Shown here in pieces: positions 1 to 64,000 of a stretch of 64,000 bases of DNA (within the stretch, counting starts at the first letter, position 1; each line of letters opens with the position of its first letter). Source of the stretch: Halorubrum salipaludis. Its GTDB lineage: Archaea > Halobacteriota > Halobacteria > Halobacteriales > Haloferacaceae. A model generated the notes under the pieces. It searched no databases. It was not told the origin of the DNA and saw only the letters and a list, made by a program, of their open reading frames with translations. Position numbers and translations under genes: made by a program. The stretch lies in assembly GCF_002286985.1 (NCBI RefSeq), contig NZ_NSKC01000011.1, positions 1-64,000 on the forward strand, in the 5' to 3' direction.

Positions 1-555
1 GAGATCATTGAAGTAGGTATTCACCTCCACGTTGCTGGATTATCAGTTGCGAATACCAAACAGATACTCGATAAATTGGGTGTCAAGCGCAGTCGAACGG
101 CCATCCACAACTGGGTGCAGAAAGCCGACCTACAGCCGGAAAGCGATGCCGAGCCGAATCACATCGCGGTGGACGAGACGGTGATTCAGGTCAACGACCA
201 GCGCCACTGGCTGTACGCGGCAGTCGATCCCGCCACGAACGAAATCCTCCATGTCCGGCTGTTTCAGACGTGAACGACGCAGCTCACCGTGCTGTTTCTG
301 CGTGATCTCCGCGAGCAACAGCAGATCGAGCAAGCGACCTTTCTCGTCGACGGTGCAACGCACTTGGCGAGTGCGCTCGACCGGCTCGGCCTCGATTTCC
401 GCTACGAAAAACACGGAAATCGAAACAGCGTCGAACGTGTCTTTCGAGAGGTAAAACGACGAACTTCCTCGTTCTCAAATACGTTCGGCAACGCGTCGCT
501 TATTTCGGCTGAGTCGTGGTTGCAAACCTTCGCCGTCTGGTGGAACCAATGCTAA
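1..555 (+). pseudogene. IS6-family transposase, 5'-truncated by the window edge, one internal stop
   Basis: The frame is open from base 1 and reads on to a TAA at 553-555, interrupted only by a TGA at 271-273. The protein matches a haloarchaeal IS6-type DDE transposase: an AVDET motif (first Asp) before the stop, FLVDGATH (second Asp) after it, then a GNRNSVERVF motif with the catalytic Glu and the usual C-terminus ending in WWNQC. The stop reads TGA where family members usually have an Arg, so a single CGA-to-TGA change explains it (inference). The N-terminal helix-turn-helix runs off the left edge. No clean GGCTCTGTTG-type end is seen just after the stop codon. As it stands the enzyme should be inactive unless the stop is read through. 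Confidence 0.85.
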
Positions 556-992
556 ACTTAACACGACGTGATCAGCCGGTGATCGTTTGGGATTCAGGGA
601 TTCAGGCCCAGATCACCATTGAAAGTCGCTCTGAAGAAACGGTGAGAGAGTTCACGTATAGTGCTCGTGTGGTTCATGAATCTGCAGAGGGGTACGGGGA
701 GGAGATTCGACAAGAACACGAATTCCAACTTTCGGACCTCTCGGAAGCACAGGAGCGCATCGTGTCCAAGGCGATCTCGGATGAACATGGTTATAGGGTA
801 TCACAAGATGAATCAATTCCGGATAGCTTTGACGAGCTGGTTGAGTACTTTTCTGGTGAGGAAACAGTCACTCCAGAGGATAATACCGCGGATTCTACTG
901 TGTCTGGTGTGTATATTGTTGAGTACGAAGAGACGAATTACTGGATAGAGGTATTCCGACCAGAAGACAGAAACGAAACTTCGAACTCGTAA
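549..992 (+). CDS. Hypothetical acidic protein, probably 5'-truncated at the IS6 junction
   Basis: This 147-residue reading starts at an ATG that overlaps the last codons of the IS6 transposase. The same frame can be opened earlier at 516, but only through transposase DNA. The protein is soluble, Glu/Asp-rich and has no signal or membrane segment. From about residue 9 (VIVWDSGIQ) onward it looks like ordinary haloarchaeal coding sequence with a mixed beta/alpha pattern. I recognise no catalytic motif. Because the plausible body begins right at the element boundary, the native N-terminus was probably replaced by the insertion. It may still be expressed as a fusion. Confidence 0.55.
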   Translation: MLNLTRRDQPVIVWDSGIQAQITIESRSEETVREFTYSARVVHESAEGYGEEIRQEHEFQLSDLSEAQERIVSKAISDEHGYRVSQDESIPDSFDELVEYFSGEETVTPEDNTADSTVSGVYIVEYEETNYWIEVFRPEDRNETSNS

Positions 993-1016
993 ACTAGCTG
1001 CTATTTGTAAACGATC

Positions 1017-1649
1017 GATTCTGTTGAAATCATCAGCGGCATATACATTCTGACCTCGGCTGCGGTCAGTACAGGTGGTGCAATTACCAACGACGCCCAA
1101 CTCAAATGAATTACCGGAACAAGGACAAATAGTCAAAAAGCCTATTATCACTACTATGTGGTTTCAGGTATGTCCTTGAAGCGGCGAGCCATTCTCTTGG
1201 GCGGTGCGGCAACGGTCGGATTTGGGGCTCTTGGTTACTATGGGATAACGAGGTGCGACGAGGTCGCCTGTTTTTCTTTTGAGTTTCAGGGTGCTGACCA
1301 TGTGGCTAATAGATTAGATGTTCAGCATACGGGTGGCCAGGAGAGCCTACAAGCGGGTGATGTGTACTTCCGCGAGGTTGTTGTTGATTGGGAGTCCCGA
1401 GAGACAGACACCATCGCATGGTCTGAGTTAGATGATGAGATGGAGCCAAGCGACACGATTGATGGCGATGAAAGTACGGCTCCAACTCTTGCGGGAAACG
1501 AACGTTGTGGAAATCCTGTGGCGGCAGGAGGGTGAGGAGACACTCATCGGAGCATGGGTTGACGAAGACGACGATGCTAGATAGGCACTCTTCAGCGACT
1601 AGCTGTTTCAGACGAGAATATGTCTGAAGAGTAGGAGTTCAACAGAGCC
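1017..1649. mobile_element. Transposase-less cassette 1 with IS6-type ends
   Basis: The left end starts with GATTCTGTTGAAAT, a degenerate form of GGCTCTGTTGAAAT. The right end is the inverted form, with AGTTCAACAGAGCC finishing at 1649. The GGCTCTGTTG-type terminus is characteristic of the IS6/IS26 family. The left 60 bases resemble the left end of the element at 53092-53836, and the last 60 bases resemble the ends at 53836 and 11884. No transposase lies inside, only the gene at 1170-1584. The 8 bases on each side do not match, so no target duplication survives. The right end abuts a truncated gene exactly at 1650. Confidence 0.55.
1170..1584 (+). pseudogene. Tat-signal exported protein with a frameshift
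   Basis: ATG at 1170 gives an N-terminus with a KRR motif followed by a Gly/Ala-rich hydrophobic stretch, typical of a Tat or type-IV-pilin-like export signal. The body is a small beta-rich acidic domain. The reading stops at 1535, but dropping one base near 1505-1507 restores a frame reading VEILWRQEGEETLIGAWVDE to a TAG at 1582-1584. That ending resembles the C-termini of haloarchaeal pilin-like and Ig-like small proteins. The extra base could be a real mutation or a sequencing error. The gene is the passenger of cassette 1, transcribed from its left end toward its right end. Confidence 0.6.
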
Positions 1650-2935
1650 AGATTCGCCGGTTAGGCAAAAAATCGGGCACCCACGGGACAGTCGATCTAA
1701 TGGATATGGACATGATCCCTGAACCGGTCGTACCGACAAAATCCGAGCTTCCCGGTCGATTACTCCACGAAGGGCAATCCGGCGACGCGGCGATACTCGT
1801 CGCTCTCGTAGACGGTGACCATCGGTTTAGTGATACTGAAGGACCCTTCTTGATCGTTTCTCCGCGCACGCCCTACAATCGCGTGATGCTCCCGAGGATG
1901 ACTCTCTCAGCAACACTCAACCGAGGAGGGGACACAGTCGCCCAAGGGCCACTCCAAGCGTCCCTTGATCCCGATCTCGGGAGTTTCTATGGGATGAGCC
2001 TTGATGAACTCAACTCGGGCGATACGGTCAGAATCGCCGTAGAGACGCCACCCCAACTAGCGCGGCACGATGGCTACGAAACCGCGGTTCGCCAGCGCGT
2101 ACGTCGCGAGGACGCAGGCGAGAGTGAACCCGAACGCGGTAAAGTAGATGAACGGGCTGATCAACACCGCGCTCGCGGGGAAGGGAATCAGCGGCTCCGT
2201 GCCGGCACGGACCGCGGCGACGCCCGAGTCCTCGACGGTGCGGAGCGCGCCGCCTCCAACAAGACGATCGTCATCGACCAGAATCATAACAACAGCGTCA
2301 CGCCTGAGGCAATCAGTCCCTTGGTTACGCGCCTACTTGAAGCCGGCCACGATGTGGAGTTCTATACCGACGAGATAGCCGAGCACCAGAGCTTCAACGA
2401 GATGCTCGCAAGCGCCGATGCATTTGTCGTCATCGGACCCGGTGAGCAGTACAACGCCAGTGAGCAGACCCGGATAGCCCGCTTCTCCGACAACGGCGGC
2501 CGGATCCTGCTCGTCAACGAACCTACCCAACGGGGAGCTAACGGGCCGGCACGCTCGACGCCAATGACGAACATTGCCAGCGAGTTCGGACTCGGATACG
2601 ATGCGGGCTGCCTCTACAATCTAGCGTGGTACAACACAAACTACCGCGCCGTCTATGCCAAGCCGGCCAATGATTCGTCGATCACCAAGGGGGTCGATCG
2701 GGTCACGATGTACACTGCCCGCCCGGTCGTGGGCGGATCGGCCACGCTTGTGACGAACGAGACGGCAGCGCTCTCAACAACTCGGCGGCAGGCACAGTAT
2801 ACTGTCGTCGCTCGCGAAGGGAACGTCATCGCCCTCGGGGACCGCTCCCTGCTCGGTTCCGATTACATCTACACCAACGATAACGAGGTCCTCGTGAGTA
2901 ACATCGTCAAGTTCCTCGTCTCCGGATCGCGGTAG
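1650..2935 (+). pseudogene. Chimeric ORF built from three unrelated gene fragments
   Basis: The frame is open from the cassette boundary at 1650; the first ATG is at 1700. Bases 1650 to about 2090 encode the C-terminal part of a periplasmic P19/iron-transport-like domain (TVDLMDMDMIPEP, then SPRTPYNRVMLPR). From about 2057 to 2255 the plus-strand reading is low-complexity Arg/Glu/Asp. The minus strand there encodes a membrane segment ([20 protein letters not shown]) ending in its own TAG at 2057-2059, so this piece is inverted. From about 2255 a DUF4350-like domain without its signal peptide begins ([10 protein letters not shown], then FVVIGPG). The join happens to keep one frame open. I infer rearrangement debris rather than a functional fusion. 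Confidence 0.65.
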
Positions 2936-3179
2936 CAGAGCGGAGTCTCAGAAACTTTTTACAGGATATCAACTAGCGGCGATAGAACATTTTCACACTG
3001 GGTTCGATCTTTCTTCGAGGAGAGAATCCGCCGAGTTTGACGATCAGTAACCTCGATATGCGCTGTGTTGAGAGGTTCGACAACTACTGTTTACGACGGA
3101 GAAGATGTCACAATTGACCAAATTTCTAGCAATTGGTGAAACAGCTGATAGCGAGGATAGAGACTATATGTGCGTTCAC
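2936..3179. other. Intergenic, no gene seen
   Basis: This AT-richer spacer lies between the chimeric ORF and the convergent rhomboid gene. I see no tRNA, no IS6-type end and no convincing small ORF. Confidence 0.5.
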
Positions 3180-4103
3180 TCAGAAGCGGCACCGATCTGA
3201 GCCGCCTGAACCACGGCCGACATGAATTGATTCAGGGACGTCATATCTTTTCTTAACAACCGCTCCATATGCGAGACCGATACCCAGCCCCGTGAGGTGG
3301 GCCCAATTCGCTACACTTCCAGGACCGATAGCGGAGAGACCAGCGACAGCTGAGAAGATGGCGAATCCGATGGTTAGTATCCAGAGAGGTACCGGGAGGA
3401 GAAAGTACAGATACACTGTGAGCTTGGGTCGGAGAACAGTGAGTACTCCCATCACAGCTATGATGGCGCCCGACGAACCGACAACTCCCGACTGCATTCC
3501 TGGATTCAAAAGTAGTGTCGCCCCAACCTGTGCGAGGCCAGCGAACACGCCCGCAACGAGAAATAACGCTACAAAGCGTGCCTTTCCGAGGCGACGCTCA
3601 ACAACCGGCCCGAAGAAGTACAGCGCAATGCTGTTGACAGAGATGTGAGTGAAGCCACCATGGGCGAAAATGGATGTTATCCACGTCCAGACATACATGG
3701 GCTGCTGTGGCGAAAGGACAAACACCGACCGCCACAGTGAGGATCCGGGAGAAATGTCAATAAAAAGAGGAAAAATGACAAACTGTATTATGAACGTTGC
3801 CCACATAAGCCCGAGGAAGAGATAAGTTGTATTTCGGCGGAGAATCCCGATCACCCCACTGGTGGGCGTTTGCCGGTCAACAATCGATTTCGCTCGCTCA
3901 ATAGTACTTTCCTCAGAGCGATCACGATTCTCAACAGAGGTGTCAACTCCAGAATTGAAAACCCCTTTCGACTCGTTCCAGTCATTCAGACCGGGGCAAT
4001 TATGATTCTCTGGGAGGCGATGATCGGCACAGAATGTGTCCCCACACCGGCGACAGTGGTACGGCATACTTTCATACGCACCGCATTGGTCGCACTCAGC
4101 CAT
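3180..4103 (-). CDS. AN1 zinc-finger rhomboid intramembrane serine protease
   Basis: A 307-residue membrane protease. Residues 4-36 hold an AN1-type zinc finger (C4, C7, C17, C20, C25, a His pair and C36). After an acidic linker there are about six membrane segments. The rhomboid catalytic serine lies in GSSGA near residue 209 and the partner histidine in WAHLTG near 270. The FTHISVNSIALYFFGP loop is also typical. The AN1-rhomboid fusion is a known haloarchaeal arrangement. Length and motifs are complete, so the protein is probably active in cleaving membrane-bound substrates within the bilayer. It stands alone between debris and the ACR3 cassette, whose left target copy begins 17 bases upstream of its start codon. 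Confidence 0.92.
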   Translation of the reverse strand: MAECDQCGAYESMPYHCRRCGDTFCADHRLPENHNCPGLNDWNESKGVFNSGVDTSVENRDRSEESTIERAKSIVDRQTPTSGVIGILRRNTTYLFLGLMWATFIIQFVIFPLFIDISPGSSLWRSVFVLSPQQPMYVWTWITSIFAHGGFTHISVNSIALYFFGPVVERRLGKARFVALFLVAGVFAGLAQVGATLLLNPGMQSGVVGSSGAIIAVMGVLTVLRPKLTVYLYFLLPVPLWILTIGFAIFSAVAGLSAIGPGSVANWAHLTGLGIGLAYGAVVKKRYDVPESIHVGRGSGGSDRCRF

Positions 4104-4119
4104 CGTTACGAATAATCCA

Positions 4120-4127
4120 GTTCATGT
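4120..4127 (+). repeat. Left copy of 8-bp target duplication (GTTCATGT)
   Basis: GTTCATGT directly precedes the inverted end at 4128 and is repeated exactly after the other end at 5376-5383. Eight base pairs is the target-duplication size of IS6-family transposition. Confidence 0.9.
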
Positions 4128-5375
4128 GGCTCTGTTGAAATCCTTAGGAACTGGTAGGACCGGCGTGCGAGATACAGAGGGTGTATCTATCAACGACTCT
4201 TGATTCGCGTCAGCTCCCCCGTTACAGCCCGACGAAGCGATAGTGTAACTGGTAGCGAAGGGTGTTAGGCTCGTCCCCACGAACCCTTGTCCGAATGGAC
4301 GCTAAGGAGTGGCTCCGTCGGCACCAAGTCCTCGTGTACGCAGTTGCCGTCGCGCTGGCGGTGGTCATCGGAGCGGGCCGTCCGATGTGGGCCACGCCCA
4401 TCGAGGGACTCATCAACCCCGTGCTGGCCGTCCTGCTGTACGTCACGTTCCTCGAAATCCCGTTTGTGCGGCTCCGCCGGGCGTTCACGAACGGGCGGTT
4501 CATCGGAGTGGCCCTCGGGCTGAACTTCCTCGTTGTACCGGTCGTGGTGTGGGGACTCACCCGAGTCCTCCCGTCCGACCGAGTCGTCCTCGTCGGTGTC
4601 CTGATGGTACTACTGACGCCGTGCATCGACTACGTCATCACTTTCACCGACCTCGCGGACGGCGACGCCGAACAGCTCACCGCGACGACACCGGCGCTGA
4701 TGCTGGTGCAACTGCTCCTGCTCCCGTTGTACCTGTGGCTGTTCGTCGGCCCGGAGATCGCGGCGGTCATCGAGGCCGGCCCGTTCATCGAGGCGTTCGT
4801 GCTGATCATCGCGCTGCCGCTGGGGCTGGCGTGGCTCACCGAAGCCGGCGCGGAGCGCTCCGGGCGGGTCGCGGGGTGGCAGGAGACGCTGGGGTGGTTT
4901 CCCGTGCCGATGATGGGCGTAACACTGTTCGTCGTCATCGCCTCGCAACTCCCGCGTGTACAGGACGCCTTCGATCAAATTGTAGTGGTCGTGCCGGTCT
5001 ACGTCGCGTTTCTCTTCGTCATGCCGTTGCTCGGACGATTGGTGAGCGGCCTGTTCGGGATGGACGTTGGCGAGCGGCGGGCACTGGTGTTCACGTCCGT
5101 GACACGGAACTCTCTGGTCGTCTTGCCGCTGGGGCTTGCGCTGCCAGCGGGTTACGAGTTGGTGCCGGCTATCATCGTGACGCAGACGCTGGTCGAGTTG
5201 AGTGGGATGGTGGTACTCACGCGAGTCGTGCCGGCGGTACTAGTTCCGGCTCCGCCGGCTGACGACAGCCAGCCCACTGTACCGAGTGGTGAGTGATTCC
5301 CGGCGGTGGCCGATTCGCGCTCTATATTCAGCACATCTGCAAAACATATCACCTGCTGAGGATTTCAACAGAGCC
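4128..5375. mobile_element. Transposase-less cassette 2: IS6-type ends carrying an ACR3 permease
   Basis: GGCTCTGTTGAAATCCT at 4128-4144 is matched by its exact inverse at 5359-5375, a perfect 17-bp inverted repeat. The unit is 1248 bp long and is flanked by a perfect 8-bp direct repeat. It contains no transposase, only the ACR3-type permease gene. The 30 bases at 5346-5375 match 12215-12244 (an end of cassette 3) with one mismatch, so the elements share a common end. The intact duplication means this unit moved as a single piece, presumably by an IS6 transposase acting in trans (inference). Confidence 0.88.
4295..5296 (+). CDS. ACR3-type arsenite efflux permease (SBF-like superfamily)
   Basis: About ten membrane segments over 333 residues. 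The ACR3 signatures are present: LLTPCIDYVITFT, containing the conserved Cys of the transport site, and SVTRNSLVVLPLGLALP near the C-terminus. Members of the family export arsenite or antimonite as the oxyanion. ATG at 4295 is preferred over the upstream start at 4262 because MDAKEW is a normal cytoplasmic N-terminus and the preceding residues look random. The gene is the only passenger of cassette 2. No arsR or arsC lies nearby, so it would depend on a promoter between 4145 and 4294 or on read-through. A different SBF-family substrate cannot be excluded. Confidence 0.85.
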   Translation: MDAKEWLRRHQVLVYAVAVALAVVIGAGRPMWATPIEGLINPVLAVLLYVTFLEIPFVRLRRAFTNGRFIGVALGLNFLVVPVVVWGLTRVLPSDRVVLVGVLMVLLTPCIDYVITFTDLADGDAEQLTATTPALMLVQLLLLPLYLWLFVGPEIAAVIEAGPFIEAFVLIIALPLGLAWLTEAGAERSGRVAGWQETLGWFPVPMMGVTLFVVIASQLPRVQDAFDQIVVVVPVYVAFLFVMPLLGRLVSGLFGMDVGERRALVFTSVTRNSLVVLPLGLALPAGYELVPAIIVTQTLVELSGMVVLTRVVPAVLVPAPPADDSQPTVPSGE

Positions 5376-5383
5376 GTTCATGT
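5376..5383 (+). repeat. Right copy of 8-bp target duplication (GTTCATGT)
   Basis: Exact copy of 4120-4127, immediately outside the right inverted end of cassette 2. Confidence 0.9.
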
Positions 5384-5539
5384 GTAAATTCGGGTATCAA
5401 GTGTTTATCAGTGATGATTTCACAGTTAGGATTCTTCAGTATACCGAATCCACCAGTCTCTGTTGGTAGATTTATTAGTCGAGCATTTTTCATTCGTGTT
5501 CATCCCCAACTGGTGAATGTTAATAACCGATCAAGTTAA

Positions 5540-8128
5540 TTACTCGCTCAGTAACGAATCTGGCTTGATTCTGGAGAGCCGCATCGCGTTGCCGGTGACA
5601 CCAAGAGTCATACCAGCATCGCCAATAAGGACAGCTGCCCAGATCGGGACGAGTCCGAAGGGCACACCGAGTGCGAGAAGCCCTTTTGCACCCAGACTTG
5701 TCCAGATGTTCTGCCGGATGACGCTATTCGCATCGTGCGAGAGTTCGTAGAGGTACGGTAGCTTCGATAGGTCGTCGCTCATCAGTGCGATGTCTGCTGT
5801 TTCGAGAGCAGTATCCGTTCCAGCGGCACCCATCGCAATACCCACGGTCGCCGTCGCAAGCGCGGGTGCGTCGTTAACGCCGTCGCCGATCATTGCGACG
5901 CCGGCGTACTGTTCGTCGAGTTCTTTGATCGCCTCGACCTTCTCGTCGGGCAGGAGTTCTGCGCGGAACTCGTCAACGCCGACCTCCTCGGCAATCGCCC
6001 GGGCCGTACGTTCGTTGTCACCGGTAAGCATAACGATGTGCTCAACGCCGAGATCGTGGAGCCGCTGGATCGCTGCCTTCGCTCCGGGTCGAATCTCGTC
6101 GGCCACGGCGATCACGCCCTCAATCTCGTCCTCAGTCCCGACTAAGACGACAGTCTTCCCTTGTGATTGGAGTTCGGGGACCGTCCCCTCAAGAAGGTCG
6201 AGACAGTTGTTGCGCTCACACATCTGCTGACTCTTCGTCGTGACGACACCGCCGTCGGTCGTCGCGTGGACGTGTTCGAGATTGAACCCGAGTTCCTCGA
6301 AGAATCCCGGTTTCCCTGCGTAGTGTTTCTTGCCGTCGAGAGAGGCTTCGACGCCTTTCCCGGTGATACTATCGAAATCATCGACTGTCGGCGCTCCGAT
6401 ATCACTCTCCTCGGCGAATTCGATGATTGCATCGCCGATGGGGTGTTCCGACCGCGATTCCAGCCCGCGGGCACAGCGGAGAACATCGTCCTCACTGTTG
6501 TCGTTCAACGGGACGACGTCGGTGACGGTGAGTTCGCCTTTGGTGATCGTGCCGGTCTTGTCCATTGCAATGGCGTCCACCGCGCCCATCGCCTCGAGAT
6601 GGTTGCCGCCCTTGATGAGGACACCATTCTTCGCGGCGCTGGTGATCCCCGACACCACCGAGACGGGTGTGGAAATAACGAACGCACAGGGACATGCAAG
6701 CACAAGCAGCGTGAGGCCGTAGACGATGAACGTCGGCCACGATGCCCCGAATAGGAGCGGCGGGACAACTGCAACCAGGACCGCAAAGCCGACGACGACG
6801 GGGGTGTAGTATGATGAGAACCGCTCGACGAACTGCTCGCGTTCGGTTTTGTTGGACTGTGCGTCTTCGACCATCTGGACGATGCGCGAGAGTGTGTTAT
6901 CGCCCGCTTCGGAGGTGACCTCGATTTCGAGATAGCCCTGTTCGTTGATTGTGCCAGCGTACACCTCGTCACCCGGTGTCTTGTCCACTGGCACGCTCTC
7001 GCCTGTGATGGGGGCTTGGTTGACAGCACTCTCTCCGTCAAGAACCTCGCCGTCCATCGGGATTTTTTCACCCGGACGCACGACGACGACATCGCCGACA
7101 GCCACGTTATCGACAGGAACGGTTACCTCTTCGCCATCGCGTTTTACGGTCGCCTCGTCCGGCGATAGATCCATCAACTCTTGGAGTGAGTTCCGGGCAC
7201 GATCCATCGAATAGCGTTCAAGCAGCTCTGCAATACTGAACAGGAACGTGAGCGTAGCGGCCTCAAAGTAGAGCGCTTCCCCGAAGACGAGGCTGGCGAT
7301 GATGGCGCCGCTGATGGCAATACTCATCAACAGGTCGATGTCGAGATTCCGGTTCAACGCAGAGTAGTAGCCGTTGCGGAAAATGATCTGGCCAGCGATC
7401 CCAACCGCGCCGAGGAACAGGATATCGGCGACAAGTAACTCGCGCCCGACGAGCTCGGCTACGAGAACGTTCTGGCCGGTGAGGAAGAATTCGAAGAGGA
7501 GTCCAAGCGCGACGAATCCACCGCTGATCCAGGTTTTGATCGCCCGCGAGCTGGTCCAGACGCTCTCGCGTTCATCGATAGGGTCGCTTTCGGTGTCCGT
7601 GCTGTCCGCTGTCGAGTTAGTCACCTCGTAGCCAGCGCTCTCGATTGCCGCAACGATCTTCGATGGTGAGACGGAGTCGCCATCATAGGTCGTAATCACC
7701 TTGCCAGTCGTCGGCTGTGTCTCGTAACTCGAGAGTCCCGCGAGGTCATCGAGAGCATTCTCGATTTTTCCCGCACAGGAGGGGCAGTCCATCTCGGGGA
7801 CGGTGAACGTCGCGGTCGTCTCGCCCTGATTTTCGACCGTGTAGCCAGCTTTTTCGACGCGTTTGGTAATCGCGTCTGGCGACGTTTGATCTCCCTCGTA
7901 GGAGACAGAGAGAGTTCCTGTCGTCACTTGTGGATCGACGGCGGTGATTCCGTCGAGTTTCCGGACGCTATTTTCCACTTTCCCCGCACAGGATGGACAG
8001 TCCATCTCGGGCACCGAGAACTGGGCCACTTCGCTCTCTTCCGACGGTGTCGCGATTACGTCGTCGGCTCCGTGTCCATCGTGGTCGTGGTCGTGGTCGT
8101 GACCACCTTCTTCTGGTGGTGACGTCAT
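5540..8128 (-). CDS. Zn/Cd/Pb-type P1B-ATPase with two HMA domains
   Basis: An 862-residue metal-exporting ATPase. A His/Asp-rich tail (HDHDHDHDGH) is followed by two HMA domains with CPSC at residues 44-47 and 115-118. Then come the membrane CPC motif (ACPCAFVISTPVS, near 480), the phosphorylated Asp in DKTGT (near 522), HPIGDAI and GDGVNDAP. A conserved Lys (GAKGLLALG) and the DAG motif (LIGDAGMTLG) in the last membrane segments point to the P1B-2 (ZntA/CadA) subgroup, which exports Zn, Cd and Pb. It is monocistronic, with AT-rich promoter sequence at 8129-8225. Its His-rich start supports zinc over copper as the main substrate (inference). Confidence 0.93.
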   Translation of the reverse strand: MTSPPEEGGHDHDHDHDGHGADDVIATPSEESEVAQFSVPEMDCPSCAGKVENSVRKLDGITAVDPQVTTGTLSVSYEGDQTSPDAITKRVEKAGYTVENQGETTATFTVPEMDCPSCAGKIENALDDLAGLSSYETQPTTGKVITTYDGDSVSPSKIVAAIESAGYEVTNSTADSTDTESDPIDERESVWTSSRAIKTWISGGFVALGLLFEFFLTGQNVLVAELVGRELLVADILFLGAVGIAGQIIFRNGYYSALNRNLDIDLLMSIAISGAIIASLVFGEALYFEAATLTFLFSIAELLERYSMDRARNSLQELMDLSPDEATVKRDGEEVTVPVDNVAVGDVVVVRPGEKIPMDGEVLDGESAVNQAPITGESVPVDKTPGDEVYAGTINEQGYLEIEVTSEAGDNTLSRIVQMVEDAQSNKTEREQFVERFSSYYTPVVVGFAVLVAVVPPLLFGASWPTFIVYGLTLLVLACPCAFVISTPVSVVSGITSAAKNGVLIKGGNHLEAMGAVDAIAMDKTGTITKGELTVTDVVPLNDNSEDDVLRCARGLESRSEHPIGDAIIEFAEESDIGAPTVDDFDSITGKGVEASLDGKKHYAGKPGFFEELGFNLEHVHATTDGGVVTTKSQQMCERNNCLDLLEGTVPELQSQGKTVVLVGTEDEIEGVIAVADEIRPGAKAAIQRLHDLGVEHIVMLTGDNERTARAIAEEVGVDEFRAELLPDEKVEAIKELDEQYAGVAMIGDGVNDAPALATATVGIAMGAAGTDTALETADIALMSDDLSKLPYLYELSHDANSVIRQNIWTSLGAKGLLALGVPFGLVPIWAAVLIGDAGMTLGVTGNAMRLSRIKPDSLLSE

Positions 8129-8441
8129 TATGTGAAATGAATGCTCTCAAACTTATTAACTTGACTGCTATATATCCCCCCTATATTAACAATATTTATT
8201 AAATTTTGTGGTGTGAGATAATAAAGTGGATGATTTACAGCCAGCCAAGGGACGGCTCGGAGATTTGATTCGAGCCTACTCATTGGTGCCTACATTAACA
8301 GTAGTCTATCTGATACATTTTCGCCCACTATCGGTAGTTCCCATCGTTCCTAATTACGGACTCTGCTTCTGGGAGAAAATGAGATCGACGTCAGAGATCC
8401 GTTTGTATATATGGTCTGAATTCATATGCGGGAATATAATC
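8129..8441. promoter_or_regulatory. Divergent intergenic region between the ATPase and a small membrane gene
   Basis: The first 95 bases are very AT-rich, with TATATAT and TTTATTAAATT tracts suited to a TATA/BRE promoter for the ATPase reading left. The rest holds no recognisable gene. A reading frame starting at 8226 in line with the next gene looks non-coding in composition. Confidence 0.5.
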
Positions 8442-8678
8442 ATGACATTACTCAAACAGGCGCTTGCGAGGGCCTATAAGTATCAGATGTACTTCCTCGG
8501 CGTCTCGGGGTTCGTCATCGCTGGGCTCGCCGTTACCTACGGCGTCCAGACCGAAGACACGGTGGCGGCACTCGGTGCACTCCTGTTTCTGCCGAATGCG
8601 GTTGTCCTCCTCGGCATCGGGCTCCGAGAACAAGGATTGATCGGCAATCTATCGCCATCGGGATCCAACCCAGAGTAA
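8442..8678 (+). CDS. Small two-helix membrane protein
   Basis: A 78-residue protein with a basic, aromatic N-terminus (KQALARAYKYQMYFLG) followed by two membrane helices and a short polar tail. The ATG at 8442 has no Shine-Dalgarno site but an AT-rich box upstream, consistent with a leaderless transcript. It is convergent with the cyd cluster. Family and function are not recognised. Its position suggests a link with respiration, but this is inference only. Confidence 0.6.
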   Translation: MTLLKQALARAYKYQMYFLGVSGFVIAGLAVTYGVQTEDTVAALGALLFLPNAVVLLGIGLREQGLIGNLSPSGSNPE

Positions 8679-8699
8679 CGCCCTTCTGGCACATTTCTC

Positions 8700-8978
8700 T
8701 TAGTTCGTTTCGACAAGCGTGAGCCGCTGCTGTATCATCTGATCGACGTTGTACAGGAGCACGCTGACCGAGGCGAGGACGGTTCCCAGATAGACGATCA
8801 ATCCGGGTGGTCCGGAAACCGTTCCACCGAGGGCCGCGCCACCGAGTCCAACAACGATGAGCTCAGCCCACGTCAGCAGGATGCGCGACAACAACCACGT
8901 TCGGTCGGCATCAATCGATTGCTCGTCCGACGCGACGGTGGGCCCTTCCCCGTCGTCAGGAACGTTGGCGTCGACCAC
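8700..8978 (-). CDS. Small membrane protein at the end of the cyd operon
   Basis: A 92-residue protein: an acidic N-terminal tail of about 30 residues, then two hydrophobic helices (LTWAELIVVGLGGAALGG and PGLIVYLGTVLASVSVLLY), then a short polar end. It starts two bases after the stop codon of cydB, so it is almost certainly co-transcribed and translationally coupled. It might be an accessory subunit of the bd oxidase, but it does not resemble bacterial CydX. Family not recognised. Confidence 0.75.
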   Translation of the reverse strand: MVDANVPDDGEGPTVASDEQSIDADRTWLLSRILLTWAELIVVGLGGAALGGTVSGPPGLIVYLGTVLASVSVLLYNVDQMIQQRLTLVETN

Positions 8979-8980
8979 TG

Positions 8981-9982
8981 TCAGTAAGCCTCCTCGGGGG
9001 ATATGGGACCACTGAACGCCGAGTAGAGCACGACAAAGTAGCTTGCCACCAGCGGCAACAACAGTGCGGCGGCTATTGACATCAGATTCAGCGGGAGCGT
9101 CGAGACGATGGTTTCGCTGATCGTTGCTCCAGTTGCTGGGTCGATGGCGGGATACATAATAATCCCCACGACGGTGATCAGCCCGTACGTGAGGACCGCT
9201 GCCGCCCCGAGTGCCAGTAGACTCTCACCGCGCCGCATGGCGACGATGTATCCCGCGGTGAGGCCGATCGAAATCACCACTAACACGACGATGGTCGGAT
9301 GTAGCAGTGTTAACAGCCCACCGGGCAGTCGCACGGCGAGGATCGCTAGCGTTCCCACCACCGCCACCAAGTAGCCGACGACCGCGAACTGACCGTACGT
9401 CGACACCCGCTCGGGCAGAACGAGTGGCGCTTTCAGCCGGAGGAACGCCGCCCCGGAGACGACCGTCAGCAGCGTCAGCGTGAAGCCGACGACGACCCCG
9501 ATGAGCGAGACGGATCCCTCGTTGCCGACGAGCCAGTTGCCGGCGAAGACACCGAGCAGGAAGGGCGCGAGGACGCTCCCGGCAACGAAGGCGACACTCC
9601 ACGCCCGCTGCCAGCGCTCGTCATGACGCTGTTCGTACATTTCAGGCGCCAGCCCACGAAGGATGAGCGCACCCAAAATCCCGAACATCAGCAGGTAGTG
9701 TCGGCTGAACAGGTTCGCGTAGGCCGCGGGAAAGGCAGCAAAGAGTGTGCCGCCAAAGACGACCAGCCAGACCTCGTTGCCGTCCCAGAACGGACCGACG
9801 GCAGCGAGGACAGCCTCATGTTCCCGGTCGGTATTGAGCAGACCGTAAATCGCCCCTGCCCCGAAATCGAACCCATCGAGAAACAGGAACGTCGCTAGCA
9901 GCGTGAAGATGAGACCGAACCACATCTCAGGGAGAGGGAGGCCGAACAGCGGTCCAGCACTGAGCGACTCGACGCTAATCAT
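8981..9982 (-). CDS. cydB: Cytochrome bd oxidase subunit II
   Basis: A 333-residue polytopic protein with CydB hallmarks: FLDGFDFGAGAI near the N-terminus and FWDGNEVWLVVFGGTLFAAFP, followed by RGLAPEMY. With CydA it forms the terminal quinol oxidase that reduces oxygen to water in the membrane. Its ATG overlaps the stop of the 27-residue ORF between cydA and cydB, so translation is coupled through that ORF. Near a copper-resistance region, a copper-independent oxidase would keep respiration going when copper handling fails (inference). Confidence 0.95.
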   Translation of the reverse strand: MISVESLSAGPLFGLPLPEMWFGLIFTLLATFLFLDGFDFGAGAIYGLLNTDREHEAVLAAVGPFWDGNEVWLVVFGGTLFAAFPAAYANLFSRHYLLMFGILGALILRGLAPEMYEQRHDERWQRAWSVAFVAGSVLAPFLLGVFAGNWLVGNEGSVSLIGVVVGFTLTLLTVVSGAAFLRLKAPLVLPERVSTYGQFAVVGYLVAVVGTLAILAVRLPGGLLTLLHPTIVVLVVISIGLTAGYIVAMRRGESLLALGAAAVLTYGLITVVGIIMYPAIDPATGATISETIVSTLPLNLMSIAAALLLPLVASYFVVLYSAFSGPISPEEAY

Positions 9983-10058
9983 TGATGCTACCTCCCGGCT
10001 GTCCGCTGGCAGTATCAGTCTGTGTCGACCTCCCTATGACCGTCGGCACGTCAGTCAT
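9975..10058 (-). CDS. 27-residue ORF bridging cydA and cydB
   Basis: ATG at 10058 lies inside the last codons of cydA, and the TAG at 9975-9977 lies inside the first codons of cydB. The ORF therefore exactly fills the 68-base gap with overlaps on both sides. The product (MTDVPTVIGR, then a Thr/Gly-rich polar tail) is not hydrophobic, so it is not CydX-like. The simplest role is a translational-coupling relay between the two oxidase subunits. A real small protein is possible. Confidence 0.5.
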   Translation of the reverse strand: MTDVPTVIGRSTQTDTASGQPGGSIND

Positions 10059-11487
10059 CGTCGGCACCTCCCGCGGCCGACGTGTCTGACATAGGTGTGC
10101 GATCAGGACGCTCGCGAAGCTGTTCGCGACCGGGCGGGCCGTTGCGGATGACCCGAGTGATAACGTAGGTATACAGCCCGAGCAACGCAAGGTACACCAC
10201 GGCGAAGCCAACGAGTGAGATCGTCGCTTCAGTTCCCGTTAACCCAGGTGAGACCGCTTCACTGGTCTTCATCACATCCTGAATGACCCACGGCTGTCTG
10301 CCGACCTCGGTGACGATCCAGCCGAGTTCGACCGCGAGGATGCCCAGCAGTGACGAGCCCATCAGTGCCTTGTGTAACAGACCATCATTCAGTAGCTGGC
10401 CCTTGTACCATCGGTAGCCACCCCAGAACGATAATAGGATGAACCAAAAACCCATACCGACCATCGCACGGAAAGCCCAGAAGACGATAGCGACCGGCGG
10501 CGCCTGGCTCTCAAAGGTGTTCAATCCACGTATCTCGGCGGTCGGATCCCCCCCGCTGGCGAGCCACGACGCGCCACCGGGTATCCCGATGCCGAACAGT
10601 TCCTTCGCCCGTGGGTCGGTGATCGAATCGAGGTTCGTCGGGACGGCGATAAGATACTCAGGCACGTAGGAGTCGGTCTCCCAGACGGCCTCCATTGCGG
10701 CAAACTTCTGCGGTTGGGTTTCGGCTACCGAGCGGGCGTACATGTCGCCCTGATAGACTTGAAACGGGGCCGTGATCAGCAGAGCGACGAGGGCGATCTT
10801 CAGGGTCGTCTCCCAGAAATTCACGTTGTCGACATCGACCTCACGAACGTGGTGTTTGAACACGTAGTAGGCGGCGATGCCGGCCATGAAGAGCGCGACC
10901 GATTCGACGGCTGCGTTCTGCATGTGGACAAACATGTATCCGAACCGGGGATTAAAATACGCTGCAAGCGGATCAACGAGCTTGACGACCGTCTGGCCGC
11001 CCTCGGTGACTAGTTCATAGCCACGCGGGGTCTGCATCCATGAGTTCGCGATGAGAATCCACACGGCCGAGAGCCATGTGCCAAGACCGACAGCGACGCT
11101 TGAAATGAAGTAGAGTGTGTCACCGACGCGCTCACGGCCGAAGACGAAGATCCCGAGGAACGTCGCCTCTAGCATGAACGCCATCATCCCCTCAACGGCT
11201 AGCGGGCCACCAAACAGTTCGCCGGCGGCAATCGAAAACGCCGCGAAGTTCGTCCCGAATTCGAATTCGAGGACGATTCCAGTAACGGTGCCGACAACAA
11301 AGGAGATGGCGAAGATCTTGGTCCAGAAGCGACGCAACTGTTCGTACACCGGCTCGCCAGTTCGAATATCCTTCCATGTAAAATAGATAAGAAACGGGGC
11401 TAACCCCATGCTCATCACCGGAAAGATAATATGGACGGTTGTGGTGAGGGCGAACTGGAGCCGGCTAGCGATAAGTGGATCGACCAT
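10051..11487 (-). CDS. cydA: Cytochrome bd oxidase subunit I
   Basis: A 478-residue heme-bearing subunit. His19 in TTTVHIIFPV matches the heme ligand of CydA. EFGTNFAAFSIAAGELFGGPLAVEG, GYMFVHMQNAAVES and GRQPWVIQDV (near residue 393) are further family signatures. The length fits the form without a long Q-loop insertion. It binds the b-type and d-type hemes and oxidises quinol. It heads the operon cydA, coupling ORF, cydB, small membrane gene. Start at 11487 (ATG) follows a short AT-rich leader. Confidence 0.95.
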   Translation of the reverse strand: MVDPLIASRLQFALTTTVHIIFPVMSMGLAPFLIYFTWKDIRTGEPVYEQLRRFWTKIFAISFVVGTVTGIVLEFEFGTNFAAFSIAAGELFGGPLAVEGMMAFMLEATFLGIFVFGRERVGDTLYFISSVAVGLGTWLSAVWILIANSWMQTPRGYELVTEGGQTVVKLVDPLAAYFNPRFGYMFVHMQNAAVESVALFMAGIAAYYVFKHHVREVDVDNVNFWETTLKIALVALLITAPFQVYQGDMYARSVAETQPQKFAAMEAVWETDSYVPEYLIAVPTNLDSITDPRAKELFGIGIPGGASWLASGGDPTAEIRGLNTFESQAPPVAIVFWAFRAMVGMGFWFILLSFWGGYRWYKGQLLNDGLLHKALMGSSLLGILAVELGWIVTEVGRQPWVIQDVMKTSEAVSPGLTGTEATISLVGFAVVYLALLGLYTYVITRVIRNGPPGREQLRERPDRTPMSDTSAAGGADDD

Positions 11488-11604
11488 GACTGAAGGAGTG
11501 GCTAACAGCCGATTTTAAAGAACAGATCATGTTAAACATATCCTCACCTCCTTCTCGCCGGGAAGCGGCGAACCGTTTATTATGTCGACCGATAACGCCG
11601 CCGT

Positions 11605-11784
11605 ATGGATACCCGGCGTGTCGTTTTCGTGCTCGTCTGTCTGGTGACGGCGATTATGGCTATCAGAGGATTTGTCGCGCTCCAGAACGGGGAGTTCAAC
11701 ACGGTCGGGCGACAGCTCGGTGTGGGGGCGATTGTCTTCATCTTCGGGATCGCACTTGTCCGTCGATGGGATGAGATCGGGTAA
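11605..11784 (+). CDS. 59-residue two-helix membrane protein
   Basis: ATG at 11605 to TAA at 11782-11784. The protein starts MDTRRVVFVLV, has one membrane helix, a polar stretch (RGFVALQNGEFNTVGRQ), a second helix and ends RRWDEIG. Codon use is G/C-rich at third positions, as in neighbouring genes. It is divergent from cydA with a GTTTATTATG-type AT-rich box upstream. Function unknown. Confidence 0.65.
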   Translation: MDTRRVVFVLVCLVTAIMAIRGFVALQNGEFNTVGRQLGVGAIVFIFGIALVRRWDEIG

Positions 11785-11883
11785 TAATTGACGTAGCGTT
11801 CGGTGGTTCATCAACACTCAACACAGTCCACAATCGGCAGGTCACATCGAGTTAGCGGAGAGCCACAACGGATAGAATTATTA

Positions 11884-12244
11884 GGCTCTGTTGAAATCCT
11901 ATTCTTCAGATAGGTTCTCGTGTGAAACAGCCGGTCAGTAGATCTGCCTACTCCGCAATCAAGAATTATACAGTTCTATTCCCGGTTACTCAGTCCGGCA
12001 CCAATTGCAGCACCAAGTGCCACTCCGATAGCGAGCCAGAGTCCGATATTATCCGTAGCAGAACCGATAGCGACCCCAATCGCAAGTCCAATCGCCATCC
12101 CTATTCCCGTGTCTTTCCCGCTCGGTCCTGTCTCGCTTTCCCCGCTCATGTACTATCAGGGGACGTTAGGAGACGGTAAGTCCACCGTCTGGATTGATCG
12201 CAGCTGGGTCAAATATATCACTTGCTGAGGATTTCAACAGAGCC
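11884..12244. mobile_element. Transposase-less cassette 3 with IS6-type ends
   Basis: GGCTCTGTTGAAATCCT at 11884-11900 is repeated in inverse at 12228-12244, a perfect 17-bp inverted repeat bounding 361 bp. Inside the 11884 end the next bases (TATTCTTCAG and GTGAAACAGCCGGTC) are homologous to the right ends of cassettes 1 and 4. Inside the 12244 end the sequence matches the left ends of cassettes 1 and 4 and, over 30 bp, one end of cassette 2. The flanking 8-mers (AATTATTA and CAAAGTCC) do not match, so no duplication remains. The only gene is the small ORF at 11976-12149. Confidence 0.75.
11976..12149 (-). CDS. 57-residue glycine-zipper protein
   Basis: ATG at 12149, TAG at 11976-11978. After a polar Ser/Gly-rich start come two hydrophobic segments with Gly/Ala every three to four residues (GIGMAIGLAIGVAIGSA and LAIGVALGAAIGAGLS), the glycine-zipper pattern. 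Such peptides insert in membranes or oligomerise; many haloarchaea have small genes of this type with unknown function. It is the sole passenger of cassette 3 and reads from the cassette left end to the right end. A toxin-like, pore or membrane-structural role are all possible. Confidence 0.7.
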   Translation of the reverse strand: MSGESETGPSGKDTGIGMAIGLAIGVAIGSATDNIGLWLAIGVALGAAIGAGLSNRE

Positions 12245-12434
12245 CAAAGTCCCCAATATAAGAGGCAAAGGAGGATACCCAATACGTAGGACACCGACCT
12301 CATTTGACGTACCGAACTCGCAAAGTCGGAGTGACCATGGATTCGTTATGTAGACATCATGAGTCGTCTACGGATGTCGAATTCTGTTTCGTGAAGTGAT
12401 TAGGCTTAACTGGATTCACCAGTGAGATCAATAT

Positions 12435-12509
12435 GCTCCGTTGGTGTAGCTCGGCCAATCATCTCGACATCTCGCGCCGAGGACCGAGGTTCAAATCCTC
12501 GATGGAGCA
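12435..12509 (+). tRNA. tRNA-Glu(CTC)-like gene, divergent
   Basis: A cloverleaf fits 12435-12509. The acceptor stem is GCTCCGT with ATGGAGC (one G-T pair), followed by discriminator A. The D-arm block TGGTGTAGCTCGGCCAATCAT is as in haloarchaeal tRNA-Glu, and the T arm is CGAGG-TTCAAAT-CCTCG. The anticodon loop reads ATCTCGC, giving anticodon CTC. The anticodon stem has an A-C mismatch next to the loop, and position 37 is G rather than A. It sits in mobile-element debris, so it may be an extra, drifting copy or an integration site remnant. Confidence 0.75.
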
Positions 12510-12659
12510 TATCCAACCCGCTTCGACTTTCTATAGGCCGCCCTCGTATCTGCCCACTACACGACTAGCTTCACAGAATCACGTGTTGGGCAGGTATACC
12601 TTCGTAGAACTAGTTGCAACCACCAGCCTATGTCTGGTTGCTTTTGCTACCGCAACGGT

Positions 12660-13345
12660 CGTATTTACCGTAGGCGGAACTCCTGCAAACACGTTGTCGA
12701 CGGCAGGTAGCTGTCAAGAAAGTCAGTGGCATCCTCGTCATCGCCGATCAGAACGATGATCTTCGTATCACGGTTGCTCAGCTGCGTGAGCGTGTCGTCT
12801 CTACCCAATTGTGACTCGCCGACGACAACGTCGTCGTTTCGGAGACACTCGAAGACGATTTCGTCGAACACGATGATACCGCGGATCACTATTCCTCGAT
12901 ACTCGTTGCGACGGAGAGTGGTGTCGTGAACTCGAGTACCCATGGACACCCGATCAAGACACTGACAACGCCGTCAGGATGGCGATCGAGACGTCAGACC
13001 CCATCACGAGCGACCAGCCGCCAGCAAGTACCGCTCCGTCCACGACGACTGGAATAACGGACGACCCGAACCGATCGATCCCTCACTGGACGCCGTGGTC
13101 TCCACTCTGGTGACTCCAGACCCACGTGATGAGCCGTCAACGCTGCTGGATACACTGTCACTCACCGTGAACACAGCAGCCCCGTTTGTGACGACCGCTT
13201 CGCCGACGAGATTGTCGCCCACTCGCATCAGGGTTGGAAGGTGATTCACCCGCCGTGACTGCCTTCTCGACCGCACATTCGCTCTCGGCAAGCACCCTAT
13301 CGACCGAGATACGTTCGCCCTCACAGACAAGCACGCTCACCCGTT
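12660..13345 (-). pseudogene. Decayed heavy-metal P-type ATPase
   Basis: Pieces in several minus-strand frames match the intact SPW ATPase at 21381-23879. Frame pieces around 13158-13340 give VLVCEGERISVDRVL and AVTAGESP (actuator loop). 13004-13260 gives RVGDNLVGEAVVTNGAA. 12665-12949 gives RGIIVFDEIVFECLRNDDVVV joined directly to DTKIIVLIGDDEDATDFL, skipping the DKTGT and nucleotide-binding region. Frameshifts and at least one large internal deletion make it non-functional. It indicates a second, older copy of this ATPase type. The stretch 12510-12660 between the tRNA and this wreck shows nothing recognisable. Confidence 0.8.
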
Positions 13346-13378
13346 ATTCGAGACTACCCAATTTCTATCAGCTTCAAA

Positions 13379-13394
13379 GAATTTCAACAGAGCT
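13379..13394. repeat. Solo IS6-type inverted end
   Basis: GAATTTCAACAGAGCT is the inverse of an IS6-type terminus (AGCTCTGTTGAAATTC). It borders the decayed ATPase on its right. I found no partner end between 12245 and this point, so it is a solitary remnant. Confidence 0.55.
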
Positions 13395-13439
13395 ACTTCT
13401 GTGGTTTCAGATAGCAAATACGATATGACGAGATCAGAG

Positions 13440-13718
13440 CTATTTCTGAATATACAAAGAATACATAATAATCGTGAGTGCGAAAGCGACGAACATACTA
13501 TTTATGAGGACAACATATGCCAATGAGACAGAGAAGAACTGATTAGCTACGCCTGTCAACAGTGCTCCGAGCGTGAGGACACCAAATCCGATACCCAGAA
13601 CGCGGAGAGAATTCTCACCAGTTCGCCGATAAGCTTTGAACGCGATATAAGTAATTCCACCCCCGAGAATCAGGATTACAAACTTAACTATCGCAATTGC
13701 GGGTACAACTCCCTTCAT
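13440..13718 (-). CDS. Small three-helix membrane protein paired with an HTH regulator
   Basis: A 92-residue protein with three hydrophobic helices (KFVILILGGGITYIAFKAYRR, VLGIGFGVLTLGALLTGV and VVLINSMFVAFALTIIMYSLY). It resembles the haloarchaeal small membrane family often annotated DUF7521 (recalled, not checked). It overlaps the upstream regulator gene by four bases, so the two are co-translated. A second pair with the same layout lies at 29676-30305. Its role may be to sense a membrane or redox signal for its HTH partner (inference). Confidence 0.75.
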   Translation of the reverse strand: MKGVVPAIAIVKFVILILGGGITYIAFKAYRRTGENSLRVLGIGFGVLTLGALLTGVANQFFSVSLAYVVLINSMFVAFALTIIMYSLYIQK

Positions 13719-14092
13719 ATTTCGTCCCCCATCATTGTCCAGATGTCAGCAAGTCGCTCGTCGGTAGACTGTGATAGCCGCTCGATATTCACCGAAAACT
13801 CACCCGTGTCATCCATAGAAATCAGTACGTCATTGAATGACCGCTCGTAGTGAGTGACACGTCCGCCACCGGGATTGATCGTATCCCGCTTTCGTACGAG
13901 AGCAGCGGAGCTGAGAAGTTCTAACTTGCGATACAACGTCGACTTGGGGATGTCACAGACATCGCTCAATTCGTTTGCAGTCATGGGTTCAATGGTTTCG
14001 CGGAGAATGGATCGACACTCAGGATCATCCAACGCATCGAGGACATCCTGTAACGCCGGTGTGTCCTCAGATGACGCAGAATTGTCTCGCAT
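13715..14092 (-). CDS. Winged-helix transcription regulator
   Basis: A 125-residue soluble protein. Residues 15-75 form an ArsR-like winged helix (DVLDALDDPECRSILRETIEP, then MTANELSDVCDIPKSTLYRKLELL) followed by a wing containing VTHYERSF. No Cys or His cluster is visible, so direct metal sensing is not evident. It is the first gene of a two-gene unit with the membrane protein at 13440-13718. Ligand unknown. Confidence 0.8.
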   Translation of the reverse strand: MRDNSASSEDTPALQDVLDALDDPECRSILRETIEPMTANELSDVCDIPKSTLYRKLELLSSAALVRKRDTINPGGGRVTHYERSFNDVLISMDDTGEFSVNIERLSQSTDERLADIWTMMGDEI

Positions 14093-14255
14093 TGTTCTAT
14101 TAAATGTGTTGGGCGGAATGTGGTGTCCGATTGTTTTTCGGGAATGCTCCTAATGGTTCGGATCCAAGACCGGTTACGATATCCAGCTCATACCAGGTAA
14201 GTTGTCGAAAGAATCGCGAGATGAGAGTCGGCATAGTGATACTAATAGCGGGGTG

Positions 14256-14483
14256 TTATAACCTATACTGAGTTTCGGATCGTTGTGCCGTTTCTTCAAT
14301 GATTTCGTAGAGGTCTCGCCCGAGCGAACTGATGAACTCGTCATTATGAAAGTGGGTACATGTTTGTTCGCCAGCAGTCGGATATCCGTCAACGGCATTA
14401 AGAGTCTCTATTACGTAAGAAGATGGCTGGCTACTAACTGTTGTATCTCGATCAATCTTGGTCTCTATCTGAAATTTGCTCAT
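14256..14483 (-). CDS. Hypothetical 75-residue protein
   Basis: ATG at 14483. The product is short and soluble with a conserved-looking middle (SSYVIETLNAVDGYPTAGEQ) and an acidic helix (LGRDLYEIIEETA). It lies 60 bases downstream of the TFB gene in the same direction and could share its transcript. No family recognised. Confidence 0.5.
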   Translation of the reverse strand: MSKFQIETKIDRDTTVSSQPSSYVIETLNAVDGYPTAGEQTCTHFHNDEFISSLGRDLYEIIEETAQRSETQYRL

Positions 14484-14542
14484 ATTAGAATTAGGACTAT
14501 GAGTGAATGAAGAGCTGTTTGCTGTCCGAACGGACCACCCAT

Positions 14543-15502
14543 TCAGGCATGCTTCTCATACACCTCAAGAAGTTCCTGATATCGATTTTGGATCGTTACT
14601 TGGCTGACGTGGGCGATTTCACTTACAGTCTCCTGTGTGAGCTGTTCGTTCGTAAGATGGGTCGCAGCATACAGCGCGGCGGCCGCCAACCCTGCCGGGT
14701 TTTTCCCACTGTGGGCACCATTATCTGTTGCCACCCCAAGAAGTTCTCTAGAACGCCGTTCTGCTTCGTCGCTCACATCAAGTGATGACGCGAATTGTGG
14801 AAGATATTGAGTCGGATTTTGCGGCTCGATCTCCAACCCGAGTTCACGGGAAAGATATCGGTATGCTCGCTGGACTCGGATTTTTTTGACACGACTTACG
14901 TCGGAGAATTCAGTCAGTGGACGTGGCGTCCCATGCTGTCGAGCAGCTGCATACAACGAAGCCGTTGACATCCCCTCAATCGATCGGCCAGGTAGCAGGT
15001 CCTTCTCTACAGCACGCTTATACAGGATTCCGGCAGTTTCTCGGACTGATTTCGGAAGATCGAGAGCCGACGCCATGCGGTTGATCTCACCCAGCGCTTG
15101 CTTGAGATTCCGCTCGTGGGCATCTTTCGCCCGAAACCGCTCATCCCACATCCGAAGGCGCTGTAGTTGAGCGCGTTTGCGATCAGGAACTGCTTGTCCG
15201 TAGGCATCCTTGTCCCGCCAACCAATGGTAGTACTCAGTCCCTTATCATGCATCAGATGCGTCGTCGGGGCGCCAACACGACTCTTTTCATCACGTTCTT
15301 CCGACGTGAACGCACGCCATTCCGGGCCGTGATCGACTCGACTTTCCTTGAAAATCAACCCACAACCTTCACAAGTCGATTCACCTCCATTGCCCTTCTG
15401 AATGATTTGGCCTTGACACTCAGGACACACATTGCTCTCGATACACTCCGAGACCCGCTTTCGACTATCTAACGACTGTTCGTTGCTTTGTTTTTGACAC
15501 AT
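14543..15502 (-). CDS. tfb: Transcription initiation factor TFB
   Basis: A 319-residue archaeal TFIIB homologue. The zinc ribbon is at C26, C29, C44 and C47 (CPEC and CEGC), followed by the B-reader region and two cyclin-like repeats (about 110-205 and 210-315; LAAAALYAATHLTNEQLTQ is in the second). It recruits RNA polymerase to TBP-bound promoters through the BRE. ATG at 15502 gives a normal N-terminus (MCQKQSNEQ); the earlier start at 15577 adds non-homologous sequence. Haloarchaea carry many TFB copies with partly specialised regulons, and one inside an island may favour local promoters (inference). Confidence 0.93.
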   Translation of the reverse strand: MCQKQSNEQSLDSRKRVSECIESNVCPECQGQIIQKGNGGESTCEGCGLIFKESRVDHGPEWRAFTSEERDEKSRVGAPTTHLMHDKGLSTTIGWRDKDAYGQAVPDRKRAQLQRLRMWDERFRAKDAHERNLKQALGEINRMASALDLPKSVRETAGILYKRAVEKDLLPGRSIEGMSTASLYAAARQHGTPRPLTEFSDVSRVKKIRVQRAYRYLSRELGLEIEPQNPTQYLPQFASSLDVSDEAERRSRELLGVATDNGAHSGKNPAGLAAAALYAATHLTNEQLTQETVSEIAHVSQVTIQNRYQELLEVYEKHA

Positions 15503-15680
15503 AATGATAATCTCATGGACCGGTTTGTACTCCCAAATCGTGGGTCTTCTTGACAATTCGGAGGAGTGGCTCCGCAATGAATAAGTGGCGGAATCCCACT
15601 TAGGAGGAATCCGAGCTATACCTTTTCATCATGCCTTTAACAGCCTTATCGTAATTGGGAGGCATCCCATCAATCGAGAT

Positions 15681-16232
15681 ATGGCCCAAAATTCAGCGAA
15701 CTCAAACTACCTTCGAAAGACGATCTCAGAGGGTCCAGTTAAGTACGAGCACATCGCCGGCCTGACGCTGATTCTGACGTACATCGTAATGCTTCTCGGC
15801 GCCTATACGAGTGCAATCGGTGCCGGACTTTCTTGCCCCGACTGGCCGAGTTGCTACGGTACCTGGGTACCCTTCTTCCAACCTGATATCATCGCAAATT
15901 CACCGTACTCTGCCCTACAGATATTTGCCGAATGGGCCCACCGGGGACTTGCGATGACTGCTGGCTTCTTCATCGCGGGGACAGCAGTTGGTGCGTGGAT
16001 TTTCTACCCAGACGATACGTTGGTCAAGTGGTCCGCAACGACGGCACTCATCTTGCTTCCAATTCAGGTCGTACTCGGAGGACTGACTGTCACAGAGGAC
16101 CTCGAACCAATAATAGTCACGACTCACCTCGGAGTCGCTATTCTCATTCTTCTCAGCCTGCTCATGACCGTCCTTACGACCTACCTTCGTCACACACGAG
16201 TCGATAAATCCAAAATATGGGGAGAAGCATGA
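15681..16232 (+). CDS. Half-size heme A synthase (CtaA/COX15-like)
   Basis: A 183-residue four-helix protein. The CPDWPSCYG motif near the first loop, EWAHRG and THLGVAI give the conserved Cys pair and heme-ligating histidines of the COX15/CtaA family. Archaeal members are often half the length of bacterial CtaA, and this one fits that class. It converts heme O to heme A for aa3-type oxidases. Its TGA overlaps the ATG of the DsbA gene (ATGA), so the two are translated together. Oxidative thiol chemistry is needed by CtaA cysteines, which gives the operon a logic. Confidence 0.85.
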   Translation: MAQNSANSNYLRKTISEGPVKYEHIAGLTLILTYIVMLLGAYTSAIGAGLSCPDWPSCYGTWVPFFQPDIIANSPYSALQIFAEWAHRGLAMTAGFFIAGTAVGAWIFYPDDTLVKWSATTALILLPIQVVLGGLTVTEDLEPIIVTTHLGVAILILLSLLMTVLTTYLRHTRVDKSKIWGEA

Positions 16233-16969
16233 CCGATAGCGAACGCATCTCGACTCTGCTCACATCATCTGGTGGAGGACATAGACTGCTTACAAGACGC
16301 CAGTTCCTCGCGACAAGTGGAGCATTGGCGCTCAGTGGATGTCTCGGTGGCGAAAATAATGAATCAACAAATACTGCTGTAGATGCGGTAGCTAACGCGC
16401 CGGACCCAGACGACCCCACATCATCCACGTACGCAAGAGCGGGAGCTGCCGACCGACCAACGGTGACCTACTATGGGAACTGGAAATGTCCGTACTGTGC
16501 GGACTTCAACACAGATTTTCTCGGCAATATAGTCACAGACTACGTCGAGCCCGGAGACATCAGCCTACAATTCCGTGCGTTGGCCTACATCGACGGTGAG
16601 CCATTCCTCGGCTCTGATTCCCCTCGTGCCGCTCAAGGTGGCCTCGGTGTCTGGAATGTAGCTCCTGAAACCTACTGGCGATACCACGAATACGTCTTCG
16701 CCAATCAACCACCGGAGGGTGAGGAGTGGGCAACCACTAACAAACTCATGTCATTCGCTGAGGAGGCTGGAGTAACGGAGACGGAACAGCTCCAGACAAA
16801 AATTCAGGAACAAGCCTACGAATCGCCGATTCGAGAGACGAGTCAGGCAGCAGCCGACGCCGGCGTTTCGGGAACTCCGGCCCTCGTAATCGATGGTGAG
16901 ACGGTTAACCCGCTGAGTGACGAGCAACGAACCCGCACCCTCATTGAACAACTCGCAAATGGATCGTGA
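16229..16969 (+). CDS. DsbA-family thiol-disulfide oxidoreductase, Tat lipoprotein
   Basis: A 246-residue exported thioredoxin-fold protein. RRQFLATSGALALSGC is a Tat signal with a lipobox (Cys38). The active site is CPYC at residues 87-90 and a cis-Pro loop (GVSGTPALVIDG) comes late, as in DsbA/BdbD. It should introduce or shuffle disulfides in extracytoplasmic proteins. It is coupled by overlap to ctaA upstream and to the DsbB gene downstream. Start at 16229 preferred over 16217 because of the ATGA overlap. Confidence 0.9.
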   Translation: MTDSERISTLLTSSGGGHRLLTRRQFLATSGALALSGCLGGENNESTNTAVDAVANAPDPDDPTSSTYARAGAADRPTVTYYGNWKCPYCADFNTDFLGNIVTDYVEPGDISLQFRALAYIDGEPFLGSDSPRAAQGGLGVWNVAPETYWRYHEYVFANQPPEGEEWATTNKLMSFAEEAGVTETEQLQTKIQEQAYESPIRETSQAAADAGVSGTPALVIDGETVNPLSDEQRTRTLIEQLANGS

Positions 16970-17396
16970 TTGGATCCAGGTCGTATTGGGCAGTGCAGCC
17001 CTCATTGCCGGGATCGCAACAGCTGGAAGCCTCTGGTTTAGCCTTGGCCTCGGACTGATACCGTGTGACCTCTGTTGGTACCAACGAATATTGATGTACC
17101 CGCTCGTTGTCGTCCTCGGTGTCGCAACGTTTGAAGCTCGCCTTGCAGTCTGGCGGACTGTTATTCCGCTTTCAGTCACCGGTGGAGTGATCGCCGCTTA
17201 TCACTCGATCCTGCAGGCGACGACAACCACCTGTTCGTTCGGTGGACCGTGTGCCACCGTCCAGTGGCAGGCACCGATACTTGGACTGACGATCCCGAAC
17301 CTCTCACTTCTCGCATTCGTGCTCGTCACAGCCGTAGGACTCACCTGTTTGAGGATGACTCTGAGCCAGAACCAGACGAGACACCACAATCAATGA
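16959..17396 (+). CDS. DsbB-family quinone-linked disulfide oxidase
   Basis: A 145-residue four-helix membrane protein. The first redox pair is C36/C39 in IPCDLCWYQRI and the second is C92/C98 in TCSFGGPC, exactly the DsbB/BdbC layout. It reoxidises DsbA and passes electrons to quinone. ATG at 16959 overlaps the end of the DsbA gene by 11 bases. Partner and function are clear from family and context. Confidence 0.93.
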   Translation: MDRDWIQVVLGSAALIAGIATAGSLWFSLGLGLIPCDLCWYQRILMYPLVVVLGVATFEARLAVWRTVIPLSVTGGVIAAYHSILQATTTTCSFGGPCATVQWQAPILGLTIPNLSLLAFVLVTAVGLTCLRMTLSQNQTRHHNQ

Positions 17397-17484
17397 CAAA
17401 AATCCATAATAAACTATTGCCACGGCTGAGTATCGACGCTCACCGTATAGCTTGTCCAGACCGCTCCAGTACCAATTCCATCAA

Positions 17485-18213
17485 ATGACAGAGATAACGA
17501 CACGGATTCAGTCTGTCGGGAGTGCAGTTGGGCTCACGTACGGCTCAACGGTTATTGGGTCGGTAATTGTCACCACCGTTGCCGCACTGCTGGGCGCATT
17601 CGGGGTCGATGTAACCGCTCGTCCATCGTTGCGCCTCGTAATGAGCACGATCTTGTTACAGGGGGTGACATTCGGAGGGCTCTCAATCCTCTATCTCAGA
17701 TTCCGAAATCTCGACTTCGAATTCGTTTCGCTTTCGATTCCGGACAGGCGAGATGTTGCTGTAACCATCGGGGGGGTAGGAACACTCCTCGGATTACTCA
17801 TTGTCTCATCACGCGTTATCTCCTCGCTCGGACTGGAATCAGCAGAAAACCAAGTAGTAACAGTTGGTCAGCAAAATCCGACAGCCTTTCTAATTCTCAT
17901 TCCTCTATCGTTTCTGCTAGTCGGTCCGGGCGAAGAGCTGTTATACCGAGGACTGGTTCAGGGGACACTCCGAGAAACGCTACATCCAACCCGTGCAATC
18001 GTTCTTGCGAGCGCCCTCTTCGCATCGATCCATCTCTTCTCGTTGAGTGGAGAAGGGAAGCTCGTGTACGTCGGTATCGCATTCGTTCTAGCTCTGGTAC
18101 TCGGTGCAACCTACGAGTACACCGATAACCTCGTTGTTCCGACTCTGATTCACGGTGCGTACAATGCGATTCAATTCACGAGCGCGTATCTGACGGCAAC
18201 AGGTGGAATGTAA
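17485..18213 (+). CDS. CPBP-family intramembrane metalloprotease
   Basis: A 242-residue polytopic protein with the CPBP (CAAX protease/bacteriocin-processing) motifs: EELLYRGLVQ, then FASIHLF and LIHGAYNAI, giving the Glu-Glu-Arg and two His sites. ATG at 17485 is chosen over 17452. It follows the dsb genes in the same direction, 88 bases away. Substrates are unknown; processing of exported proteins is a possibility. Confidence 0.85.
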   Translation: MTEITTRIQSVGSAVGLTYGSTVIGSVIVTTVAALLGAFGVDVTARPSLRLVMSTILLQGVTFGGLSILYLRFRNLDFEFVSLSIPDRRDVAVTIGGVGTLLGLLIVSSRVISSLGLESAENQVVTVGQQNPTAFLILIPLSFLLVGPGEELLYRGLVQGTLRETLHPTRAIVLASALFASIHLFSLSGEGKLVYVGIAFVLALVLGATYEYTDNLVVPTLIHGAYNAIQFTSAYLTATGGM

Positions 18214-18377
18214 CTGTTTGCTATCTGTGGGTCTCAGATCTCAGTTCTTTCGACAGCAAACCCTTAGTTTGCTTGTGAAACCCGTCCGATTGTTGTCGAA
18301 CATATTCGCTTGCCTTCTCAAAAACAGGGATTCTGCAGTCCTCGTTTGTCGCGACAGCCCAATGTGTCGAATGAACC

Positions 18378-19535
18378 ATGACGACACCTTTCGGTGCCCC
18401 CGGAACCGGACTGTCCCGGCGAGAATTTCTTGCTGCGACCGGCGTGACGGGCGTATCGGCGTTGGCGGGTTGTTCGTCGAAGACGATTAACGCGCCGACG
18501 GCGGCCACGAACACTCCGAACGAGGCACAGACATCTTCGTCAGATCTCCCCTACACCAGCCCTCCGACAGTCGTCAACGTCGACGAGCAGGGCGGGTCAG
18601 TGACGATGGGGACGCAGCCGGCGCGACACGCCGTCCACCCGCTCGATTCGATGGGCGGGCCGGTCGAGTTCCCCCGCGTCTGGGCGTGGCAGGCCGACGA
18701 CCACGACCCGAGCGTCCCGGGTCCGATCCTCCGGACGACCGAGGGGAACGACATGGAGGTGACGCTCGACAACACGAACGGGCGCCGGCCGCACACGATC
18801 CACTTCCACGGCGTCACCAAGTCGTGGAAGAACGACGGCGTCCCGACGTCGACCGGGATCAAAGTCCCCGCGGGCGAGAAGCACACCTATGAGATTCCGG
18901 CGAACGTTCCGGGGACGCACCTGTATCACTGCCACCTCCAGACCCACCGCCACATCGATATGGGGATGTACGGGATCTTCCGGGTCGATCCCGAGGGCTA
19001 CGAACCGGCGGACCGGGAGTACTTCATGACGATCAAAGACTGGGACTCGCGGATCCCGAAGAAGTGGGGCGGCGAGGGGAACTTCACGTACGACACGACC
19101 TCGCGGACGCCGGACGTCTTCACCGTCAACGGGAAGAGCGCGCCCCGGACGCTCCACCCCGAACAGGGGTCGCCGATCATCGTCGATCAAGGCGATTTGG
19201 TCCGCGTACACCTCGTCAACGGCGGGTACATGTCGCACCCGATGCACATCCACAACCATCGCTTCCAGCGCGTCGAAAAGGACGGCGGGGTCGTTCCGGA
19301 AGCCGCCAGACACGACATCGACGTCACGAACATCGCCCCCGCGGAACGGCACACGATCGAGTTCACGGCAGACGCGGACCCCGGGATCTACCTCATGCAC
19401 TGCCACAAGGTCAACCACGTGATGAACGGGTCGTTCTACCCCGGCGGCATGCTTACCGGCGTGGTGTACCGCTCCGTCATGGACTCGGACATCTTCAGTC
19501 AGCTCATGGAGTACGCCGGCTACGAACCGAACTGA
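18378..19535 (+). CDS. Two-domain multicopper oxidase, Tat lipoprotein
   Basis: A 385-residue exported oxidase. SRREFLAATGVTGVSALAGC is a Tat signal with a lipobox. Copper motifs are complete: HFHG, HLYHCHLQTHRH, HPMHIHNHRF and YLMHCHKVNH, spread over two cupredoxin domains, so it belongs to the two-domain (trimeric, small-laccase or NirK-like) class. The substrate is probably Cu(I) or phenolics. In this setting oxidation of toxic Cu(I) to Cu(II) outside the cell is likely (inference). GC content is visibly higher than in the flanking CPBP gene. Confidence 0.92.
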   Translation: MTTPFGAPGTGLSRREFLAATGVTGVSALAGCSSKTINAPTAATNTPNEAQTSSSDLPYTSPPTVVNVDEQGGSVTMGTQPARHAVHPLDSMGGPVEFPRVWAWQADDHDPSVPGPILRTTEGNDMEVTLDNTNGRRPHTIHFHGVTKSWKNDGVPTSTGIKVPAGEKHTYEIPANVPGTHLYHCHLQTHRHIDMGMYGIFRVDPEGYEPADREYFMTIKDWDSRIPKKWGGEGNFTYDTTSRTPDVFTVNGKSAPRTLHPEQGSPIIVDQGDLVRVHLVNGGYMSHPMHIHNHRFQRVEKDGGVVPEAARHDIDVTNIAPAERHTIEFTADADPGIYLMHCHKVNHVMNGSFYPGGMLTGVVYRSVMDSDIFSQLMEYAGYEPN

Positions 19536-19681
19536 CGCGATCTGACACGGACTTCTGAACCGTCCCGAAGAACTCTACAGGACGGTTCCACGCATATACA
19601 GACTCTGAGGGCAGTCACGAGGTCCGTCTCGGGGGGAACGAGAGAGACAGATAATTGTGTGTGAGTCACTAACCCCTCGCA

Positions 19682-20884
19682 ATGACCCAGAAAGGCGGAA
19701 AAGGGGGCGCTGGTGCTGACAGACCGAAACCTCGACGAAGGTCGCTCCGCCTACTCGTCTTGGTTGCTGTCGGGATCAGTCTCCTTTCTCTGATCCCGAC
19801 AGTTTCGGCCCACGGTGGCGCTGAATCGTCGGGACTCTCACAATCGCACGGGTTGGCGATCGCTGGTATCGGTGCTCTCGTAGTCGGTACGCTCATCCTC
19901 CTCAAGCGAAGGGGGCGGGTCTCGCCGAGAACCGCTCTATACGGAATTGCGGTCGGCATCGGTGTTGCTATCGCCGGCGCGATCATCTTCGAAGGCCTGG
20001 CCCCGGATCCGACGTATCAGGCGGACTCGATGCCGTTCCCGCGGTCGTGGTATCAGCCGCTCGCGATCGGAACCGGCCTGCTAGTTGTGGTCGCGAGTTT
20101 CGTCACCGGACTCGTGCGATGGACGACACGTCCCCGGTACATGGCTCTCGGCATGCTGCTCGGTGGCTGGATACTGTACCCGTATCTGCTGCCCGGATTC
20201 AGCGGCTACACCAACCCGATCGGGTACGGGATCGTCCTCGCGACACCACTACTCGTCGGCTACATCCTCTGGAACGACGTTGGCACGGCACTGTCGACGA
20301 TCCTTCGGGATCCGGTGGCGCGTCGGTTCGGATTCAGCGTCGGAGCCATGGTGAGCCTCTTCTTTATGGCGACGACGGGATACCTATCCTTCTTTAGTGA
20401 GGAGGGCGCTCCGCAAGAGACGACCGTGGCGGTCCTGAACGTACTGTATCAGATCGTGCGATGGCCCACCCTCGAGGTCCTGCTCCCCGACGTTCCGTTT
20501 TTCATCGCTATCTCTCCCGGTGTAGTCATCGTGCTCGGACTCCTCGGCGTCCTCGTGGGGTTGAACGCGGCCGCCGTCGCTCACTCATGGCGTCTCGATC
20601 AGCAGGCGGGAGCGACACAGAGTACGGCCGGGACGGCGACGGTCGTCGGTGCGTGTACGTGTGGGTGTTGTGGCCCCCTCGTCTCCCAAGTCGCTGTCAT
20701 CGCGGCCGGCCCGACGATCGCGGCACCAATATACTGGATCTTCGTCGATTCAGCGTCGCCGCTCAGTTCGATATTCCTGTTAGGGAGCATCGCACTGTTC
20801 ACCGGAACGCTCGTGTATTCGATCGACTCCCCGACACCCGTCCGGCAGGACGCGTCTGAGCTCAGTGCGGGAGTCACCGAGTAA
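19682..20884 (+). CDS. Polytopic membrane protein with a CTCGCCGP motif
   Basis: A 400-residue protein with a basic cytoplasmic start, a signal-anchor ending in SAHGG, and about ten membrane segments. Between two C-terminal helices is VGACTCGCCGPLVSQ, four Cys in six residues, a likely metal or redox site. It follows the multicopper oxidase and faces the SPW ATPase. Another protein here (41133-41837) has a CPACVSP motif at a similar place. I do not recognise a characterised family. Copper handling is inferred from neighbours and Cys motif. Confidence 0.7.
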   Translation: MTQKGGKGGAGADRPKPRRRSLRLLVLVAVGISLLSLIPTVSAHGGAESSGLSQSHGLAIAGIGALVVGTLILLKRRGRVSPRTALYGIAVGIGVAIAGAIIFEGLAPDPTYQADSMPFPRSWYQPLAIGTGLLVVVASFVTGLVRWTTRPRYMALGMLLGGWILYPYLLPGFSGYTNPIGYGIVLATPLLVGYILWNDVGTALSTILRDPVARRFGFSVGAMVSLFFMATTGYLSFFSEEGAPQETTVAVLNVLYQIVRWPTLEVLLPDVPFFIAISPGVVIVLGLLGVLVGLNAAAVAHSWRLDQQAGATQSTAGTATVVGACTCGCCGPLVSQVAVIAAGPTIAAPIYWIFVDSASPLSSIFLLGSIALFTGTLVYSIDSPTPVRQDASELSAGVTE

Positions 20885-21029
20885 ACATCCCGGCCACGTC
20901 GATCCTCGGTTGCTGGTCGCTCATCAAGTTTTGTTGAAACGAAGTGCGGACCACCGGACGTAGTAACCCGAATCAGGACGCTTCAGACGGACGGACGCTG
21001 TGAGCTTGGAACGATACCGGACAGGACCG

Positions 21030-21215
21030 CTACGGACTAGCGCGGAATTCGCCGTGTTTCATCCCGAGGAAGTACGCGACCACCGAGAACGCGATCATCG
21101 AGGGAAGAACCATCATAAAAACGGTCGAAGTTGCCATCACTGCGGTTAGCGCGACCGTTGCGAGAGTGACGATCGCGGCAAGCGGAACCACCGAACGTGT
21201 AAAGTCGAGCTCCAT
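21030..21215 (-). CDS. Small two-helix membrane protein
   Basis: A 61-residue protein with two hydrophobic segments (VVPLAAIVTLATVALTAVMA and FMMVLPSMIAFSVVAYFLG) and a KHGEFR tail. It matches my memory of a conserved haloarchaeal small-protein family (possibly DUF7333). It lies downstream of the SPW ATPase in the same direction and may be an accessory to it. Confidence 0.65.
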   Translation of the reverse strand: MELDFTRSVVPLAAIVTLATVALTAVMATSTVFMMVLPSMIAFSVVAYFLGMKHGEFRASP

Positions 21216-21380
21216 GGTCGTAGTAGTGTCTAGACAAGGATAGTCGTTAAGAAACAGAACCGGTGAGGTGCCGGGTTGCGACCTCGACAGTCAGATCGAC
21301 GATGCGCGCACCGTGATAGCCACCCTCAATCCATGTCGGTGAGACGGCTCGGATCCGCGCTCGTTTGGAGGTCGTACCCC

Positions 21381-23879
21381 CTATCCGATTAGCTTCCGTC
21401 GAGTGTTTACCGCGATCAACCCACCACCGGCAATGACCGCGGCCGCTGCCGTCAGCGGATTGAAAAACCCGACGGCCAACGCCGCGAGCGCGATACCGTT
21501 GTAGGAGAACGCGAGGAGATTGTTCTGTTTCACGCGACGGCGAGCCGCTCCCGCGAGGTCGAAGGCGGTTTCGACGGAGCGGATGTCGTCGTCGACGATC
21601 GCAACATCGGCGGCGTCGGCGGCCAACGCCGTCCCGCCGCCCAGCGAGATGCCGAGGTCGGCGGCGGCGAGCGCCGGCGCGTCGTTGGTACCGTCACCGA
21701 CCATCGCGACCTGCCCATCAGATTTGAGCCGCCGGATCGTCGCCGTCTTCCCCTCCGGCGGAACCGTCGCAAAGACGTGCGTCACGGCGTCGTGTCGCTT
21801 GAAGAAGTCTGTCGCCTCCTCGTCGTCGCCGGTCAGGACGACGATCTCCGTGCCTCGTTCCCCGAGCCGAGAGACGGTGTCGTCCCAGCCCTCTCGCGGC
21901 TCGTCCCCGACGACGATCAGTCCCTCTGCCGTCCCGTCGCGACCGACGACGACCGGAAGCTGTCCGAATCCCTGAGCGTCGGCGACCCGAGACCGGATGT
22001 CGTCGTTAACGGTCCACCCCTGTTCTGCGAATAGATCGAGGTTCCCGACGAGGTACGACGTGTCGCCGATCACGCCTTCGATACCCGACCGATGGTTCGT
22101 GAACTCGCGTATCTGACCGACGCCTTCCGTTCCGACCGCGTCATCTCCCGAGTCCGGCTGAGCCGCTGCGGCGTCGCCATCGTCACTCCCGGCGAACGCC
22201 GTCGTGATAGCGTTCGCGGCGGGGTGTGACGCCCGTTGTTCGAGTGCGGCGACGGCGTCGAGTAACTCGGGAGGCGCGTCCGCTTCGATCACCTCCATCT
22301 CTCCGGTTGTGAGTGTCCCCGTCTTATCGAAGACGACGATGTCGACATCGCGGAGCCGTTCGAAGACTGTTTCGTCGAAGATAATGATCCCGCGCCGGAG
22401 CGCACTGGTGAGGCTCTTCGCGACCGACAAGGGCGTCGCAAGTCCGAGGGCCCACGGCGAGCCGGCAAGGATGATCAACAGCGCGAGGAGGAGGGCATCT
22501 GGCAGGCCAATCCCGAATGCGAGTACACCGACGCTGCCAACCGCGACAGCGGCTCCGACGACGAGGAAGACGGCGTACGACGCGAGTTGGTCGGCGTGGC
22601 GTTGGACGCCGTGAGTCGCGCTCTGTAGGTCCCAGACGGCGGTCGTTATCCGGTCGATACTACTCGTTACGTCTGGGCCGACACGGACCAACGCTGCACC
22701 GTCCGTCACGATCGACCCCCCGATCACGTCGTCTCCGGCGCGTTTGAGCACCGGAAGCGATTCACCTGTCACGATCGCTTCGTCGACGGTACAGCTGTCT
22801 TCAACCAGTTCACCGTCTATTGGAACACGTTCGCCCTGTCGAACGAGCACGACATCCCCTGTATTGAGATTCTCCACGCGAACTTCCTCAGTCTCTCCGT
22901 CCGAGTCGTACGTTCGTGCACTCTCGACCTGTGATATGGTGAGCTCGGTGAGACGATCAAGTGCCCGCTGTTTGATTGACGATTCGTAGAATACCATCGC
23001 GGTAACCGCGGCCGTGACGATGATCGCGAGATCATAGAAAATGTCGTTTTGCCCGAGGATAACGGCAGCCGTACTGTACGCGTACGCGCTGATGGCGGTG
23101 AGTGCGACCAACAGATCGGTGTTCGGGCGTCGCATTTTGAGACTGATATACGCGCCACGCAACACTGGCAGACCGGTAAAGACGAGAATGATACCAGTCA
23201 TCACGAAATACAGTCGGAGGAATACGAATGCCCCTTGACTGTCTAACCGAAATGCGCCCTCAAATATTTCGAGCACTTGCCAGTCGAAAATCGACGCGAG
23301 CTGCGCTGGATAGAGGATCGCAACGTATGGGACCAACAGAAACGCACCGAAGAGGAACCCAACGGAGTATCGCATCCCCAAGAGCTGGTCGTCTCGGCGC
23401 TTTCGAATCCCACCCATCTCCCGTGATCGACGTGTCGTGCCACCGGCCTCTCCCACGTCTGATGAGGCATCCTCACGGAGATACGCCGTGTACCCCAGAG
23501 TGCTCAACGCCTCGCGCAACGATTCCTTCGAAGCAGTGTCTGGATCGTGTTCAACTCGGATCGTCTCCGTGACGTAACTCGCCTCGGCACTGGTCACTCC
23601 CTCTTGTTTCTCGGCGAGAGATTCAAGATACGCCTCACACGTCGCGGAGTACATGCCGTCGATCCGAAGAAACGTCCGAGAACGATGCTGATCAGTAGGA
23701 ACCGCGTCTTCCTCTTGGTCGATCCCGTTCTCAGTTGTCTGGGTGGTATCGAGGGAATCGGGAACTCCAAGCGTCGTGTACACATCTTGGCACCCACTTG
23801 AACAGAATGACCGCTCACTAACAGTCTCGAATGTGGAAGATTGAATCACACGACCACACAAGTCACAGTTGCCAGTCAT
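21381..23879 (-). CDS. TRASH-HMA P1B-type ATPase with an SPW membrane motif
   Basis: An 832-residue ATPase. The N-terminus is a TRASH-like zinc-ribbon (CDLCGRVI, then FCSSGCQ), followed by an HMA-like domain whose motif is GMYSATCEAY, so it lacks the CxxC pair. The membrane motif near residue 475 is AGSPWALGLATP in place of CPC. DKTGT, TGES, SHPAANA and GDGTNDAP are intact, so the pump should still hydrolyse ATP. The SPW site removes both membrane Cys ligands, so the ion may not be Cu(I). I believe this is a recurrent haloarchaeal variant. A decayed relative lies at 12660-13345. Confidence 0.88.
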   Translation of the reverse strand: MTGNCDLCGRVIQSSTFETVSERSFCSSGCQDVYTTLGVPDSLDTTQTTENGIDQEEDAVPTDQHRSRTFLRIDGMYSATCEAYLESLAEKQEGVTSAEASYVTETIRVEHDPDTASKESLREALSTLGYTAYLREDASSDVGEAGGTTRRSREMGGIRKRRDDQLLGMRYSVGFLFGAFLLVPYVAILYPAQLASIFDWQVLEIFEGAFRLDSQGAFVFLRLYFVMTGIILVFTGLPVLRGAYISLKMRRPNTDLLVALTAISAYAYSTAAVILGQNDIFYDLAIIVTAAVTAMVFYESSIKQRALDRLTELTISQVESARTYDSDGETEEVRVENLNTGDVVLVRQGERVPIDGELVEDSCTVDEAIVTGESLPVLKRAGDDVIGGSIVTDGAALVRVGPDVTSSIDRITTAVWDLQSATHGVQRHADQLASYAVFLVVGAAVAVGSVGVLAFGIGLPDALLLALLIILAGSPWALGLATPLSVAKSLTSALRRGIIIFDETVFERLRDVDIVVFDKTGTLTTGEMEVIEADAPPELLDAVAALEQRASHPAANAITTAFAGSDDGDAAAAQPDSGDDAVGTEGVGQIREFTNHRSGIEGVIGDTSYLVGNLDLFAEQGWTVNDDIRSRVADAQGFGQLPVVVGRDGTAEGLIVVGDEPREGWDDTVSRLGERGTEIVVLTGDDEEATDFFKRHDAVTHVFATVPPEGKTATIRRLKSDGQVAMVGDGTNDAPALAAADLGISLGGGTALAADAADVAIVDDDIRSVETAFDLAGAARRRVKQNNLLAFSYNGIALAALAVGFFNPLTAAAAVIAGGGLIAVNTRRKLIG

Positions 23880-24163
23880 ATCTCAGTATCGGTGAGTCCG
23901 TCTGTCTGATATCAGATCGATATAAATAGAGATGATGGTACACCCTTTGTTTCCCAAAGTGGTCAAGTGGTAGAGTATCAATCGCTTATACCTCGGTACG
24001 CAGGTCGTGTTTATGTTGTTGTTGCTCTCTCCTACTCAGACACACTCTGTAGTAAATATCGTGTCGATCGATGATATCCACGCCTATGCAGTACATCCTG
24101 TCGATATTATACTATATGGGAGGACTCAAAAAGCATAAATAATAGTATGTTTTAATAACGAAA

Positions 24164-24200
24164 CGAAGGCACGCATCAAATCTATCCTCCGAGATTGTGG
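24164..24200 (+). repeat. 37-bp repeat, copy 1 (IS-associated)
   Basis: Matches 49774-49810 with one mismatch (core CGAAGGCACGCATCAAAT). Each copy ends about 190 bp beyond the stop codon of a large DDE transposase gene, on the 3' side of that gene. Confidence 0.8.
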
Positions 24201-24223
24201 GTCTCCACAGTTTCGGAGGATAG
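24182..24223. repeat. 19-bp hairpin with a 4-base loop
   Basis: CTATCCTCCGAGATTGTGG pairs along its full length with CCACAGTTTCGGAGGATAG, counting two G-T pairs, around a GTCT loop. It could be a terminator for the leftward transposase transcript or a structured IS end. Copy 2 of the repeat at 49774 has the left arm only. Confidence 0.8.
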
Positions 24224-24392
24224 CCCAGTTTCAGATCGAATTAACATCACTTCGTGGTTCTTCTCACCGACCAGTCCTGATTTGGATCCTTACCGATCGC
24301 ATCTACTGGGCGGACGTGCGAAATTGCGTAGATTCTGCCGCTCCTGATTAGGGTTGTCACTCCCAAACGGCGGACTCAGGGGGATCAGCCGG

Positions 24393-25979
24393 TTAGTCGT
24401 GTGGAATCAACGACGAGGCAACGAGCTCAACACACTCACCCGCAGTAATCACAGGTGCGTAGTCCATCTCACCTCCCACACTCGCTTTCAGCAGGAAGTC
24501 GGTGAGCCGCCAGATATTGTACAAGAGGACCGCGAAAACGAAGTAGAACAAACGAATGCGGTAGTCTTTCGAGGAGGTCTTCGCGAGAAAATCACCTTTG
24601 ATCGATTTGTACTCACTCTCGATCTGCCACCGGCGGCTGTAGCGCTGACAGAATGTCTCGGCTTCCTCAGGACCGACTCGTAGATTCGTCGCGAAGACGG
24701 CCGTTCCCTCCCCACTCGTCGACGGCACGTACAGGAGCCGCATTGGATGCGATCCAGATTCTACATGGATAGAAGCCGACTCAACAGCCACCTCTTGGTC
24801 GTCTCCCTCCATTTGTTCGAGCACATCCCGTTCGGAGCTTGAGACTCGCTTCGGAATGAGGTAGTTCACATCGAGGTTTGAGAGTGTCTGGAACACTTGT
24901 ATCGAGTCAAACTCTCGATCACACAGCACCGTCTCGATCGGAACTTGTTCTTTCGCTCGTCGAACGAGCCGTCGCACAGTACGATGGATCTGATTCGACG
25001 GGTTCTCATCCCACTCGGAACTCTCACGGACCGGCTCAACCGCCAGAACGAGCGGGATGTTCTGCCCGATGATCGAGAGGGTTGCGAATTTGAATGCTCG
25101 ACCGTCTCTGTCCTTGGTCCCGCTGACCATCGGCATTCCTTCGACCTCTCCGTAATAGGGAATAGTCGTGATATCGATTGCAGCGGTGACCGGCCTTCGA
25201 AAGGATGCTTCCGAGGCGATCACGGAGAGCAATCGATCCGTTGTCTCGTTGAATCCGTTCACGAGTTCTTCGGGATCGAACTGCTTGACGGCGCGGAGGT
25301 GGGTATCACCATGGGGGCTGTACTCTTCGCCATGGCGATATTGGAAGCGAGTCGCTCCCTGCGCAGTTCCACAGTGGACCATCCCCATGAACGTCTGTAG
25401 CTCAAAGAATTGTGTGTCCTCGTACGAGGCGTTCGACGCCCGACCAGAGTCGAAGTGACCGAAGGCGTGATCACGCGCGAGGCGCGTTGTCTGGATGATC
25501 TCCTCCTGTGAGAAGGATTTGTCTTCTACTGGATCTGCGGCTTCTTGCTCATCGTCGACGATCTCTGCCTTAGGCCGCACCTCCGGCGCTGAGATGTCGC
25601 GATCGTGGACTTCCTTGATGACGTAGTGGGCGGCTGTGGTGACGAACTCCCGGGTCGCCTCGTCGAACCGGTTACGCCAGGTCCGCGAGAGCACCGATTC
25701 GTCGGGGATTTTCTCCAAGTCGAAGACAACTGCGAGTTCGGGATACTGGGCGAGCGAACGGTAGCTTTCGCCAGTGAGTTCGCGGTAGAGTAACAAGCGT
25801 ACCATCCCCTCGAACGAGTGCGGTGCTGGATGCCACTCTGGGTAGCCGTCATTGAGCGAATCGAACGGCCCCTCCAGAGTTCGAAGAGCCGTGCAGAGGG
25901 ACTGATCGGCTTTGAGTGCCTCTGTGAGTGTCAACCCGACAAGGTAGGCGTCGGTCAATCGGTGCTCCTGAGAAGTCAT
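24393..25979 (-). CDS. DDE transposase, large haloarchaeal IS4-like type
   Basis: A 528-residue transposase without internal stops. The catalytic triad can be placed: AAIDITTIPYYG (Asp), VLCDREFDSIQVF (Asp) and RRWQIESEYKSIKGDF (Glu, with the Y-x-x-K pattern of IS4-like enzymes). An acidic insertion separates the N-terminal region from the catalytic core. It is related in layout to the disabled transposase at 49996-51975. I could not identify terminal inverted repeats or a target duplication. The gene separates two metal-ATPase clusters and may have brought one of them in. Confidence 0.88.
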   Translation of the reverse strand: MTSQEHRLTDAYLVGLTLTEALKADQSLCTALRTLEGPFDSLNDGYPEWHPAPHSFEGMVRLLLYRELTGESYRSLAQYPELAVVFDLEKIPDESVLSRTWRNRFDEATREFVTTAAHYVIKEVHDRDISAPEVRPKAEIVDDEQEAADPVEDKSFSQEEIIQTTRLARDHAFGHFDSGRASNASYEDTQFFELQTFMGMVHCGTAQGATRFQYRHGEEYSPHGDTHLRAVKQFDPEELVNGFNETTDRLLSVIASEASFRRPVTAAIDITTIPYYGEVEGMPMVSGTKDRDGRAFKFATLSIIGQNIPLVLAVEPVRESSEWDENPSNQIHRTVRRLVRRAKEQVPIETVLCDREFDSIQVFQTLSNLDVNYLIPKRVSSSERDVLEQMEGDDQEVAVESASIHVESGSHPMRLLYVPSTSGEGTAVFATNLRVGPEEAETFCQRYSRRWQIESEYKSIKGDFLAKTSSKDYRIRLFYFVFAVLLYNIWRLTDFLLKASVGGEMDYAPVITAGECVELVASSLIPHD

Positions 25980-26383
25980 GTGAGCTATCCCATCAGCCAG
26001 TCACACAAGCGGCGCGATCCCATCCTCTTTGCGCAGGAACCGCTGCTGTTGAATCGGTCAGCACAAACAAGTACTCTGTAAGTCTCGCAGCTACGCTTCG
26101 TTCACTCATAGCTAACACCTTCATTGATGATGACTCAATCATCCTGCTCGACGTTGAGGGTGAGAAACTGGTCGGGAGATTCTGGAATCAACTATGCTGA
26201 GATAACTCGTGTGAGGACAACCAGCTTCTCAAGAAGAGGCGCGGCGTGAGTGGGAAAACTGGCATCTATAGCCCGTTAAATCGGTTTACAGAGTGCCATC
26301 TATCCAAACTGCACCGATTTTCTGATTCCGAATACCAACCGTATGCAATCGAAAAACCCCTCCTAAAGCGATCAGGCAGAGTT
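25980..26383. other. Right flank of the transposase gene, no gene seen
   Basis: Between the transposase start and the end of the CPH ATPase I see no convincing coding sequence, RNA gene or IS6-type end. The other boundary of the insertion sequence should lie here but is not evident. Confidence 0.45.
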
Positions 26384-28666
26384 TCAGTCTGCAGTTTGGG
26401 TGCTAGTGGATGGTGTCACTCCTGGAAGCTCGGGGATGGATAGATCCACGCGGCGGAGGAGCTGGGCGTTGATCGCGACGATTACTGTACTCAACGACAT
26501 CAGGAGCGCACCAACGGCGGGCGACAGCAGAATCCCGATCGGTGCCAACACGCCTGCTGCAAGCGGAATTGCGAAGACGTTGTAGCCGGCCGCCCAGACG
26601 ATGTTCTCCTGCATCTTCCGGTAGCTCGCCTTACTGAGCTTCACCAGCCGAACGACGTCCATCGGGTTGTTCTGGACGAGGATGACGTCGGCCGACTGGA
26701 CCGCAACATCGGTACCACTCCCGATTGCGATGCCGACATCGGCTCGCGTCAGCGCCGGCGCATCGTTTACACCGTCACCAACCATCCCCACGAGCTTCCC
26801 CTGGTCTTGGAGTTCCTGGACTTTCTCGTCTTTGTCTTCGGGGAGGACCTCGGCGAACACCGTGTCGATGCCCAGTTCGTCAGCGACAGCGTTGGCGACG
26901 TCCTGGGAGTCGCCAGTCAGCATCGCCACTTCGATTCCCAGATCGTGGAGGGCGTCGACGACGCGGAAACTCTCTTCACGGATTACGTCGGCCATCGCGA
27001 ACGCGGCGATCAACTCACTGTCACGAACGAGATACACCACCGTTTGAGCGTTCTGTCCCGCCTCGTCAGCGAAGCGCTGGAGATGGGCGGGGATCTCGCT
27101 ATCGAGCTGGGTCAACAGGTTCGGCCCACCGACGTACACCTCGTTTCCATCGACGTTTGCGCGAACCCCTCGCCCTTTGATCGCCTCGAAGGCGGTCGCG
27201 TCGGGAGTAGTTAGGTCTCGCTCGTCGGCGGCCTCGCGAATCGCTCGCGCGATCATGTGTTCGGAGTCACTCTCGACGGCTGCCGCCAGCCCGAGCGCGT
27301 CGTCCTCGTCGACGCCGTTGACGGTCGCCATATCCACGACGCCGTGTTCGCCCTCGGTAAGCGTCCCTGTCTTGTCGAAGATGATCGCGTCCAGATTCCG
27401 TGCGTCTTCCATCGCGATGCGGTCGCGAACGAGCATCCCGTTGCGAGCGGCGAGCGACGTGTTGATCGCGACGACCAGCGGAATGGCGAGCCCGAGGGCG
27501 TGCGGGCAGGCGATGACGAGCACCGTCACGACTCGCTCGATGACGGTCGCGTCGAACGAGACCGCGACGGTCCACGCAATCGCCGTCACGACTGCCGCCC
27601 CGAGCGCGACGTAGAACAGCCAGCCTGCCGCCCGGTCGGCCAGTACCTGCGTCTTGGACTTGCTCTGCTGGGCTTCCTCGACGAGACGCATGATGCCCGC
27701 CAGCGTCGTCTCCTCGCCCGTCGCGCCAACACGGACGCGGAGACTACCATCGCCGTTGATGGTGCCGCCGATGACCTCGTCGCCAGGCTCCTTCGAGACG
27801 GGCTTGGACTCGCCCGTGATCATCGACTCGTTGACGTCCGAATCACCTTCCTCGACGGTGCCGTCAGCAGGGACACTTGCGCCCGGCCGGACGAGCACGA
27901 GATCGCCTTCCGAGAGCTCCCTGACGGGAACCTCCTCGGTTTCTCCGTCGTCGGTAATACGCTCGGCGGTGTCTGGCATCAGTTTCGCCAGTTCGTCGAC
28001 CGCGCTGGAGGCCCGCCGGACCGACCGCATCTCGATCCAGTGGCCCAGCAGCATGATGTCGATCAGCGTGACGAGTTCCCAGAAAAACGCAGACTGCGTC
28101 GGGAAGACCACGCTCGCGAGACTGTAGACGAACGCGACGGTGATCGCCATCGAGATCAACGTCATCATCCCCGGCGACCGGTCTTTCAGCTCCGGCACCG
28201 CCATCTGGAGGAACGGCATCCCACCGTACGCGAAGACGATGACCGCGAAGACGGGGTTGATCCACTCGCTGCCCGGGAACGCGGGGACGGAGAACCCGAG
28301 CCACTCCTGCAGCATTTCGCTGTATAGCAGGACTGGGATCGACAGGAGCGTCGAGACGAAGAAGCGCCGGCGGAACATCTGCTCGTGGCCCTCGTGCATC
28401 CCGCCATGCCCCTCACCGTGGCCCTCATGGGAACCGTGGTCGTGTCCTTCGCCCTCGTGTCCAGCGTGCTCGTGCTGCTCGTCGAGCACCGTCTCACTCT
28501 CCGCAGCAGGGTGTGCCTCTTCTTCCAGTAGCTCCTGTTCTACCCGCTGCTCGTCCGACTCGGCGTCCGATTCATCCTGCTCGCCGTGTTCGTGCTGGTG
28601 ACTGCTGTCGTCCTGCTGGTGTTCCCCTCCAGGGGGATTCTCATTTGTATCTTTGTGGTCGTCCAT
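26384..28666 (-). CDS. copB: CopB-type P1B-3 ATPase (Cu(II)/Ag(I)), His-rich N-terminus
   Basis: A 760-residue pump. The N-terminal 110 residues are rich in His, Glu and Asp with no HMA domain, ending in [17 protein letters not shown]. The membrane motif is [11 protein letters not shown] near residue 385, the CPH signature of CopB-type pumps, followed by [19 protein letters not shown] and GDGVNDAP. This class exports Cu(II), Cu(I) or Ag(I). ATG at 28666 gives MDDHKD; upstream starts add unrelated sequence. The copper chaperone at 28799-28996 reads in the same direction upstream, so the two probably form one unit. A palindromic motif lies before the chaperone. Confidence 0.93.
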
Positions 28667-28798
28667 AGCCCATATTCTCTGTAGAGGTGGATCCGCTGGC
28701 CCCCTGAATCTTCCCCACTGAAACTGTACAGCAGGACCAGCGTAGCGAAGCTTCAAAGACAACGGTTGGCCGTTGTCTCGGAGTGGTCCGCGCGATTC

Positions 28799-28996
28799 TC
28801 AGGCGTAAGCGGTGTACCCGGCGTCTTCGACGGCCTCCACGAGAGCTGTGACATTTGCCTCACCATCGACGCTCGCCTGTTCGCTCTCCCTGTTGACGGT
28901 CACGTCAGTCACGCCGGATACCTCTTCGAGGGCCTCTTCGACCGTCTGCTCACAGTGACCGCACGTCATGCCTTCCACGATGATCGTCGTCGTCAT
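28799..28996 (-). CDS. copZ: CopZ-like copper chaperone
   Basis: A 65-residue HMA-domain protein with MTCGHC (C12, C15) and the beta-alpha-beta-beta-alpha-beta pattern ending AGYTAYA. It binds Cu(I) in the cytoplasm and passes it to a pump or sensor. It lies upstream of copB on the same strand. ATG at 28996 is preferred over the start at 29008. Confidence 0.93.
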   Translation of the reverse strand: MTTTIIVEGMTCGHCEQTVEEALEEVSGVTDVTVNRESEQASVDGEANVTALVEAVEDAGYTAYA

Positions 28997-29067
28997 ACAG
29001 GGATACACACGGCCTCCTCTCTTTAGCGGATTTCCCCTTCGATCATACTGATATCGTGGGGCTCAAA

Positions 29068-29081
29068 CTTTAGATTCAAAG
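29068..29081. promoter_or_regulatory. Candidate palindromic operator upstream of copZ-copB
   Basis: CTTTAGATTCAAAG has CTTT/AAAG arms and lies 72 bases before the chaperone start. It resembles TTTGGAATCCAAA before copA and TTAGAATCCAA before the second chaperone. Confidence 0.4.
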
Positions 29082-29142
29082 TGATACCTGCGGCCGTAAC
29101 GAACTAGACATCGGATGCGCCAGGTGTCAATAGCGAGAAGGC

Positions 29143-29538
29143 TCAAGTATCGTTGTGACGCTCCCTGTACGTCTTCGCCGCTAAAAAGACATAGAGTGCG
29201 CCGATAGCCCGAATGCCCAAGCGGAATCGCTCGTTCCATTCTATCGACTCTGGACGCTCGTACAGGAACGCGGTGGCAAATCTCTGATACAGGTCGGGAA
29301 ATAAGAGGACTATCGCGCCGAACACGCCGGTAAGATTCATCAGCAACGCGTATGCTCGCCCGTTAAAGAGTGAAAGCGCAGCTATCAGAACACCCTCCGA
29401 CCGGACTGCTGGACGTATCCACCCTCTCACTGTTCCCTCGTCTGGATTCGAAATCGCGAGTTTCTCGAAGAGCTCGACGATTTCGTCCGGGAACAGCGCT
29501 GAGATAGCGCCGAGGACACCGACGAGTGTTCGAATCAT
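29143..29538 (-). CDS. Small membrane protein
   Basis: A 131-residue protein with an N-terminal hydrophobic stretch (MIRTLVGVLGAISALFP), a central membrane pair, and a C-terminal helix before KTYRERHNDT. It resembles haloarchaeal small membrane proteins of unknown role. ATG at 29538 is chosen over 29574. No metal-binding motif is visible. Confidence 0.65.
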   Translation of the reverse strand: MIRTLVGVLGAISALFPDEIVELFEKLAISNPDEGTVRGWIRPAVRSEGVLIAALSLFNGRAYALLMNLTGVFGAIVLLFPDLYQRFATAFLYERPESIEWNERFRLGIRAIGALYVFLAAKTYRERHNDT

Positions 29539-29675
29539 ACGATATGGTACGACCGATATGGATATAACTCCCACTGCGACGCTACACTATCGAGAACGAG
29601 GGGAGTCCGAACAGTAGCGGCTTCGAACCGGGCACGACGCGCAGAGGCCGCTTGTCGAATGGGCGTCCTGAATCC

Positions 29676-29951
29676 TTATGGATTCGGGGCATACAGGGCG
29701 TAGAGGATAGACAGCATCCCGGCTGCGGTGACGAGTGCTGCGACGAATCCTGCTTCGAAGATCGACACCTGGAGGAGTTCGAAGAGGACGCCTTCAAGGA
29801 GGCCGCCAAGCCCGACCAATGCGAAGCCGGCGGCGACGTACAGGAGTAACTGCGTGTGATGTCGTTGGTACCCGCGATAGGCCTGATATGCGATGACCAG
29901 TGCTAACGCGGTCGTGAACAGTTTGCCGATGACGAATAGCGTGTGTTCCAT
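29676..29951 (-). CDS. Small three-helix membrane protein paired with an HTH regulator
   Basis: A 91-residue protein with three hydrophobic segments, similar in size and layout to the one at 13440-13718 (AYQAYRGYQRHHTQLLLYVAAGF corresponds to the AFKAYRRTGENSLRVLGIGF region). Its start is three bases after the stop of the regulator gene. The two pairs are diverged duplicates of one module. Confidence 0.75.
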   Translation of the reverse strand: MEHTLFVIGKLFTTALALVIAYQAYRGYQRHHTQLLLYVAAGFALVGLGGLLEGVLFELLQVSIFEAGFVAALVTAAGMLSILYALYAPNP

Positions 29952-29954
29952 AAG

Positions 29955-30305
29955 TCAGTCTCCCCGCATCTCCTCGAAGATGGTCGTAATCCGGTCGGCG
30001 GGGTCCGCCCGGACATCGATCTGGACATCGAAGCCCTCTGCCTGGAGGAGGACTTCAATACGTTCGAGACGAGCCTCGTACTCGCTGTAGTGCCGTCCTC
30101 CGGGGTCGACGTGCGTATACTCTTCGAGGAGGCCCTGCTCGACGAGGCGGGTGACACGGCGCGAGACGGTCGGGCGTGACATGTCACATTCATCGCTGAG
30201 TTCCTTCGCAGACAGTCGGTCGGTCTTCGTCGCCACGAGGATGTCGCGAGCGTACTCGTCGTCGAGTGTAGCGAAGATTTCCGACGGGTCGGACTCCTCG
30301 GTCAC
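29955..30305 (-). CDS. Winged-helix transcription regulator
   Basis: A 116-residue protein. FATLDDEYARDILVATKTD and LSAKELSDECDMSRPTVSRRV form the winged-helix core, followed by a wing (HVDPGGRHYSEYEARLERI). It is the regulatory half of the second HTH/small-membrane-protein pair. No Cys/His cluster is seen. It is divergent from the DoxX gene at 30420, which it may control. Confidence 0.82.
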   Translation of the reverse strand: MTEESDPSEIFATLDDEYARDILVATKTDRLSAKELSDECDMSRPTVSRRVTRLVEQGLLEEYTHVDPGGRHYSEYEARLERIEVLLQAEGFDVQIDVRADPADRITTIFEEMRGD

Positions 30306-30419
30306 ACGTCTCTACTCGCGACAGGAGCGTAATATAGCCCGCCGATTTTCTGACTCAGAACGCCGGCTCGCCGTTATATCGTCTCTGCCTCCGTACTGAT
30401 AGTTGAAGGTGCAATAACT

Positions 30420-30980
30420 ATGTCCACACTCGACTCCGGCATGAATCAGCTCGAGAGCAGAGTCGGCGGTCTGACCGTCGGCGGGAAAGTTCACAGTCTC
30501 AGTGCGTGGTTCGTGCTCGCGCTCCGTCTCATGATGGGCTACGCGTTCGCGTACTCTGGGTTCACGAAGATCACCGGCGAGTTCGGCGCTGGCGGCTACC
30601 TGTCGAACGTCGCGGCGACGAACGGGAATCCGCTCGCGGGCCTGTTCGCGTGGATGGGTAGTACGCCGTGGTTCGTCGAGTTCGCGAACATCGCCGTCCC
30701 GTGGGGCGAGCTGTTCATCGGCCTCGGCCTGCTCGTCGGCGCGTTCGTTCGCCTCGCGGCGTTCTTCGGCGCGCTCATGATGCTCATGTTCTACTTCGGC
30801 AACTGGGACATGGGCCACGGGTTCATCAACGGGGACTTCGCGTACATGCTCGTGTTCCTCGCGGTCGCCGCGTTCGCTGCGGGCCGCATCCTGGGTCTCG
30901 ACCAGTACATCGAACAGTACGAGATCGGCGGCGAAGCGCTCGTCGAGCGCTACCCCGCCCTCGAATACATCCTCGGCTAA
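30420..30980 (+). CDS. DoxX-family membrane protein
   Basis: A 186-residue protein with four membrane helices, matching DoxX (RLMMGYAFAYSGFTKITG, then VPWGELFIGLGLLVGAFVR). DoxX-type proteins include the small subunit of thiosulfate:quinone oxidoreductase, and others act in oxidative-stress complexes. Here there is no DoxD or obvious partner. Divergent from the HTH regulator. Confidence 0.85.
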   Translation: MSTLDSGMNQLESRVGGLTVGGKVHSLSAWFVLALRLMMGYAFAYSGFTKITGEFGAGGYLSNVAATNGNPLAGLFAWMGSTPWFVEFANIAVPWGELFIGLGLLVGAFVRLAAFFGALMMLMFYFGNWDMGHGFINGDFAYMLVFLAVAAFAAGRILGLDQYIEQYEIGGEALVERYPALEYILG

Positions 30981-31010
30981 CCACGCCGAACTCTCTTCAG
31001 GAGTACAATA

Positions 31011-31409
31011 ATGCAAAATCCAATTCAAGCACGCGGGATTCGTTCTCTGGGACTCATCGTCATCGGAGCACTGACGCTAGCCGTCATCATTGGAATGACT
31101 CTGACGCACGCTGCTGTTCCAGATACAGTGATGTGGGACTGGCATGACGGGATGTGGAATGATGGTCACATGGCCGGGTGGGGAATATGGAGCTGGGGGA
31201 TGATGTTGATCGGTTTGCTGTGGATGGCACTTCTGATCGCCCTTCCCGTCTACATCGTCTACTGGCTGACAACGCGGTCGCCATCGGACGGCCCCACCGA
31301 GGATAGCGCACTCGCTGTCCTCCAGGAACGGTACGCTCGCGGCGAAATCGACGACGAGGAGTTCGAACGCCGGCGCGCCCGACTCACGCCTGACGGCGGC
31401 CGTTACTGA
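31011..31409 (+). CDS. Membrane protein with a C-terminal SHOCT domain
   Basis: A 132-residue protein: two membrane helices flanking a Trp/Met/His-rich loop (MWDWHDGMWNDGHMAGWG), then a SHOCT motif (LQERYARGEIDDEEFERRRARL). It lies 30 bases after the DoxX gene, same strand. The Met/His loop between helices could bind copper on the outer face (inference). SHOCT domains are short oligomerisation modules. Confidence 0.85.
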   Translation: MQNPIQARGIRSLGLIVIGALTLAVIIGMTLTHAAVPDTVMWDWHDGMWNDGHMAGWGIWSWGMMLIGLLWMALLIALPVYIVYWLTTRSPSDGPTEDSALAVLQERYARGEIDDEEFERRRARLTPDGGRY

Positions 31410-31420
31410 CTGTTCTTCCC

Positions 31421-31870
31421 CTATTCGTCGACTTCCGTCTTCACGACGGTCGCTGGGCGGGTCGTCAATCGAAGGACGCGGTCGGTCACGCTTCCGAGCA
31501 AGGCCCGGTATTCTTCCGGCCGGTGTTTCGTTCCAAGTACAAGTAGATCCATATCTTCGACATCAGCATACCGTACAATCGTCTCAGCCGGTCGGCCGTG
31601 CTCAATTGCTTTGACAACATTGACACCGACCTCCTTCGCTTTATATTGGATGTCTGCGATTGTTTCCGTTCCAAGTTCTTCGAGGCCATGTTCTGGGCCC
31701 TCGGCTTCATCAACGTACTCGTCACCGCTGTATGCTGTTACGACGTCCTCATCGACTACATACAGAACATGAAGATCGGCATTATGGGCCTCTGCTAGCG
31801 CGATAGCATGGGATTCAGCTTCCTCAGAAGCAACTGTCCCGTCAGTCGAGAGCAAAACCGTATCGTACAT
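31421..31870 (-). CDS. Universal stress protein (UspA family)
   Basis: A 149-residue single-domain USP: YDTVLLSTDGTVASEEA at the start, DLLVLGTKHRPEEYRALLGSVTDRVLR near the end with the usual nucleotide-binding Gly pattern. Soluble. It is convergent with the SHOCT gene. Probably a general stress protein; specific role unknown. Confidence 0.9.
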   Translation of the reverse strand: MYDTVLLSTDGTVASEEAESHAIALAEAHNADLHVLYVVDEDVVTAYSGDEYVDEAEGPEHGLEELGTETIADIQYKAKEVGVNVVKAIEHGRPAETIVRYADVEDMDLLVLGTKHRPEEYRALLGSVTDRVLRLTTRPATVVKTEVDE

Positions 31871-32054
31871 TTCTCTTTACTTATTGAGACTAGATTATAA
31901 AAGCCAGCGCTCTTGGATAGTGGCGTAGCTGGTAACACTTTTTGTAACTTCACAAAGTTTGGAGATTGTCGTCTCTCAGGGTTGAAGAGTGGAGGATTTC
32001 TATGACGACCAGCTGATGCTAAGCTATTTCCTGTTATGAGTCGTACTGATTAGC

Positions 32055-32555
32055 ATGGGTACCAGACCAACTGACCTCCGGATGGACATTGGTCGTATTG
32101 CTGATGAGTCGGTCGCCCGTGTCACGCCTGACGCCACGGTTGCCGAGATCGCTCACACGATGATCTCCCAATCGCGGTGTGCCAGGTACGTGGTCGTCGA
32201 AGAATCCGATCAGATCTCTGGTATCATCACCGACCGAGACCTGATTGCTAACCTGCTCACCGAGGAAAGCGAGTTAAGTGTGCTCACAGCCGAGACGAGT
32301 GGAGACGACGTACGAGCTGCTGACGTGATGACGCGTGACCCACTTACTGTGCCAGCAGATGCTGAGATTCCAAAAGTCCTGAGACAAATGAACGAAGCGG
32401 GTGCTCGACACGTCCCGGTTGTTGAAGACGGGAGCGTTATCGGGATGATCACTCTGGACGATTTAATTACGCATGTTGCTGGTGAGAGCGCACACGTTTC
32501 AGCTCAGATGGATAACGTAGCGGGCATCATCCGAACAGAGTCTACGCACGATTGA
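32055..32555 (+). CDS. CBS-domain pair protein
   Basis: A 166-residue protein made of two CBS domains (about residues 15-75 and 90-150; ISGIITDRDLIA and VIGMITLDDLITHV are the matching ends). CBS pairs bind adenosine nucleotides and sense energy state. There is no fused enzyme domain. A T-rich stretch after the stop may end transcription. Confidence 0.9.
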   Translation: MGTRPTDLRMDIGRIADESVARVTPDATVAEIAHTMISQSRCARYVVVEESDQISGIITDRDLIANLLTEESELSVLTAETSGDDVRAADVMTRDPLTVPADAEIPKVLRQMNEAGARHVPVVEDGSVIGMITLDDLITHVAGESAHVSAQMDNVAGIIRTESTHD

Positions 32556-32623
32556 AACGCTAATTTGGACTCAAAGTTTTTCGTGTTGCTTGTGCTTCCA
32601 GAAATAGAGTCAGTTGAGAGAGA

Positions 32624-35407
32624 TTATCGCATGAGGAGCCGTCTAAGGACGTAGTGGAGGATGCCGCCGTGTTCGATATAGGTCACGGCGGCCGGCGTGC
32701 CGACCTGTGCTGTGACCGGGAACTCGACAGTCGACCCGTCCGCGCGCTCGGCGATAACGGTCAGTTCGTCCATCACATCGAGCCCGTCATCGAGGCCGTG
32801 GATCGTGAAGATCTCAGACCCATCCAGACCGAGAGATTCCCACGAGTCGCCATCATCGAACTGCAGGGGGAGCACACCCATGCCGACGAGGTTGTCGCGG
32901 TAGATGCGCTCGTAACTCTCGGCGATGGTTGCGCGAACACCGAGTAGGTCCGTTCCTTTCGCCGCCCAGTCCCGGCTGGAGCCGGTACCGAACTCTTCGC
33001 CTGCCATCACGACGAGCGGGACTCCCTCCTCGCGGTAGCGCTGGCTGGCTTCGAACACGGTCGTCTGCTCGTCGGTTGGGTGGTGGATCGTATAGCCACC
33101 CTCGACATCGTCGAGCATCTCGTTCTCGATGCGGACATTGGCGAACGTTCCCCGCATCATCACCTCGTGGTTGCCCCGGCGCGCGCCGTAGGTGTTGAAC
33201 TCGTGCGGCTCAACGCCGTTATCGAGCAGCCACTGGCCGGCAGGGAGGTCAGATCCGAAGGGGCCAGCAGGGCTGATGTGGTCGGTCGTAACGGTATCGC
33301 CGAGTGTCAGCAGGCAGCGTGCATCCTCAATATCGGCGACGCCGGGTTTTTCGAGGGGGAAGTCCTGGAAGAACGGCGGCTCTCGGATGTATGTCGAGTT
33401 GTCGTCCCACTCGTAGACGTCACCTGTGGGCGCGTCGAGAGCAGCCCACCGCTCGTCACCCTCGAACACAGAGGCATACTTCTCCTCGAACATCTCAGGA
33501 GAGACGTTCTCGTGGATTGCTGCCTGCACGTCCGCTGCGTCGGGCCAGATGTCCGCCAGATACACCGATCCCCCCTCCTCGTCGGTGCCTAGCGGCTCGT
33601 TCTCGAGGTCGACGTCCATCCGCCCTGCGAGGCCGTAGGCGACGACGAGCGGCGGGCTCGCGAGGTAGTTCGCGCGGATCTTCGGGTGAATACGCGCCTC
33701 GAAGTTCCGATTTCCGGAGAGGACGCTCGTCGTCCAGAGGTCGTGGTCGTCGATCGCTTGCTCGATGGGATCGGGAAGTGGTCCGGCGTTCCCGATACAA
33801 GTGGTACAGCCGTAGCCGACGACCGCGTACCCGAGCTCTTCGAGATACGGAAGCAGGCCCGATTCCTCGAGGTACTGCGTGACGACGCGACTGCCGGGTG
33901 CGAGACTCGTCTTGACGTACGGCGGGACATCTAAACCTTTCTCGACGGCGTTCTGGGCAAGCAGACCAGCAGCGATCATCACCGACGGGTTCGAAGTGTT
34001 CGTACAGCTCGTGATGGCGCTGACGAGGACGTCTCCGTGTCCAATTTCCACTGTCTCACCGTCGAGGTCGACCTCAACGCGTTTGGTTAACGGGTGCAGT
34101 TCCGATTCGGGTTCGACCTGAACACCGCCGTCGGTCTCCGCACCAGCTGCATCACCTTCGCCGAGCCACCGCTGTAGGGCGTCTTCGTCGACATCATCGA
34201 GGTCGTCTTCGAACTCCCCGTGGAGAAGTCCCCGGAAGCTCTGTTTCACGTCCCCCATCGGAATCCGGTCCTGTGGCCGCTTATGTCCGGCGAGACTCGG
34301 CTCAACAGTCGAAAGATCGAACTCGACCACCTCGGTGTATTCCGGTTCCTGTTCTCCGAATAGCCCTTGCGCTTCGAGGTACTCGCGAACAAGGTCGATG
34401 TGGGCGGGGTCACGCCCGGTGAGTTCGAGATACTCGAGCGTCTGCTCGTCGACCGGGAACATACTGATCGTCGAGCCCTGTTCGGGCGCCATATTGGCGA
34501 TCGTGGCCCGGTCGGGGACTGTGAGATTCTCCACACCAGGACCGAAGAATTCGACGAACCGGTCGACGACGCCGACCTCGCGGAGCCGTTCGGTGATGTG
34601 GAGCACGAGATCCGTCGCCGTCGCGCCCTCGGGTAATTCGCCTTCGAGGCGGACGCCGACGACCTCGGGAAGTTTCATCGTGACCGGCTGACCGAGCATT
34701 GCCGCTTCCGCTTCAATGCCGCCGACGCCCCAGCCGACCACACCGATGCCACCGATCATTGGGGTGTGGCTGTCCGTGCCGACGAGTGTGTCCGGCAGGA
34801 GCCATTTCTCACCGTCTCGCTCGCGGGCGTGGACGACCCGGCCCAGATGCTCGAGATTCACCTGGTGGACGATGCCGGTCCCCGGCGGGACGACGTTGAA
34901 GTTCTCGAAGGCGTTCTGCGCCCACTTGATCGCGCGATACCGTTCGGCGTTGCGCTCGTACTCCAGTTCGACGTTCTTCTCGTAGGCGTCCTCGGAGTCG
35001 AAGTAGTCGACTTGGACGCTGTGGTCGATTACGAGATCAATAGGGATCTCTGGTTCGACCAGGGTCGGGTCCCGATCTTTGCGGTCGACTTCGGATCGAA
35101 GGGCCGCCAGGTCGACAACTGCGGGCACGCCAGTGAGATCCTGTAGGACGACTCGTGATGGAGAGAACGGAACCTCTGCGTCCGGTACGTCTGGCTTCCA
35201 GCCAGCAGCATTCTTGACATCCGCTGCAGTAACAGTTTCGCCGTCGGCGTTCCGGAGCACCGACTCAAGCAGAATACGGATGCTCACAGGGAGCGTGTCG
35301 AGGTCACAGAGCCCCTGCTCTTCGAGTGCTCGAAGATCGGCCATCTTGTACGTCGTCCCGTCGACGTCGAGCTCGCGGACGGCATCGAACGGAAGTGTAT
35401 CAGTCAT
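32624..35407 (-). CDS. acnA: Aconitate hydratase (AcnA type)
   Basis: A 927-residue aconitase converting citrate to isocitrate through cis-aconitate. The [4Fe-4S] ligands are in ITSCTNTSNPS and YGCTTCIGNAGP. GTDSHTPMIGGIGVVGWGVGG and the swivel domain (EFGTGSSRDWAAKGT) are intact. ATG at 35407 (MTDTLPF) is chosen over 35440. The gene sits between copper genes. Excess copper damages exposed Fe-S clusters, so an extra or replacement aconitase here would make sense (inference), unless this is the organism's only copy. Confidence 0.95.
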   Translation of the reverse strand: MTDTLPFDAVRELDVDGTTYKMADLRALEEQGLCDLDTLPVSIRILLESVLRNADGETVTAADVKNAAGWKPDVPDAEVPFSPSRVVLQDLTGVPAVVDLAALRSEVDRKDRDPTLVEPEIPIDLVIDHSVQVDYFDSEDAYEKNVELEYERNAERYRAIKWAQNAFENFNVVPPGTGIVHQVNLEHLGRVVHARERDGEKWLLPDTLVGTDSHTPMIGGIGVVGWGVGGIEAEAAMLGQPVTMKLPEVVGVRLEGELPEGATATDLVLHITERLREVGVVDRFVEFFGPGVENLTVPDRATIANMAPEQGSTISMFPVDEQTLEYLELTGRDPAHIDLVREYLEAQGLFGEQEPEYTEVVEFDLSTVEPSLAGHKRPQDRIPMGDVKQSFRGLLHGEFEDDLDDVDEDALQRWLGEGDAAGAETDGGVQVEPESELHPLTKRVEVDLDGETVEIGHGDVLVSAITSCTNTSNPSVMIAAGLLAQNAVEKGLDVPPYVKTSLAPGSRVVTQYLEESGLLPYLEELGYAVVGYGCTTCIGNAGPLPDPIEQAIDDHDLWTTSVLSGNRNFEARIHPKIRANYLASPPLVVAYGLAGRMDVDLENEPLGTDEEGGSVYLADIWPDAADVQAAIHENVSPEMFEEKYASVFEGDERWAALDAPTGDVYEWDDNSTYIREPPFFQDFPLEKPGVADIEDARCLLTLGDTVTTDHISPAGPFGSDLPAGQWLLDNGVEPHEFNTYGARRGNHEVMMRGTFANVRIENEMLDDVEGGYTIHHPTDEQTTVFEASQRYREEGVPLVVMAGEEFGTGSSRDWAAKGTDLLGVRATIAESYERIYRDNLVGMGVLPLQFDDGDSWESLGLDGSEIFTIHGLDDGLDVMDELTVIAERADGSTVEFPVTAQVGTPAAVTYIEHGGILHYVLRRLLMR

Positions 35408-35478
35408 AGTATCTACACCTGGGATTGGCAGTCGTATCAATCCCTCTCCGAATCCGATTCGACGAGAATCGGGATTTG

Positions 35479-35682
35479 TTACGCAGAGGCATCGTATCCA
35501 GCGTCTTCGACCACAGTCACAAGCTCATCCCGTTCAGCGGACCCCTCGACCGTCGCGGATTCTGAGTCACGATCCGCAGTAGCAGACGTAACCCCCTCAA
35601 CTTCTTCGAGTGCCTCTTCGACGGTCTGCTCGCAATGTTCACAGGTCATTCCTTCGACGGTGATTGTCTGAGTCATATCCAT
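35479..35682 (-). CDS. copZ: CopZ-like copper chaperone
   Basis: A 67-residue HMA protein with MTCEHC (C14/C17 from this start; the next ATG, at 35676, is equally possible). It is similar to the chaperone at 28799-28996, with the same EQTVEEALEEV helix, so the two are recent duplicates. Divergent from the Lrp-TRASH regulator across a 128-base spacer. Likely partner: the CopA at 36496. Confidence 0.93.
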   Translation of the reverse strand: MDMTQTITVEGMTCEHCEQTVEEALEEVEGVTSATADRDSESATVEGSAERDELVTVVEDAGYDASA

Positions 35683-35719
35683 TCGTAGATAGGGGCGAGT
35701 ATTCTATGTGGTTTTCTGC

Positions 35720-35730
35720 TTAGAATCCAA
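35720..35730. promoter_or_regulatory. Candidate operator between copZ and the Lrp-TRASH gene
   Basis: TTAGAATCCAA lies 38 bases upstream of the chaperone start and 80 before the regulator. It matches the right arm of the palindrome before copA. Confidence 0.35.
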
Positions 35731-35810
35731 TGTTGTCGCAGCCCTGGATCACCGATTTCGAAGGTGTGTTGTGGGCAACAATAATGTATCCTGCGAGACG
35801 AAGCGGTCGT

Positions 35811-36401
35811 ATGCGCAATTTGGATGAAACCGACTTAGAAATCCTCTCGTTACTCGCTGATGACGCCCGCCGCCCGTTCAGCGATATTGGCGAGGAGGTC
35901 GACTTGTCGGGGCCAGCCGTGTCTGACCGGGTAAAGCGATTACAGGAAGCTGGCATCATTAACAACTTCACGATTGACGTCAACCGGGCTCATCTCCGAG
36001 CTGGTGTACCGGTATTTATTCAGGCCGAAATCGGCTCAGCGTCGTTGGAGGCCGCCCGCGAGCGGGCTCGAGAGTCAGATGGCGTTGAACACGTCTTCAC
36101 GACCTCCGAAGGAGATCTTTGGTTCTATGCCCGTGTTGAAGCCCAGAACGTACGTCAGTGGGTAGATGGACTCTTTAACGAGATCGATGTAGCAGATTAC
36201 ACCGTCACGCTAATTGACGAGCTTGAATGGACGCCGTCCGTTGATGGCGTCGAATTTGCACTCACCTGTGCTGAATGTAACAATACCGTTGATAATCAAG
36301 GTGAAACGACGAGAATCGACGGAGAGATCTATCACTTCTGTTGTCCGTCCTGTCTCACACGGTTCGACGATCGGTATCAGCGACTCGAAGAGGGAGCGTA
36401 A
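35811..36401 (+). CDS. Lrp/AsnC-type regulator with a C-terminal TRASH domain
   Basis: A 196-residue regulator. Residues 4-60 form the Lrp HTH (LDETDLEILSLLADDARRPF). A central ligand-binding-like domain follows. The C-terminus is a TRASH metal-sensing domain with C153, C156, C177/C178 and C181 (CAEC and FCCPSC). Archaeal copper sensors of this type (CopR/CopT in other archaea) control copA and copper chaperones. Placement between copZ and copA strongly supports the same job. ATG at 35811 is chosen over 35730. Confidence 0.92.
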   Translation: MRNLDETDLEILSLLADDARRPFSDIGEEVDLSGPAVSDRVKRLQEAGIINNFTIDVNRAHLRAGVPVFIQAEIGSASLEAARERARESDGVEHVFTTSEGDLWFYARVEAQNVRQWVDGLFNEIDVADYTVTLIDELEWTPSVDGVEFALTCAECNNTVDNQGETTRIDGEIYHFCCPSCLTRFDDRYQRLEEGA

Positions 36402-36408
36402 CGCTGTC

Positions 36409-36421
36409 TTTGGAATCCAAA
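36409..36421. promoter_or_regulatory. Perfect palindrome TTTGGAATCCAAA upstream of copA
   Basis: Six-base inverted arms around one central base, 75 bases before the copA start and 8 bases after the regulator stop. A plausible binding site for the Lrp-TRASH regulator. Confidence 0.5.
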
Positions 36422-36495
36422 TTTTCCTGCAGTCGAAACCCCGCCTCTCGAAGCAGTAAATCGCCTAAACCTAGACCCCGTATAGTAGAACAAGC

Positions 36496-39102
36496 ATGAC
36501 AAGCCAAACAATCCATCTTGATATCACGGGAATGTCCTGCGCCAACTGTTCGGCGACGATCCAGGACACTCTCGAATCGCTCGACGGGGTATCGGAGGCG
36601 GATGCGAACTTCGCCACCGACGAGGGTTCCGTCACCTACGACCCTGAAGAGGTATCGCTCAAAGAAATCTACGACGCGATCGACGAGGCCGGGTACGGCG
36701 CAGTCTCTGAGACGGTAACGATTGCCATCTCCGATATGACCTGTGCCAACTGCGCCGAGACCAACCAAACCGCTCTTGAAAATATTCCGGGCGTCGTTAA
36801 TGCGGAGGTCAATTACGCAACCGACGAAGCACAGGTCACCTACAATCCTGCGGAAGTATCTATTGGTGCGCTGTACGATGCTATCGAGGAGGCTGGCTAC
36901 TCGCCCGTCCGCGAAGATGGTGCCGACGAAGAGTCGGGCCAGGACGCACGAGATGCCGCCCGTCAAGCCGAAACTCGGAAGCAACTCAGGTTGACCCTCT
37001 TTGGGGCAGTGTTATCGGCACCGTTGCTCTTCTTCCTCATCGACAATTATCTGCTCGGTGGCGCGATCGTCCCTGAAGCCGTCTTCGGTGTGGAACTTGG
37101 CTGGGTTGAGTTCCTCCTCGCCACGCCGGTACAGGCGATCCTCGGCTGGCCGTTCTATAAGAACTCGTACAAGGCGATCGTGAAGAACGGCCGCGCCAAT
37201 ATGGACGTGCTGATTGCGATCGGTTCAACAACGGCCTATCTATACTCTGTGGCAGTCCTTGCTGAACTCATTGCAGGTGGACTTTATTTCGACACGGCAG
37301 CCCTCATCCTCGTGTTCATCACGTTGGGTAACTATCTCGAAGCTCGGTCGAAGGGCCAAGCGGGTGAGGCCCTCCGAAAGCTCCTCGAAATGGAAGCCGA
37401 AACGGCGACCATTGTCCGCGAGGACGGCAGTGAAGAAGAAGTTCCGCTTGAAGAGGTCACAACTGGTGACCGGATGAAAATTCGTCCAGGTGAGAAGATT
37501 CCCACAGACGGTGTCGTTGTCGACGGTCAGTCTGCCGTCGACGAGTCAATGGTCACTGGCGAATCTGTGCCTGTCGAGAAAGAGGAGGGCGATGAGGTCG
37601 TCGGCTCGACGATTAACGAGAACGGCGTCCTTGTCGTGGAGGCGACGAAGGTTGGAGAAGACACGGCCCTCCAACAGATCGTCCAGACAGTCAAGGAGGC
37701 CCAGTCGCGCCAGCCCGACATCCAGAATCTCGCCGACCGCATCTCCGCGTACTTCGTGCCTGCGGTCATCGCGAACGCCCTTCTCTGGGGTGTCGTCTGG
37801 TTCCTGTTCCCCGAGGCTCTCGCTGGCTTCGTCGACTGGCTCCCGCTGTGGGGTCAGGTTGCTGGCGGCCCGGCCCCGGTCGGTGGGACCGTTTCAGTCT
37901 TCGAGTTCGCGATAATTGTCTTCGCGTCCTCGATCCTCATCGCCTGTCCCTGTGCGCTGGGGCTGGCGACGCCCGCAGCGACGATGGTCGGGACGACGAT
38001 TGGTGCCCAGAACGGCGTCCTGTTCAAGGGCGGTGACATCCTCGAACGAGCGAAAGACGTCGATACAGTCGTCTTCGACAAGACGGGCACACTCACCGAA
38101 GGGGAAATGGAACTCACCGACGTGGTCGTCTTTGATAGCGATGGAAATGTGGTGACTGACGGTGGCGAGCCGACCCCAGATGGTGGACAGCTCAGCACCC
38201 GTGAGCGCCTCTCAGAGGATGATGTGCTTCGACTGGCGGCGATAGCTGAAAGCGGCAGCGAACACCCGCTCGCCCGTGCAATCGTCGAAGGGGCCGAAGA
38301 ACGCGGCCTGGACGTGACTGAGCCTGACGACTTCGAGAACGTTCCGGGCCACGGGATCAAAGCAGTCATTGGTGACAGCGAGGTGCTGGTCGGCAACCGC
38401 AAGCTGCTGCGGGACAACGGGATCGACCCCTCTCCCGCTGAGGAGACGATGGAACGCCTCGAGAACGAGGGGAAGACGGCGATGCTGGTCGCCTACGAGG
38501 GGGAGCTCGTGGGTGTGGTCGCCGACGCCGACACAGTGAAGGAAAGCTCCAAGCAGGCTGTCACAGCACTCCAGGAGCGGGGAGTTGACGTGATGATGAT
38601 TACGGGCGACAACGAGCGAACTGCCCGTGCGGTCGCTAAACAGGTGGGTATCGACCCGAAGAACGTCCGCGCAGGAGTCCTTCCTGAGGACAAGTCCAAC
38701 GCGGTCGACAGTATTCAAGACGAGGGCCGGCAGGCGATGATGGTCGGTGACGGCGTCAACGACGCTCCGGCACTCGCGGTCGCACACGTCGGGACAGCAA
38801 TCGGCTCCGGCACCGACGTCGCCATCGAAGCTGCAGACGTCACGCTGATGCGAGACGACCCGCTCGACGTGGTAAAGGCGATCCGAATCTCAGACGCGAC
38901 ACTCCAGAAGATCAAACAGAACCTCGTGTGGGCGCTCGGTTACAACACGGCGATGATTCCGTTAGCGTCGCTCGGCCTCCTCCAGCCCGTGCTCGCTGCA
39001 GCAGCAATGGCGTTCTCGTCGGTGTCGGTGCTGACGAACAGTCTCCTGTTCCGGCGGTACACCCCCGATCACGACTACAAGCTCTTCGGATTTCTTCGCT
39101 AA
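36496..39102 (+). CDS. copA: CopA, Cu(I)-exporting P1B-1 ATPase
   Basis: An 868-residue pump with two N-terminal HMA domains (CANC at 15-18 and 83-86), membrane motif [13 protein letters not shown] near residue 484, [12 protein letters not shown] near 527, SEHPLARAI and [16 protein letters not shown]. The last membrane helices carry NLVWALGYN and [17 protein letters not shown], the Asn, Tyr, Met and Ser ligands of Cu(I)-ATPases. It exports cytoplasmic Cu(I). Regulator and chaperone genes lie directly upstream. The second HMA has NQTALENI after the CANC, as in other haloarchaeal CopA proteins. Confidence 0.96.
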
Positions 39103-39119
39103 CCGTCACCTCTAGATCA

Positions 39120-39344
39120 ATGTCGAATATTTCCCGGCACACGGTTCGAAGGTACCTCGTCGAGACAGCCAGTAGCGAACCGACATACCTCCGGGCTCGC
39201 GAGATTGCCAGCGACCTCGACGGATCTCCCAAGGCAGTCGCGCAGTACCTCAGCCAGCTCCAGGACGAACTCACAATCGTTTCACTCGAACAGTGGGGGC
39301 GCTCGAAAAGCACGACGTGGCGATTGGAGGTGAACGGGTCGTGA
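39120..39344 (+). CDS. Small HTH-like haloarchaeal protein
   Basis: A 74-residue basic protein: SRHTVRRYLVETASSEPTYLRAREIASDLDG then PKAVAQYLSQLQ, a small winged-helix fold. It resembles a haloarchaeal family I recall as DUF7123. It lies 17 bases after copA. Its TGA overlaps the GTG start of the next gene. Confidence 0.75.
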   Translation: MSNISRHTVRRYLVETASSEPTYLRAREIASDLDGSPKAVAQYLSQLQDELTIVSLEQWGRSKSTTWRLEVNGS

Positions 39345-40342
39345 GTACTGTCACCCGCCGCGTCGAGACTGTCCTTCCGGAGACCGGCTCACGCGAGTGG
39401 TGGGCGCTGTACCTGCTGGCCCCGCTCGTCCTTCTCGGTGGGGGCATCCTCGTGTTTCCGACGTTGGTCTACGACCGGTTCATCTGGCAGTATCTCTGGG
39501 GACCAGTCGTCGCCGATGCGGCCGGTCAGCCAGTCACGCACGAGGGGATTCGTGCTGTCCAGGGCTACAACGCGGTGAACACGGTAATCTACCTCGCGGC
39601 AGTCGTATACAGCCTCCCCGGACTACGTGCGTATCTCGACCAACTCGACGTCACGTTCGACGCACGACTGGCCTACGGGTTCGCTCCGATCATCATCGCA
39701 GGTGGGGCGATGCGCGCCCTCGAGGATCTCGGGCTGCTCGGGGACTACGCGGTGTGGTTCATCACGCCATCGATTTACATCGTCGTCACCGCTGTCACCA
39801 TCCTCGCGCTCGGTGTCGGTGCACTCTTGCGTGACCAAAATATCGGATCTATCCCGCTAACAGTCGGGCTCGTCGGGTCGGTGTGGGCTGTCGGGGCCGT
39901 CTGGTGGGCTGTTTGGCACGGCCTCTCGACATCGACCCCACTCCGCCTATGGGTTCCTGTCGCGACGACGGGGATAGCGCTCGGCGTAACCGCACTCTAC
40001 TACTGGGGCACGAGTTTCGCCAATATCACCCACCTTCGACACCCGCTAATTCTGCTGGCCGTTTTCGGCCAGTTGTGGGACGCTGCGCAGAATCTCATCG
40101 GTGTGACGTTCCTCGGCTACTCCCCAAAGCTGGTCGTGACGAATCTCGTGTACCAGGCGACTGGATTCTCCGGATCGACGTTCGTGCTGAAACTCGTCGT
40201 GACTGTCGGCATCGTGTGGTATCTCGCCGATGCGAAAGAGGAGATGAATCACACGTGGTGGTGGCTTATGACGTTCTTCATCGGAGCGATCGGACTCCCG
40301 ATGGGCGTTCGTGGGTCACTTCGGATGCTGTTGGGAGCTTAA
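39341..40342 (+). CDS. DUF63-family polytopic membrane protein
   Basis: A 333-residue protein with about nine membrane helices, matching archaeal DUF63 (IWQYLWGPVVADA, GFAPIIIAGGAMRALED, FGQLWDAAQNLIGV). The GTG at 39341 overlaps the stop of the HTH gene. The family is broadly conserved in Euryarchaeota with no established function. Its presence in the copper cluster may be incidental. Confidence 0.85.
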   Translation: MSTVTRRVETVLPETGSREWWALYLLAPLVLLGGGILVFPTLVYDRFIWQYLWGPVVADAAGQPVTHEGIRAVQGYNAVNTVIYLAAVVYSLPGLRAYLDQLDVTFDARLAYGFAPIIIAGGAMRALEDLGLLGDYAVWFITPSIYIVVTAVTILALGVGALLRDQNIGSIPLTVGLVGSVWAVGAVWWAVWHGLSTSTPLRLWVPVATTGIALGVTALYYWGTSFANITHLRHPLILLAVFGQLWDAAQNLIGVTFLGYSPKLVVTNLVYQATGFSGSTFVLKLVVTVGIVWYLADAKEEMNHTWWWLMTFFIGAIGLPMGVRGSLRMLLGA

Positions 40343-40370
40343 CGATGGCCTCAAAGATTGGCAAAAACCG

Positions 40371-40484
40371 ATGACTCGAACGTCCAAAATTGCGGTAATA
40401 GGTGGAGGGATGGCCGGGCTTGCAGCAGCTGCTGGATTCGACGAGTCGTCCGCCCGAGAGTGTTGGTGTAGTGTGTCATTGTGA
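40371..40484 (+). pseudogene. N-terminal remnant of an FAD/NAD(P)-dependent oxidoreductase
   Basis: Starts MTRTSKIAVIGGGMAGLAAA, a clear Rossmann dinucleotide-binding start with GxGxxG, then runs into unrelated sequence and stops after 37 residues. It lies 29 bases after the DUF63 gene. The rest of the enzyme has been lost by deletion; the junction is near 40436. Confidence 0.7.
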
Positions 40485-40542
40485 TCGTTGAGTCAGTAAG
40501 TCGAATATCTATCGTGTCAGACGAGGATCCGAACAGGGATCG

Positions 40543-40860
40543 TTAGCAGCCGTACCCCTGTCCGTTCATCCCCGTCGCGGTGTGATTGTCGTCCGCCATA
40601 TCTTGGGCCATCTCGTCGACGGTCACGCCCATGTGCGCTTCCATCTCGTCAACGGCATTCGGGCCCATGTAGTCGGTCATGTGACCTTCCATCCAGGCCG
40701 CCCAGTCTGCTGCACTACCATCGGCTGGCGTCCCTTCAGCTGCCGTCTCGTTCCCCTGGATCGGTTCGTCACCGTGTGCGCTAACTACCGGGGCGGCAAA
40801 CGCGAGTCCGACAATCGCGAGCACCACGAGCAGCCATCGTCCGAGGTTTCGGTTGGTCAT
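40543..40860 (-). CDS. Secreted Met/His-rich small protein
   Basis: A 105-residue protein with a Sec-type signal (LGRWLLVVLAIVGLAFAAPVVSAHG) and an acidic mature part containing MEGHMTDYM, MEAHMGVTVDEMAQDM and GMNGQGYGC. The mature part has about eight Met, several His and one Cys, a composition typical of periplasmic copper binders. ATG at 40860 is used. It is probably an extracytoplasmic copper or silver sponge or chaperone (inference from composition and context). Confidence 0.75.
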   Translation of the reverse strand: MTNRNLGRWLLVVLAIVGLAFAAPVVSAHGDEPIQGNETAAEGTPADGSAADWAAWMEGHMTDYMGPNAVDEMEAHMGVTVDEMAQDMADDNHTATGMNGQGYGC

Positions 40861-41132
40861 TGTTTTTCGCCTCAAGTAGTCATACGGTGGGTTCGGAGTT
40901 ATCTTCGTGGGAGTGAACTCAAACAGGAGAGCGTTCAAGAACGTCTATAACGCCATCTAAACGTTTTCTACTGACGGGATCGTTCATACCTGCCGAATTC
41001 GAAAGGATCAGAGGAATGGTGAGAGCAAAGGGGATCCGTCGAGACTGTTCACCTCATTGCGGCGATCCAGACAATAACCACGGTTCAGGCGGCGAGGGAG
41101 GCTCGGGTATTGCTGACCACGAACGAGATGGA

Positions 41133-41837
41133 TCAGTTCCCTCGGAACTGGTGATACTGCCTCGTGAGTGCCTGACGATGGTAGAGGATTCCAATTGTCA
41201 TGAGGAACAGAACGGTCGCAATTTCGTAGCCATACGCACCAAGCAATAACATCGTTGAAGAACCACTCAGTCCGCCTGCAAGTAGTACGGCAAACAACGG
41301 GCTAACGCAGGCAGGGCACGCCACAATCCCGACTATTCCTCCGACTGCCGACTGCGAGAAATCAAGCAATGCATCATAGACGAGATACGCCAGCGCGAAC
41401 AGGCCAACCGCTTGGTAAGGAATGAGCGAGACCGTGATCAGGTCACCTGTATAGACGAAGACCGGACTCCATCCCAAAGATCGACCCCACGTTATTCCGA
41501 AGCCGCTTGGTCCAGTGAGCTGCCCGAAATGAGAGGTGCTCGGTCCAAGTAATCCTGAAAAATAAAACATCACGATGAGATATAGAGCAACGACAAGTGC
41601 GGCACCAATACGATACACTCGACGTTTCGTTACAGGTCGAGTGTGCCAGATCACCCAGACTGAGGCGGTGAACCAAATAAATGGAAGGACGAAATGGGTC
41701 CACCGGCTCCCCATATCTCCTGTGAAATATGCGTACACCAACCCGGCGATCAACTGTGCGGCGAGGAGGAGATTGAGCCACGTGCTTGACTTGAGAACCC
41801 GGCTAATGCGATCAGTTTCGAGTGTTGCTTGTGACAT
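41133..41837 (-). CDS. Polytopic membrane protein with a CPACVSP motif
   Basis: A 234-residue protein with six to seven membrane helices. VGIVACPACVSPLFAVLL puts a CxxC pair at the start of a late helix. It lies 34 bases after the membrane-HTH gene in the same direction, so the two probably share a transcript. No characterised family recognised. A metal or thiol-redox function is suggested by the Cys pair and setting. Confidence 0.7.
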   Translation of the reverse strand: MSQATLETDRISRVLKSSTWLNLLLAAQLIAGLVYAYFTGDMGSRWTHFVLPFIWFTASVWVIWHTRPVTKRRVYRIGAALVVALYLIVMFYFSGLLGPSTSHFGQLTGPSGFGITWGRSLGWSPVFVYTGDLITVSLIPYQAVGLFALAYLVYDALLDFSQSAVGGIVGIVACPACVSPLFAVLLAGGLSGSSTMLLLGAYGYEIATVLFLMTIGILYHRQALTRQYHQFRGN

Positions 41838-41870
41838 GATGGGTAGTGTTAGTATGAATTTCTACGTCTG

Positions 41871-42452
41871 TTAGTTCTGCAGGTCATCACTCGGATACAC
41901 GCGGTAGGTTCGACCCTGTCGTTCCCGATACAGCAGCCCGCGCTCCTCGAGTGAACTCACGGTCTGGCTCACTTTACTCTTTGAGAACTCAGATCGATCC
42001 CGAAGTTCGATCTGCGTGATTCCAGGCGAGTTCAGGACGGGTTCAAGGACGCGTCGTTCATCATCCGGTAAGAGATCGAGAACGCGCGCTTGCGGATCCG
42101 ATTCAGGATTGATAGGCGTCGCCGGCGAGGCGTCATCGTCTATCGATGTAGGCGTTGCCTCCGATACCTGATCGGGGTCGATGTGATCCGCTGAGTCGGT
42201 TGTCGAATCGATGAGATTCCCTCGAACCACGTAATAGATGCCACCGATACTGCCTGCGACCAGAAGGGTTCCAACCACGTACCAGAGAGGATCTGGACCG
42301 TGAATCGCCCCCATAGACGAGTCCATCATCGGCCCCATCGACTGCTCGATAGCGCGACGCTGTTGATAGGCCCGCCAACTGAGTAGTCCGCCAGCCAAGA
42401 GGACGAACCCAAGGAGCACACCAACGACGGTATCCGCTGGACGTTGGTTCAT
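41871..42452 (-). CDS. Membrane-anchored winged-helix regulator
   Basis: A 193-residue protein. Two membrane helices (residues about 8-28 and 55-75) enclose a short Met-rich loop (RRAIEQSMGPMMDSSMG). After an acidic linker the last 65 residues form a winged helix (LPDDERRVLEPVLNSPGITQIELRDRSEFSKSKVSQTVSSLEERGLL). The loop would face outside and could sense copper through Met residues while the HTH binds DNA inside, a one-component membrane sensor (inference). Pairs with the gene at 41133. Confidence 0.82.
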   Translation of the reverse strand: MNQRPADTVVGVLLGFVLLAGGLLSWRAYQQRRAIEQSMGPMMDSSMGAIHGPDPLWYVVGTLLVAGSIGGIYYVVRGNLIDSTTDSADHIDPDQVSEATPTSIDDDASPATPINPESDPQARVLDLLPDDERRVLEPVLNSPGITQIELRDRSEFSKSKVSQTVSSLEERGLLYRERQGRTYRVYPSDDLQN

Positions 42453-42577
42453 ATGACATCCCCTTGTTTCGATATCTGACTGCTCATACAATCAATTTTG
42501 GCGCGACAGGTGTGACAATTGCGGATTGAAGGTGCGATGATGAAGTGCTTCACAGCGGATGAACCACAGTACATCTA

Positions 42578-43966
42578 TCAGTGATCGTGATCGTGGTTTG
42601 TTATCTGCGGGCTTTGATCAGCAAATTCCGTGGGCTCTTCCTCGAATGCCCGCTTACAGGTCTTCGAGCAAAAATAGTACGTCATCCCATCATTGGACGC
42701 ACTCGGCCCCTCATCGTCGGTTCGCATGCCACACACCGGATCACGATACTGACCTGGTGCGCCGATTCCACGTCGGTAGACATACAGGAGGAACCCGGAG
42801 AGCGCGAAGGCGATAATATTGAGGTAGAACGTGTAGTTGAGCTCGAAGTACGTCTGTTCGGTCGCCGTCTCGCCACCGGCCAGATCTGGTACGATGCCGA
42901 GGGCGTCGAACAGCAACTCCATGAGGAAGCCAGTGAACGCCATCGTCACGAAGAAGACGCCAAGGATGTACAGCATGATCTTCCAGCCGTAGTACTTCCG
43001 GTAGACGTTCAGCACGGGCACGGTGATGAGGTCGGCGTAGACGAACGCGATGATCCCGGCGAAGCTGACGCCACCGCCCCACAGCGCGACGGCGAACGGG
43101 ACGTTGCCCATACTGCCGACGAAACTGAGGACGGCGATGATGACGCCCATGACGGCGTTCTCGGCAGTCACGAGCAGGCCGTCGCCCTGAATGAACAGCG
43201 TGTTCCACACCCACTGCGGGACGAAGACGATGACGAACCCAGAAATAAGGAAGCCGGCGACGATGTCTTTCCAGATCATCGACCACTCCTTGCGGTACTG
43301 ATTCCCGACCTTGTACCAGCCACCCCACGACAGCAACTCGTCACGCCACCCGCCGCTACTCGACGTCTCCTGGCGATAGGTCTCCATACAGCCCTCCGAG
43401 CAGAATTTGAGCGTCTCACCGCCGTCGGTCGTGAGCGTGTACTCGTCTTTCCCCTCCATCCCGCAGGTGGGATCTTCCGTGACGCCCGCCTGGCGGTCGC
43501 GCTCGTTGAGCTTCTCGCGGACTTCGTTAAACAGGTTTTCGGGAAGCGTAAGGTGGACGATGGCGGCCATGACGGCGATGAGAATCAGGCCGCCGAGCAG
43601 TTCCGCGACGAGGAACTCCCAGCCAAGCAGGATGAGAATCATCAGCCCTAGTTCGACGATGAGGTTCGTCGACGCGAACATGAACGCGAGGAAGTTCACC
43701 GCGTGCGCCCCCTTCTTGAACAGGCCCTTCCCGATGGCGACGGCGCCGAAACTACAGCCACTGCTTGCTGCTCCGAACACAGTCGCCTTGGTAAGTCCAG
43801 TTAGATCGCCCTCACCCAGCACCTGTGCCATCCGCTCCTTCGAGACGTAGACCTGGACCAGACTCGTAATCGTGAGGCCCATGATGATCGCCCACGCCGC
43901 CGTCCAGAGAAATCCGACACCGATACGAAGGGATTCAAGAACTCCGTCGATTATCGTCGCCTGCAT
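42578..43966 (-). CDS. DUF318/SO_0444-type permease with two inserted YHS/TRASH domains
   Basis: A 462-residue permease in two halves. The first half has SSGCSFGAVAIGKGLFKKGAH, the second SMGNVPFAVALWGGGVSFAG. Between the halves is a metal-binding domain (DPTCGMEG, then FCSEGC, about residues 163-195), and a second one lies near the C-terminus (DPVCGMRT, then FCSKTC, about 408-445), followed by a DHDH tail. The family is linked to Cu/Zn efflux in bacteria. The domains probably gather metal for, or gate, the permease. Confidence 0.85.
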   Translation of the reverse strand: MQATIIDGVLESLRIGVGFLWTAAWAIIMGLTITSLVQVYVSKERMAQVLGEGDLTGLTKATVFGAASSGCSFGAVAIGKGLFKKGAHAVNFLAFMFASTNLIVELGLMILILLGWEFLVAELLGGLILIAVMAAIVHLTLPENLFNEVREKLNERDRQAGVTEDPTCGMEGKDEYTLTTDGGETLKFCSEGCMETYRQETSSSGGWRDELLSWGGWYKVGNQYRKEWSMIWKDIVAGFLISGFVIVFVPQWVWNTLFIQGDGLLVTAENAVMGVIIAVLSFVGSMGNVPFAVALWGGGVSFAGIIAFVYADLITVPVLNVYRKYYGWKIMLYILGVFFVTMAFTGFLMELLFDALGIVPDLAGGETATEQTYFELNYTFYLNIIAFALSGFLLYVYRRGIGAPGQYRDPVCGMRTDDEGPSASNDGMTYYFCSKTCKRAFEEEPTEFADQSPQITNHDHDH

Positions 43967-44294
43967 AGGTGTATCATTGTAGGGATCATCTATTGCGGTT
44001 TTGATTAGAATATACTGCCTATGAGGGTATCAGTACTATGGCATCGTAACCGTCGGCCATAGATGATCTATCGTGAAGAGGGGAAAACATTGCAAACCTC
44101 CACAAGCTCCACGGAATCCGACTTCAGATTCAAAAGGGGGATCTGATTAAATCACGCCGACGTATTAGAGGCTAATGGGACCAGTAGAGACCGATGATAT
44201 CCCAAATGAGGGGAACACCACCTGGAAGAACAGCCTTCGCCGGCCTGCTCGGTTGTCCAGTACGGTAACTGTCACATCCACTTCCTAATTTACG
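43967..44294. other. Divergent intergenic region, no gene
   Basis: Holds TTTTGATTAGAATATAC near 44000, AT-rich enough to be the permease promoter, and TTCAGATTCAAAA at 44123-44135, similar to the motifs near the copper genes. Otherwise nothing recognised. Confidence 0.45.
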
Positions 44295-45761
44295 ATGGCT
44301 GTCGATCTGGCAATCCATGATGCACTCGTTCTCACAGCCGACGAGCGGAACCGCCTGTACGAGCGCGGCACAGTATGCATCACCGATGGCTGTATCGAAG
44401 AAGTCCGACCATCACGTGCAGGAGACGGAGAATTAGAAGCGTCCACCGTTATCGACGGGAACGGGAAACTGGTGATGCCGGGGTTGGTGAACGCCCACAC
44501 GCACTTGGAGATGACACCGCTCATCGGTGCGTTTAGCGAACTCGAGCTGACGGAGATGCTTGGGAGTGGGACGGCCTTGTTTAACAGATTAGGGAACGGC
44601 GAATTCGAGTACCTCGTCGAGGCAGGCGTCGAGCTCGCAGCGCTCAATTTCCTCTTGGGCGGTGTCACGACCGTGAACTCGATGGACGCACGGCCTGCCG
44701 CAGGTGCAGAGGCGTTCGGGGAAGCAGGGCTCCGCGGATTTTTCGGCCCGGCGATCTCGGACCTCTTCTGGGACCAACCAGTCGATCAGCAGTTCTCCCG
44801 TGCTCGCGAGTTCGTCGAAACGTACCACGACACGTACGAGGGCCGAATCAGGGCGACGATCTGCCCGCACGACGACTGGTCGTGTACCAGGCAGCTGTGG
44901 GAACGGACCGCGTCCCTCGCCGCAGAGTACCCGGACCTGCTCGTCCACACGCACTTGCTCGAACTCGAGGAGAGTAACACGATGGCACGAGCGAACGGTG
45001 GCGAGGACTCGGTGGGATTGCTCGACGACGTTGGACTCCTGGACGACCGACTGGTCGCTGCTCACTTCCGCCTCGCCGACGAAGAGGACATCCAGCGAAC
45101 CGCCGAGGCGGACGCGGCTGTTGCGCACTGCCCGTCCGTCTTCTGTTACTGGAATCCGGACGGGGAGACGCAGTGGACGCCCGTTCCCGAGCTTCGAGCC
45201 GCCGGCGTCGACGTCGGAGTAGGGATTGACGACCACTACTGGCACGACTCGTACAGCATGTTCGGTGAAGCGCGGCAAGCTCGGCTGGCGGCAAATCTCA
45301 AGCGTTCAGCCGGGCAGTTCGACTCGATGGAACTGATACGAATGCTCACTATTGAAGGCGCACGCGCGCTGGGGATGGGCGACGAGATCGGCAGTATTGA
45401 AGCGGGAAAGCGCGCGGATATTATCCTCCTCGACGTCGACAAACCGAAGTTCACGCCACGGACCAATATTCCTGCACAGGTCGTGAACAACGCGGTGCCG
45501 GCCGACGTCGAGACAGTGATCGTTGACGGCGACGTCGTCCTCCGGAATGGTGTGCCCGAGACAATGGACTCGGACGACGTGCGACAGCGAGTAAATCAGG
45601 CTGTCGAACGCTTCATGGACGAGACAGGCTGGGAGTTAGACATTGGTGGTAGTGAACCGCCGACCAGCATCGAGACTGTACGGGACCTCCCAAAGCGTGG
45701 CCCTGCGCGACTCCTGACTCGCCTCGCGATGCAATCCGCGCGTGATCGGTTCTCCTTCTAA
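44295..45761 (+). CDS. Amidohydrolase of the chlorohydrolase/deaminase family
   Basis: A 488-residue TIM-barrel metal-dependent hydrolase (TrzN/AtzB/SAH-deaminase-like). The metal site starts with NAHTHLEMTP; HTHLLELEE and AAHFRLADEED supply further His, and GIDDHYWHDS replaces the usual GTDG/S motif. A C-terminal EAGKRADIILLD beta-sandwich part is normal. It probably deaminates or dechlorinates an N-heterocycle; the substrate is not predictable. It has no metal-resistance role that I can see and looks like an unrelated passenger. Confidence 0.82.
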   Translation: MAVDLAIHDALVLTADERNRLYERGTVCITDGCIEEVRPSRAGDGELEASTVIDGNGKLVMPGLVNAHTHLEMTPLIGAFSELELTEMLGSGTALFNRLGNGEFEYLVEAGVELAALNFLLGGVTTVNSMDARPAAGAEAFGEAGLRGFFGPAISDLFWDQPVDQQFSRAREFVETYHDTYEGRIRATICPHDDWSCTRQLWERTASLAAEYPDLLVHTHLLELEESNTMARANGGEDSVGLLDDVGLLDDRLVAAHFRLADEEDIQRTAEADAAVAHCPSVFCYWNPDGETQWTPVPELRAAGVDVGVGIDDHYWHDSYSMFGEARQARLAANLKRSAGQFDSMELIRMLTIEGARALGMGDEIGSIEAGKRADIILLDVDKPKFTPRTNIPAQVVNNAVPADVETVIVDGDVVLRNGVPETMDSDDVRQRVNQAVERFMDETGWELDIGGSEPPTSIETVRDLPKRGPARLLTRLAMQSARDRFSF

Positions 45762-45790
45762 GACCCTGCCAGCGTAGGGGTGGTTCCCCC

Positions 45791-46315
45791 TCAGGAATTT
45801 CTGTGGGCGCGAACGAACGCACGTCGCAGGACGGTCAGAAGAACGTACGTCTCGTACTTCTGGGTCTGGCAGTGCTCGCAGGGCTGCATATCCTCGACGA
45901 TCTCCTCAATAGCGTCGTCGTACTCGTCGGTGAGCGTAGTGAGCGCGTCCGTGATCTGGGGCTGGGCAGCGTCGATCATCTCCTCGACGGCGGCGTCGGC
46001 CGAATCTGGTAGTGAGTACGAGAGGACGATCGTGTTCGCGTGGTAGTACTTCGTCGTCCCACCACGCCCCTCCTCGAAGCGAACGACGTCGACGAGGCCC
46101 GCATCCCGGAGCTCGTTGATGTGATGGCGGACCGTGTTCTCCGTCCGGTCGATGCCGCGATCGTCGAGGCGTTCGTGGACCTCGGTCGCAGTTAGGGCTT
46201 CCTCGGACAGAATGTCGAGGACCATCGCCCGCATCGGCTCGTCGATGGCGTCCGAAATCCGAGTGTCTCGCACCGCGATGTCGTCGAGACGGTGGTCGGT
46301 ATCGGAATCACTCAT
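45791..46315 (-). CDS. ArsR-like regulator with a C-terminal CxxC
   Basis: A 174-residue protein. Residues about 20-85 are a winged helix (EPMRAMVLDILSEEALTATEVHERL, then NTVRHHINELRDAGLV). A long helix follows and then C146/C149 in MQPCEHCQTQKYE, a possible metal site. It is divergent from the HMA-ATPase-FmdE cluster at 46517, its likely target. ATG at 46315 is chosen over 46468. Confidence 0.83.
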   Translation of the reverse strand: MSDSDTDHRLDDIAVRDTRISDAIDEPMRAMVLDILSEEALTATEVHERLDDRGIDRTENTVRHHINELRDAGLVDVVRFEEGRGGTTKYYHANTIVLSYSLPDSADAAVEEMIDAAQPQITDALTTLTDEYDDAIEEIVEDMQPCEHCQTQKYETYVLLTVLRRAFVRAHRNS

Positions 46316-46516
46316 ACGAGAACTGAGCGCGAGCACGCGGGAAAAGGTAGCGGGGCAGGAGTCGGGTAGGTGTCTGTCGAGGTATCCAGTACAGGATGGA
46401 CCCGCGATAGCGAAAGCCCTAGACGACCCGTTTGACTGTTCCAACGACCCGTATCCGAATTCAAACATATCATCTAAAAAATACTTATTGAGGTACGGGC
46501 ACTATCTCAAACTGTA

Positions 46517-46732
46517 ATGAGCGACACAACCCAATTCCGCGTCCTCGACTTCGACTGCCCGACCTGCGCGAGTACCGTCGAACGCGCCCTGTCGAACGTC
46601 GACGGCGTCCAGCACGTCGAAGTCCACTACGCGACCGGCCGCGTCGAGATCGAGTACGACGACAGCGTCACTGACCCCGACGCCTTCGCAGAGACCATCG
46701 AAAACCAGGGGTACACTCCCCAGCCCGCCTAA
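46517..46732 (+). CDS. Stand-alone HMA metal-binding protein
   Basis: A 71-residue HMA domain with DFDCPTCAS (C14, C17). The acidic DFDCP context resembles HMA domains of Zn/Cd-type pumps more than the GMTC of copper chaperones. It ends four bases before the ATPase gene, which itself lacks an HMA domain, so it is effectively a detached N-terminal domain of that pump. Confidence 0.9.
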   Translation: MSDTTQFRVLDFDCPTCASTVERALSNVDGVQHVEVHYATGRVEIEYDDSVTDPDAFAETIENQGYTPQPA

Positions 46733-46736
46733 CACT

Positions 46737-48656
46737 ATGAACAAACAATCGATCACGCAGTACTACCGGAACCACCGGAAGGCCATCGTCACGGCGACGA
46801 GCGGCCTGCTGTACGGCGGTGGCTGGAGTCTCGGCTACCTCACGAGTTTCGAGATGGCAAGCGCCGCCATCCTCGTCCTCGCGACGGTCGTGGGTGGCTA
46901 CGACATCGCCAAGACCGCTTACCACGAGGTCACCAACCGGACGCTCGGCATCAAGACGCTGGTGACGCTGGCCGCCATCGGTGCTATCGTCATCGGGGAG
47001 TACTGGGAAGCCGCCGCCGTCGTCTTCCTGTTCAGCCTTGGCAGCTACCTCGAAGGCCGGACGATGCGGAAGACCCGGACGGCACTTCAGGAGCTACTGG
47101 AGATGACGCCCGACACGGCGACCGTCCGTCGCGACGGGACACTCCAAGAGGTCTCCGCCCGCGATGTCGAAGAGGGCGAAGTCGTCGTCGTAAAGCCGGG
47201 CGGGAAGATCCCGGTCGACGGAACCGTCGTCGACGGCGAGAGCGCAGTCAACCAGGCGCCGGTCACCGGCGAGAGCGCGCCCGTCCACAAGGCCGACAGC
47301 GACGAGGTGTACGCCGGGACGGTCAACCAGGAGGGCGCGCTAGAAATCCGGACGACGGGAGCGGGATCGGATACGACTCTCGAACGGATCATCCGTCGCG
47401 TCGAGGAGGCCCAGGAGGCTCAGTCGCCCACGGAGAGTCTCATCGACCGGTTCGCGAAGTACTACACGCCGGCCGTCATTGCCCTGGCTATCGGCGCGTA
47501 CGCGGTCACGCAGAACGCGATCCTGTCGCTGACGCTGCTGGTCATCGGCTGTCCGGGCGCGCTGGTCATCGGGCCACCGGTCAGCATCGTCTCGGCCATC
47601 GGTAACGCCGCCCGGTCGGGCGTGCTGATGAAGGGCGGCGAACACCTCGAACGCGCCGGCAAGATCGATCTCGTCGCCTTCGACAAGACGGGGACGCTCA
47701 CGAAGGGCGAGACCACCGTCTCCGACATCGAGGGGTTCGGCGTCGCCGCCGCCGACGTCCTCTCGCTCGCAGCGACCGCCGAGAAGAAGAGCGAACACCA
47801 CCTCGCGGACGCCATCGTCGACATGGCCCGCGAACGCCAGACGGCTGCGACGGACGGTGGAGCGACGGTCGCCCAAGCGGACGATACGGACGTGGGGCGC
47901 AGGTCGGTCCCCGATCCCGACGACTTCGACGTGGTCGCCGGCAAGGGCGTCATCGCCCATGCCGATGGCCAGGAAGTCGTCGTCGGCAACCGCGCGCTGC
48001 TGGACGACCGCGACGTCGATGTCCCCGATCGGGTCGCCGACTACGTCCGCGAGCGTGAGGGGCGCGGCGAGACAGTCGTCCACGTCGTTCGGGACGGGGA
48101 CATCATCGGCGCGATTGCGATGCGGGACGAGCTCCGGGAGGCCGCTCCTGGGGTCGTCGCGGCGCTCCAAGACGCTGGCATCGAGACGGTGATGCTCACC
48201 GGCGACAACGATCGGACGGCCGCTGCCGTTGCCGAGGAGGTCGGTATCGACGAGTACCGTGCCGAACTCCTCCCCGAGGACAAGCAGTCCGTCATCGAGG
48301 GCTACCAGGCCGACGGCCACGTCGTCGCGATGGTCGGCGACGGCATCAACGACGCGCCATCGCTGGCCACTGCCGATGTCGGCATCGCGATGGGTGCTGC
48401 GGGAACGGACACCGCTATCGAAACGGCTGACATGGCGTTGATGGCCGACGACCTCGAACGCATCCCGTACGCGGTCAAACTCAGCAAGGCGACGCGCTGG
48501 AACGTCCTCGAGAACGTCGGGATCGCGGTGCTGACCGTGACCGTCCTCCTCGCGGGCGTGCTCACCAGCTACGTCACCCTCGCGTCGGGAATGCTGGTCC
48601 ACGAGGCCAGCGTCCTCCTCGTCATCCTCAACGGGATGCGACTGCTCCGCTACTGA
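46737..48656 (+). CDS. P1B-type ATPase with a CPG membrane motif and no HMA domain
   Basis: A 639-residue pump starting almost at its first membrane helix. The membrane motif near residue 271 is IGCPGALVIGPPVS, so the second Cys of CPC is Gly. DKTGTLTKGE (near 315), SEHHLADAI (HP replaced by HH) and GDGINDAPSLA follow, and the end is MLVHEASVLLVILNGMRLLR. It lies four bases after the HMA gene. Substrate class is uncertain: overall closest to Zn/Cd-type pumps, but with an altered metal site. Confidence 0.9.
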   Translation: MNKQSITQYYRNHRKAIVTATSGLLYGGGWSLGYLTSFEMASAAILVLATVVGGYDIAKTAYHEVTNRTLGIKTLVTLAAIGAIVIGEYWEAAAVVFLFSLGSYLEGRTMRKTRTALQELLEMTPDTATVRRDGTLQEVSARDVEEGEVVVVKPGGKIPVDGTVVDGESAVNQAPVTGESAPVHKADSDEVYAGTVNQEGALEIRTTGAGSDTTLERIIRRVEEAQEAQSPTESLIDRFAKYYTPAVIALAIGAYAVTQNAILSLTLLVIGCPGALVIGPPVSIVSAIGNAARSGVLMKGGEHLERAGKIDLVAFDKTGTLTKGETTVSDIEGFGVAAADVLSLAATAEKKSEHHLADAIVDMARERQTAATDGGATVAQADDTDVGRRSVPDPDDFDVVAGKGVIAHADGQEVVVGNRALLDDRDVDVPDRVADYVREREGRGETVVHVVRDGDIIGAIAMRDELREAAPGVVAALQDAGIETVMLTGDNDRTAAAVAEEVGIDEYRAELLPEDKQSVIEGYQADGHVVAMVGDGINDAPSLATADVGIAMGAAGTDTAIETADMALMADDLERIPYAVKLSKATRWNVLENVGIAVLTVTVLLAGVLTSYVTLASGMLVHEASVLLVILNGMRLLRY

Positions 48657-48684
48657 CCACGAGACACGATCACAACCACAACTC

Positions 48685-49338
48685 ATGACATCGAATTCGA
48701 CTGCGACTGACACGACCCAGACGAGAACCAATTGGCAGGTCGACTACGACGTCGAGCCGATCGAAATCCGCGACCCCGTCGCGGAGGCCCTCGACGTCCT
48801 CGAACCGGGCGAGCCGTTCGTCATCGCTTATAGAGACGCGGTGAAAGAGGCAGGACACTCCTGTCCGACTGCCTCGGGCGCCTACCGGATCGTCCAGCTC
48901 GGGCTCGACGCCCTGTATCCCGACGACTATCCAGTCCGGAGCGAAATCGAGGTCCAGACGGCCGGCCCGCAGGAGGATGCTGCGTACGGCGTGATGAGCC
49001 GTATCATCTCGTACGTGACTGGCGCGACCGGCGATGACGGATTCAGCGGGCTCGCCGGCGGCTATGGCGGCCGCCGCGACCTCCTGTGCTTCGACGGGTT
49101 CGACCCGGACACGGCGGACCCGACGTTCCGGTTCCGGCGAACCGACACGGACGAGACCGTCGAAGTGGCCTACCACGTCAGCGACGTTCCTAGCGGTGGA
49201 CCCGCAATCGGGAACCTCCAGAGGATTCTCGACGGATCGGCAAGCGACCAGCAACGGGAGGCCTTCGCTGACGCTTGGCACCGCCGCGTGCAGGCTGTTC
49301 TCAGAGACGCCACCCTATTCTCCGTCGAAGGGGTATGA
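48685..49338 (+). CDS. FmdE-like protein
   Basis: A 217-residue soluble protein whose core (AGHSCPTASGAYRIVQLGLDALYP, then GGYGGRRDLLCFDG) matches the FmdE (formylmethanofuran dehydrogenase subunit E) fold without the C-terminal zinc ribbon. Haloarchaea lack the methanogenic enzyme, so the domain must do something else, perhaps binding metal through His/Cys. It follows the CPG ATPase by 28 bases, in the same operon. A cytosolic metal-buffering role is possible but unproven. Confidence 0.78.
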   Translation: MTSNSTATDTTQTRTNWQVDYDVEPIEIRDPVAEALDVLEPGEPFVIAYRDAVKEAGHSCPTASGAYRIVQLGLDALYPDDYPVRSEIEVQTAGPQEDAAYGVMSRIISYVTGATGDDGFSGLAGGYGGRRDLLCFDGFDPDTADPTFRFRRTDTDETVEVAYHVSDVPSGGPAIGNLQRILDGSASDQQREAFADAWHRRVQAVLRDATLFSVEGV

Positions 49339-49995
49339 ACGCGGCGGTGTACCCCTCACACTCGTAATGAGAGTTACCGCGATATACTGTTGGGCTCCTT
49401 GGGTACCTTGGTAGCGCCATCACCTAACTCGCCGACATCGATATGAGAGTACCCCACGCAAACCATCCCCTCAGAGTTGTCCAAGTATCGAGCTACAACC
49501 GCCAACCCAAATACTCAAACAAGAATCTCGCCCATCCCGCGTCAACTGCCATATGGAGCAAGGTAATCGTGTTTCCAATGGTCGATATCGATCTCCACAG
49601 CCTCTGAAGTCGTTGGAGAACCGACCGTGACCCATCAGTCATAATCTGCGGCAACGTCTACGGACACATCTATGCCGTTGTATGAGTCGTCGGAGCGCCC
49701 TGTCGGTGCCGTCGATATTGACGGGGTACAAGAGGTCAACTATGATTTATTTCCAGTTCATTTCGAACTGATTCGAAGGCACGCATCAAATCTATCCTCC
49801 GAGGTTGTGGATGTTGCGAAGATGGGCCTATGATGCACAGGTTTCGAGTCTAAGTCATCTGAAAGAAGTGGCCGAGCGGGTCTCGAAATGCGTTTCTGAG
49901 AGACCTATCGCGTAGCGTTCACAAATCCGATAGAAAATCGCCGGTTAGGCCAGTGCCGCCGCTCACGATCGAGCAAGCTCAGAGGAGACGAGAAA
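49339..49995. other. Intergenic and IS flank, no gene
   Basis: No convincing ORF or RNA gene. The second copy of the 37-bp repeat lies at 49774-49810. The region from about 49770 to 49995 is probably the downstream end of the insertion sequence that follows. Confidence 0.5.
49774..49810 (+). repeat. 37-bp repeat, copy 2 (IS-associated)
   Basis: One mismatch to 24164-24200. It lies about 186 bp past the stop codon of the transposase at 49996-51975. The right arm of the hairpin seen at copy 1 is absent here. Confidence 0.8.
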
Positions 49996-51975
49996 TTAGT
50001 CGGGTGGATCGAGACCGTAGTTCTTCTTGGCAAATGTCAGGAACGAGTTCGAAGAGACCGCCGGCTGGTCGCCGACCTCACCGTGGAGTTCCAACTGCAC
50101 GAGGATATCCACGAGTCGCCAGCAGTTGTACAACACGCAGGCGAACGCGAAGTTGAAGTACCGGAACCGGTGGTCGGGCGACTGTGTCTCCGCGAGGAAC
50201 GTCTTCAGCTTCTTAAACCCGTTTTCAATGCCCCAGCGCTGCTTGTACCGGACCATCAGCCGCCCGATCTGGTGCTTCATCTCCCGCTCATCATCGGGAT
50301 CGACATCTACCCACGGGAGATTTGTCTCAAAAGGTACCGTCGGCGCTTCGACACGCGCCGGCTCCTTGATCTCCTCTTCTTCGGCAACCTCGTCGAGGAG
50401 GTTGCTTAGCGGCGAGTCGCCGTCACGGTCCTCCGACAGCGGTGTGGTGTCACCGATATCTTCGAAGTCCTCGATGAGCTCCTGTCGGATTGTCACGTCC
50501 GTCCCGCCGTCGTCTTCCTCTTCACGTTCCCACTCGCGTTTCGGAAGGTAGACTGCCTTCCGTGTCGGCCTGTCGTCGAGGCGCTCTTGCTCGACGACGT
50601 CGAAGTCTTTGTCTTTGCTGGCAAGCTTGGCGATCTGGTGTTCATGGTCACTACTGGACCGCACAACGCCGGGATTGAGGTAGTAGACATCGTGCTCCTC
50701 GCAGACCTCTTTCACGCCGTCAGGCGCGAACTCACGGTCCATCATCACCAAATCGAGTCCGGGGACGATCTCGGTCGCTCCATCAAGGAGATCGTCCACA
50801 ATATCCGCCCGCGTTCGACTTCGAACGACCGGAACAGCATCAAGGATCAGTGGGACATCGTGGCCGACAAGTTTGATAACCGCCCACTGGAAGAATGGCC
50901 CGTCGTCGCCTTTGTAACCGAGAATCTACGGTTCCTGATTCTGTCCGCTGCTGTCACGTTCAACATGTCCACTCCACGGGTCGCCCTTCGTGAAGTCGAT
51001 AGCCGCCATCTGCTTGCGTCCCATCTTGTCCTTCGCTTTCGCCTGTTTAACGAGCGTCCGGCTAGTGTCCCGGAGCATCGTCCGGATACGTTCGACGCCA
51101 AGCGTCTTCGTCTGTAACCGGTGTGAATCACCCGACGGCGTTTCCGTCCGGGTAGAGTCGGTGGCAAAGGACTGTGCGCCGTCGTTCGGGTGCATATCAC
51201 TCCGCATCCCGAAATATGACTGCTGTTCCCAGAATGCGCCTTCGGGAATACTTGCGTTTCCGCTGCGGTCAAGGTGGAAACAGTCCTCGACGATGGGTTT
51301 CGCACCCTTCCAAACCTCGCGGGCCTTCTCACGAGCGAGCGTATCCTTGCTTTTCGAACGTGTGACTGTATCCGTCGGCTGGTTGGGTAGAAACGAGGGT
51401 TCGGGCGCAGGAATGTCGTGGTATCGAGCGATATCCACGACGACCTCAGCGGCATCCCGAACGGCGTCGCGGACATCTTCGAGACGGTCTTCCCACGCCC
51501 GCCAGAGTGTGGACTGATCGGGGATTCCATCGAAGCCGAGCTGCGTGGTAAGAAACGGCTTCTGTTTGAGGTATTTCCAGAGAGTCGTTTCACCCTTCCA
51601 GCCTTTCACGCAGCGGAGTACGTGCGCTCGGAAGACAGCTTCCCAAGGTTTCGGGTCGCCCTGTTCGTGGTCGAAAGTGTCGTAGAATCGGAGGTAGCAG
51701 GCTGGGACTTCGGCCACAATATCTTCTAGCGTGACTGACCGATCGTGTCGGACCTGTTGCTCGCGTGGGTAGGTTGTAAGAACGCCGTCAACCATTTCGC
51801 GGAATGTCATATCGAAGGACCGTGCTTCGACAAGATCGCCAGTATTCGTGGTGTAAAGTCCGTCTACGTCGTAATCTTTCGGTGTAGATTCATAGCCCGC
51901 GCTGTCGAGATGCCTCCGTGGACCGAGGCGCTCCCACCGTGACCCGGTTGGGGCCTGTGCCGCGGTTCTTGACAC
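49996..51975 (-). pseudogene. Large DDE transposase disabled by one in-frame TAG
   Basis: A single 660-codon frame from a GTG at 51975, broken only by TAG at 50926-50928. The catalytic residues are MAAIDFTKGDP (Asp), VMMDREFAPDG (Asp) and QRWGIENGFKKLKTF (Glu), so the stop falls between the first and second Asp. The flanking residues (GQNQEP before, ILGYKGDDGPFFQWAV after) make a Trp-to-stop (TGG to TAG) change likely. A long acidic insertion (EEEDDGGTDVT and following) precedes the Glu. It is related in layout to the intact transposase at 24393-25979. Confidence 0.88.
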
Positions 51976-52195
51976 GTAGAGACATATTTGTTTGCCAACT
52001 ATATAAAGAATCCTTCAGCGGAGTGGAAGTGGTCACTGCTCTCGTTCAGTATAGGAGATTCACTGATCGCTCAATACAGGTGAAGGACAGGTAGCTCAAT
52101 ACACACCCTCAACGACCAACTGTCTCGGTTTGAAATCCGTTTGAAAGCATAGAACTCCCCACAAGACCTTTTATAATAAGGCGGAACGGGTGAAT

Positions 52196-53062
52196 ATGTA
52201 CCGACGGACTCTCCTTGCTGGTCTCTCGGCCACTTTCGGCGGGCTCGCTGGTTGCAATACGCCGGGAACTGGGTCTACTAATTCAACGAACTCAACTGGG
52301 CCAGAATCTGACTCAGAATTCTCTGGTATGTCGATCCCTGACCTTCCCGGTGAGGGTGGCGTTACTTGGTACCACAAAGCTGATGAAACAACACAGGCGT
52401 TCGTCCGCCCAAGCACCGAACGAGCGGAATTACCCACTCAAATTGAATTTACGTTTTTCAATCGGTCACAGGAATCCACCAGCTGCGGCGGCTGGGATTT
52501 ATACAAATTACAGGAAGATCAATGGTTTCACATCGGCCCGTACGCCCACGACGGCATCTGTGAAAACCTCCCGGCGGGTGAAAGTGAATCGTGGACAATA
52601 GAGGTAGCGGCTGATGAGATGGATAGCAACCATGAGGATCACTTTCCGTACCTCGGTGGAGGCCACTACGCCGCTGTGGTGGGGTACGGACACACAACAT
52701 CGGAGAGTGCCGCTCTCGTCAAGTTTGACGCACCGACGATCTCGGTCGTACCAACAGACGATGTAACAAGCGAGTCAGACGGAGACACAGTGACCGTCAC
52801 CGTCGAGGAGTGGCAGACAGAGTCCGATGATGGAGATCGAGACATAGTCACACTTGAACGAGCACAGACGGCCGACCGCAGAATGATCGCTGAACAGGTG
52901 ATGCAAAATCGCGGATACCGCAACCTGCTCGCGCATATGAGTTCGGACGTTGAACGGGTGGTTCTCCGCACAAACAAACGAACAGCCGGTAAATTTGACG
53001 CCGAGACACGCCGATTTCAATACGCCAATCAAGCGTACCGCGTTTGGAGAAACGAGCCATAA
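52196..53062 (+). CDS. Exported lipoprotein of unknown function
   Basis: A 288-residue protein with a signal and lipobox (MYRRTLLAGLSATFGGLAGC), a Ser/Thr/Asn-rich linker and a beta-rich domain containing a Cys pair (TSCGGWDLYKL and HDGICENLPAGESESW) that could form a disulfide. The pattern resembles haloarchaeal BsuPI/Ig-like lipoproteins. A Thr/Asp-rich C-terminal third follows. ATG at 52196 is chosen; a GTG lies at 52190. Function unknown. Confidence 0.75.
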   Translation: MYRRTLLAGLSATFGGLAGCNTPGTGSTNSTNSTGPESDSEFSGMSIPDLPGEGGVTWYHKADETTQAFVRPSTERAELPTQIEFTFFNRSQESTSCGGWDLYKLQEDQWFHIGPYAHDGICENLPAGESESWTIEVAADEMDSNHEDHFPYLGGGHYAAVVGYGHTTSESAALVKFDAPTISVVPTDDVTSESDGDTVTVTVEEWQTESDDGDRDIVTLERAQTADRRMIAEQVMQNRGYRNLLAHMSSDVERVVLRTNKRTAGKFDAETRRFQYANQAYRVWRNEP

Positions 53063-53091
53063 TTACGTGGAGCGAGAGGGCTGAATCTCAG

Positions 53092-53836
53092 AGCTTGGTT
53101 GAACCTTTTAGCGGCTGACCACATCTGACACAGCTACGGTCAATACAGACCAATTACGTATCAAAGTTGAACGGTCACGTGTTTAGAGACAGGTTCTACT
53201 CAACGGGAATACATTCCATGAGATCGCCATTAGCAGGGCCTTGATTGGGATCACCAGTTCGTCTGATGACTCTCTCATCAATGTAGTACCATGCGGATTC
53301 CATATTATCAGATACTCCCTCTCCGTTGTCCATTTCAGTGATTATTGACCAAGTCGTTTCGACGTGAACCACGATACTATCGTCGGTGGTATCGACTACA
53401 CGAACGGTGGATGATGGCTCCGTTCCGAGTGATTTTTTCTCGTCATCGGTTTCGATAAGATGGTTAGTAACGTATTCTCGTTCGTAGTCCTTCACAAATG
53501 ATCTTGCTTCGCTCACAGTGGTATCCTCAGGAAGGGGGACGTTGTAGTCATGAGAAACAGGACACTCATCCGGGTGAGATTCGGTGAATCCCTCGGCAGA
53601 TTCATTGGCCGAAGATGGTTTCTCTATACAGCCTGCGAGGAGGACATTGCTTCCGAGGACAGCGAGAATGGTTCGACGGCGCACGTAGTAACTTTCAAAA
53701 GTCGAACTAAATAAATGATTCTGTCGATATTCTCGATATATAACATATATGGTCCCGGTGGAAGTCAATAAGCACTCTTCAGCGACCGGCTGTTTCAGCC
53801 GATAATATATCTGAATAATGGGATTTCAACAAAGCC
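53092..53836. mobile_element. Transposase-less cassette 4 with degenerate IS6-type ends
   Basis: The left end at 53092 (AGCTTGGTTGAACC) and the following 60 bases (TAGCGGC, CATCTGAC, CGGTCAATACAG blocks) align with the left end of cassette 1. The right end finishes GATTTCAACAAAGCC at 53836 and its inner part (CACTCTTCAGCGACCGGCTG) aligns with the right end of cassette 1 and, inverted, with cassette 3. The only gene inside is the lipoprotein at 53196-53684. No target duplication is visible. The ends are more degraded than those of cassettes 2 and 3. Confidence 0.55.
53196..53684 (-). CDS. Exported lipoprotein, passenger of cassette 4
   Basis: A 162-residue protein from a GTG at 53684: RRRTILAVLGSNVLLAGC is a signal with a lipobox, then a Ser/Glu-rich linker and a single alpha/beta domain (SEARSFVKDYEREYVTNHL, then TTWSIITEMDNGEG and MESAWYYIDERVI). 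Not homologous by eye to the passenger of cassette 1, though both are exported. It reads from the cassette right end toward the left. Function unknown. Confidence 0.72.
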   Translation of the reverse strand: MRRRTILAVLGSNVLLAGCIEKPSSANESAEGFTESHPDECPVSHDYNVPLPEDTTVSEARSFVKDYEREYVTNHLIETDDEKKSLGTEPSSTVRVVDTTDDSIVVHVETTWSIITEMDNGEGVSDNMESAWYYIDERVIRRTGDPNQGPANGDLMECIPVE

Positions 53837-54098
53837 AGTAGCTCTATTTGATTCTAAGTTGGAATTCTATTCTCGAACATCAGTCACTCTTGTGGGCCTT
53901 ATTCCGCGCCCCCTTATTTGGAGAGATGTCATGAACACTTTCTGTCGTTCGCAACTTAACCTGCCGCGGCTGATTCGGCCACTAAATCCCCCTTTTCTTC
54001 CCGTAGGAAAGTCTCTCCTTCGGGCGGTTCTTTAATTGAAATATTACTTTCACTCCAGTCACGTCAATATTATTTGAAAGCAATACGTTCAATGGGTT

Positions 54099-54371
54099 GT
54101 GACTGTTTACCAGATCACGTATACGCTGAACAGTCCTGGACAAGATTATGAACAGTTGTATGACGCAATAGAGGCGCTCGGAGATTCCGTCCACCCTCTT
54201 GACGACTGTTGGTTCGTGGAGACTACAGAGTCAGCAGATGATATTCGAGACACACTAAGCGAAAACACAGGTTCCAATGATTCGATCATCGTGACAAAAA
54301 AGAGTGAGTCAGGGGTGACATGGGCGACAAGCAACGCATCGGATGCCGGAGAGTGGCTGTCTAATCACTGA
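54099..54371 (+). CDS. SinR-like small protein
   Basis: A 90-residue protein from a GTG start. YQITYTLNSPGQDYEQLYDAIEALGDSVHPLDDCWFVET followed by IRDTLSENTGSNDSIIVTKK matches the small ferredoxin-like SinR family, which has the same fold type as Cas2 and GhoS-like proteins. No partner gene is adjacent. An RNA-binding or toxin-antitoxin-like role is possible. The preceding stretch 53837-54098 shows no gene. Confidence 0.7.
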   Translation: MTVYQITYTLNSPGQDYEQLYDAIEALGDSVHPLDDCWFVETTESADDIRDTLSENTGSNDSIIVTKKSESGVTWATSNASDAGEWLSNH

Positions 54372-54504
54372 GGCAAAATTATGTCACGACGTGCCGTCCC
54401 GTTAACGGGTATATGCCGCGACACCCGTTGGCGTCGCCGATCTGCTGAGCTCAGGTGCGACAGGCAGCCCTATCTATAAATCCCATCGGTTTGATGTATG
54501 TACT

Positions 54505-54960
54505 GTGTTAGACCAAACACCCTCCCGAGACGAGGTCCTCGAATACTTCCATACCCGCCCGTGGAGTGAATGGCGAAAACATGACGCGAACAGCTCCTAC
54601 GCTGGCGGCGATCCGAACGATCCGGTCCATCATCCCGTGTGGGTGAACAACAGCGACGTTCGGATTCGGATCGAGCAGGGCCGAACCGCTGTCAAAGACT
54701 TTCAGGAGGATTGGCTCGACGCATTTCCGAATCCAGACGCGACGAGTTACTCTTTCTGGCTCTACCTAAATGATTCGCCGATCACCCAGCGTGTTCTCGT
54801 CGGCGTCGACGGCCACCGGGCGTATCTTCCCATCCCCGATATCAGCGGTGACGACCCAGTCATCACTCCAGAAAAGGCGAAGTGGGGGCGTATCGTGACG
54901 AGCGACAGAGAGCACTTCGAGCGAGCACTCGATTACGCCGACATGGTCATTGAGGAGTAG
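54505..54960 (+). CDS. Hypothetical haloarchaeal protein
   Basis: A 151-residue soluble protein from a GTG start. It begins PSRDEVLEYFHTRPWSEWRK and has a central region with HHPVWVNNSDVRIRIEQGR. Codon use is typical. No recognised domain. It precedes the PolB2 cluster by about 190 bases but is probably separately transcribed. Confidence 0.6.
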   Translation: MLDQTPSRDEVLEYFHTRPWSEWRKHDANSSYAGGDPNDPVHHPVWVNNSDVRIRIEQGRTAVKDFQEDWLDAFPNPDATSYSFWLYLNDSPITQRVLVGVDGHRAYLPIPDISGDDPVITPEKAKWGRIVTSDREHFERALDYADMVIEE

Positions 54961-55148
54961 ACACCCAGCGACGCTATAGAGAGTATCACCCCTTAGTCCA
55001 CTTTTGAAGCTTTGAAGCGGGCCATCTCGATCAGTTCCGTCGCAACAGATCATGAATGTAGGACGGTAACCCGCCCACTCGGACTACTTCCACTTTCACC
55101 GCCCGTCCATGGCTCACCCCTTTTAGTAACCTGTCCATCTACGTGAAT

Positions 55149-55844
55149 ATGCACACGTCTCGACGACCGACCGCCGATCTGCCAGCGCTCGAACCGGGCG
55201 TCACGCTCGTCGACGTTGACGACGACCTCGGCGTCACCCCCGTACAGGCGTTGCTGCTCGATCACGTCCTGGGCGGAGATGGGTGGGTGTACTGGGTAGA
55301 CGGCGCGAACCGAGCGAATACGACCCGGCTGCGCGAACTGGCGCCAGCCGATCGGGTGCTCGATCGGATCGACGTAGCTCGGGGGTTCACGGCCCACCAA
55401 CACACGTCGCTGCTCAATCGACTCGCCGGTCGGCTCGATACTCGCGACCAGCCGTCGCTCGTCGTCGCGACCGGCCTCGACGGAATGTACCGTGGCGCCG
55501 ATATCGAGGGTGAGCTCGCGACCCAGATGTTCATTCACGCGATTGCGTCACTCGCGAGAATTGCTCGCATCCACGACGTGCCGGTCGTCGTCACCCGGTG
55601 TCGTGAGGACGAGTTCTCGCGGCCGCTCCGGCGCGCTGCGGGGACGCACCTCCAGTGCCGGGCGACGCCGCTCGGACCACGGTTCGAGGACGCAGCGGGC
55701 GACATGGAGACGCTCGTCTACCACACGGATGACGGCTGGATGCAGACGACGCTGGCGTACTGGCAGGAGGTCCTCAAACACCGGGCTCGGATGTACAAAG
55801 CACCGACACTCGAACGCACGGCCGGCGTCGTGGGGGTGCAGTAA
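55149..55844 (+). CDS. RecA-superfamily-like protein without Walker A, PolB2 cluster
   Basis: A 231-residue protein with the order of a RecA/RadB core. VQALLLDHVLGGDGWVYWVDGANR stands where strand 1 and Walker A should be, but no GxxxxGKT is present. QPSLVVATGLDGMY fits the Walker B strand and VPVVVTRCRED a later strand. ATP binding is therefore doubtful. Its stop directly abuts the ATG of the next gene, and the PolB gene follows. Archaeal PolB2 genes are known to be linked to RecA-like genes of this kind. Confidence 0.72.
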   Translation: MHTSRRPTADLPALEPGVTLVDVDDDLGVTPVQALLLDHVLGGDGWVYWVDGANRANTTRLRELAPADRVLDRIDVARGFTAHQHTSLLNRLAGRLDTRDQPSLVVATGLDGMYRGADIEGELATQMFIHAIASLARIARIHDVPVVVTRCREDEFSRPLRRAAGTHLQCRATPLGPRFEDAAGDMETLVYHTDDGWMQTTLAYWQEVLKHRARMYKAPTLERTAGVVGVQ

Positions 55845-56102
55845 ATGGGCCGGACGAACCCGACCTACCGCGATCGGCTTGGGGCGATTGAAGACGAGTG
55901 GGGTGCGTATCGCCGAGCGCTCCGTCGACGCGATCAGGAGACCTTCGATCGGCTGTTCGTGTACGCTCGCGACCATTCGGACGCCGCGGACACGCTCAAT
56001 CACTCGGACCCACTCGCGCCGGTGTGGATGGCGATCGCGCTCGAACAGGACCGGCGGATCAGCGAACTGGAGGCGCAGGTCGACGAACTCACTGACGGGT
56101 AG
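55845..56102 (+). CDS. Small conserved protein of the PolB2 cluster
   Basis: An 85-residue acidic, helical protein (RLGAIEDEWGAYRRALRRRDQETFDRLFVYARDH) with a C-terminal coiled-coil-like stretch (EQDRRISELEAQVDEL). It starts immediately after the RecA-like stop and ends two bases before the polymerase start. Probably a bridging subunit between the two (inference). Confidence 0.75.
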   Translation: MGRTNPTYRDRLGAIEDEWGAYRRALRRRDQETFDRLFVYARDHSDAADTLNHSDPLAPVWMAIALEQDRRISELEAQVDELTDG

Positions 56103-56104
56103 CC

Positions 56105-58297
56105 GTGACCCTCACGCTGGACTATCTCGGGGACGGTCGCCTTGCTCAGTGGACGCTCACATCCGATGGCGTCGCTCGCGAGGTCCACGACGACTACCGA
56201 CCGACGCTCTTCGTCGGTGACGCACCGGACGACCTGTACGGGCGGAGGGGCGGGCCTGAGCCGACACCGCCGAGCCGGGATGGTCTCTCGGACGTACTGA
56301 ACGAGCTCCGGTCGTTTCTCAACGGGCAACAGGCGGTCGCCGGCCTTGACGTCGAGTCGCACCGGCAGACGTTCCGGACGGATGCCCGCCCACTCCTCCG
56401 TGTTGACGCCGCGTCGATCGAGGCTGTTCGGACGGTCGCGAAACGGGTTCGGCAGTTCGACCAGCCGGACACGTTCACCTGCTACAACGTGGACTTCACG
56501 CGACAACTGCGGTTCTGCCTCGAAACAGACACGCCGGCCGCGCCCGACCGATCGATTCGTGACCTCCGAACGCTTCGACTGAAGTTTCCCAGCCATGAAT
56601 CTGGGATCGAGTCGCTTCCACAGCTCACCGTCGACGGCGAGCGGGTCGGCTCGTCGCCTCACGAGGTCCTCGATGGCGTCCAGACAGCAATCGACGAGCG
56701 CGATCCCGACGTGCTCGTCGTCTCGACCGCCGACCTGATCCCGTTGTTGTTCGAGGCCGCCGACGCGTACGGAGTCGAACTCGAATTCGGCCGCCGGTCG
56801 GGGTACACCAAACTCGCCGGCGAGTCGACGTACACCTCCTACCGGAACGTGGGCCACTCCCCGGCCCGATATGCGGTCCCCGGCCGCGTCATCATCAATG
56901 AGTCCAACTCGTTTTTCTATCACGAGTCCGGGCTGGAGGGCTGTCTCGACCTCGTGGGACGCTCCGGGTTGCCGCTGCAAGAACTCGGCTGGGCCTCTAT
57001 CGGCCGGGTTTTGACGGCCATGCAGATTCGCGAAGCCCGGTCGCGTGATGTCCTGGTTCCGTGGCGAGCGTGGCGCCCGGAGCTGTTCAAATCGGCGTCG
57101 ACACTCGATGCCGCCGACCGCGGCGGGACCACCTTCGCCCCCGATGTCGGCCTTCACGAGGACGTGTACGAACTCGACTTCGCATCGCTGTATCCGAATA
57201 TCATCCGAACGCGGAATATCTCACCCGAGACGGTCCGGTGCGGCTGTTGTGACACCGACGACGTGCCGGGGCTCGGCTACTCGATCTGCGACCACGACGG
57301 GTATCTCCCCGAGGTGCTTGCCCCGCTTATCGACGCCCGGAGTGAGATCAAAACGGAGATCCCCGATGCCGACGGCGAGGAACGCGAGCGGCTGGAGGCC
57401 GCTTCGTCTGCAATCAAGTGGATATTGGTGTCATGCTTCGGGTATCAGGGCTTCTCGAACGCCAAATTCGGGCGGATCGAGTGTCACGAAGCAATCAACG
57501 CGTTCGCCCGTAAGATCCTCCTCGACGCGAAGGCCGCACTGGAGGACGCGGGGTGGCGGGTCGTCCACGGGATAGTCGACTCGATCTGGGTGACGCCCGC
57601 CGAGGGTCGCGAGCAACGTCCGCTGGAGGAGGTAGCGGAGGAGGTGAGCGCTGAGGTCGGAATCGACCTTGAGTACGAGTGTGCGTTCGACTGGGTGGCG
57701 TTCTGTCCGATGCGGAACTCCGACTCGGGGGCGTTGACTCGCTACTTCGGGAAGCGACGTGGAGAGGAGTATCCCGAGGCCGGACTCGGCGACGCGATCA
57801 AAACCCGCGGCATCGAGGGACGGCAGCGATCGACATCGGCATGGGTCGAGGACGTACAGAGCGAGGCGCTCCGCGTGTTCGACGAGACGCGATCGCCGGA
57901 AGCGGTGTGTGACGTGCTCCGGCGCCGGCTCCGAGCGTTACGGGAGGGTGAAGTCGATCCGACCGGGCTGATCGTCGACAACCGGGTCTCGAAGGACGTG
58001 GACGAGTACTCGATGGAGACGCTCACCGTGGCCGCGCTGAAACGCGCTCGGATCAAGGGTGCCGGGTTGGCGCCGGGACAGACCGTCCGGTACGTTGTCG
58101 TCGACGCCGACGCTCGCGGCGCGTCACGGGTCCGATTGGAGTACGAGGACCTCGGGCGGTACGACACTGGGTGGTACGAGGACGCCGCCGTGCGCGCCAT
58201 CGAGAGCGTGCTCGCAGCGGTCGGGTGGCGCGAGGGAGAGATTCGGCAGTACCTCAGTGGAACGAGCGACGAGACGTTGGCAAGGTTCATGGATTGA
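56105..58297 (+). CDS. polB2: Family B DNA polymerase of the PolB2 type
   Basis: A 730-residue polymerase from a GTG start. Motif A is intact (YELDFASLYPNII, near residue 355), and the motif B region (AIKWILVSCFGYQGFSNAKFG) is recognisable. Motif C reads HGIVDSIW (near 488) instead of YGDTDS, keeping only the second Asp. The N-terminal exonuclease region is eroded, with no clear ExoI-ExoII-ExoIII set. PolB2 proteins were long thought inactive, though lesion-bypass activity has been reported for crenarchaeal members. Probably a damage-tolerance polymerase working with the two upstream proteins. Confidence 0.85.
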   Translation: MTLTLDYLGDGRLAQWTLTSDGVAREVHDDYRPTLFVGDAPDDLYGRRGGPEPTPPSRDGLSDVLNELRSFLNGQQAVAGLDVESHRQTFRTDARPLLRVDAASIEAVRTVAKRVRQFDQPDTFTCYNVDFTRQLRFCLETDTPAAPDRSIRDLRTLRLKFPSHESGIESLPQLTVDGERVGSSPHEVLDGVQTAIDERDPDVLVVSTADLIPLLFEAADAYGVELEFGRRSGYTKLAGESTYTSYRNVGHSPARYAVPGRVIINESNSFFYHESGLEGCLDLVGRSGLPLQELGWASIGRVLTAMQIREARSRDVLVPWRAWRPELFKSASTLDAADRGGTTFAPDVGLHEDVYELDFASLYPNIIRTRNISPETVRCGCCDTDDVPGLGYSICDHDGYLPEVLAPLIDARSEIKTEIPDADGEERERLEAASSAIKWILVSCFGYQGFSNAKFGRIECHEAINAFARKILLDAKAALEDAGWRVVHGIVDSIWVTPAEGREQRPLEEVAEEVSAEVGIDLEYECAFDWVAFCPMRNSDSGALTRYFGKRRGEEYPEAGLGDAIKTRGIEGRQRSTSAWVEDVQSEALRVFDETRSPEAVCDVLRRRLRALREGEVDPTGLIVDNRVSKDVDEYSMETLTVAALKRARIKGAGLAPGQTVRYVVVDADARGASRVRLEYEDLGRYDTGWYEDAAVRAIESVLAAVGWREGEIRQYLSGTSDETLARFMD

Positions 58298-58890
58298 TGA
58301 CGTTCCGGCGAACATGGGCTAGAGTTGTCACTAGCCCCTTTTACCTACGAGAATGGGCTCTGGATAAACGCGCCTGTAGTAGGCCAGCACGACCAACACG
58401 ACCCACAATCAGCCAGTAGTCCGGTGCGCTCGGCGGTTACGTCGACCGCGGGGGAGTACCGAAAGCGAATCGCCCAGTAGTCTCGCAAATCTTGTCGTCG
58501 CGACGAGACGCCGCGGCTTGGTACCGCGACCGTCGCCGACCCGCGACCGAGGCGACCGGACCAACGTCGAGGGAAAACTCGCCGTCGACGGCACCGACGA
58601 CGCGCCCGGAACGCTGGTGCGAGTGGCGATCCACGATCTACAGCGAGCCCCTCGTACCCGGCAGAAAGTGTCGCGGTGCAACCCCGACGACGCTGTTGCC
58701 GGCGCTTGTGCGGATGGGATCGTTCATGGCGGGCAGTCGCAGTCGTGCGGTCGGGCCGGGTGTTTCAACACGGAGAGGGCGTCGTGTACGGTGTTAAGCG
58801 TGTTGTCGACGTGGACCCTAACTCTTTAAGACCATTCCGTGAATAGGCAGGATTGGTTGTAGGTGGAGACGCCCTAGTTGGCGCGCTCCA
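58298..58890. other. GC-rich region without a recognised gene
   Basis: A plus-strand frame at 58518-58829 (TTG start) has G/C-rich third positions and reads NVEGKLAVDGTDDAPGTLVR, then CNPDDAVAGACADGIVHGG. It could be a gene remnant or a small unrecognised gene. Other frames look random. A 19-bp repeat copy lies at 58855-58873. Confidence 0.35.
58855..58873 (+). repeat. 19-bp direct repeat, copy 1
   Basis: GGTTGTAGGTGGAGACGCC, repeated with one mismatch at 59088-59106. The pair brackets the 53-residue gene. Confidence 0.6.
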
Positions 58891-59052
58891 CTACCTCATC
58901 CCGATGAGCCGCGCGGCCAGCATGACGATCTCGGCCGTCATCTTGATCGTCCGCAGCACGTCGAGGGTGTGCGGAGACTTGTCGTCCCCATCTGACTCGT
59001 CGTCGGTGTCGGCGTCGTCGGCCGACTCGATCTTGTCATCGTTGCCACTCAT
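58891..59052 (-). CDS. 53-residue acidic hypothetical protein
   Basis: ATG at 59052. The first half is almost all Asp/Glu/Ser (ESADDADTDDESDGDDK), the second an amphipathic helix (LDVLRTIKMTAEIVMLAARLIGMR). It is flanked by the 19-bp direct repeats. Function unknown. Confidence 0.5.
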   Translation of the reverse strand: MSGNDDKIESADDADTDDESDGDDKSPHTLDVLRTIKMTAEIVMLAARLIGMR

Positions 59053-59087
59053 GAAGCGGGCTGATGCGAGGAACAGGAACGAACGGT

Positions 59088-59106
59088 GGTTGTAGGCGGA
59101 GACGCC
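59088..59106 (+). repeat. 19-bp direct repeat, copy 2
   Basis: GGTTGTAGGCGGAGACGCC, one mismatch to 58855-58873. It lies just upstream of the start of the small acidic gene. Confidence 0.6.
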
Positions 59107-59200
59107 CCGTTCCTCGTGCACAACCCTATGTCAGTATCACCTAAAAAGGCACCCGATCGGACCGGCACGGAAACGGCTATATCGAGTAGCTTGCAGGTCG

Positions 59201-59956
59201 CTACCTGTCGGCCAGGTCGTCGTACTTGTCGAGGACCATATCGAGGTACTCGTCAGTCATCCGGCGGGGGTTCTGGACAGTGTGAAAGTCGTCGAGGATG
59301 AACGCAACCTGATCGCGATCGTCGTCACTGACTGCGTCCGTCGGCGAGGCGCCGCCCGTGGTCGCGTTTTCGTAAATCGTGAGAAAAACCGGTCGGAGGT
59401 CGACTTCGGAGATGACGTTATAGGTGTACGAGTTGGCGTCGTACCGGATGAAGATCCACCGGATGCTGTCCGTCGCGAACCCGTAGTCAGACTCAAACTC
59501 GCGCTGACTCAATCACGATTTGACCTGATCGAGACCGTGGCCGCGTTTTTCGAGCGGCTTATTCAGCGACTCGGCTTCGATCAAGAGCCGAGAGGAGTCG
59601 ATATTTGGGATATCGCGAAGTGAAACCGCGTAGTCCGCCTGCTCGCCCCGAGTTGTCGAAAAGTCGCCGACCTCAGAACCGTAATCGGTGTACCCGAGCC
59701 TGTTCAACAACGGCTCGATCACTCGATCCCGTGTGATCGGTTCGGGATCGAGGCGATCCTGAGAATACTCCGACTTGAGGATGTACGAGCCGGGGTCAGA
59801 GATAAACACACCGTCGAGAATGTCGTCGTCGATCTGATCGCGAAGCCGACGAATCGAGTCGGCGATCGTCTCGATGAGCGCGTCTTCGTCCTCGCGGGTG
59901 ACCTCGGTCTCGAAGTCGTCAAAGTCAAATTCAGTCTGAACGTCCCGAGCCGACAT
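59201..59956 (-). pseudogene. PD-(D/E)XK nuclease-like protein split by an in-frame TGA
   Basis: One continuous minus-strand frame of 252 codons with TGA at 59513-59515. Residues 1-147 contain RVIEPLLNRLGYTDYGSEV, then ADYAVSL and SRLLIEAESLNKPL, the D...ExE/K pattern of the type I restriction HsdR N-terminus. After the stop it continues LSQREFESDYGFATDSIRWIFIRYD. A Trp at the stop (TGG to TGA) would fit. The protein is probably a stand-alone nuclease-like domain. It is divergent from the helicase at 60088. If the stop is real, the gene is inactivated or needs read-through. Confidence 0.78.
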
Positions 59957-60087
59957 GATGCTTGTCCGGTTCTACCGCCCGTAACTCCTCTCCAATGGCG
60001 ATCGACGAAGCACGAACAAGGTAATTCGATTTGCCAATTGGGGTAGTATTTTTATCAGATGGCGCGCATTCTTAGCACAATTCATTA

Positions 60088-62451
60088 ATGGCTGATATTC
60101 CAGATGGTCTCTCCCACTCCAGTGTTGAGCGGGTTGAATCACTACTTCAGCGGAAAGGGTTTGACTCGGTGAATGAAACCCAGGCGGCTTTCCTCAAGGC
60201 AGATGGAATGAATGAGGGAAACACCCTGCTCTGCGCAGAGACTGGGAATGGGAAGACATTCTGTGCTGAAACTGTTGTGCAACGGGCGCTTGAAAACGGG
60301 AAGTCAGTTGCGTATCTCGTCCCAAGTGTCTCTCTCACGAACGGGAAGTACGAGTCCATCAGCGAATGGCTGGACGGAGGATATACGCTGGCCAATGCCA
60401 CGTGGGGTGACACAGCTGGCTACCAGCATGCTGATGTGATCGTTGCGACCTTCGACTCGTATTATGAAGCAGCGATTCGCGGTGTTGGCCTCGGTGTGGA
60501 TACGCTCATTTTCGATGACTTCCACGAGATATACTCAGACTTTCGCGGAGATACCATCGAAAAATGCCTGACTATCGCCCGGCAGAATGGGGCTGAGATC
60601 TTTGCGAACAGTGCGACGGTTGGGAATCCTGATGAAATTGCTCGTTGGTTAGAGTCAGATCTTGTCATCAGCCCTGCGAAGCGAGGCGTTCCGATCGTTG
60701 AAAGACCGGTGAAGAAAGGTGATTCACGGAAGTCCTATGGCGAGTTCATCGGCGATCTGATCATGGATAACCGAGAGGTGGGCCCGTTCATGATATTCAA
60801 TTTCTCGACGTCAAATGCTCAGACTCGGGCGCTGCGGATCAAAGATAACTGTCGGTTCGAGCGACCCGATACAGACTACCGGGCAAAGGTTGAGGCCGCA
60901 GTCGATACTGTTCTCACAAGTACCCACCATGATTTGATCAGCTGTCTGGAGAACGGAGTTGCGTTTCACTATGCCGGGCTCGAGAACTCTATCAAAGAGC
61001 TCGTAGAGGAAGGGGTCAAGAACGGCGACATCAAGTGTATCTCCTGTACGACCACGCTCGCGTACGGGTTCGACTCACCCATTCAATCAGTCATTGTTGC
61101 TGACCTCGCTCGCTTTGGGCAGTTTATTGGAAAGTATGAGTACATACAATGGATCGGTCGGGCTGGCCGGGGTGGAGATATGGAGGAGGCGTATGCTTAC
61201 CCCATCTACACAGACGAAGAGGCCGAAGAGTACTTTGAGTTCGGAACGCCAGTCGAAGAGAAATCGCTTGAATCAATTGGGTCGCACTTCGGCCCTGTAC
61301 CCGACGACTTCCCGAGTGATGAATACATTTCGAACGCAGAGAACGCCGACACGAATCTCCGCTGGCTCCTGATTGAACTTGTCGTCAGTGGGTGGAATAC
61401 ACTCGACGAGTTGATCGAGTTCGTTTCGATGACGCTGTACGGGTTCTATCAGGGCACGTCGATGTCAGCGACTCCGACTCTCGGTAATGATGAGGTCGCC
61501 CAGAAGGTCATTCGATTCACAGAGGAACTCGACGAGAAGGGCTTCATCAACTACCAGTCGGACAATCAGATTACACCAACTGAACTTGGCGAGGCTGTCT
61601 TCGAGTACGACCATGCGACCCGGCTTGAACCAACGCCTGACGCGCTCAAGGGTGTTGTCAGGATGCTCGAGAACTACCACCCGATCTCGCCCGAACGGTT
61701 AATCAAAGAGTTCGCGACGGTCTCATACACGTGCGATCTTGGGGAGTCTCACAGTGAGGATAATCCGTTGTGGGAGTTACTGGAGAGACACGGCTACGAA
61801 CAGTCCAACTCGTCGATGACGGCAGCCGTAATGACGTGGCTCTGGTGTCAGGGTATCAATGCGGACTTGATCGAAGATCGAGCAGATATCGACGTGGCGC
61901 ATCTCTCTACAACTGCTAGCAATCTCTCTGAAGCGATTGGGGCGATCGGTGAGCTGTACAACGCAACACCACATGAAGAACCGGTGTGGGTAGAGACGTT
62001 TACTCAGCAGCTTGCGGATGGGGTAACGGTGAAAGATCTCCATCTGACGTCCTACGATGGAATCGCTCGGGGACGGGTGATGGCGCTCGAAGATCAGATA
62101 CAGACCGCGTGGTCAGGCCTCGACAAGGATATGCCACCGGGTCACGCTACAACCATCGAAAAACTGGCCTTCCAACAGAAGCAGGCTCCGTCAGGCTTCG
62201 AGGAAAATATCGTTCTCAGCGCAGACCACATCTCGACTGGGACAGCACCGACTGTTGTCGAAGCGGTGAAAGACTGGACAGCCGGTGACTCCGGAGAGCT
62301 GACTCAACCGCCGATTTCCGAATCTGGTCGTAACTTCCTTAATTTCGGCAATTCGTCCGGGACGATCGAGATGCCGCAGTCTGCGAGTGAGTCTACGGAA
62401 TCAAGCTCTCGTGATACGACACGTGGAACGTCACTTGATGACTTCGTGTAA
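60088..62451 (+). CDS. Divergent Ski2-like superfamily 2 helicase
   Basis: A 787-residue helicase. The Q-motif region FDSVNETQAAFL precedes motif I (AETGNGKT, near residue 51). Motif II reads DDFHE (near 144) rather than DEAH/DEVH. NSATVGNP is motif III, TTLAYGFDSP is motif V and QWIGRAGRGG (near 357) is motif VI. The C-terminal 350 residues hold winged-helix and helical parts as in Hel308, plus a Ser/Thr-rich tail. It is divergent from the nuclease-like gene and near an integrase and PolB2. A role in recombination, replication-fork processing or element defence is possible. Confidence 0.85.
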   Translation: MADIPDGLSHSSVERVESLLQRKGFDSVNETQAAFLKADGMNEGNTLLCAETGNGKTFCAETVVQRALENGKSVAYLVPSVSLTNGKYESISEWLDGGYTLANATWGDTAGYQHADVIVATFDSYYEAAIRGVGLGVDTLIFDDFHEIYSDFRGDTIEKCLTIARQNGAEIFANSATVGNPDEIARWLESDLVISPAKRGVPIVERPVKKGDSRKSYGEFIGDLIMDNREVGPFMIFNFSTSNAQTRALRIKDNCRFERPDTDYRAKVEAAVDTVLTSTHHDLISCLENGVAFHYAGLENSIKELVEEGVKNGDIKCISCTTTLAYGFDSPIQSVIVADLARFGQFIGKYEYIQWIGRAGRGGDMEEAYAYPIYTDEEAEEYFEFGTPVEEKSLESIGSHFGPVPDDFPSDEYISNAENADTNLRWLLIELVVSGWNTLDELIEFVSMTLYGFYQGTSMSATPTLGNDEVAQKVIRFTEELDEKGFINYQSDNQITPTELGEAVFEYDHATRLEPTPDALKGVVRMLENYHPISPERLIKEFATVSYTCDLGESHSEDNPLWELLERHGYEQSNSSMTAAVMTWLWCQGINADLIEDRADIDVAHLSTTASNLSEAIGAIGELYNATPHEEPVWVETFTQQLADGVTVKDLHLTSYDGIARGRVMALEDQIQTAWSGLDKDMPPGHATTIEKLAFQQKQAPSGFEENIVLSADHISTGTAPTVVEAVKDWTAGDSGELTQPPISESGRNFLNFGNSSGTIEMPQSASESTESSSRDTTRGTSLDDFV

Positions 62452-62757
62452 AGAGTATCATTGTCTGAACTCACGAGGGACTCGTGAATCAGTATCCGCC
62501 CACTCACCTACCACATGAGCAAGCAGTGTCTCGGGGTCAATCCCTGGAGATGAGTCCCACAATGCGCTTGCTAGGGGAATTCTTCATCGAGATGGTGGCT
62601 GTAGGTTCTTCATCTTGAAATCCGACCGGGCAACAAACTGCCCGGCGAGTTCGGCTAACTTTCGAGTCCGCTGGGTATCGGCCAGATTGTGCTGACAGAT
62701 TAGAACCCATTCTACTACTCTCGGTGAGTGAAAAGAGATCGAGGAGAAAACCCCTTT
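62452..62757. other. Intergenic, no gene seen
   Basis: Between the helicase and the convergent integrase I see no convincing ORF, tRNA or repeat. An attachment site could lie here but none is identifiable by eye. Confidence 0.45.
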
Positions 62758-63999
62758 TTAGTCGTAGAACTGGGGGCTTACGTCAAGGAACCGTTCGACG
62801 CGGTCGTCCGACCAGTGGGTGTAGTTGTCCATCGTGTTTTCCTCGTCACCGCGGAGCAGTTTCGTCGTCGTTGCGTGTTCTCCCGTACTGGCGGCCTCGA
62901 GGCGTTCGTCGATCGTTGATGTTGCCCAGTGGCGGAAGTAGTGCGGATTGATGTTGTCGTCGTCATAGGCTTCATACCAGTATCCGAGCTCTTTCGAGTG
63001 GCGGCGAATGTTCTGGGCTACCGTCTGTGGGTGAATCCGCTGTCCCCAATTGTGTGAGACTGTCGTGAACAGTGGCGTGTCAGATTCGAGTGTGCCGGAG
63101 TGTACTGCCAGCCATCGGAGGAGAAGGTCGACCATCTCCTCATCAAGCGGGATCGTCCTGTTGACGCTTGTTTTGTTCGACGCTGTTGGGACTCGCCCCC
63201 GTTCCTCCCAGAGTGCACCCTCTTCGGGGGTGCTTGGCACGTAGAGGAATGGACGGTCCTTGTGCCGGAGGGCTTTGTGAACTTCCCAGTTACAGGCTGG
63301 GTGATCCAAGTAGATATCTTGGAGGTCAGCATTAGTGATGACACCTCTTCGTATCGTTGTTTTCGCCATCAGTGCCGTGATCGCTTCCCAGAGTGGGTGC
63401 TGGAAAGCCTGGATGTAGTTGGCCATCTCGTCGACGGCGATTATCTTCGGGTTCCGTGATGAGCCGCTCCCGATGATCTTATCAGCACCTTCGTCGATAG
63501 CGAGTTCAATCGGGTTCCCTGACTCGGTGAACAAGGAGTGGCCGCGCTTCAGGCAGAAGTCGTAGAACTGCTTGATTGTCTTTACGTTCCCCCGTTCAGT
63601 GGCTCCCCCATAGTTTGGATTCGCAGCCATCGAATGAAAATAATCCCGAGCGTCGTCGATCGAGAGGTTTTCTGGCTGTTTGTCACCACCAGTGTTCCAG
63701 TCAATCCCGCTCTCGTGGCGCAGCACCTCACTGCCGTACTTGTCATGCTTCTCTTCGATCGTGTGTTTATCATCGTCTTCGTAGATGATCCAGTCGAACT
63801 CGTCGTTGAGCCACCGCTTGAACAACCCTATATGCCATTTGACATTCCGCTGGGTGGAGTCCGCCGAGTGGTTGTGCCGCGTATAGACGAACCAGTCCAG
63901 CGGCGGTCGGGTGGGGTCGTTACCGTGCCGTACGGTTCCGTAGTCTGGGTTACTCATTGATTCGGAAGTCGAACCCGTCTTTTTCGACGGGCGAGTCAT
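62758..63999 (-). CDS. Tyrosine recombinase (integrase)
   Basis: A 413-residue integrase, near the right window edge. An N-terminal SAM-like core-binding domain (NLSIDDARDYFHSMAANPNYGG, then VKTIKQFYDFCLKRG) precedes the catalytic domain. Catalytic residues visible are Arg in TTIRRGVI, HYFRH (H-x-x-R) and Tyr in MDNYTHW. ATG at 63957 (MSNPDYG) is an alternative start. It is a haloarchaeal XerC/D-like enzyme of the type found on plasmids and integrated elements. It fits the idea that the 55-64 kb block is part of an integrative element. Confidence 0.9.
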   Translation of the reverse strand: MTRPSKKTGSTSESMSNPDYGTVRHGNDPTRPPLDWFVYTRHNHSADSTQRNVKWHIGLFKRWLNDEFDWIIYEDDDKHTIEEKHDKYGSEVLRHESGIDWNTGGDKQPENLSIDDARDYFHSMAANPNYGGATERGNVKTIKQFYDFCLKRGHSLFTESGNPIELAIDEGADKIIGSGSSRNPKIIAVDEMANYIQAFQHPLWEAITALMAKTTIRRGVITNADLQDIYLDHPACNWEVHKALRHKDRPFLYVPSTPEEGALWEERGRVPTASNKTSVNRTIPLDEEMVDLLLRWLAVHSGTLESDTPLFTTVSHNWGQRIHPQTVAQNIRRHSKELGYWYEAYDDDNINPHYFRHWATSTIDERLEAASTGEHATTTKLLRGDEENTMDNYTHWSDDRVERFLDVSPQFYD

Positions 64000-64000
64000 C

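Follow-up and report, generated by a model that had tools for sequence, protein, structure and literature searches.

The segment at 4120–5383 of the window, the whole stretch of 64,000 nucleotides from Halorubrum salipaludis that was analysed here, is an IS5-type mobile insertion cassette (MIC) whose probable mover is an ISHla2-like transposase acting in trans. We give this reading a probability of roughly 80%. The unit itself spans 4128–5375 (1248 bp) and encodes a permease only, with no transposase. Its features are as follows.

4120–4127, no strand: left copy of the 8-bp target duplication, GTTCATGT (from the sequence)
4128–4192, plus strand: left end of type A1, the 17-bp tip plus the subterminal motif GTGCGAGATACAGAGGGTG (from the A1 consensus of group-A units)
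4298–5296, plus strand: passenger gene, an ACR3-like permease of the SBF superfamily, 332 aa (PF01758, 2.6e-15)
5306–5375, minus strand: right end of type A2, the 17-bp tip plus the subterminal motif GTGCTGAATATAGAGCGCG (from the A2 consensus)
5376–5383, no strand: right copy of the 8-bp target duplication, GTTCATGT (from the sequence)

The tips, GGCTCTGTTGAAATCCT, are located at 4128–4144 on the plus strand and 5359–5375 on the minus strand and form an inverted repeat that is identical at 17 of 17 positions; the identity is 83% when the repeat is stretched to 29 nt. The duplication that borders the tips is exact over all 8 bp, and the permease is the single plausible gene between them. On re-check, the coordinates, the perfect repeat, the duplication, and the permease-only interior of the original prediction all proved to be exact. 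The GC content of the unit is 63%, compared with 55–56% in the flanks, which fits an outside origin. The arrangement is that of a MIC, because IS-type terminal inverted repeats surround a gene with no role in transposition and a transposase is absent. A MIC also carries a duplication of the length made by its cognate IS, and this length is 8 bp both in the window unit and in units with an ISHla2-like transposase.

With up to three mismatches allowed, the 17-mer tip has 8 occurrences in the window; the expectation from shuffled sequences is 0.14. A 15-mer version with up to two mismatches is present at 43 sites in the whole genome, against one site for the reversed control pattern. Elsewhere in the window, 633 bp at 1017–1649 lie between two imperfect tips and contain an ORF for a lipoprotein-like protein of 125 aa (1158–1535), with no matching 8-bp duplication; the stretch probably represents an older member of the wider family, with a type-B right end. 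A 361-bp unit at 11884–12244 has perfect tips and a minus-strand ORF for a glycine-rich protein of 57 aa (11976–12149), again with no target duplication. The tips at 13394 and 53836, both on the minus strand, are apparently solitary, and the latter is a complete type-B end sequence that adjoins a possible lipoprotein gene.

The original prediction described the passenger as an ACR3-type arsenite permease, and this holds in part. The protein matches the SBF profile PF01758 with E = 2.6e-15, but against the ACR3 equivalog profile TIGR00832 it scores 33.0 bits, far below the curated cut-off of 282.8 bits, so that among the ACR3 and SBF profiles only membership of the SBF superfamily is reached. 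ACR3 pumps require a cysteine and a glutamate of the kind represented here by Cys-109 and Glu-300, which are invariant across 25 permease homologues. Homologues are annotated as "arsenic resistance protein" or "bile acid:sodium symporter," and on the basis of the former annotation the permease may export arsenite. A sequence relationship to a solved structure was not found, nor were relatives among viral contigs. None of 24 other homologues, from relatives and GTDB genomes, is flanked by tips, and the only tip-flanked permease outside the window is on a plasmid of Haloferax lucentense, described below.

The tip leads to the IS5 family. It stands 52 bp upstream of the ATG of ISHla2-like transposase genes, with zero or one mismatch in most complete copies, and the outer 17 bp of the window unit match these ISHla2-like tips exactly. 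The transposase scores 218.7 bits against the IS5 family profile NF033579, and plasmid copies of its gene are annotated as ISHla2 and ISHxa2. At the more distant IS5 transposases examined (43–47% identity), the exact tip was not found. Transposase-bearing ISHla2-like units that were picked by their transposase alone show exact 8-bp duplications in four of six cases. In most of the delimited units with a transposase, additional DNA separates the transposase from the far end, and an annotated or predicted gene often lies in it; such DNA or genes lie behind the transposase in L145, L146, L107, L086, L166, L167, L169, and L170. The C-terminal end of another IS5 transposase, with the element tip GGCTGTGTTGAATCGC, occupies the first ~260 bases of contigs C4 and C11 of genome G000, and on C4 the C-terminal end of the IS5 transposase abuts a GGCTCTGTTGAAAT tip.

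The window unit belongs to a larger set, group A, whose members have two distinct, non-identical ends that are each conserved over ~60 bp. The consensus sequences derived from group-A units are GGCTCTGTTGAAATCCTTAGGAACTGATAGGATCGGCGTGCGAGATACAGAGGGTG for A1 and GGCTCTGTTGAAATCCTCAGCCGGTGATATGTTCTTGGAGCCGTGCTGAATACAGAGCGCG for A2, and the two have a common subterminal core, GTGC...ATACAGAG. A1 is found at 31 sites in 24 of 53 genomes of the genus and A2 at 18 sites in 16 of the 53, with no reversed-control sites for either. Among plasmid records, 94 match A2 and 73 match A1, and the matches listed are haloarchaeal throughout. No A1/A2 cassettes were found in phages. Similarity to the ISHla2-like transposase was absent from the 28 group-A units examined. 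No group-A unit with a transposase of its own was found, a point against the preferred reading.

Tip pairs with exact 8-bp duplications are seen throughout the relatives, but most of the Halorubrum units were found via their duplications, so that these counts are not an unbiased rate. Fourteen convergent A1/A2 pairs on plasmids were selected by their ends only. The duplication is exact in 4 of these pairs and matches at 6 or more of 8 positions in 9, compared with 0 and 4 of 182 cross-pairings. A recognizable duplication is missing in the other 5 of the 14. One unit, L158, was scored in this test from its inner left end, and its outer pair has an exact duplication.

The passengers of the 28 group-A units are mostly unrelated to one another. 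They include merA with a permease (L149), a bacterial-like globin (L055), a PAS/histidine kinase (L063), alpha/beta hydrolases (L065 and L162), DoxX proteins (L154 and L161), an SDR protein with an HTH protein (L153), an MFS transporter with an FAD-binding oxidoreductase (L159), and a DUF4238 protein (L150). A uracil-DNA-glycosylase-like protein lies within a larger unit whose duplication matches at seven of eight positions (L059), and many other passengers are small lipoprotein-like proteins or proteins of unknown type. This diversity contradicts the proposal that the cassette is specific for a resistance gene. By eye, there is no apparent rule for the orientation of the passenger relative to A1 and A2. 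Nucleotide similarity between group-A interiors is confined to a few pairs, which are evidence of movement.

A related unit is on the H. lucentense plasmid pSVX82-3, where a stretch of 3424 bp (81673–85096) has GAACAGCA on each side. It encodes an HTH regulator, merA (509 bits against TIGR02053, cut-off 454), and a permease that is 95% identical in amino acid sequence to that of the window. The two units share 91% DNA identity over a stretch that starts 6 bp upstream of the permease start codon and reaches the right tip. They thus have the right end and passenger in common, and their left ends differ. The presence of merA beside the permease favors a role in metal or metalloid handling, although it is no proof. 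The main check proposed in the original prediction, for the same unit at another site with another 8-bp duplication, has in substance come out positive, with a related, larger unit that agrees in permease and right end and departs from the window unit on the left.

The second check, for an empty site, gave no match for the window insertion itself, as the joined flanks matched one side or the other only among the 53 genomes. An exact pair was obtained for a sister unit. L049 and L050, from two Halorubrum genomes, share a unit of 701 bp with no sequence difference, and the sites it occupies are unrelated. In L050, an additional sister unit of 659 bp has been inserted, with AGCGTAAC duplicated over exactly 8 bp, and removal of the insert and one copy of the duplication restores L049 exactly. 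This filled and empty pair shows past mobility of the sister unit. A further unit in Halorubrum genome G007 is 95% identical over 471 bp to a unit in Haloferax larsenii, and their duplications are ACTGAGGT and AATCGTTT, respectively. The original prediction of a transposase-less cassette that moved as a whole in one event is supported in the form of a MIC.

For the mechanism, we propose that an ISHla2-like DDE transposase, supplied in trans, would recognize both A1 and A2 ends and insert the cassette as one unit, which would produce the 8-bp target duplication. Action in trans on the tips is supported by a hybrid unit, L036, in which an A2-type end and an ISHla2-type transposase end enclose a passenger, with GAAGAAGC flanking the unit on both sides. 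Passengers could be captured when a gene comes to be flanked by two copies of the ends, the outermost pair then moves, and the inner ends decay. A likely snapshot of such a capture is L052, where a composite of 3025 bp (2183–5207) consists of an empty A1-A2 element of 108 bp on the left, a cassette on the right, and a rhomboid-like gene between them. The outermost ends of the composite are flanked by GATCACCC twice, an exact duplication, and were the inner ends lost, the whole would become a new, larger cassette. Replacement of one end would be expected to give the relationship seen between the window unit and that of H. lucentense, namely the same passenger and right end with different left ends.

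That an ISHla2-like enzyme does the moving, rather than a related IS5 transposase, is inferred. The same kind of cassette could be mobilized by another IS5 subfamily, and we regard this as improbable. The genome contains another IS5-type element with a related but differing tip, GGCTGTGTTGAATC; the group-A subterminal motif is absent beside the ISHla2-type upstream tip; and the assembly yielded no ISHla2-like gene that is intact, the sole near-complete copy, in L036, having an internal stop codon. An active ISHla2-like enzyme may thus be absent from the assembly. However, it is the ISHla2-like tips, and not the other IS5 tip, that the outer 17 bp match exactly, and in L036 an A2-type and an ISHla2-type end are combined in a unit with a single duplication. 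In addition, ATACAGAGGGT, which resembles the A1 subterminal motif, recurs behind the stop codon of several ISHla2-like genes. A quite different origin was assigned by the original prediction, which took the termini to be of the IS6 type; the unit would then be an IS6-type element without a transposase, moved by IS6 cointegrate formation. In its favor, IS6 elements typically generate 8-bp duplications, the tips of bacterial members are similar to GGCTCTGTTG, and those of many archaeal members begin with GG (PMC6807381); even so, we consider this origin highly unlikely. Within 150 bp of IS6-type (NF033587) transposase genes in this genus, none of 31 loci has the tip within 3 of 15 mismatches, the best having 4 of 15, and this rules out IS6 transposases as the origin of the ends. 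Two IS6 copies of this genome have termini of the GTGTTCAGAT or TTAAGTTAA type, and where units have both the tip and a transposase, the transposase is of the IS5 type. At the start of the contig (window 1–555), an IS6-family transposase is represented by its C-terminal part, which has an internal stop, and the tip GGCTCTGTTGAAATCCT is absent around it. In Halomicrobium urmianum, an A2 end overlaps a "transposase" that matches TnpB weakly; this was rejected as a partner and is probably an insertion target.

Least probable of all, to the point of being nearly negligible, is that the unit never moved as such and is either a decayed IS or a resident permease that came to have a solitary end on each side by coincidence. 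The missing empty site would agree with this, as would the several tips of the window that are solitary or have no duplication. Against it, an exact 8-bp duplication is present at both outer edges of the window unit, transposase remnants are absent from group-A units, the unit differs from its flanks in GC content, and the same permease and right tip recur in Haloferax with a different duplication.

Neither MICs nor ISs that carry passengers are new as concepts (PMC3129680, PMC2266710, PMC6542083). The MIC231-type cassettes of Bacillus cereus belong to IS231 of the IS4 family (definition in PMC3129680 and PMC6542083), and they resemble the window unit in having IS ends around a passenger, no transposase, movement that depends on an enzyme in trans (which we infer here), and a target duplication. 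The window family differs in that it is of the IS5 type and archaeal, has two dissimilar conserved ends of ~60 bp, carries a broad range of passengers, and extends over many haloarchaeal genera. Transporter ISs (tIS) are insertion sequences with passenger genes (PMC3129680; IS231 subgroup, PMC2266710). The ISHla2-like units with a passenger between the transposase and the far end are similar to these, whereas the window unit, which has no transposase itself, is not a tIS. For haloarchaea, the open-access literature describes MITEs; those of Haloquadratum walsbyi are likewise non-autonomous, with transposon-like tips and target duplications, but they are shorter than ~520 bp and almost all non-coding (PMC3119063), whereas the window unit has 1248 bp and a complete foreign gene. 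The translocatable units and pseudo-compound transposons of IS26/IS6 share the 8-bp duplications and carriage of resistance genes (PMC7986276), but they hold full IS6 copies, and their tips and transposase family are different. A single passenger-carrying member, a bacterial one, is named in the IS6 review (PMC7986276). No description of IS5-type cassettes in archaea was found in the open-access literature, and a search for the tip as a text string returned unrelated papers only. The cassette concept is therefore already known, and the interesting part is the breadth of the family.

Such transposase-less cassettes escape ordinary annotation, in which their genes pass for those of any plasmid or chromosome. 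The two end signatures of ~60 bp allow them to be listed, and units that have one end and the passenger in common but differ in the other end make passenger capture directly testable. Dozens of plasmids from haloarchaea and many genomes of Halorubrum contain A1/A2 cassettes, which carry whole genes or small gene sets, in one instance a mercury reductase with the same permease as in the window. We tentatively suggest, as a view that has somewhat less than even odds, that there is a gene-cassette economy in the haloarchaea, in which a single pair of IS5-type ends, A1 and A2, with no dedicated transposase, would move near-arbitrary genes or small sets between genera, including mercury and probable arsenite resistance, by borrowing an ISHla2-like transposase, and would gain and lose genes by replacement of one end at a time. 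If the family works as proposed, it would be an important route for the exchange of single genes among haloarchaea.
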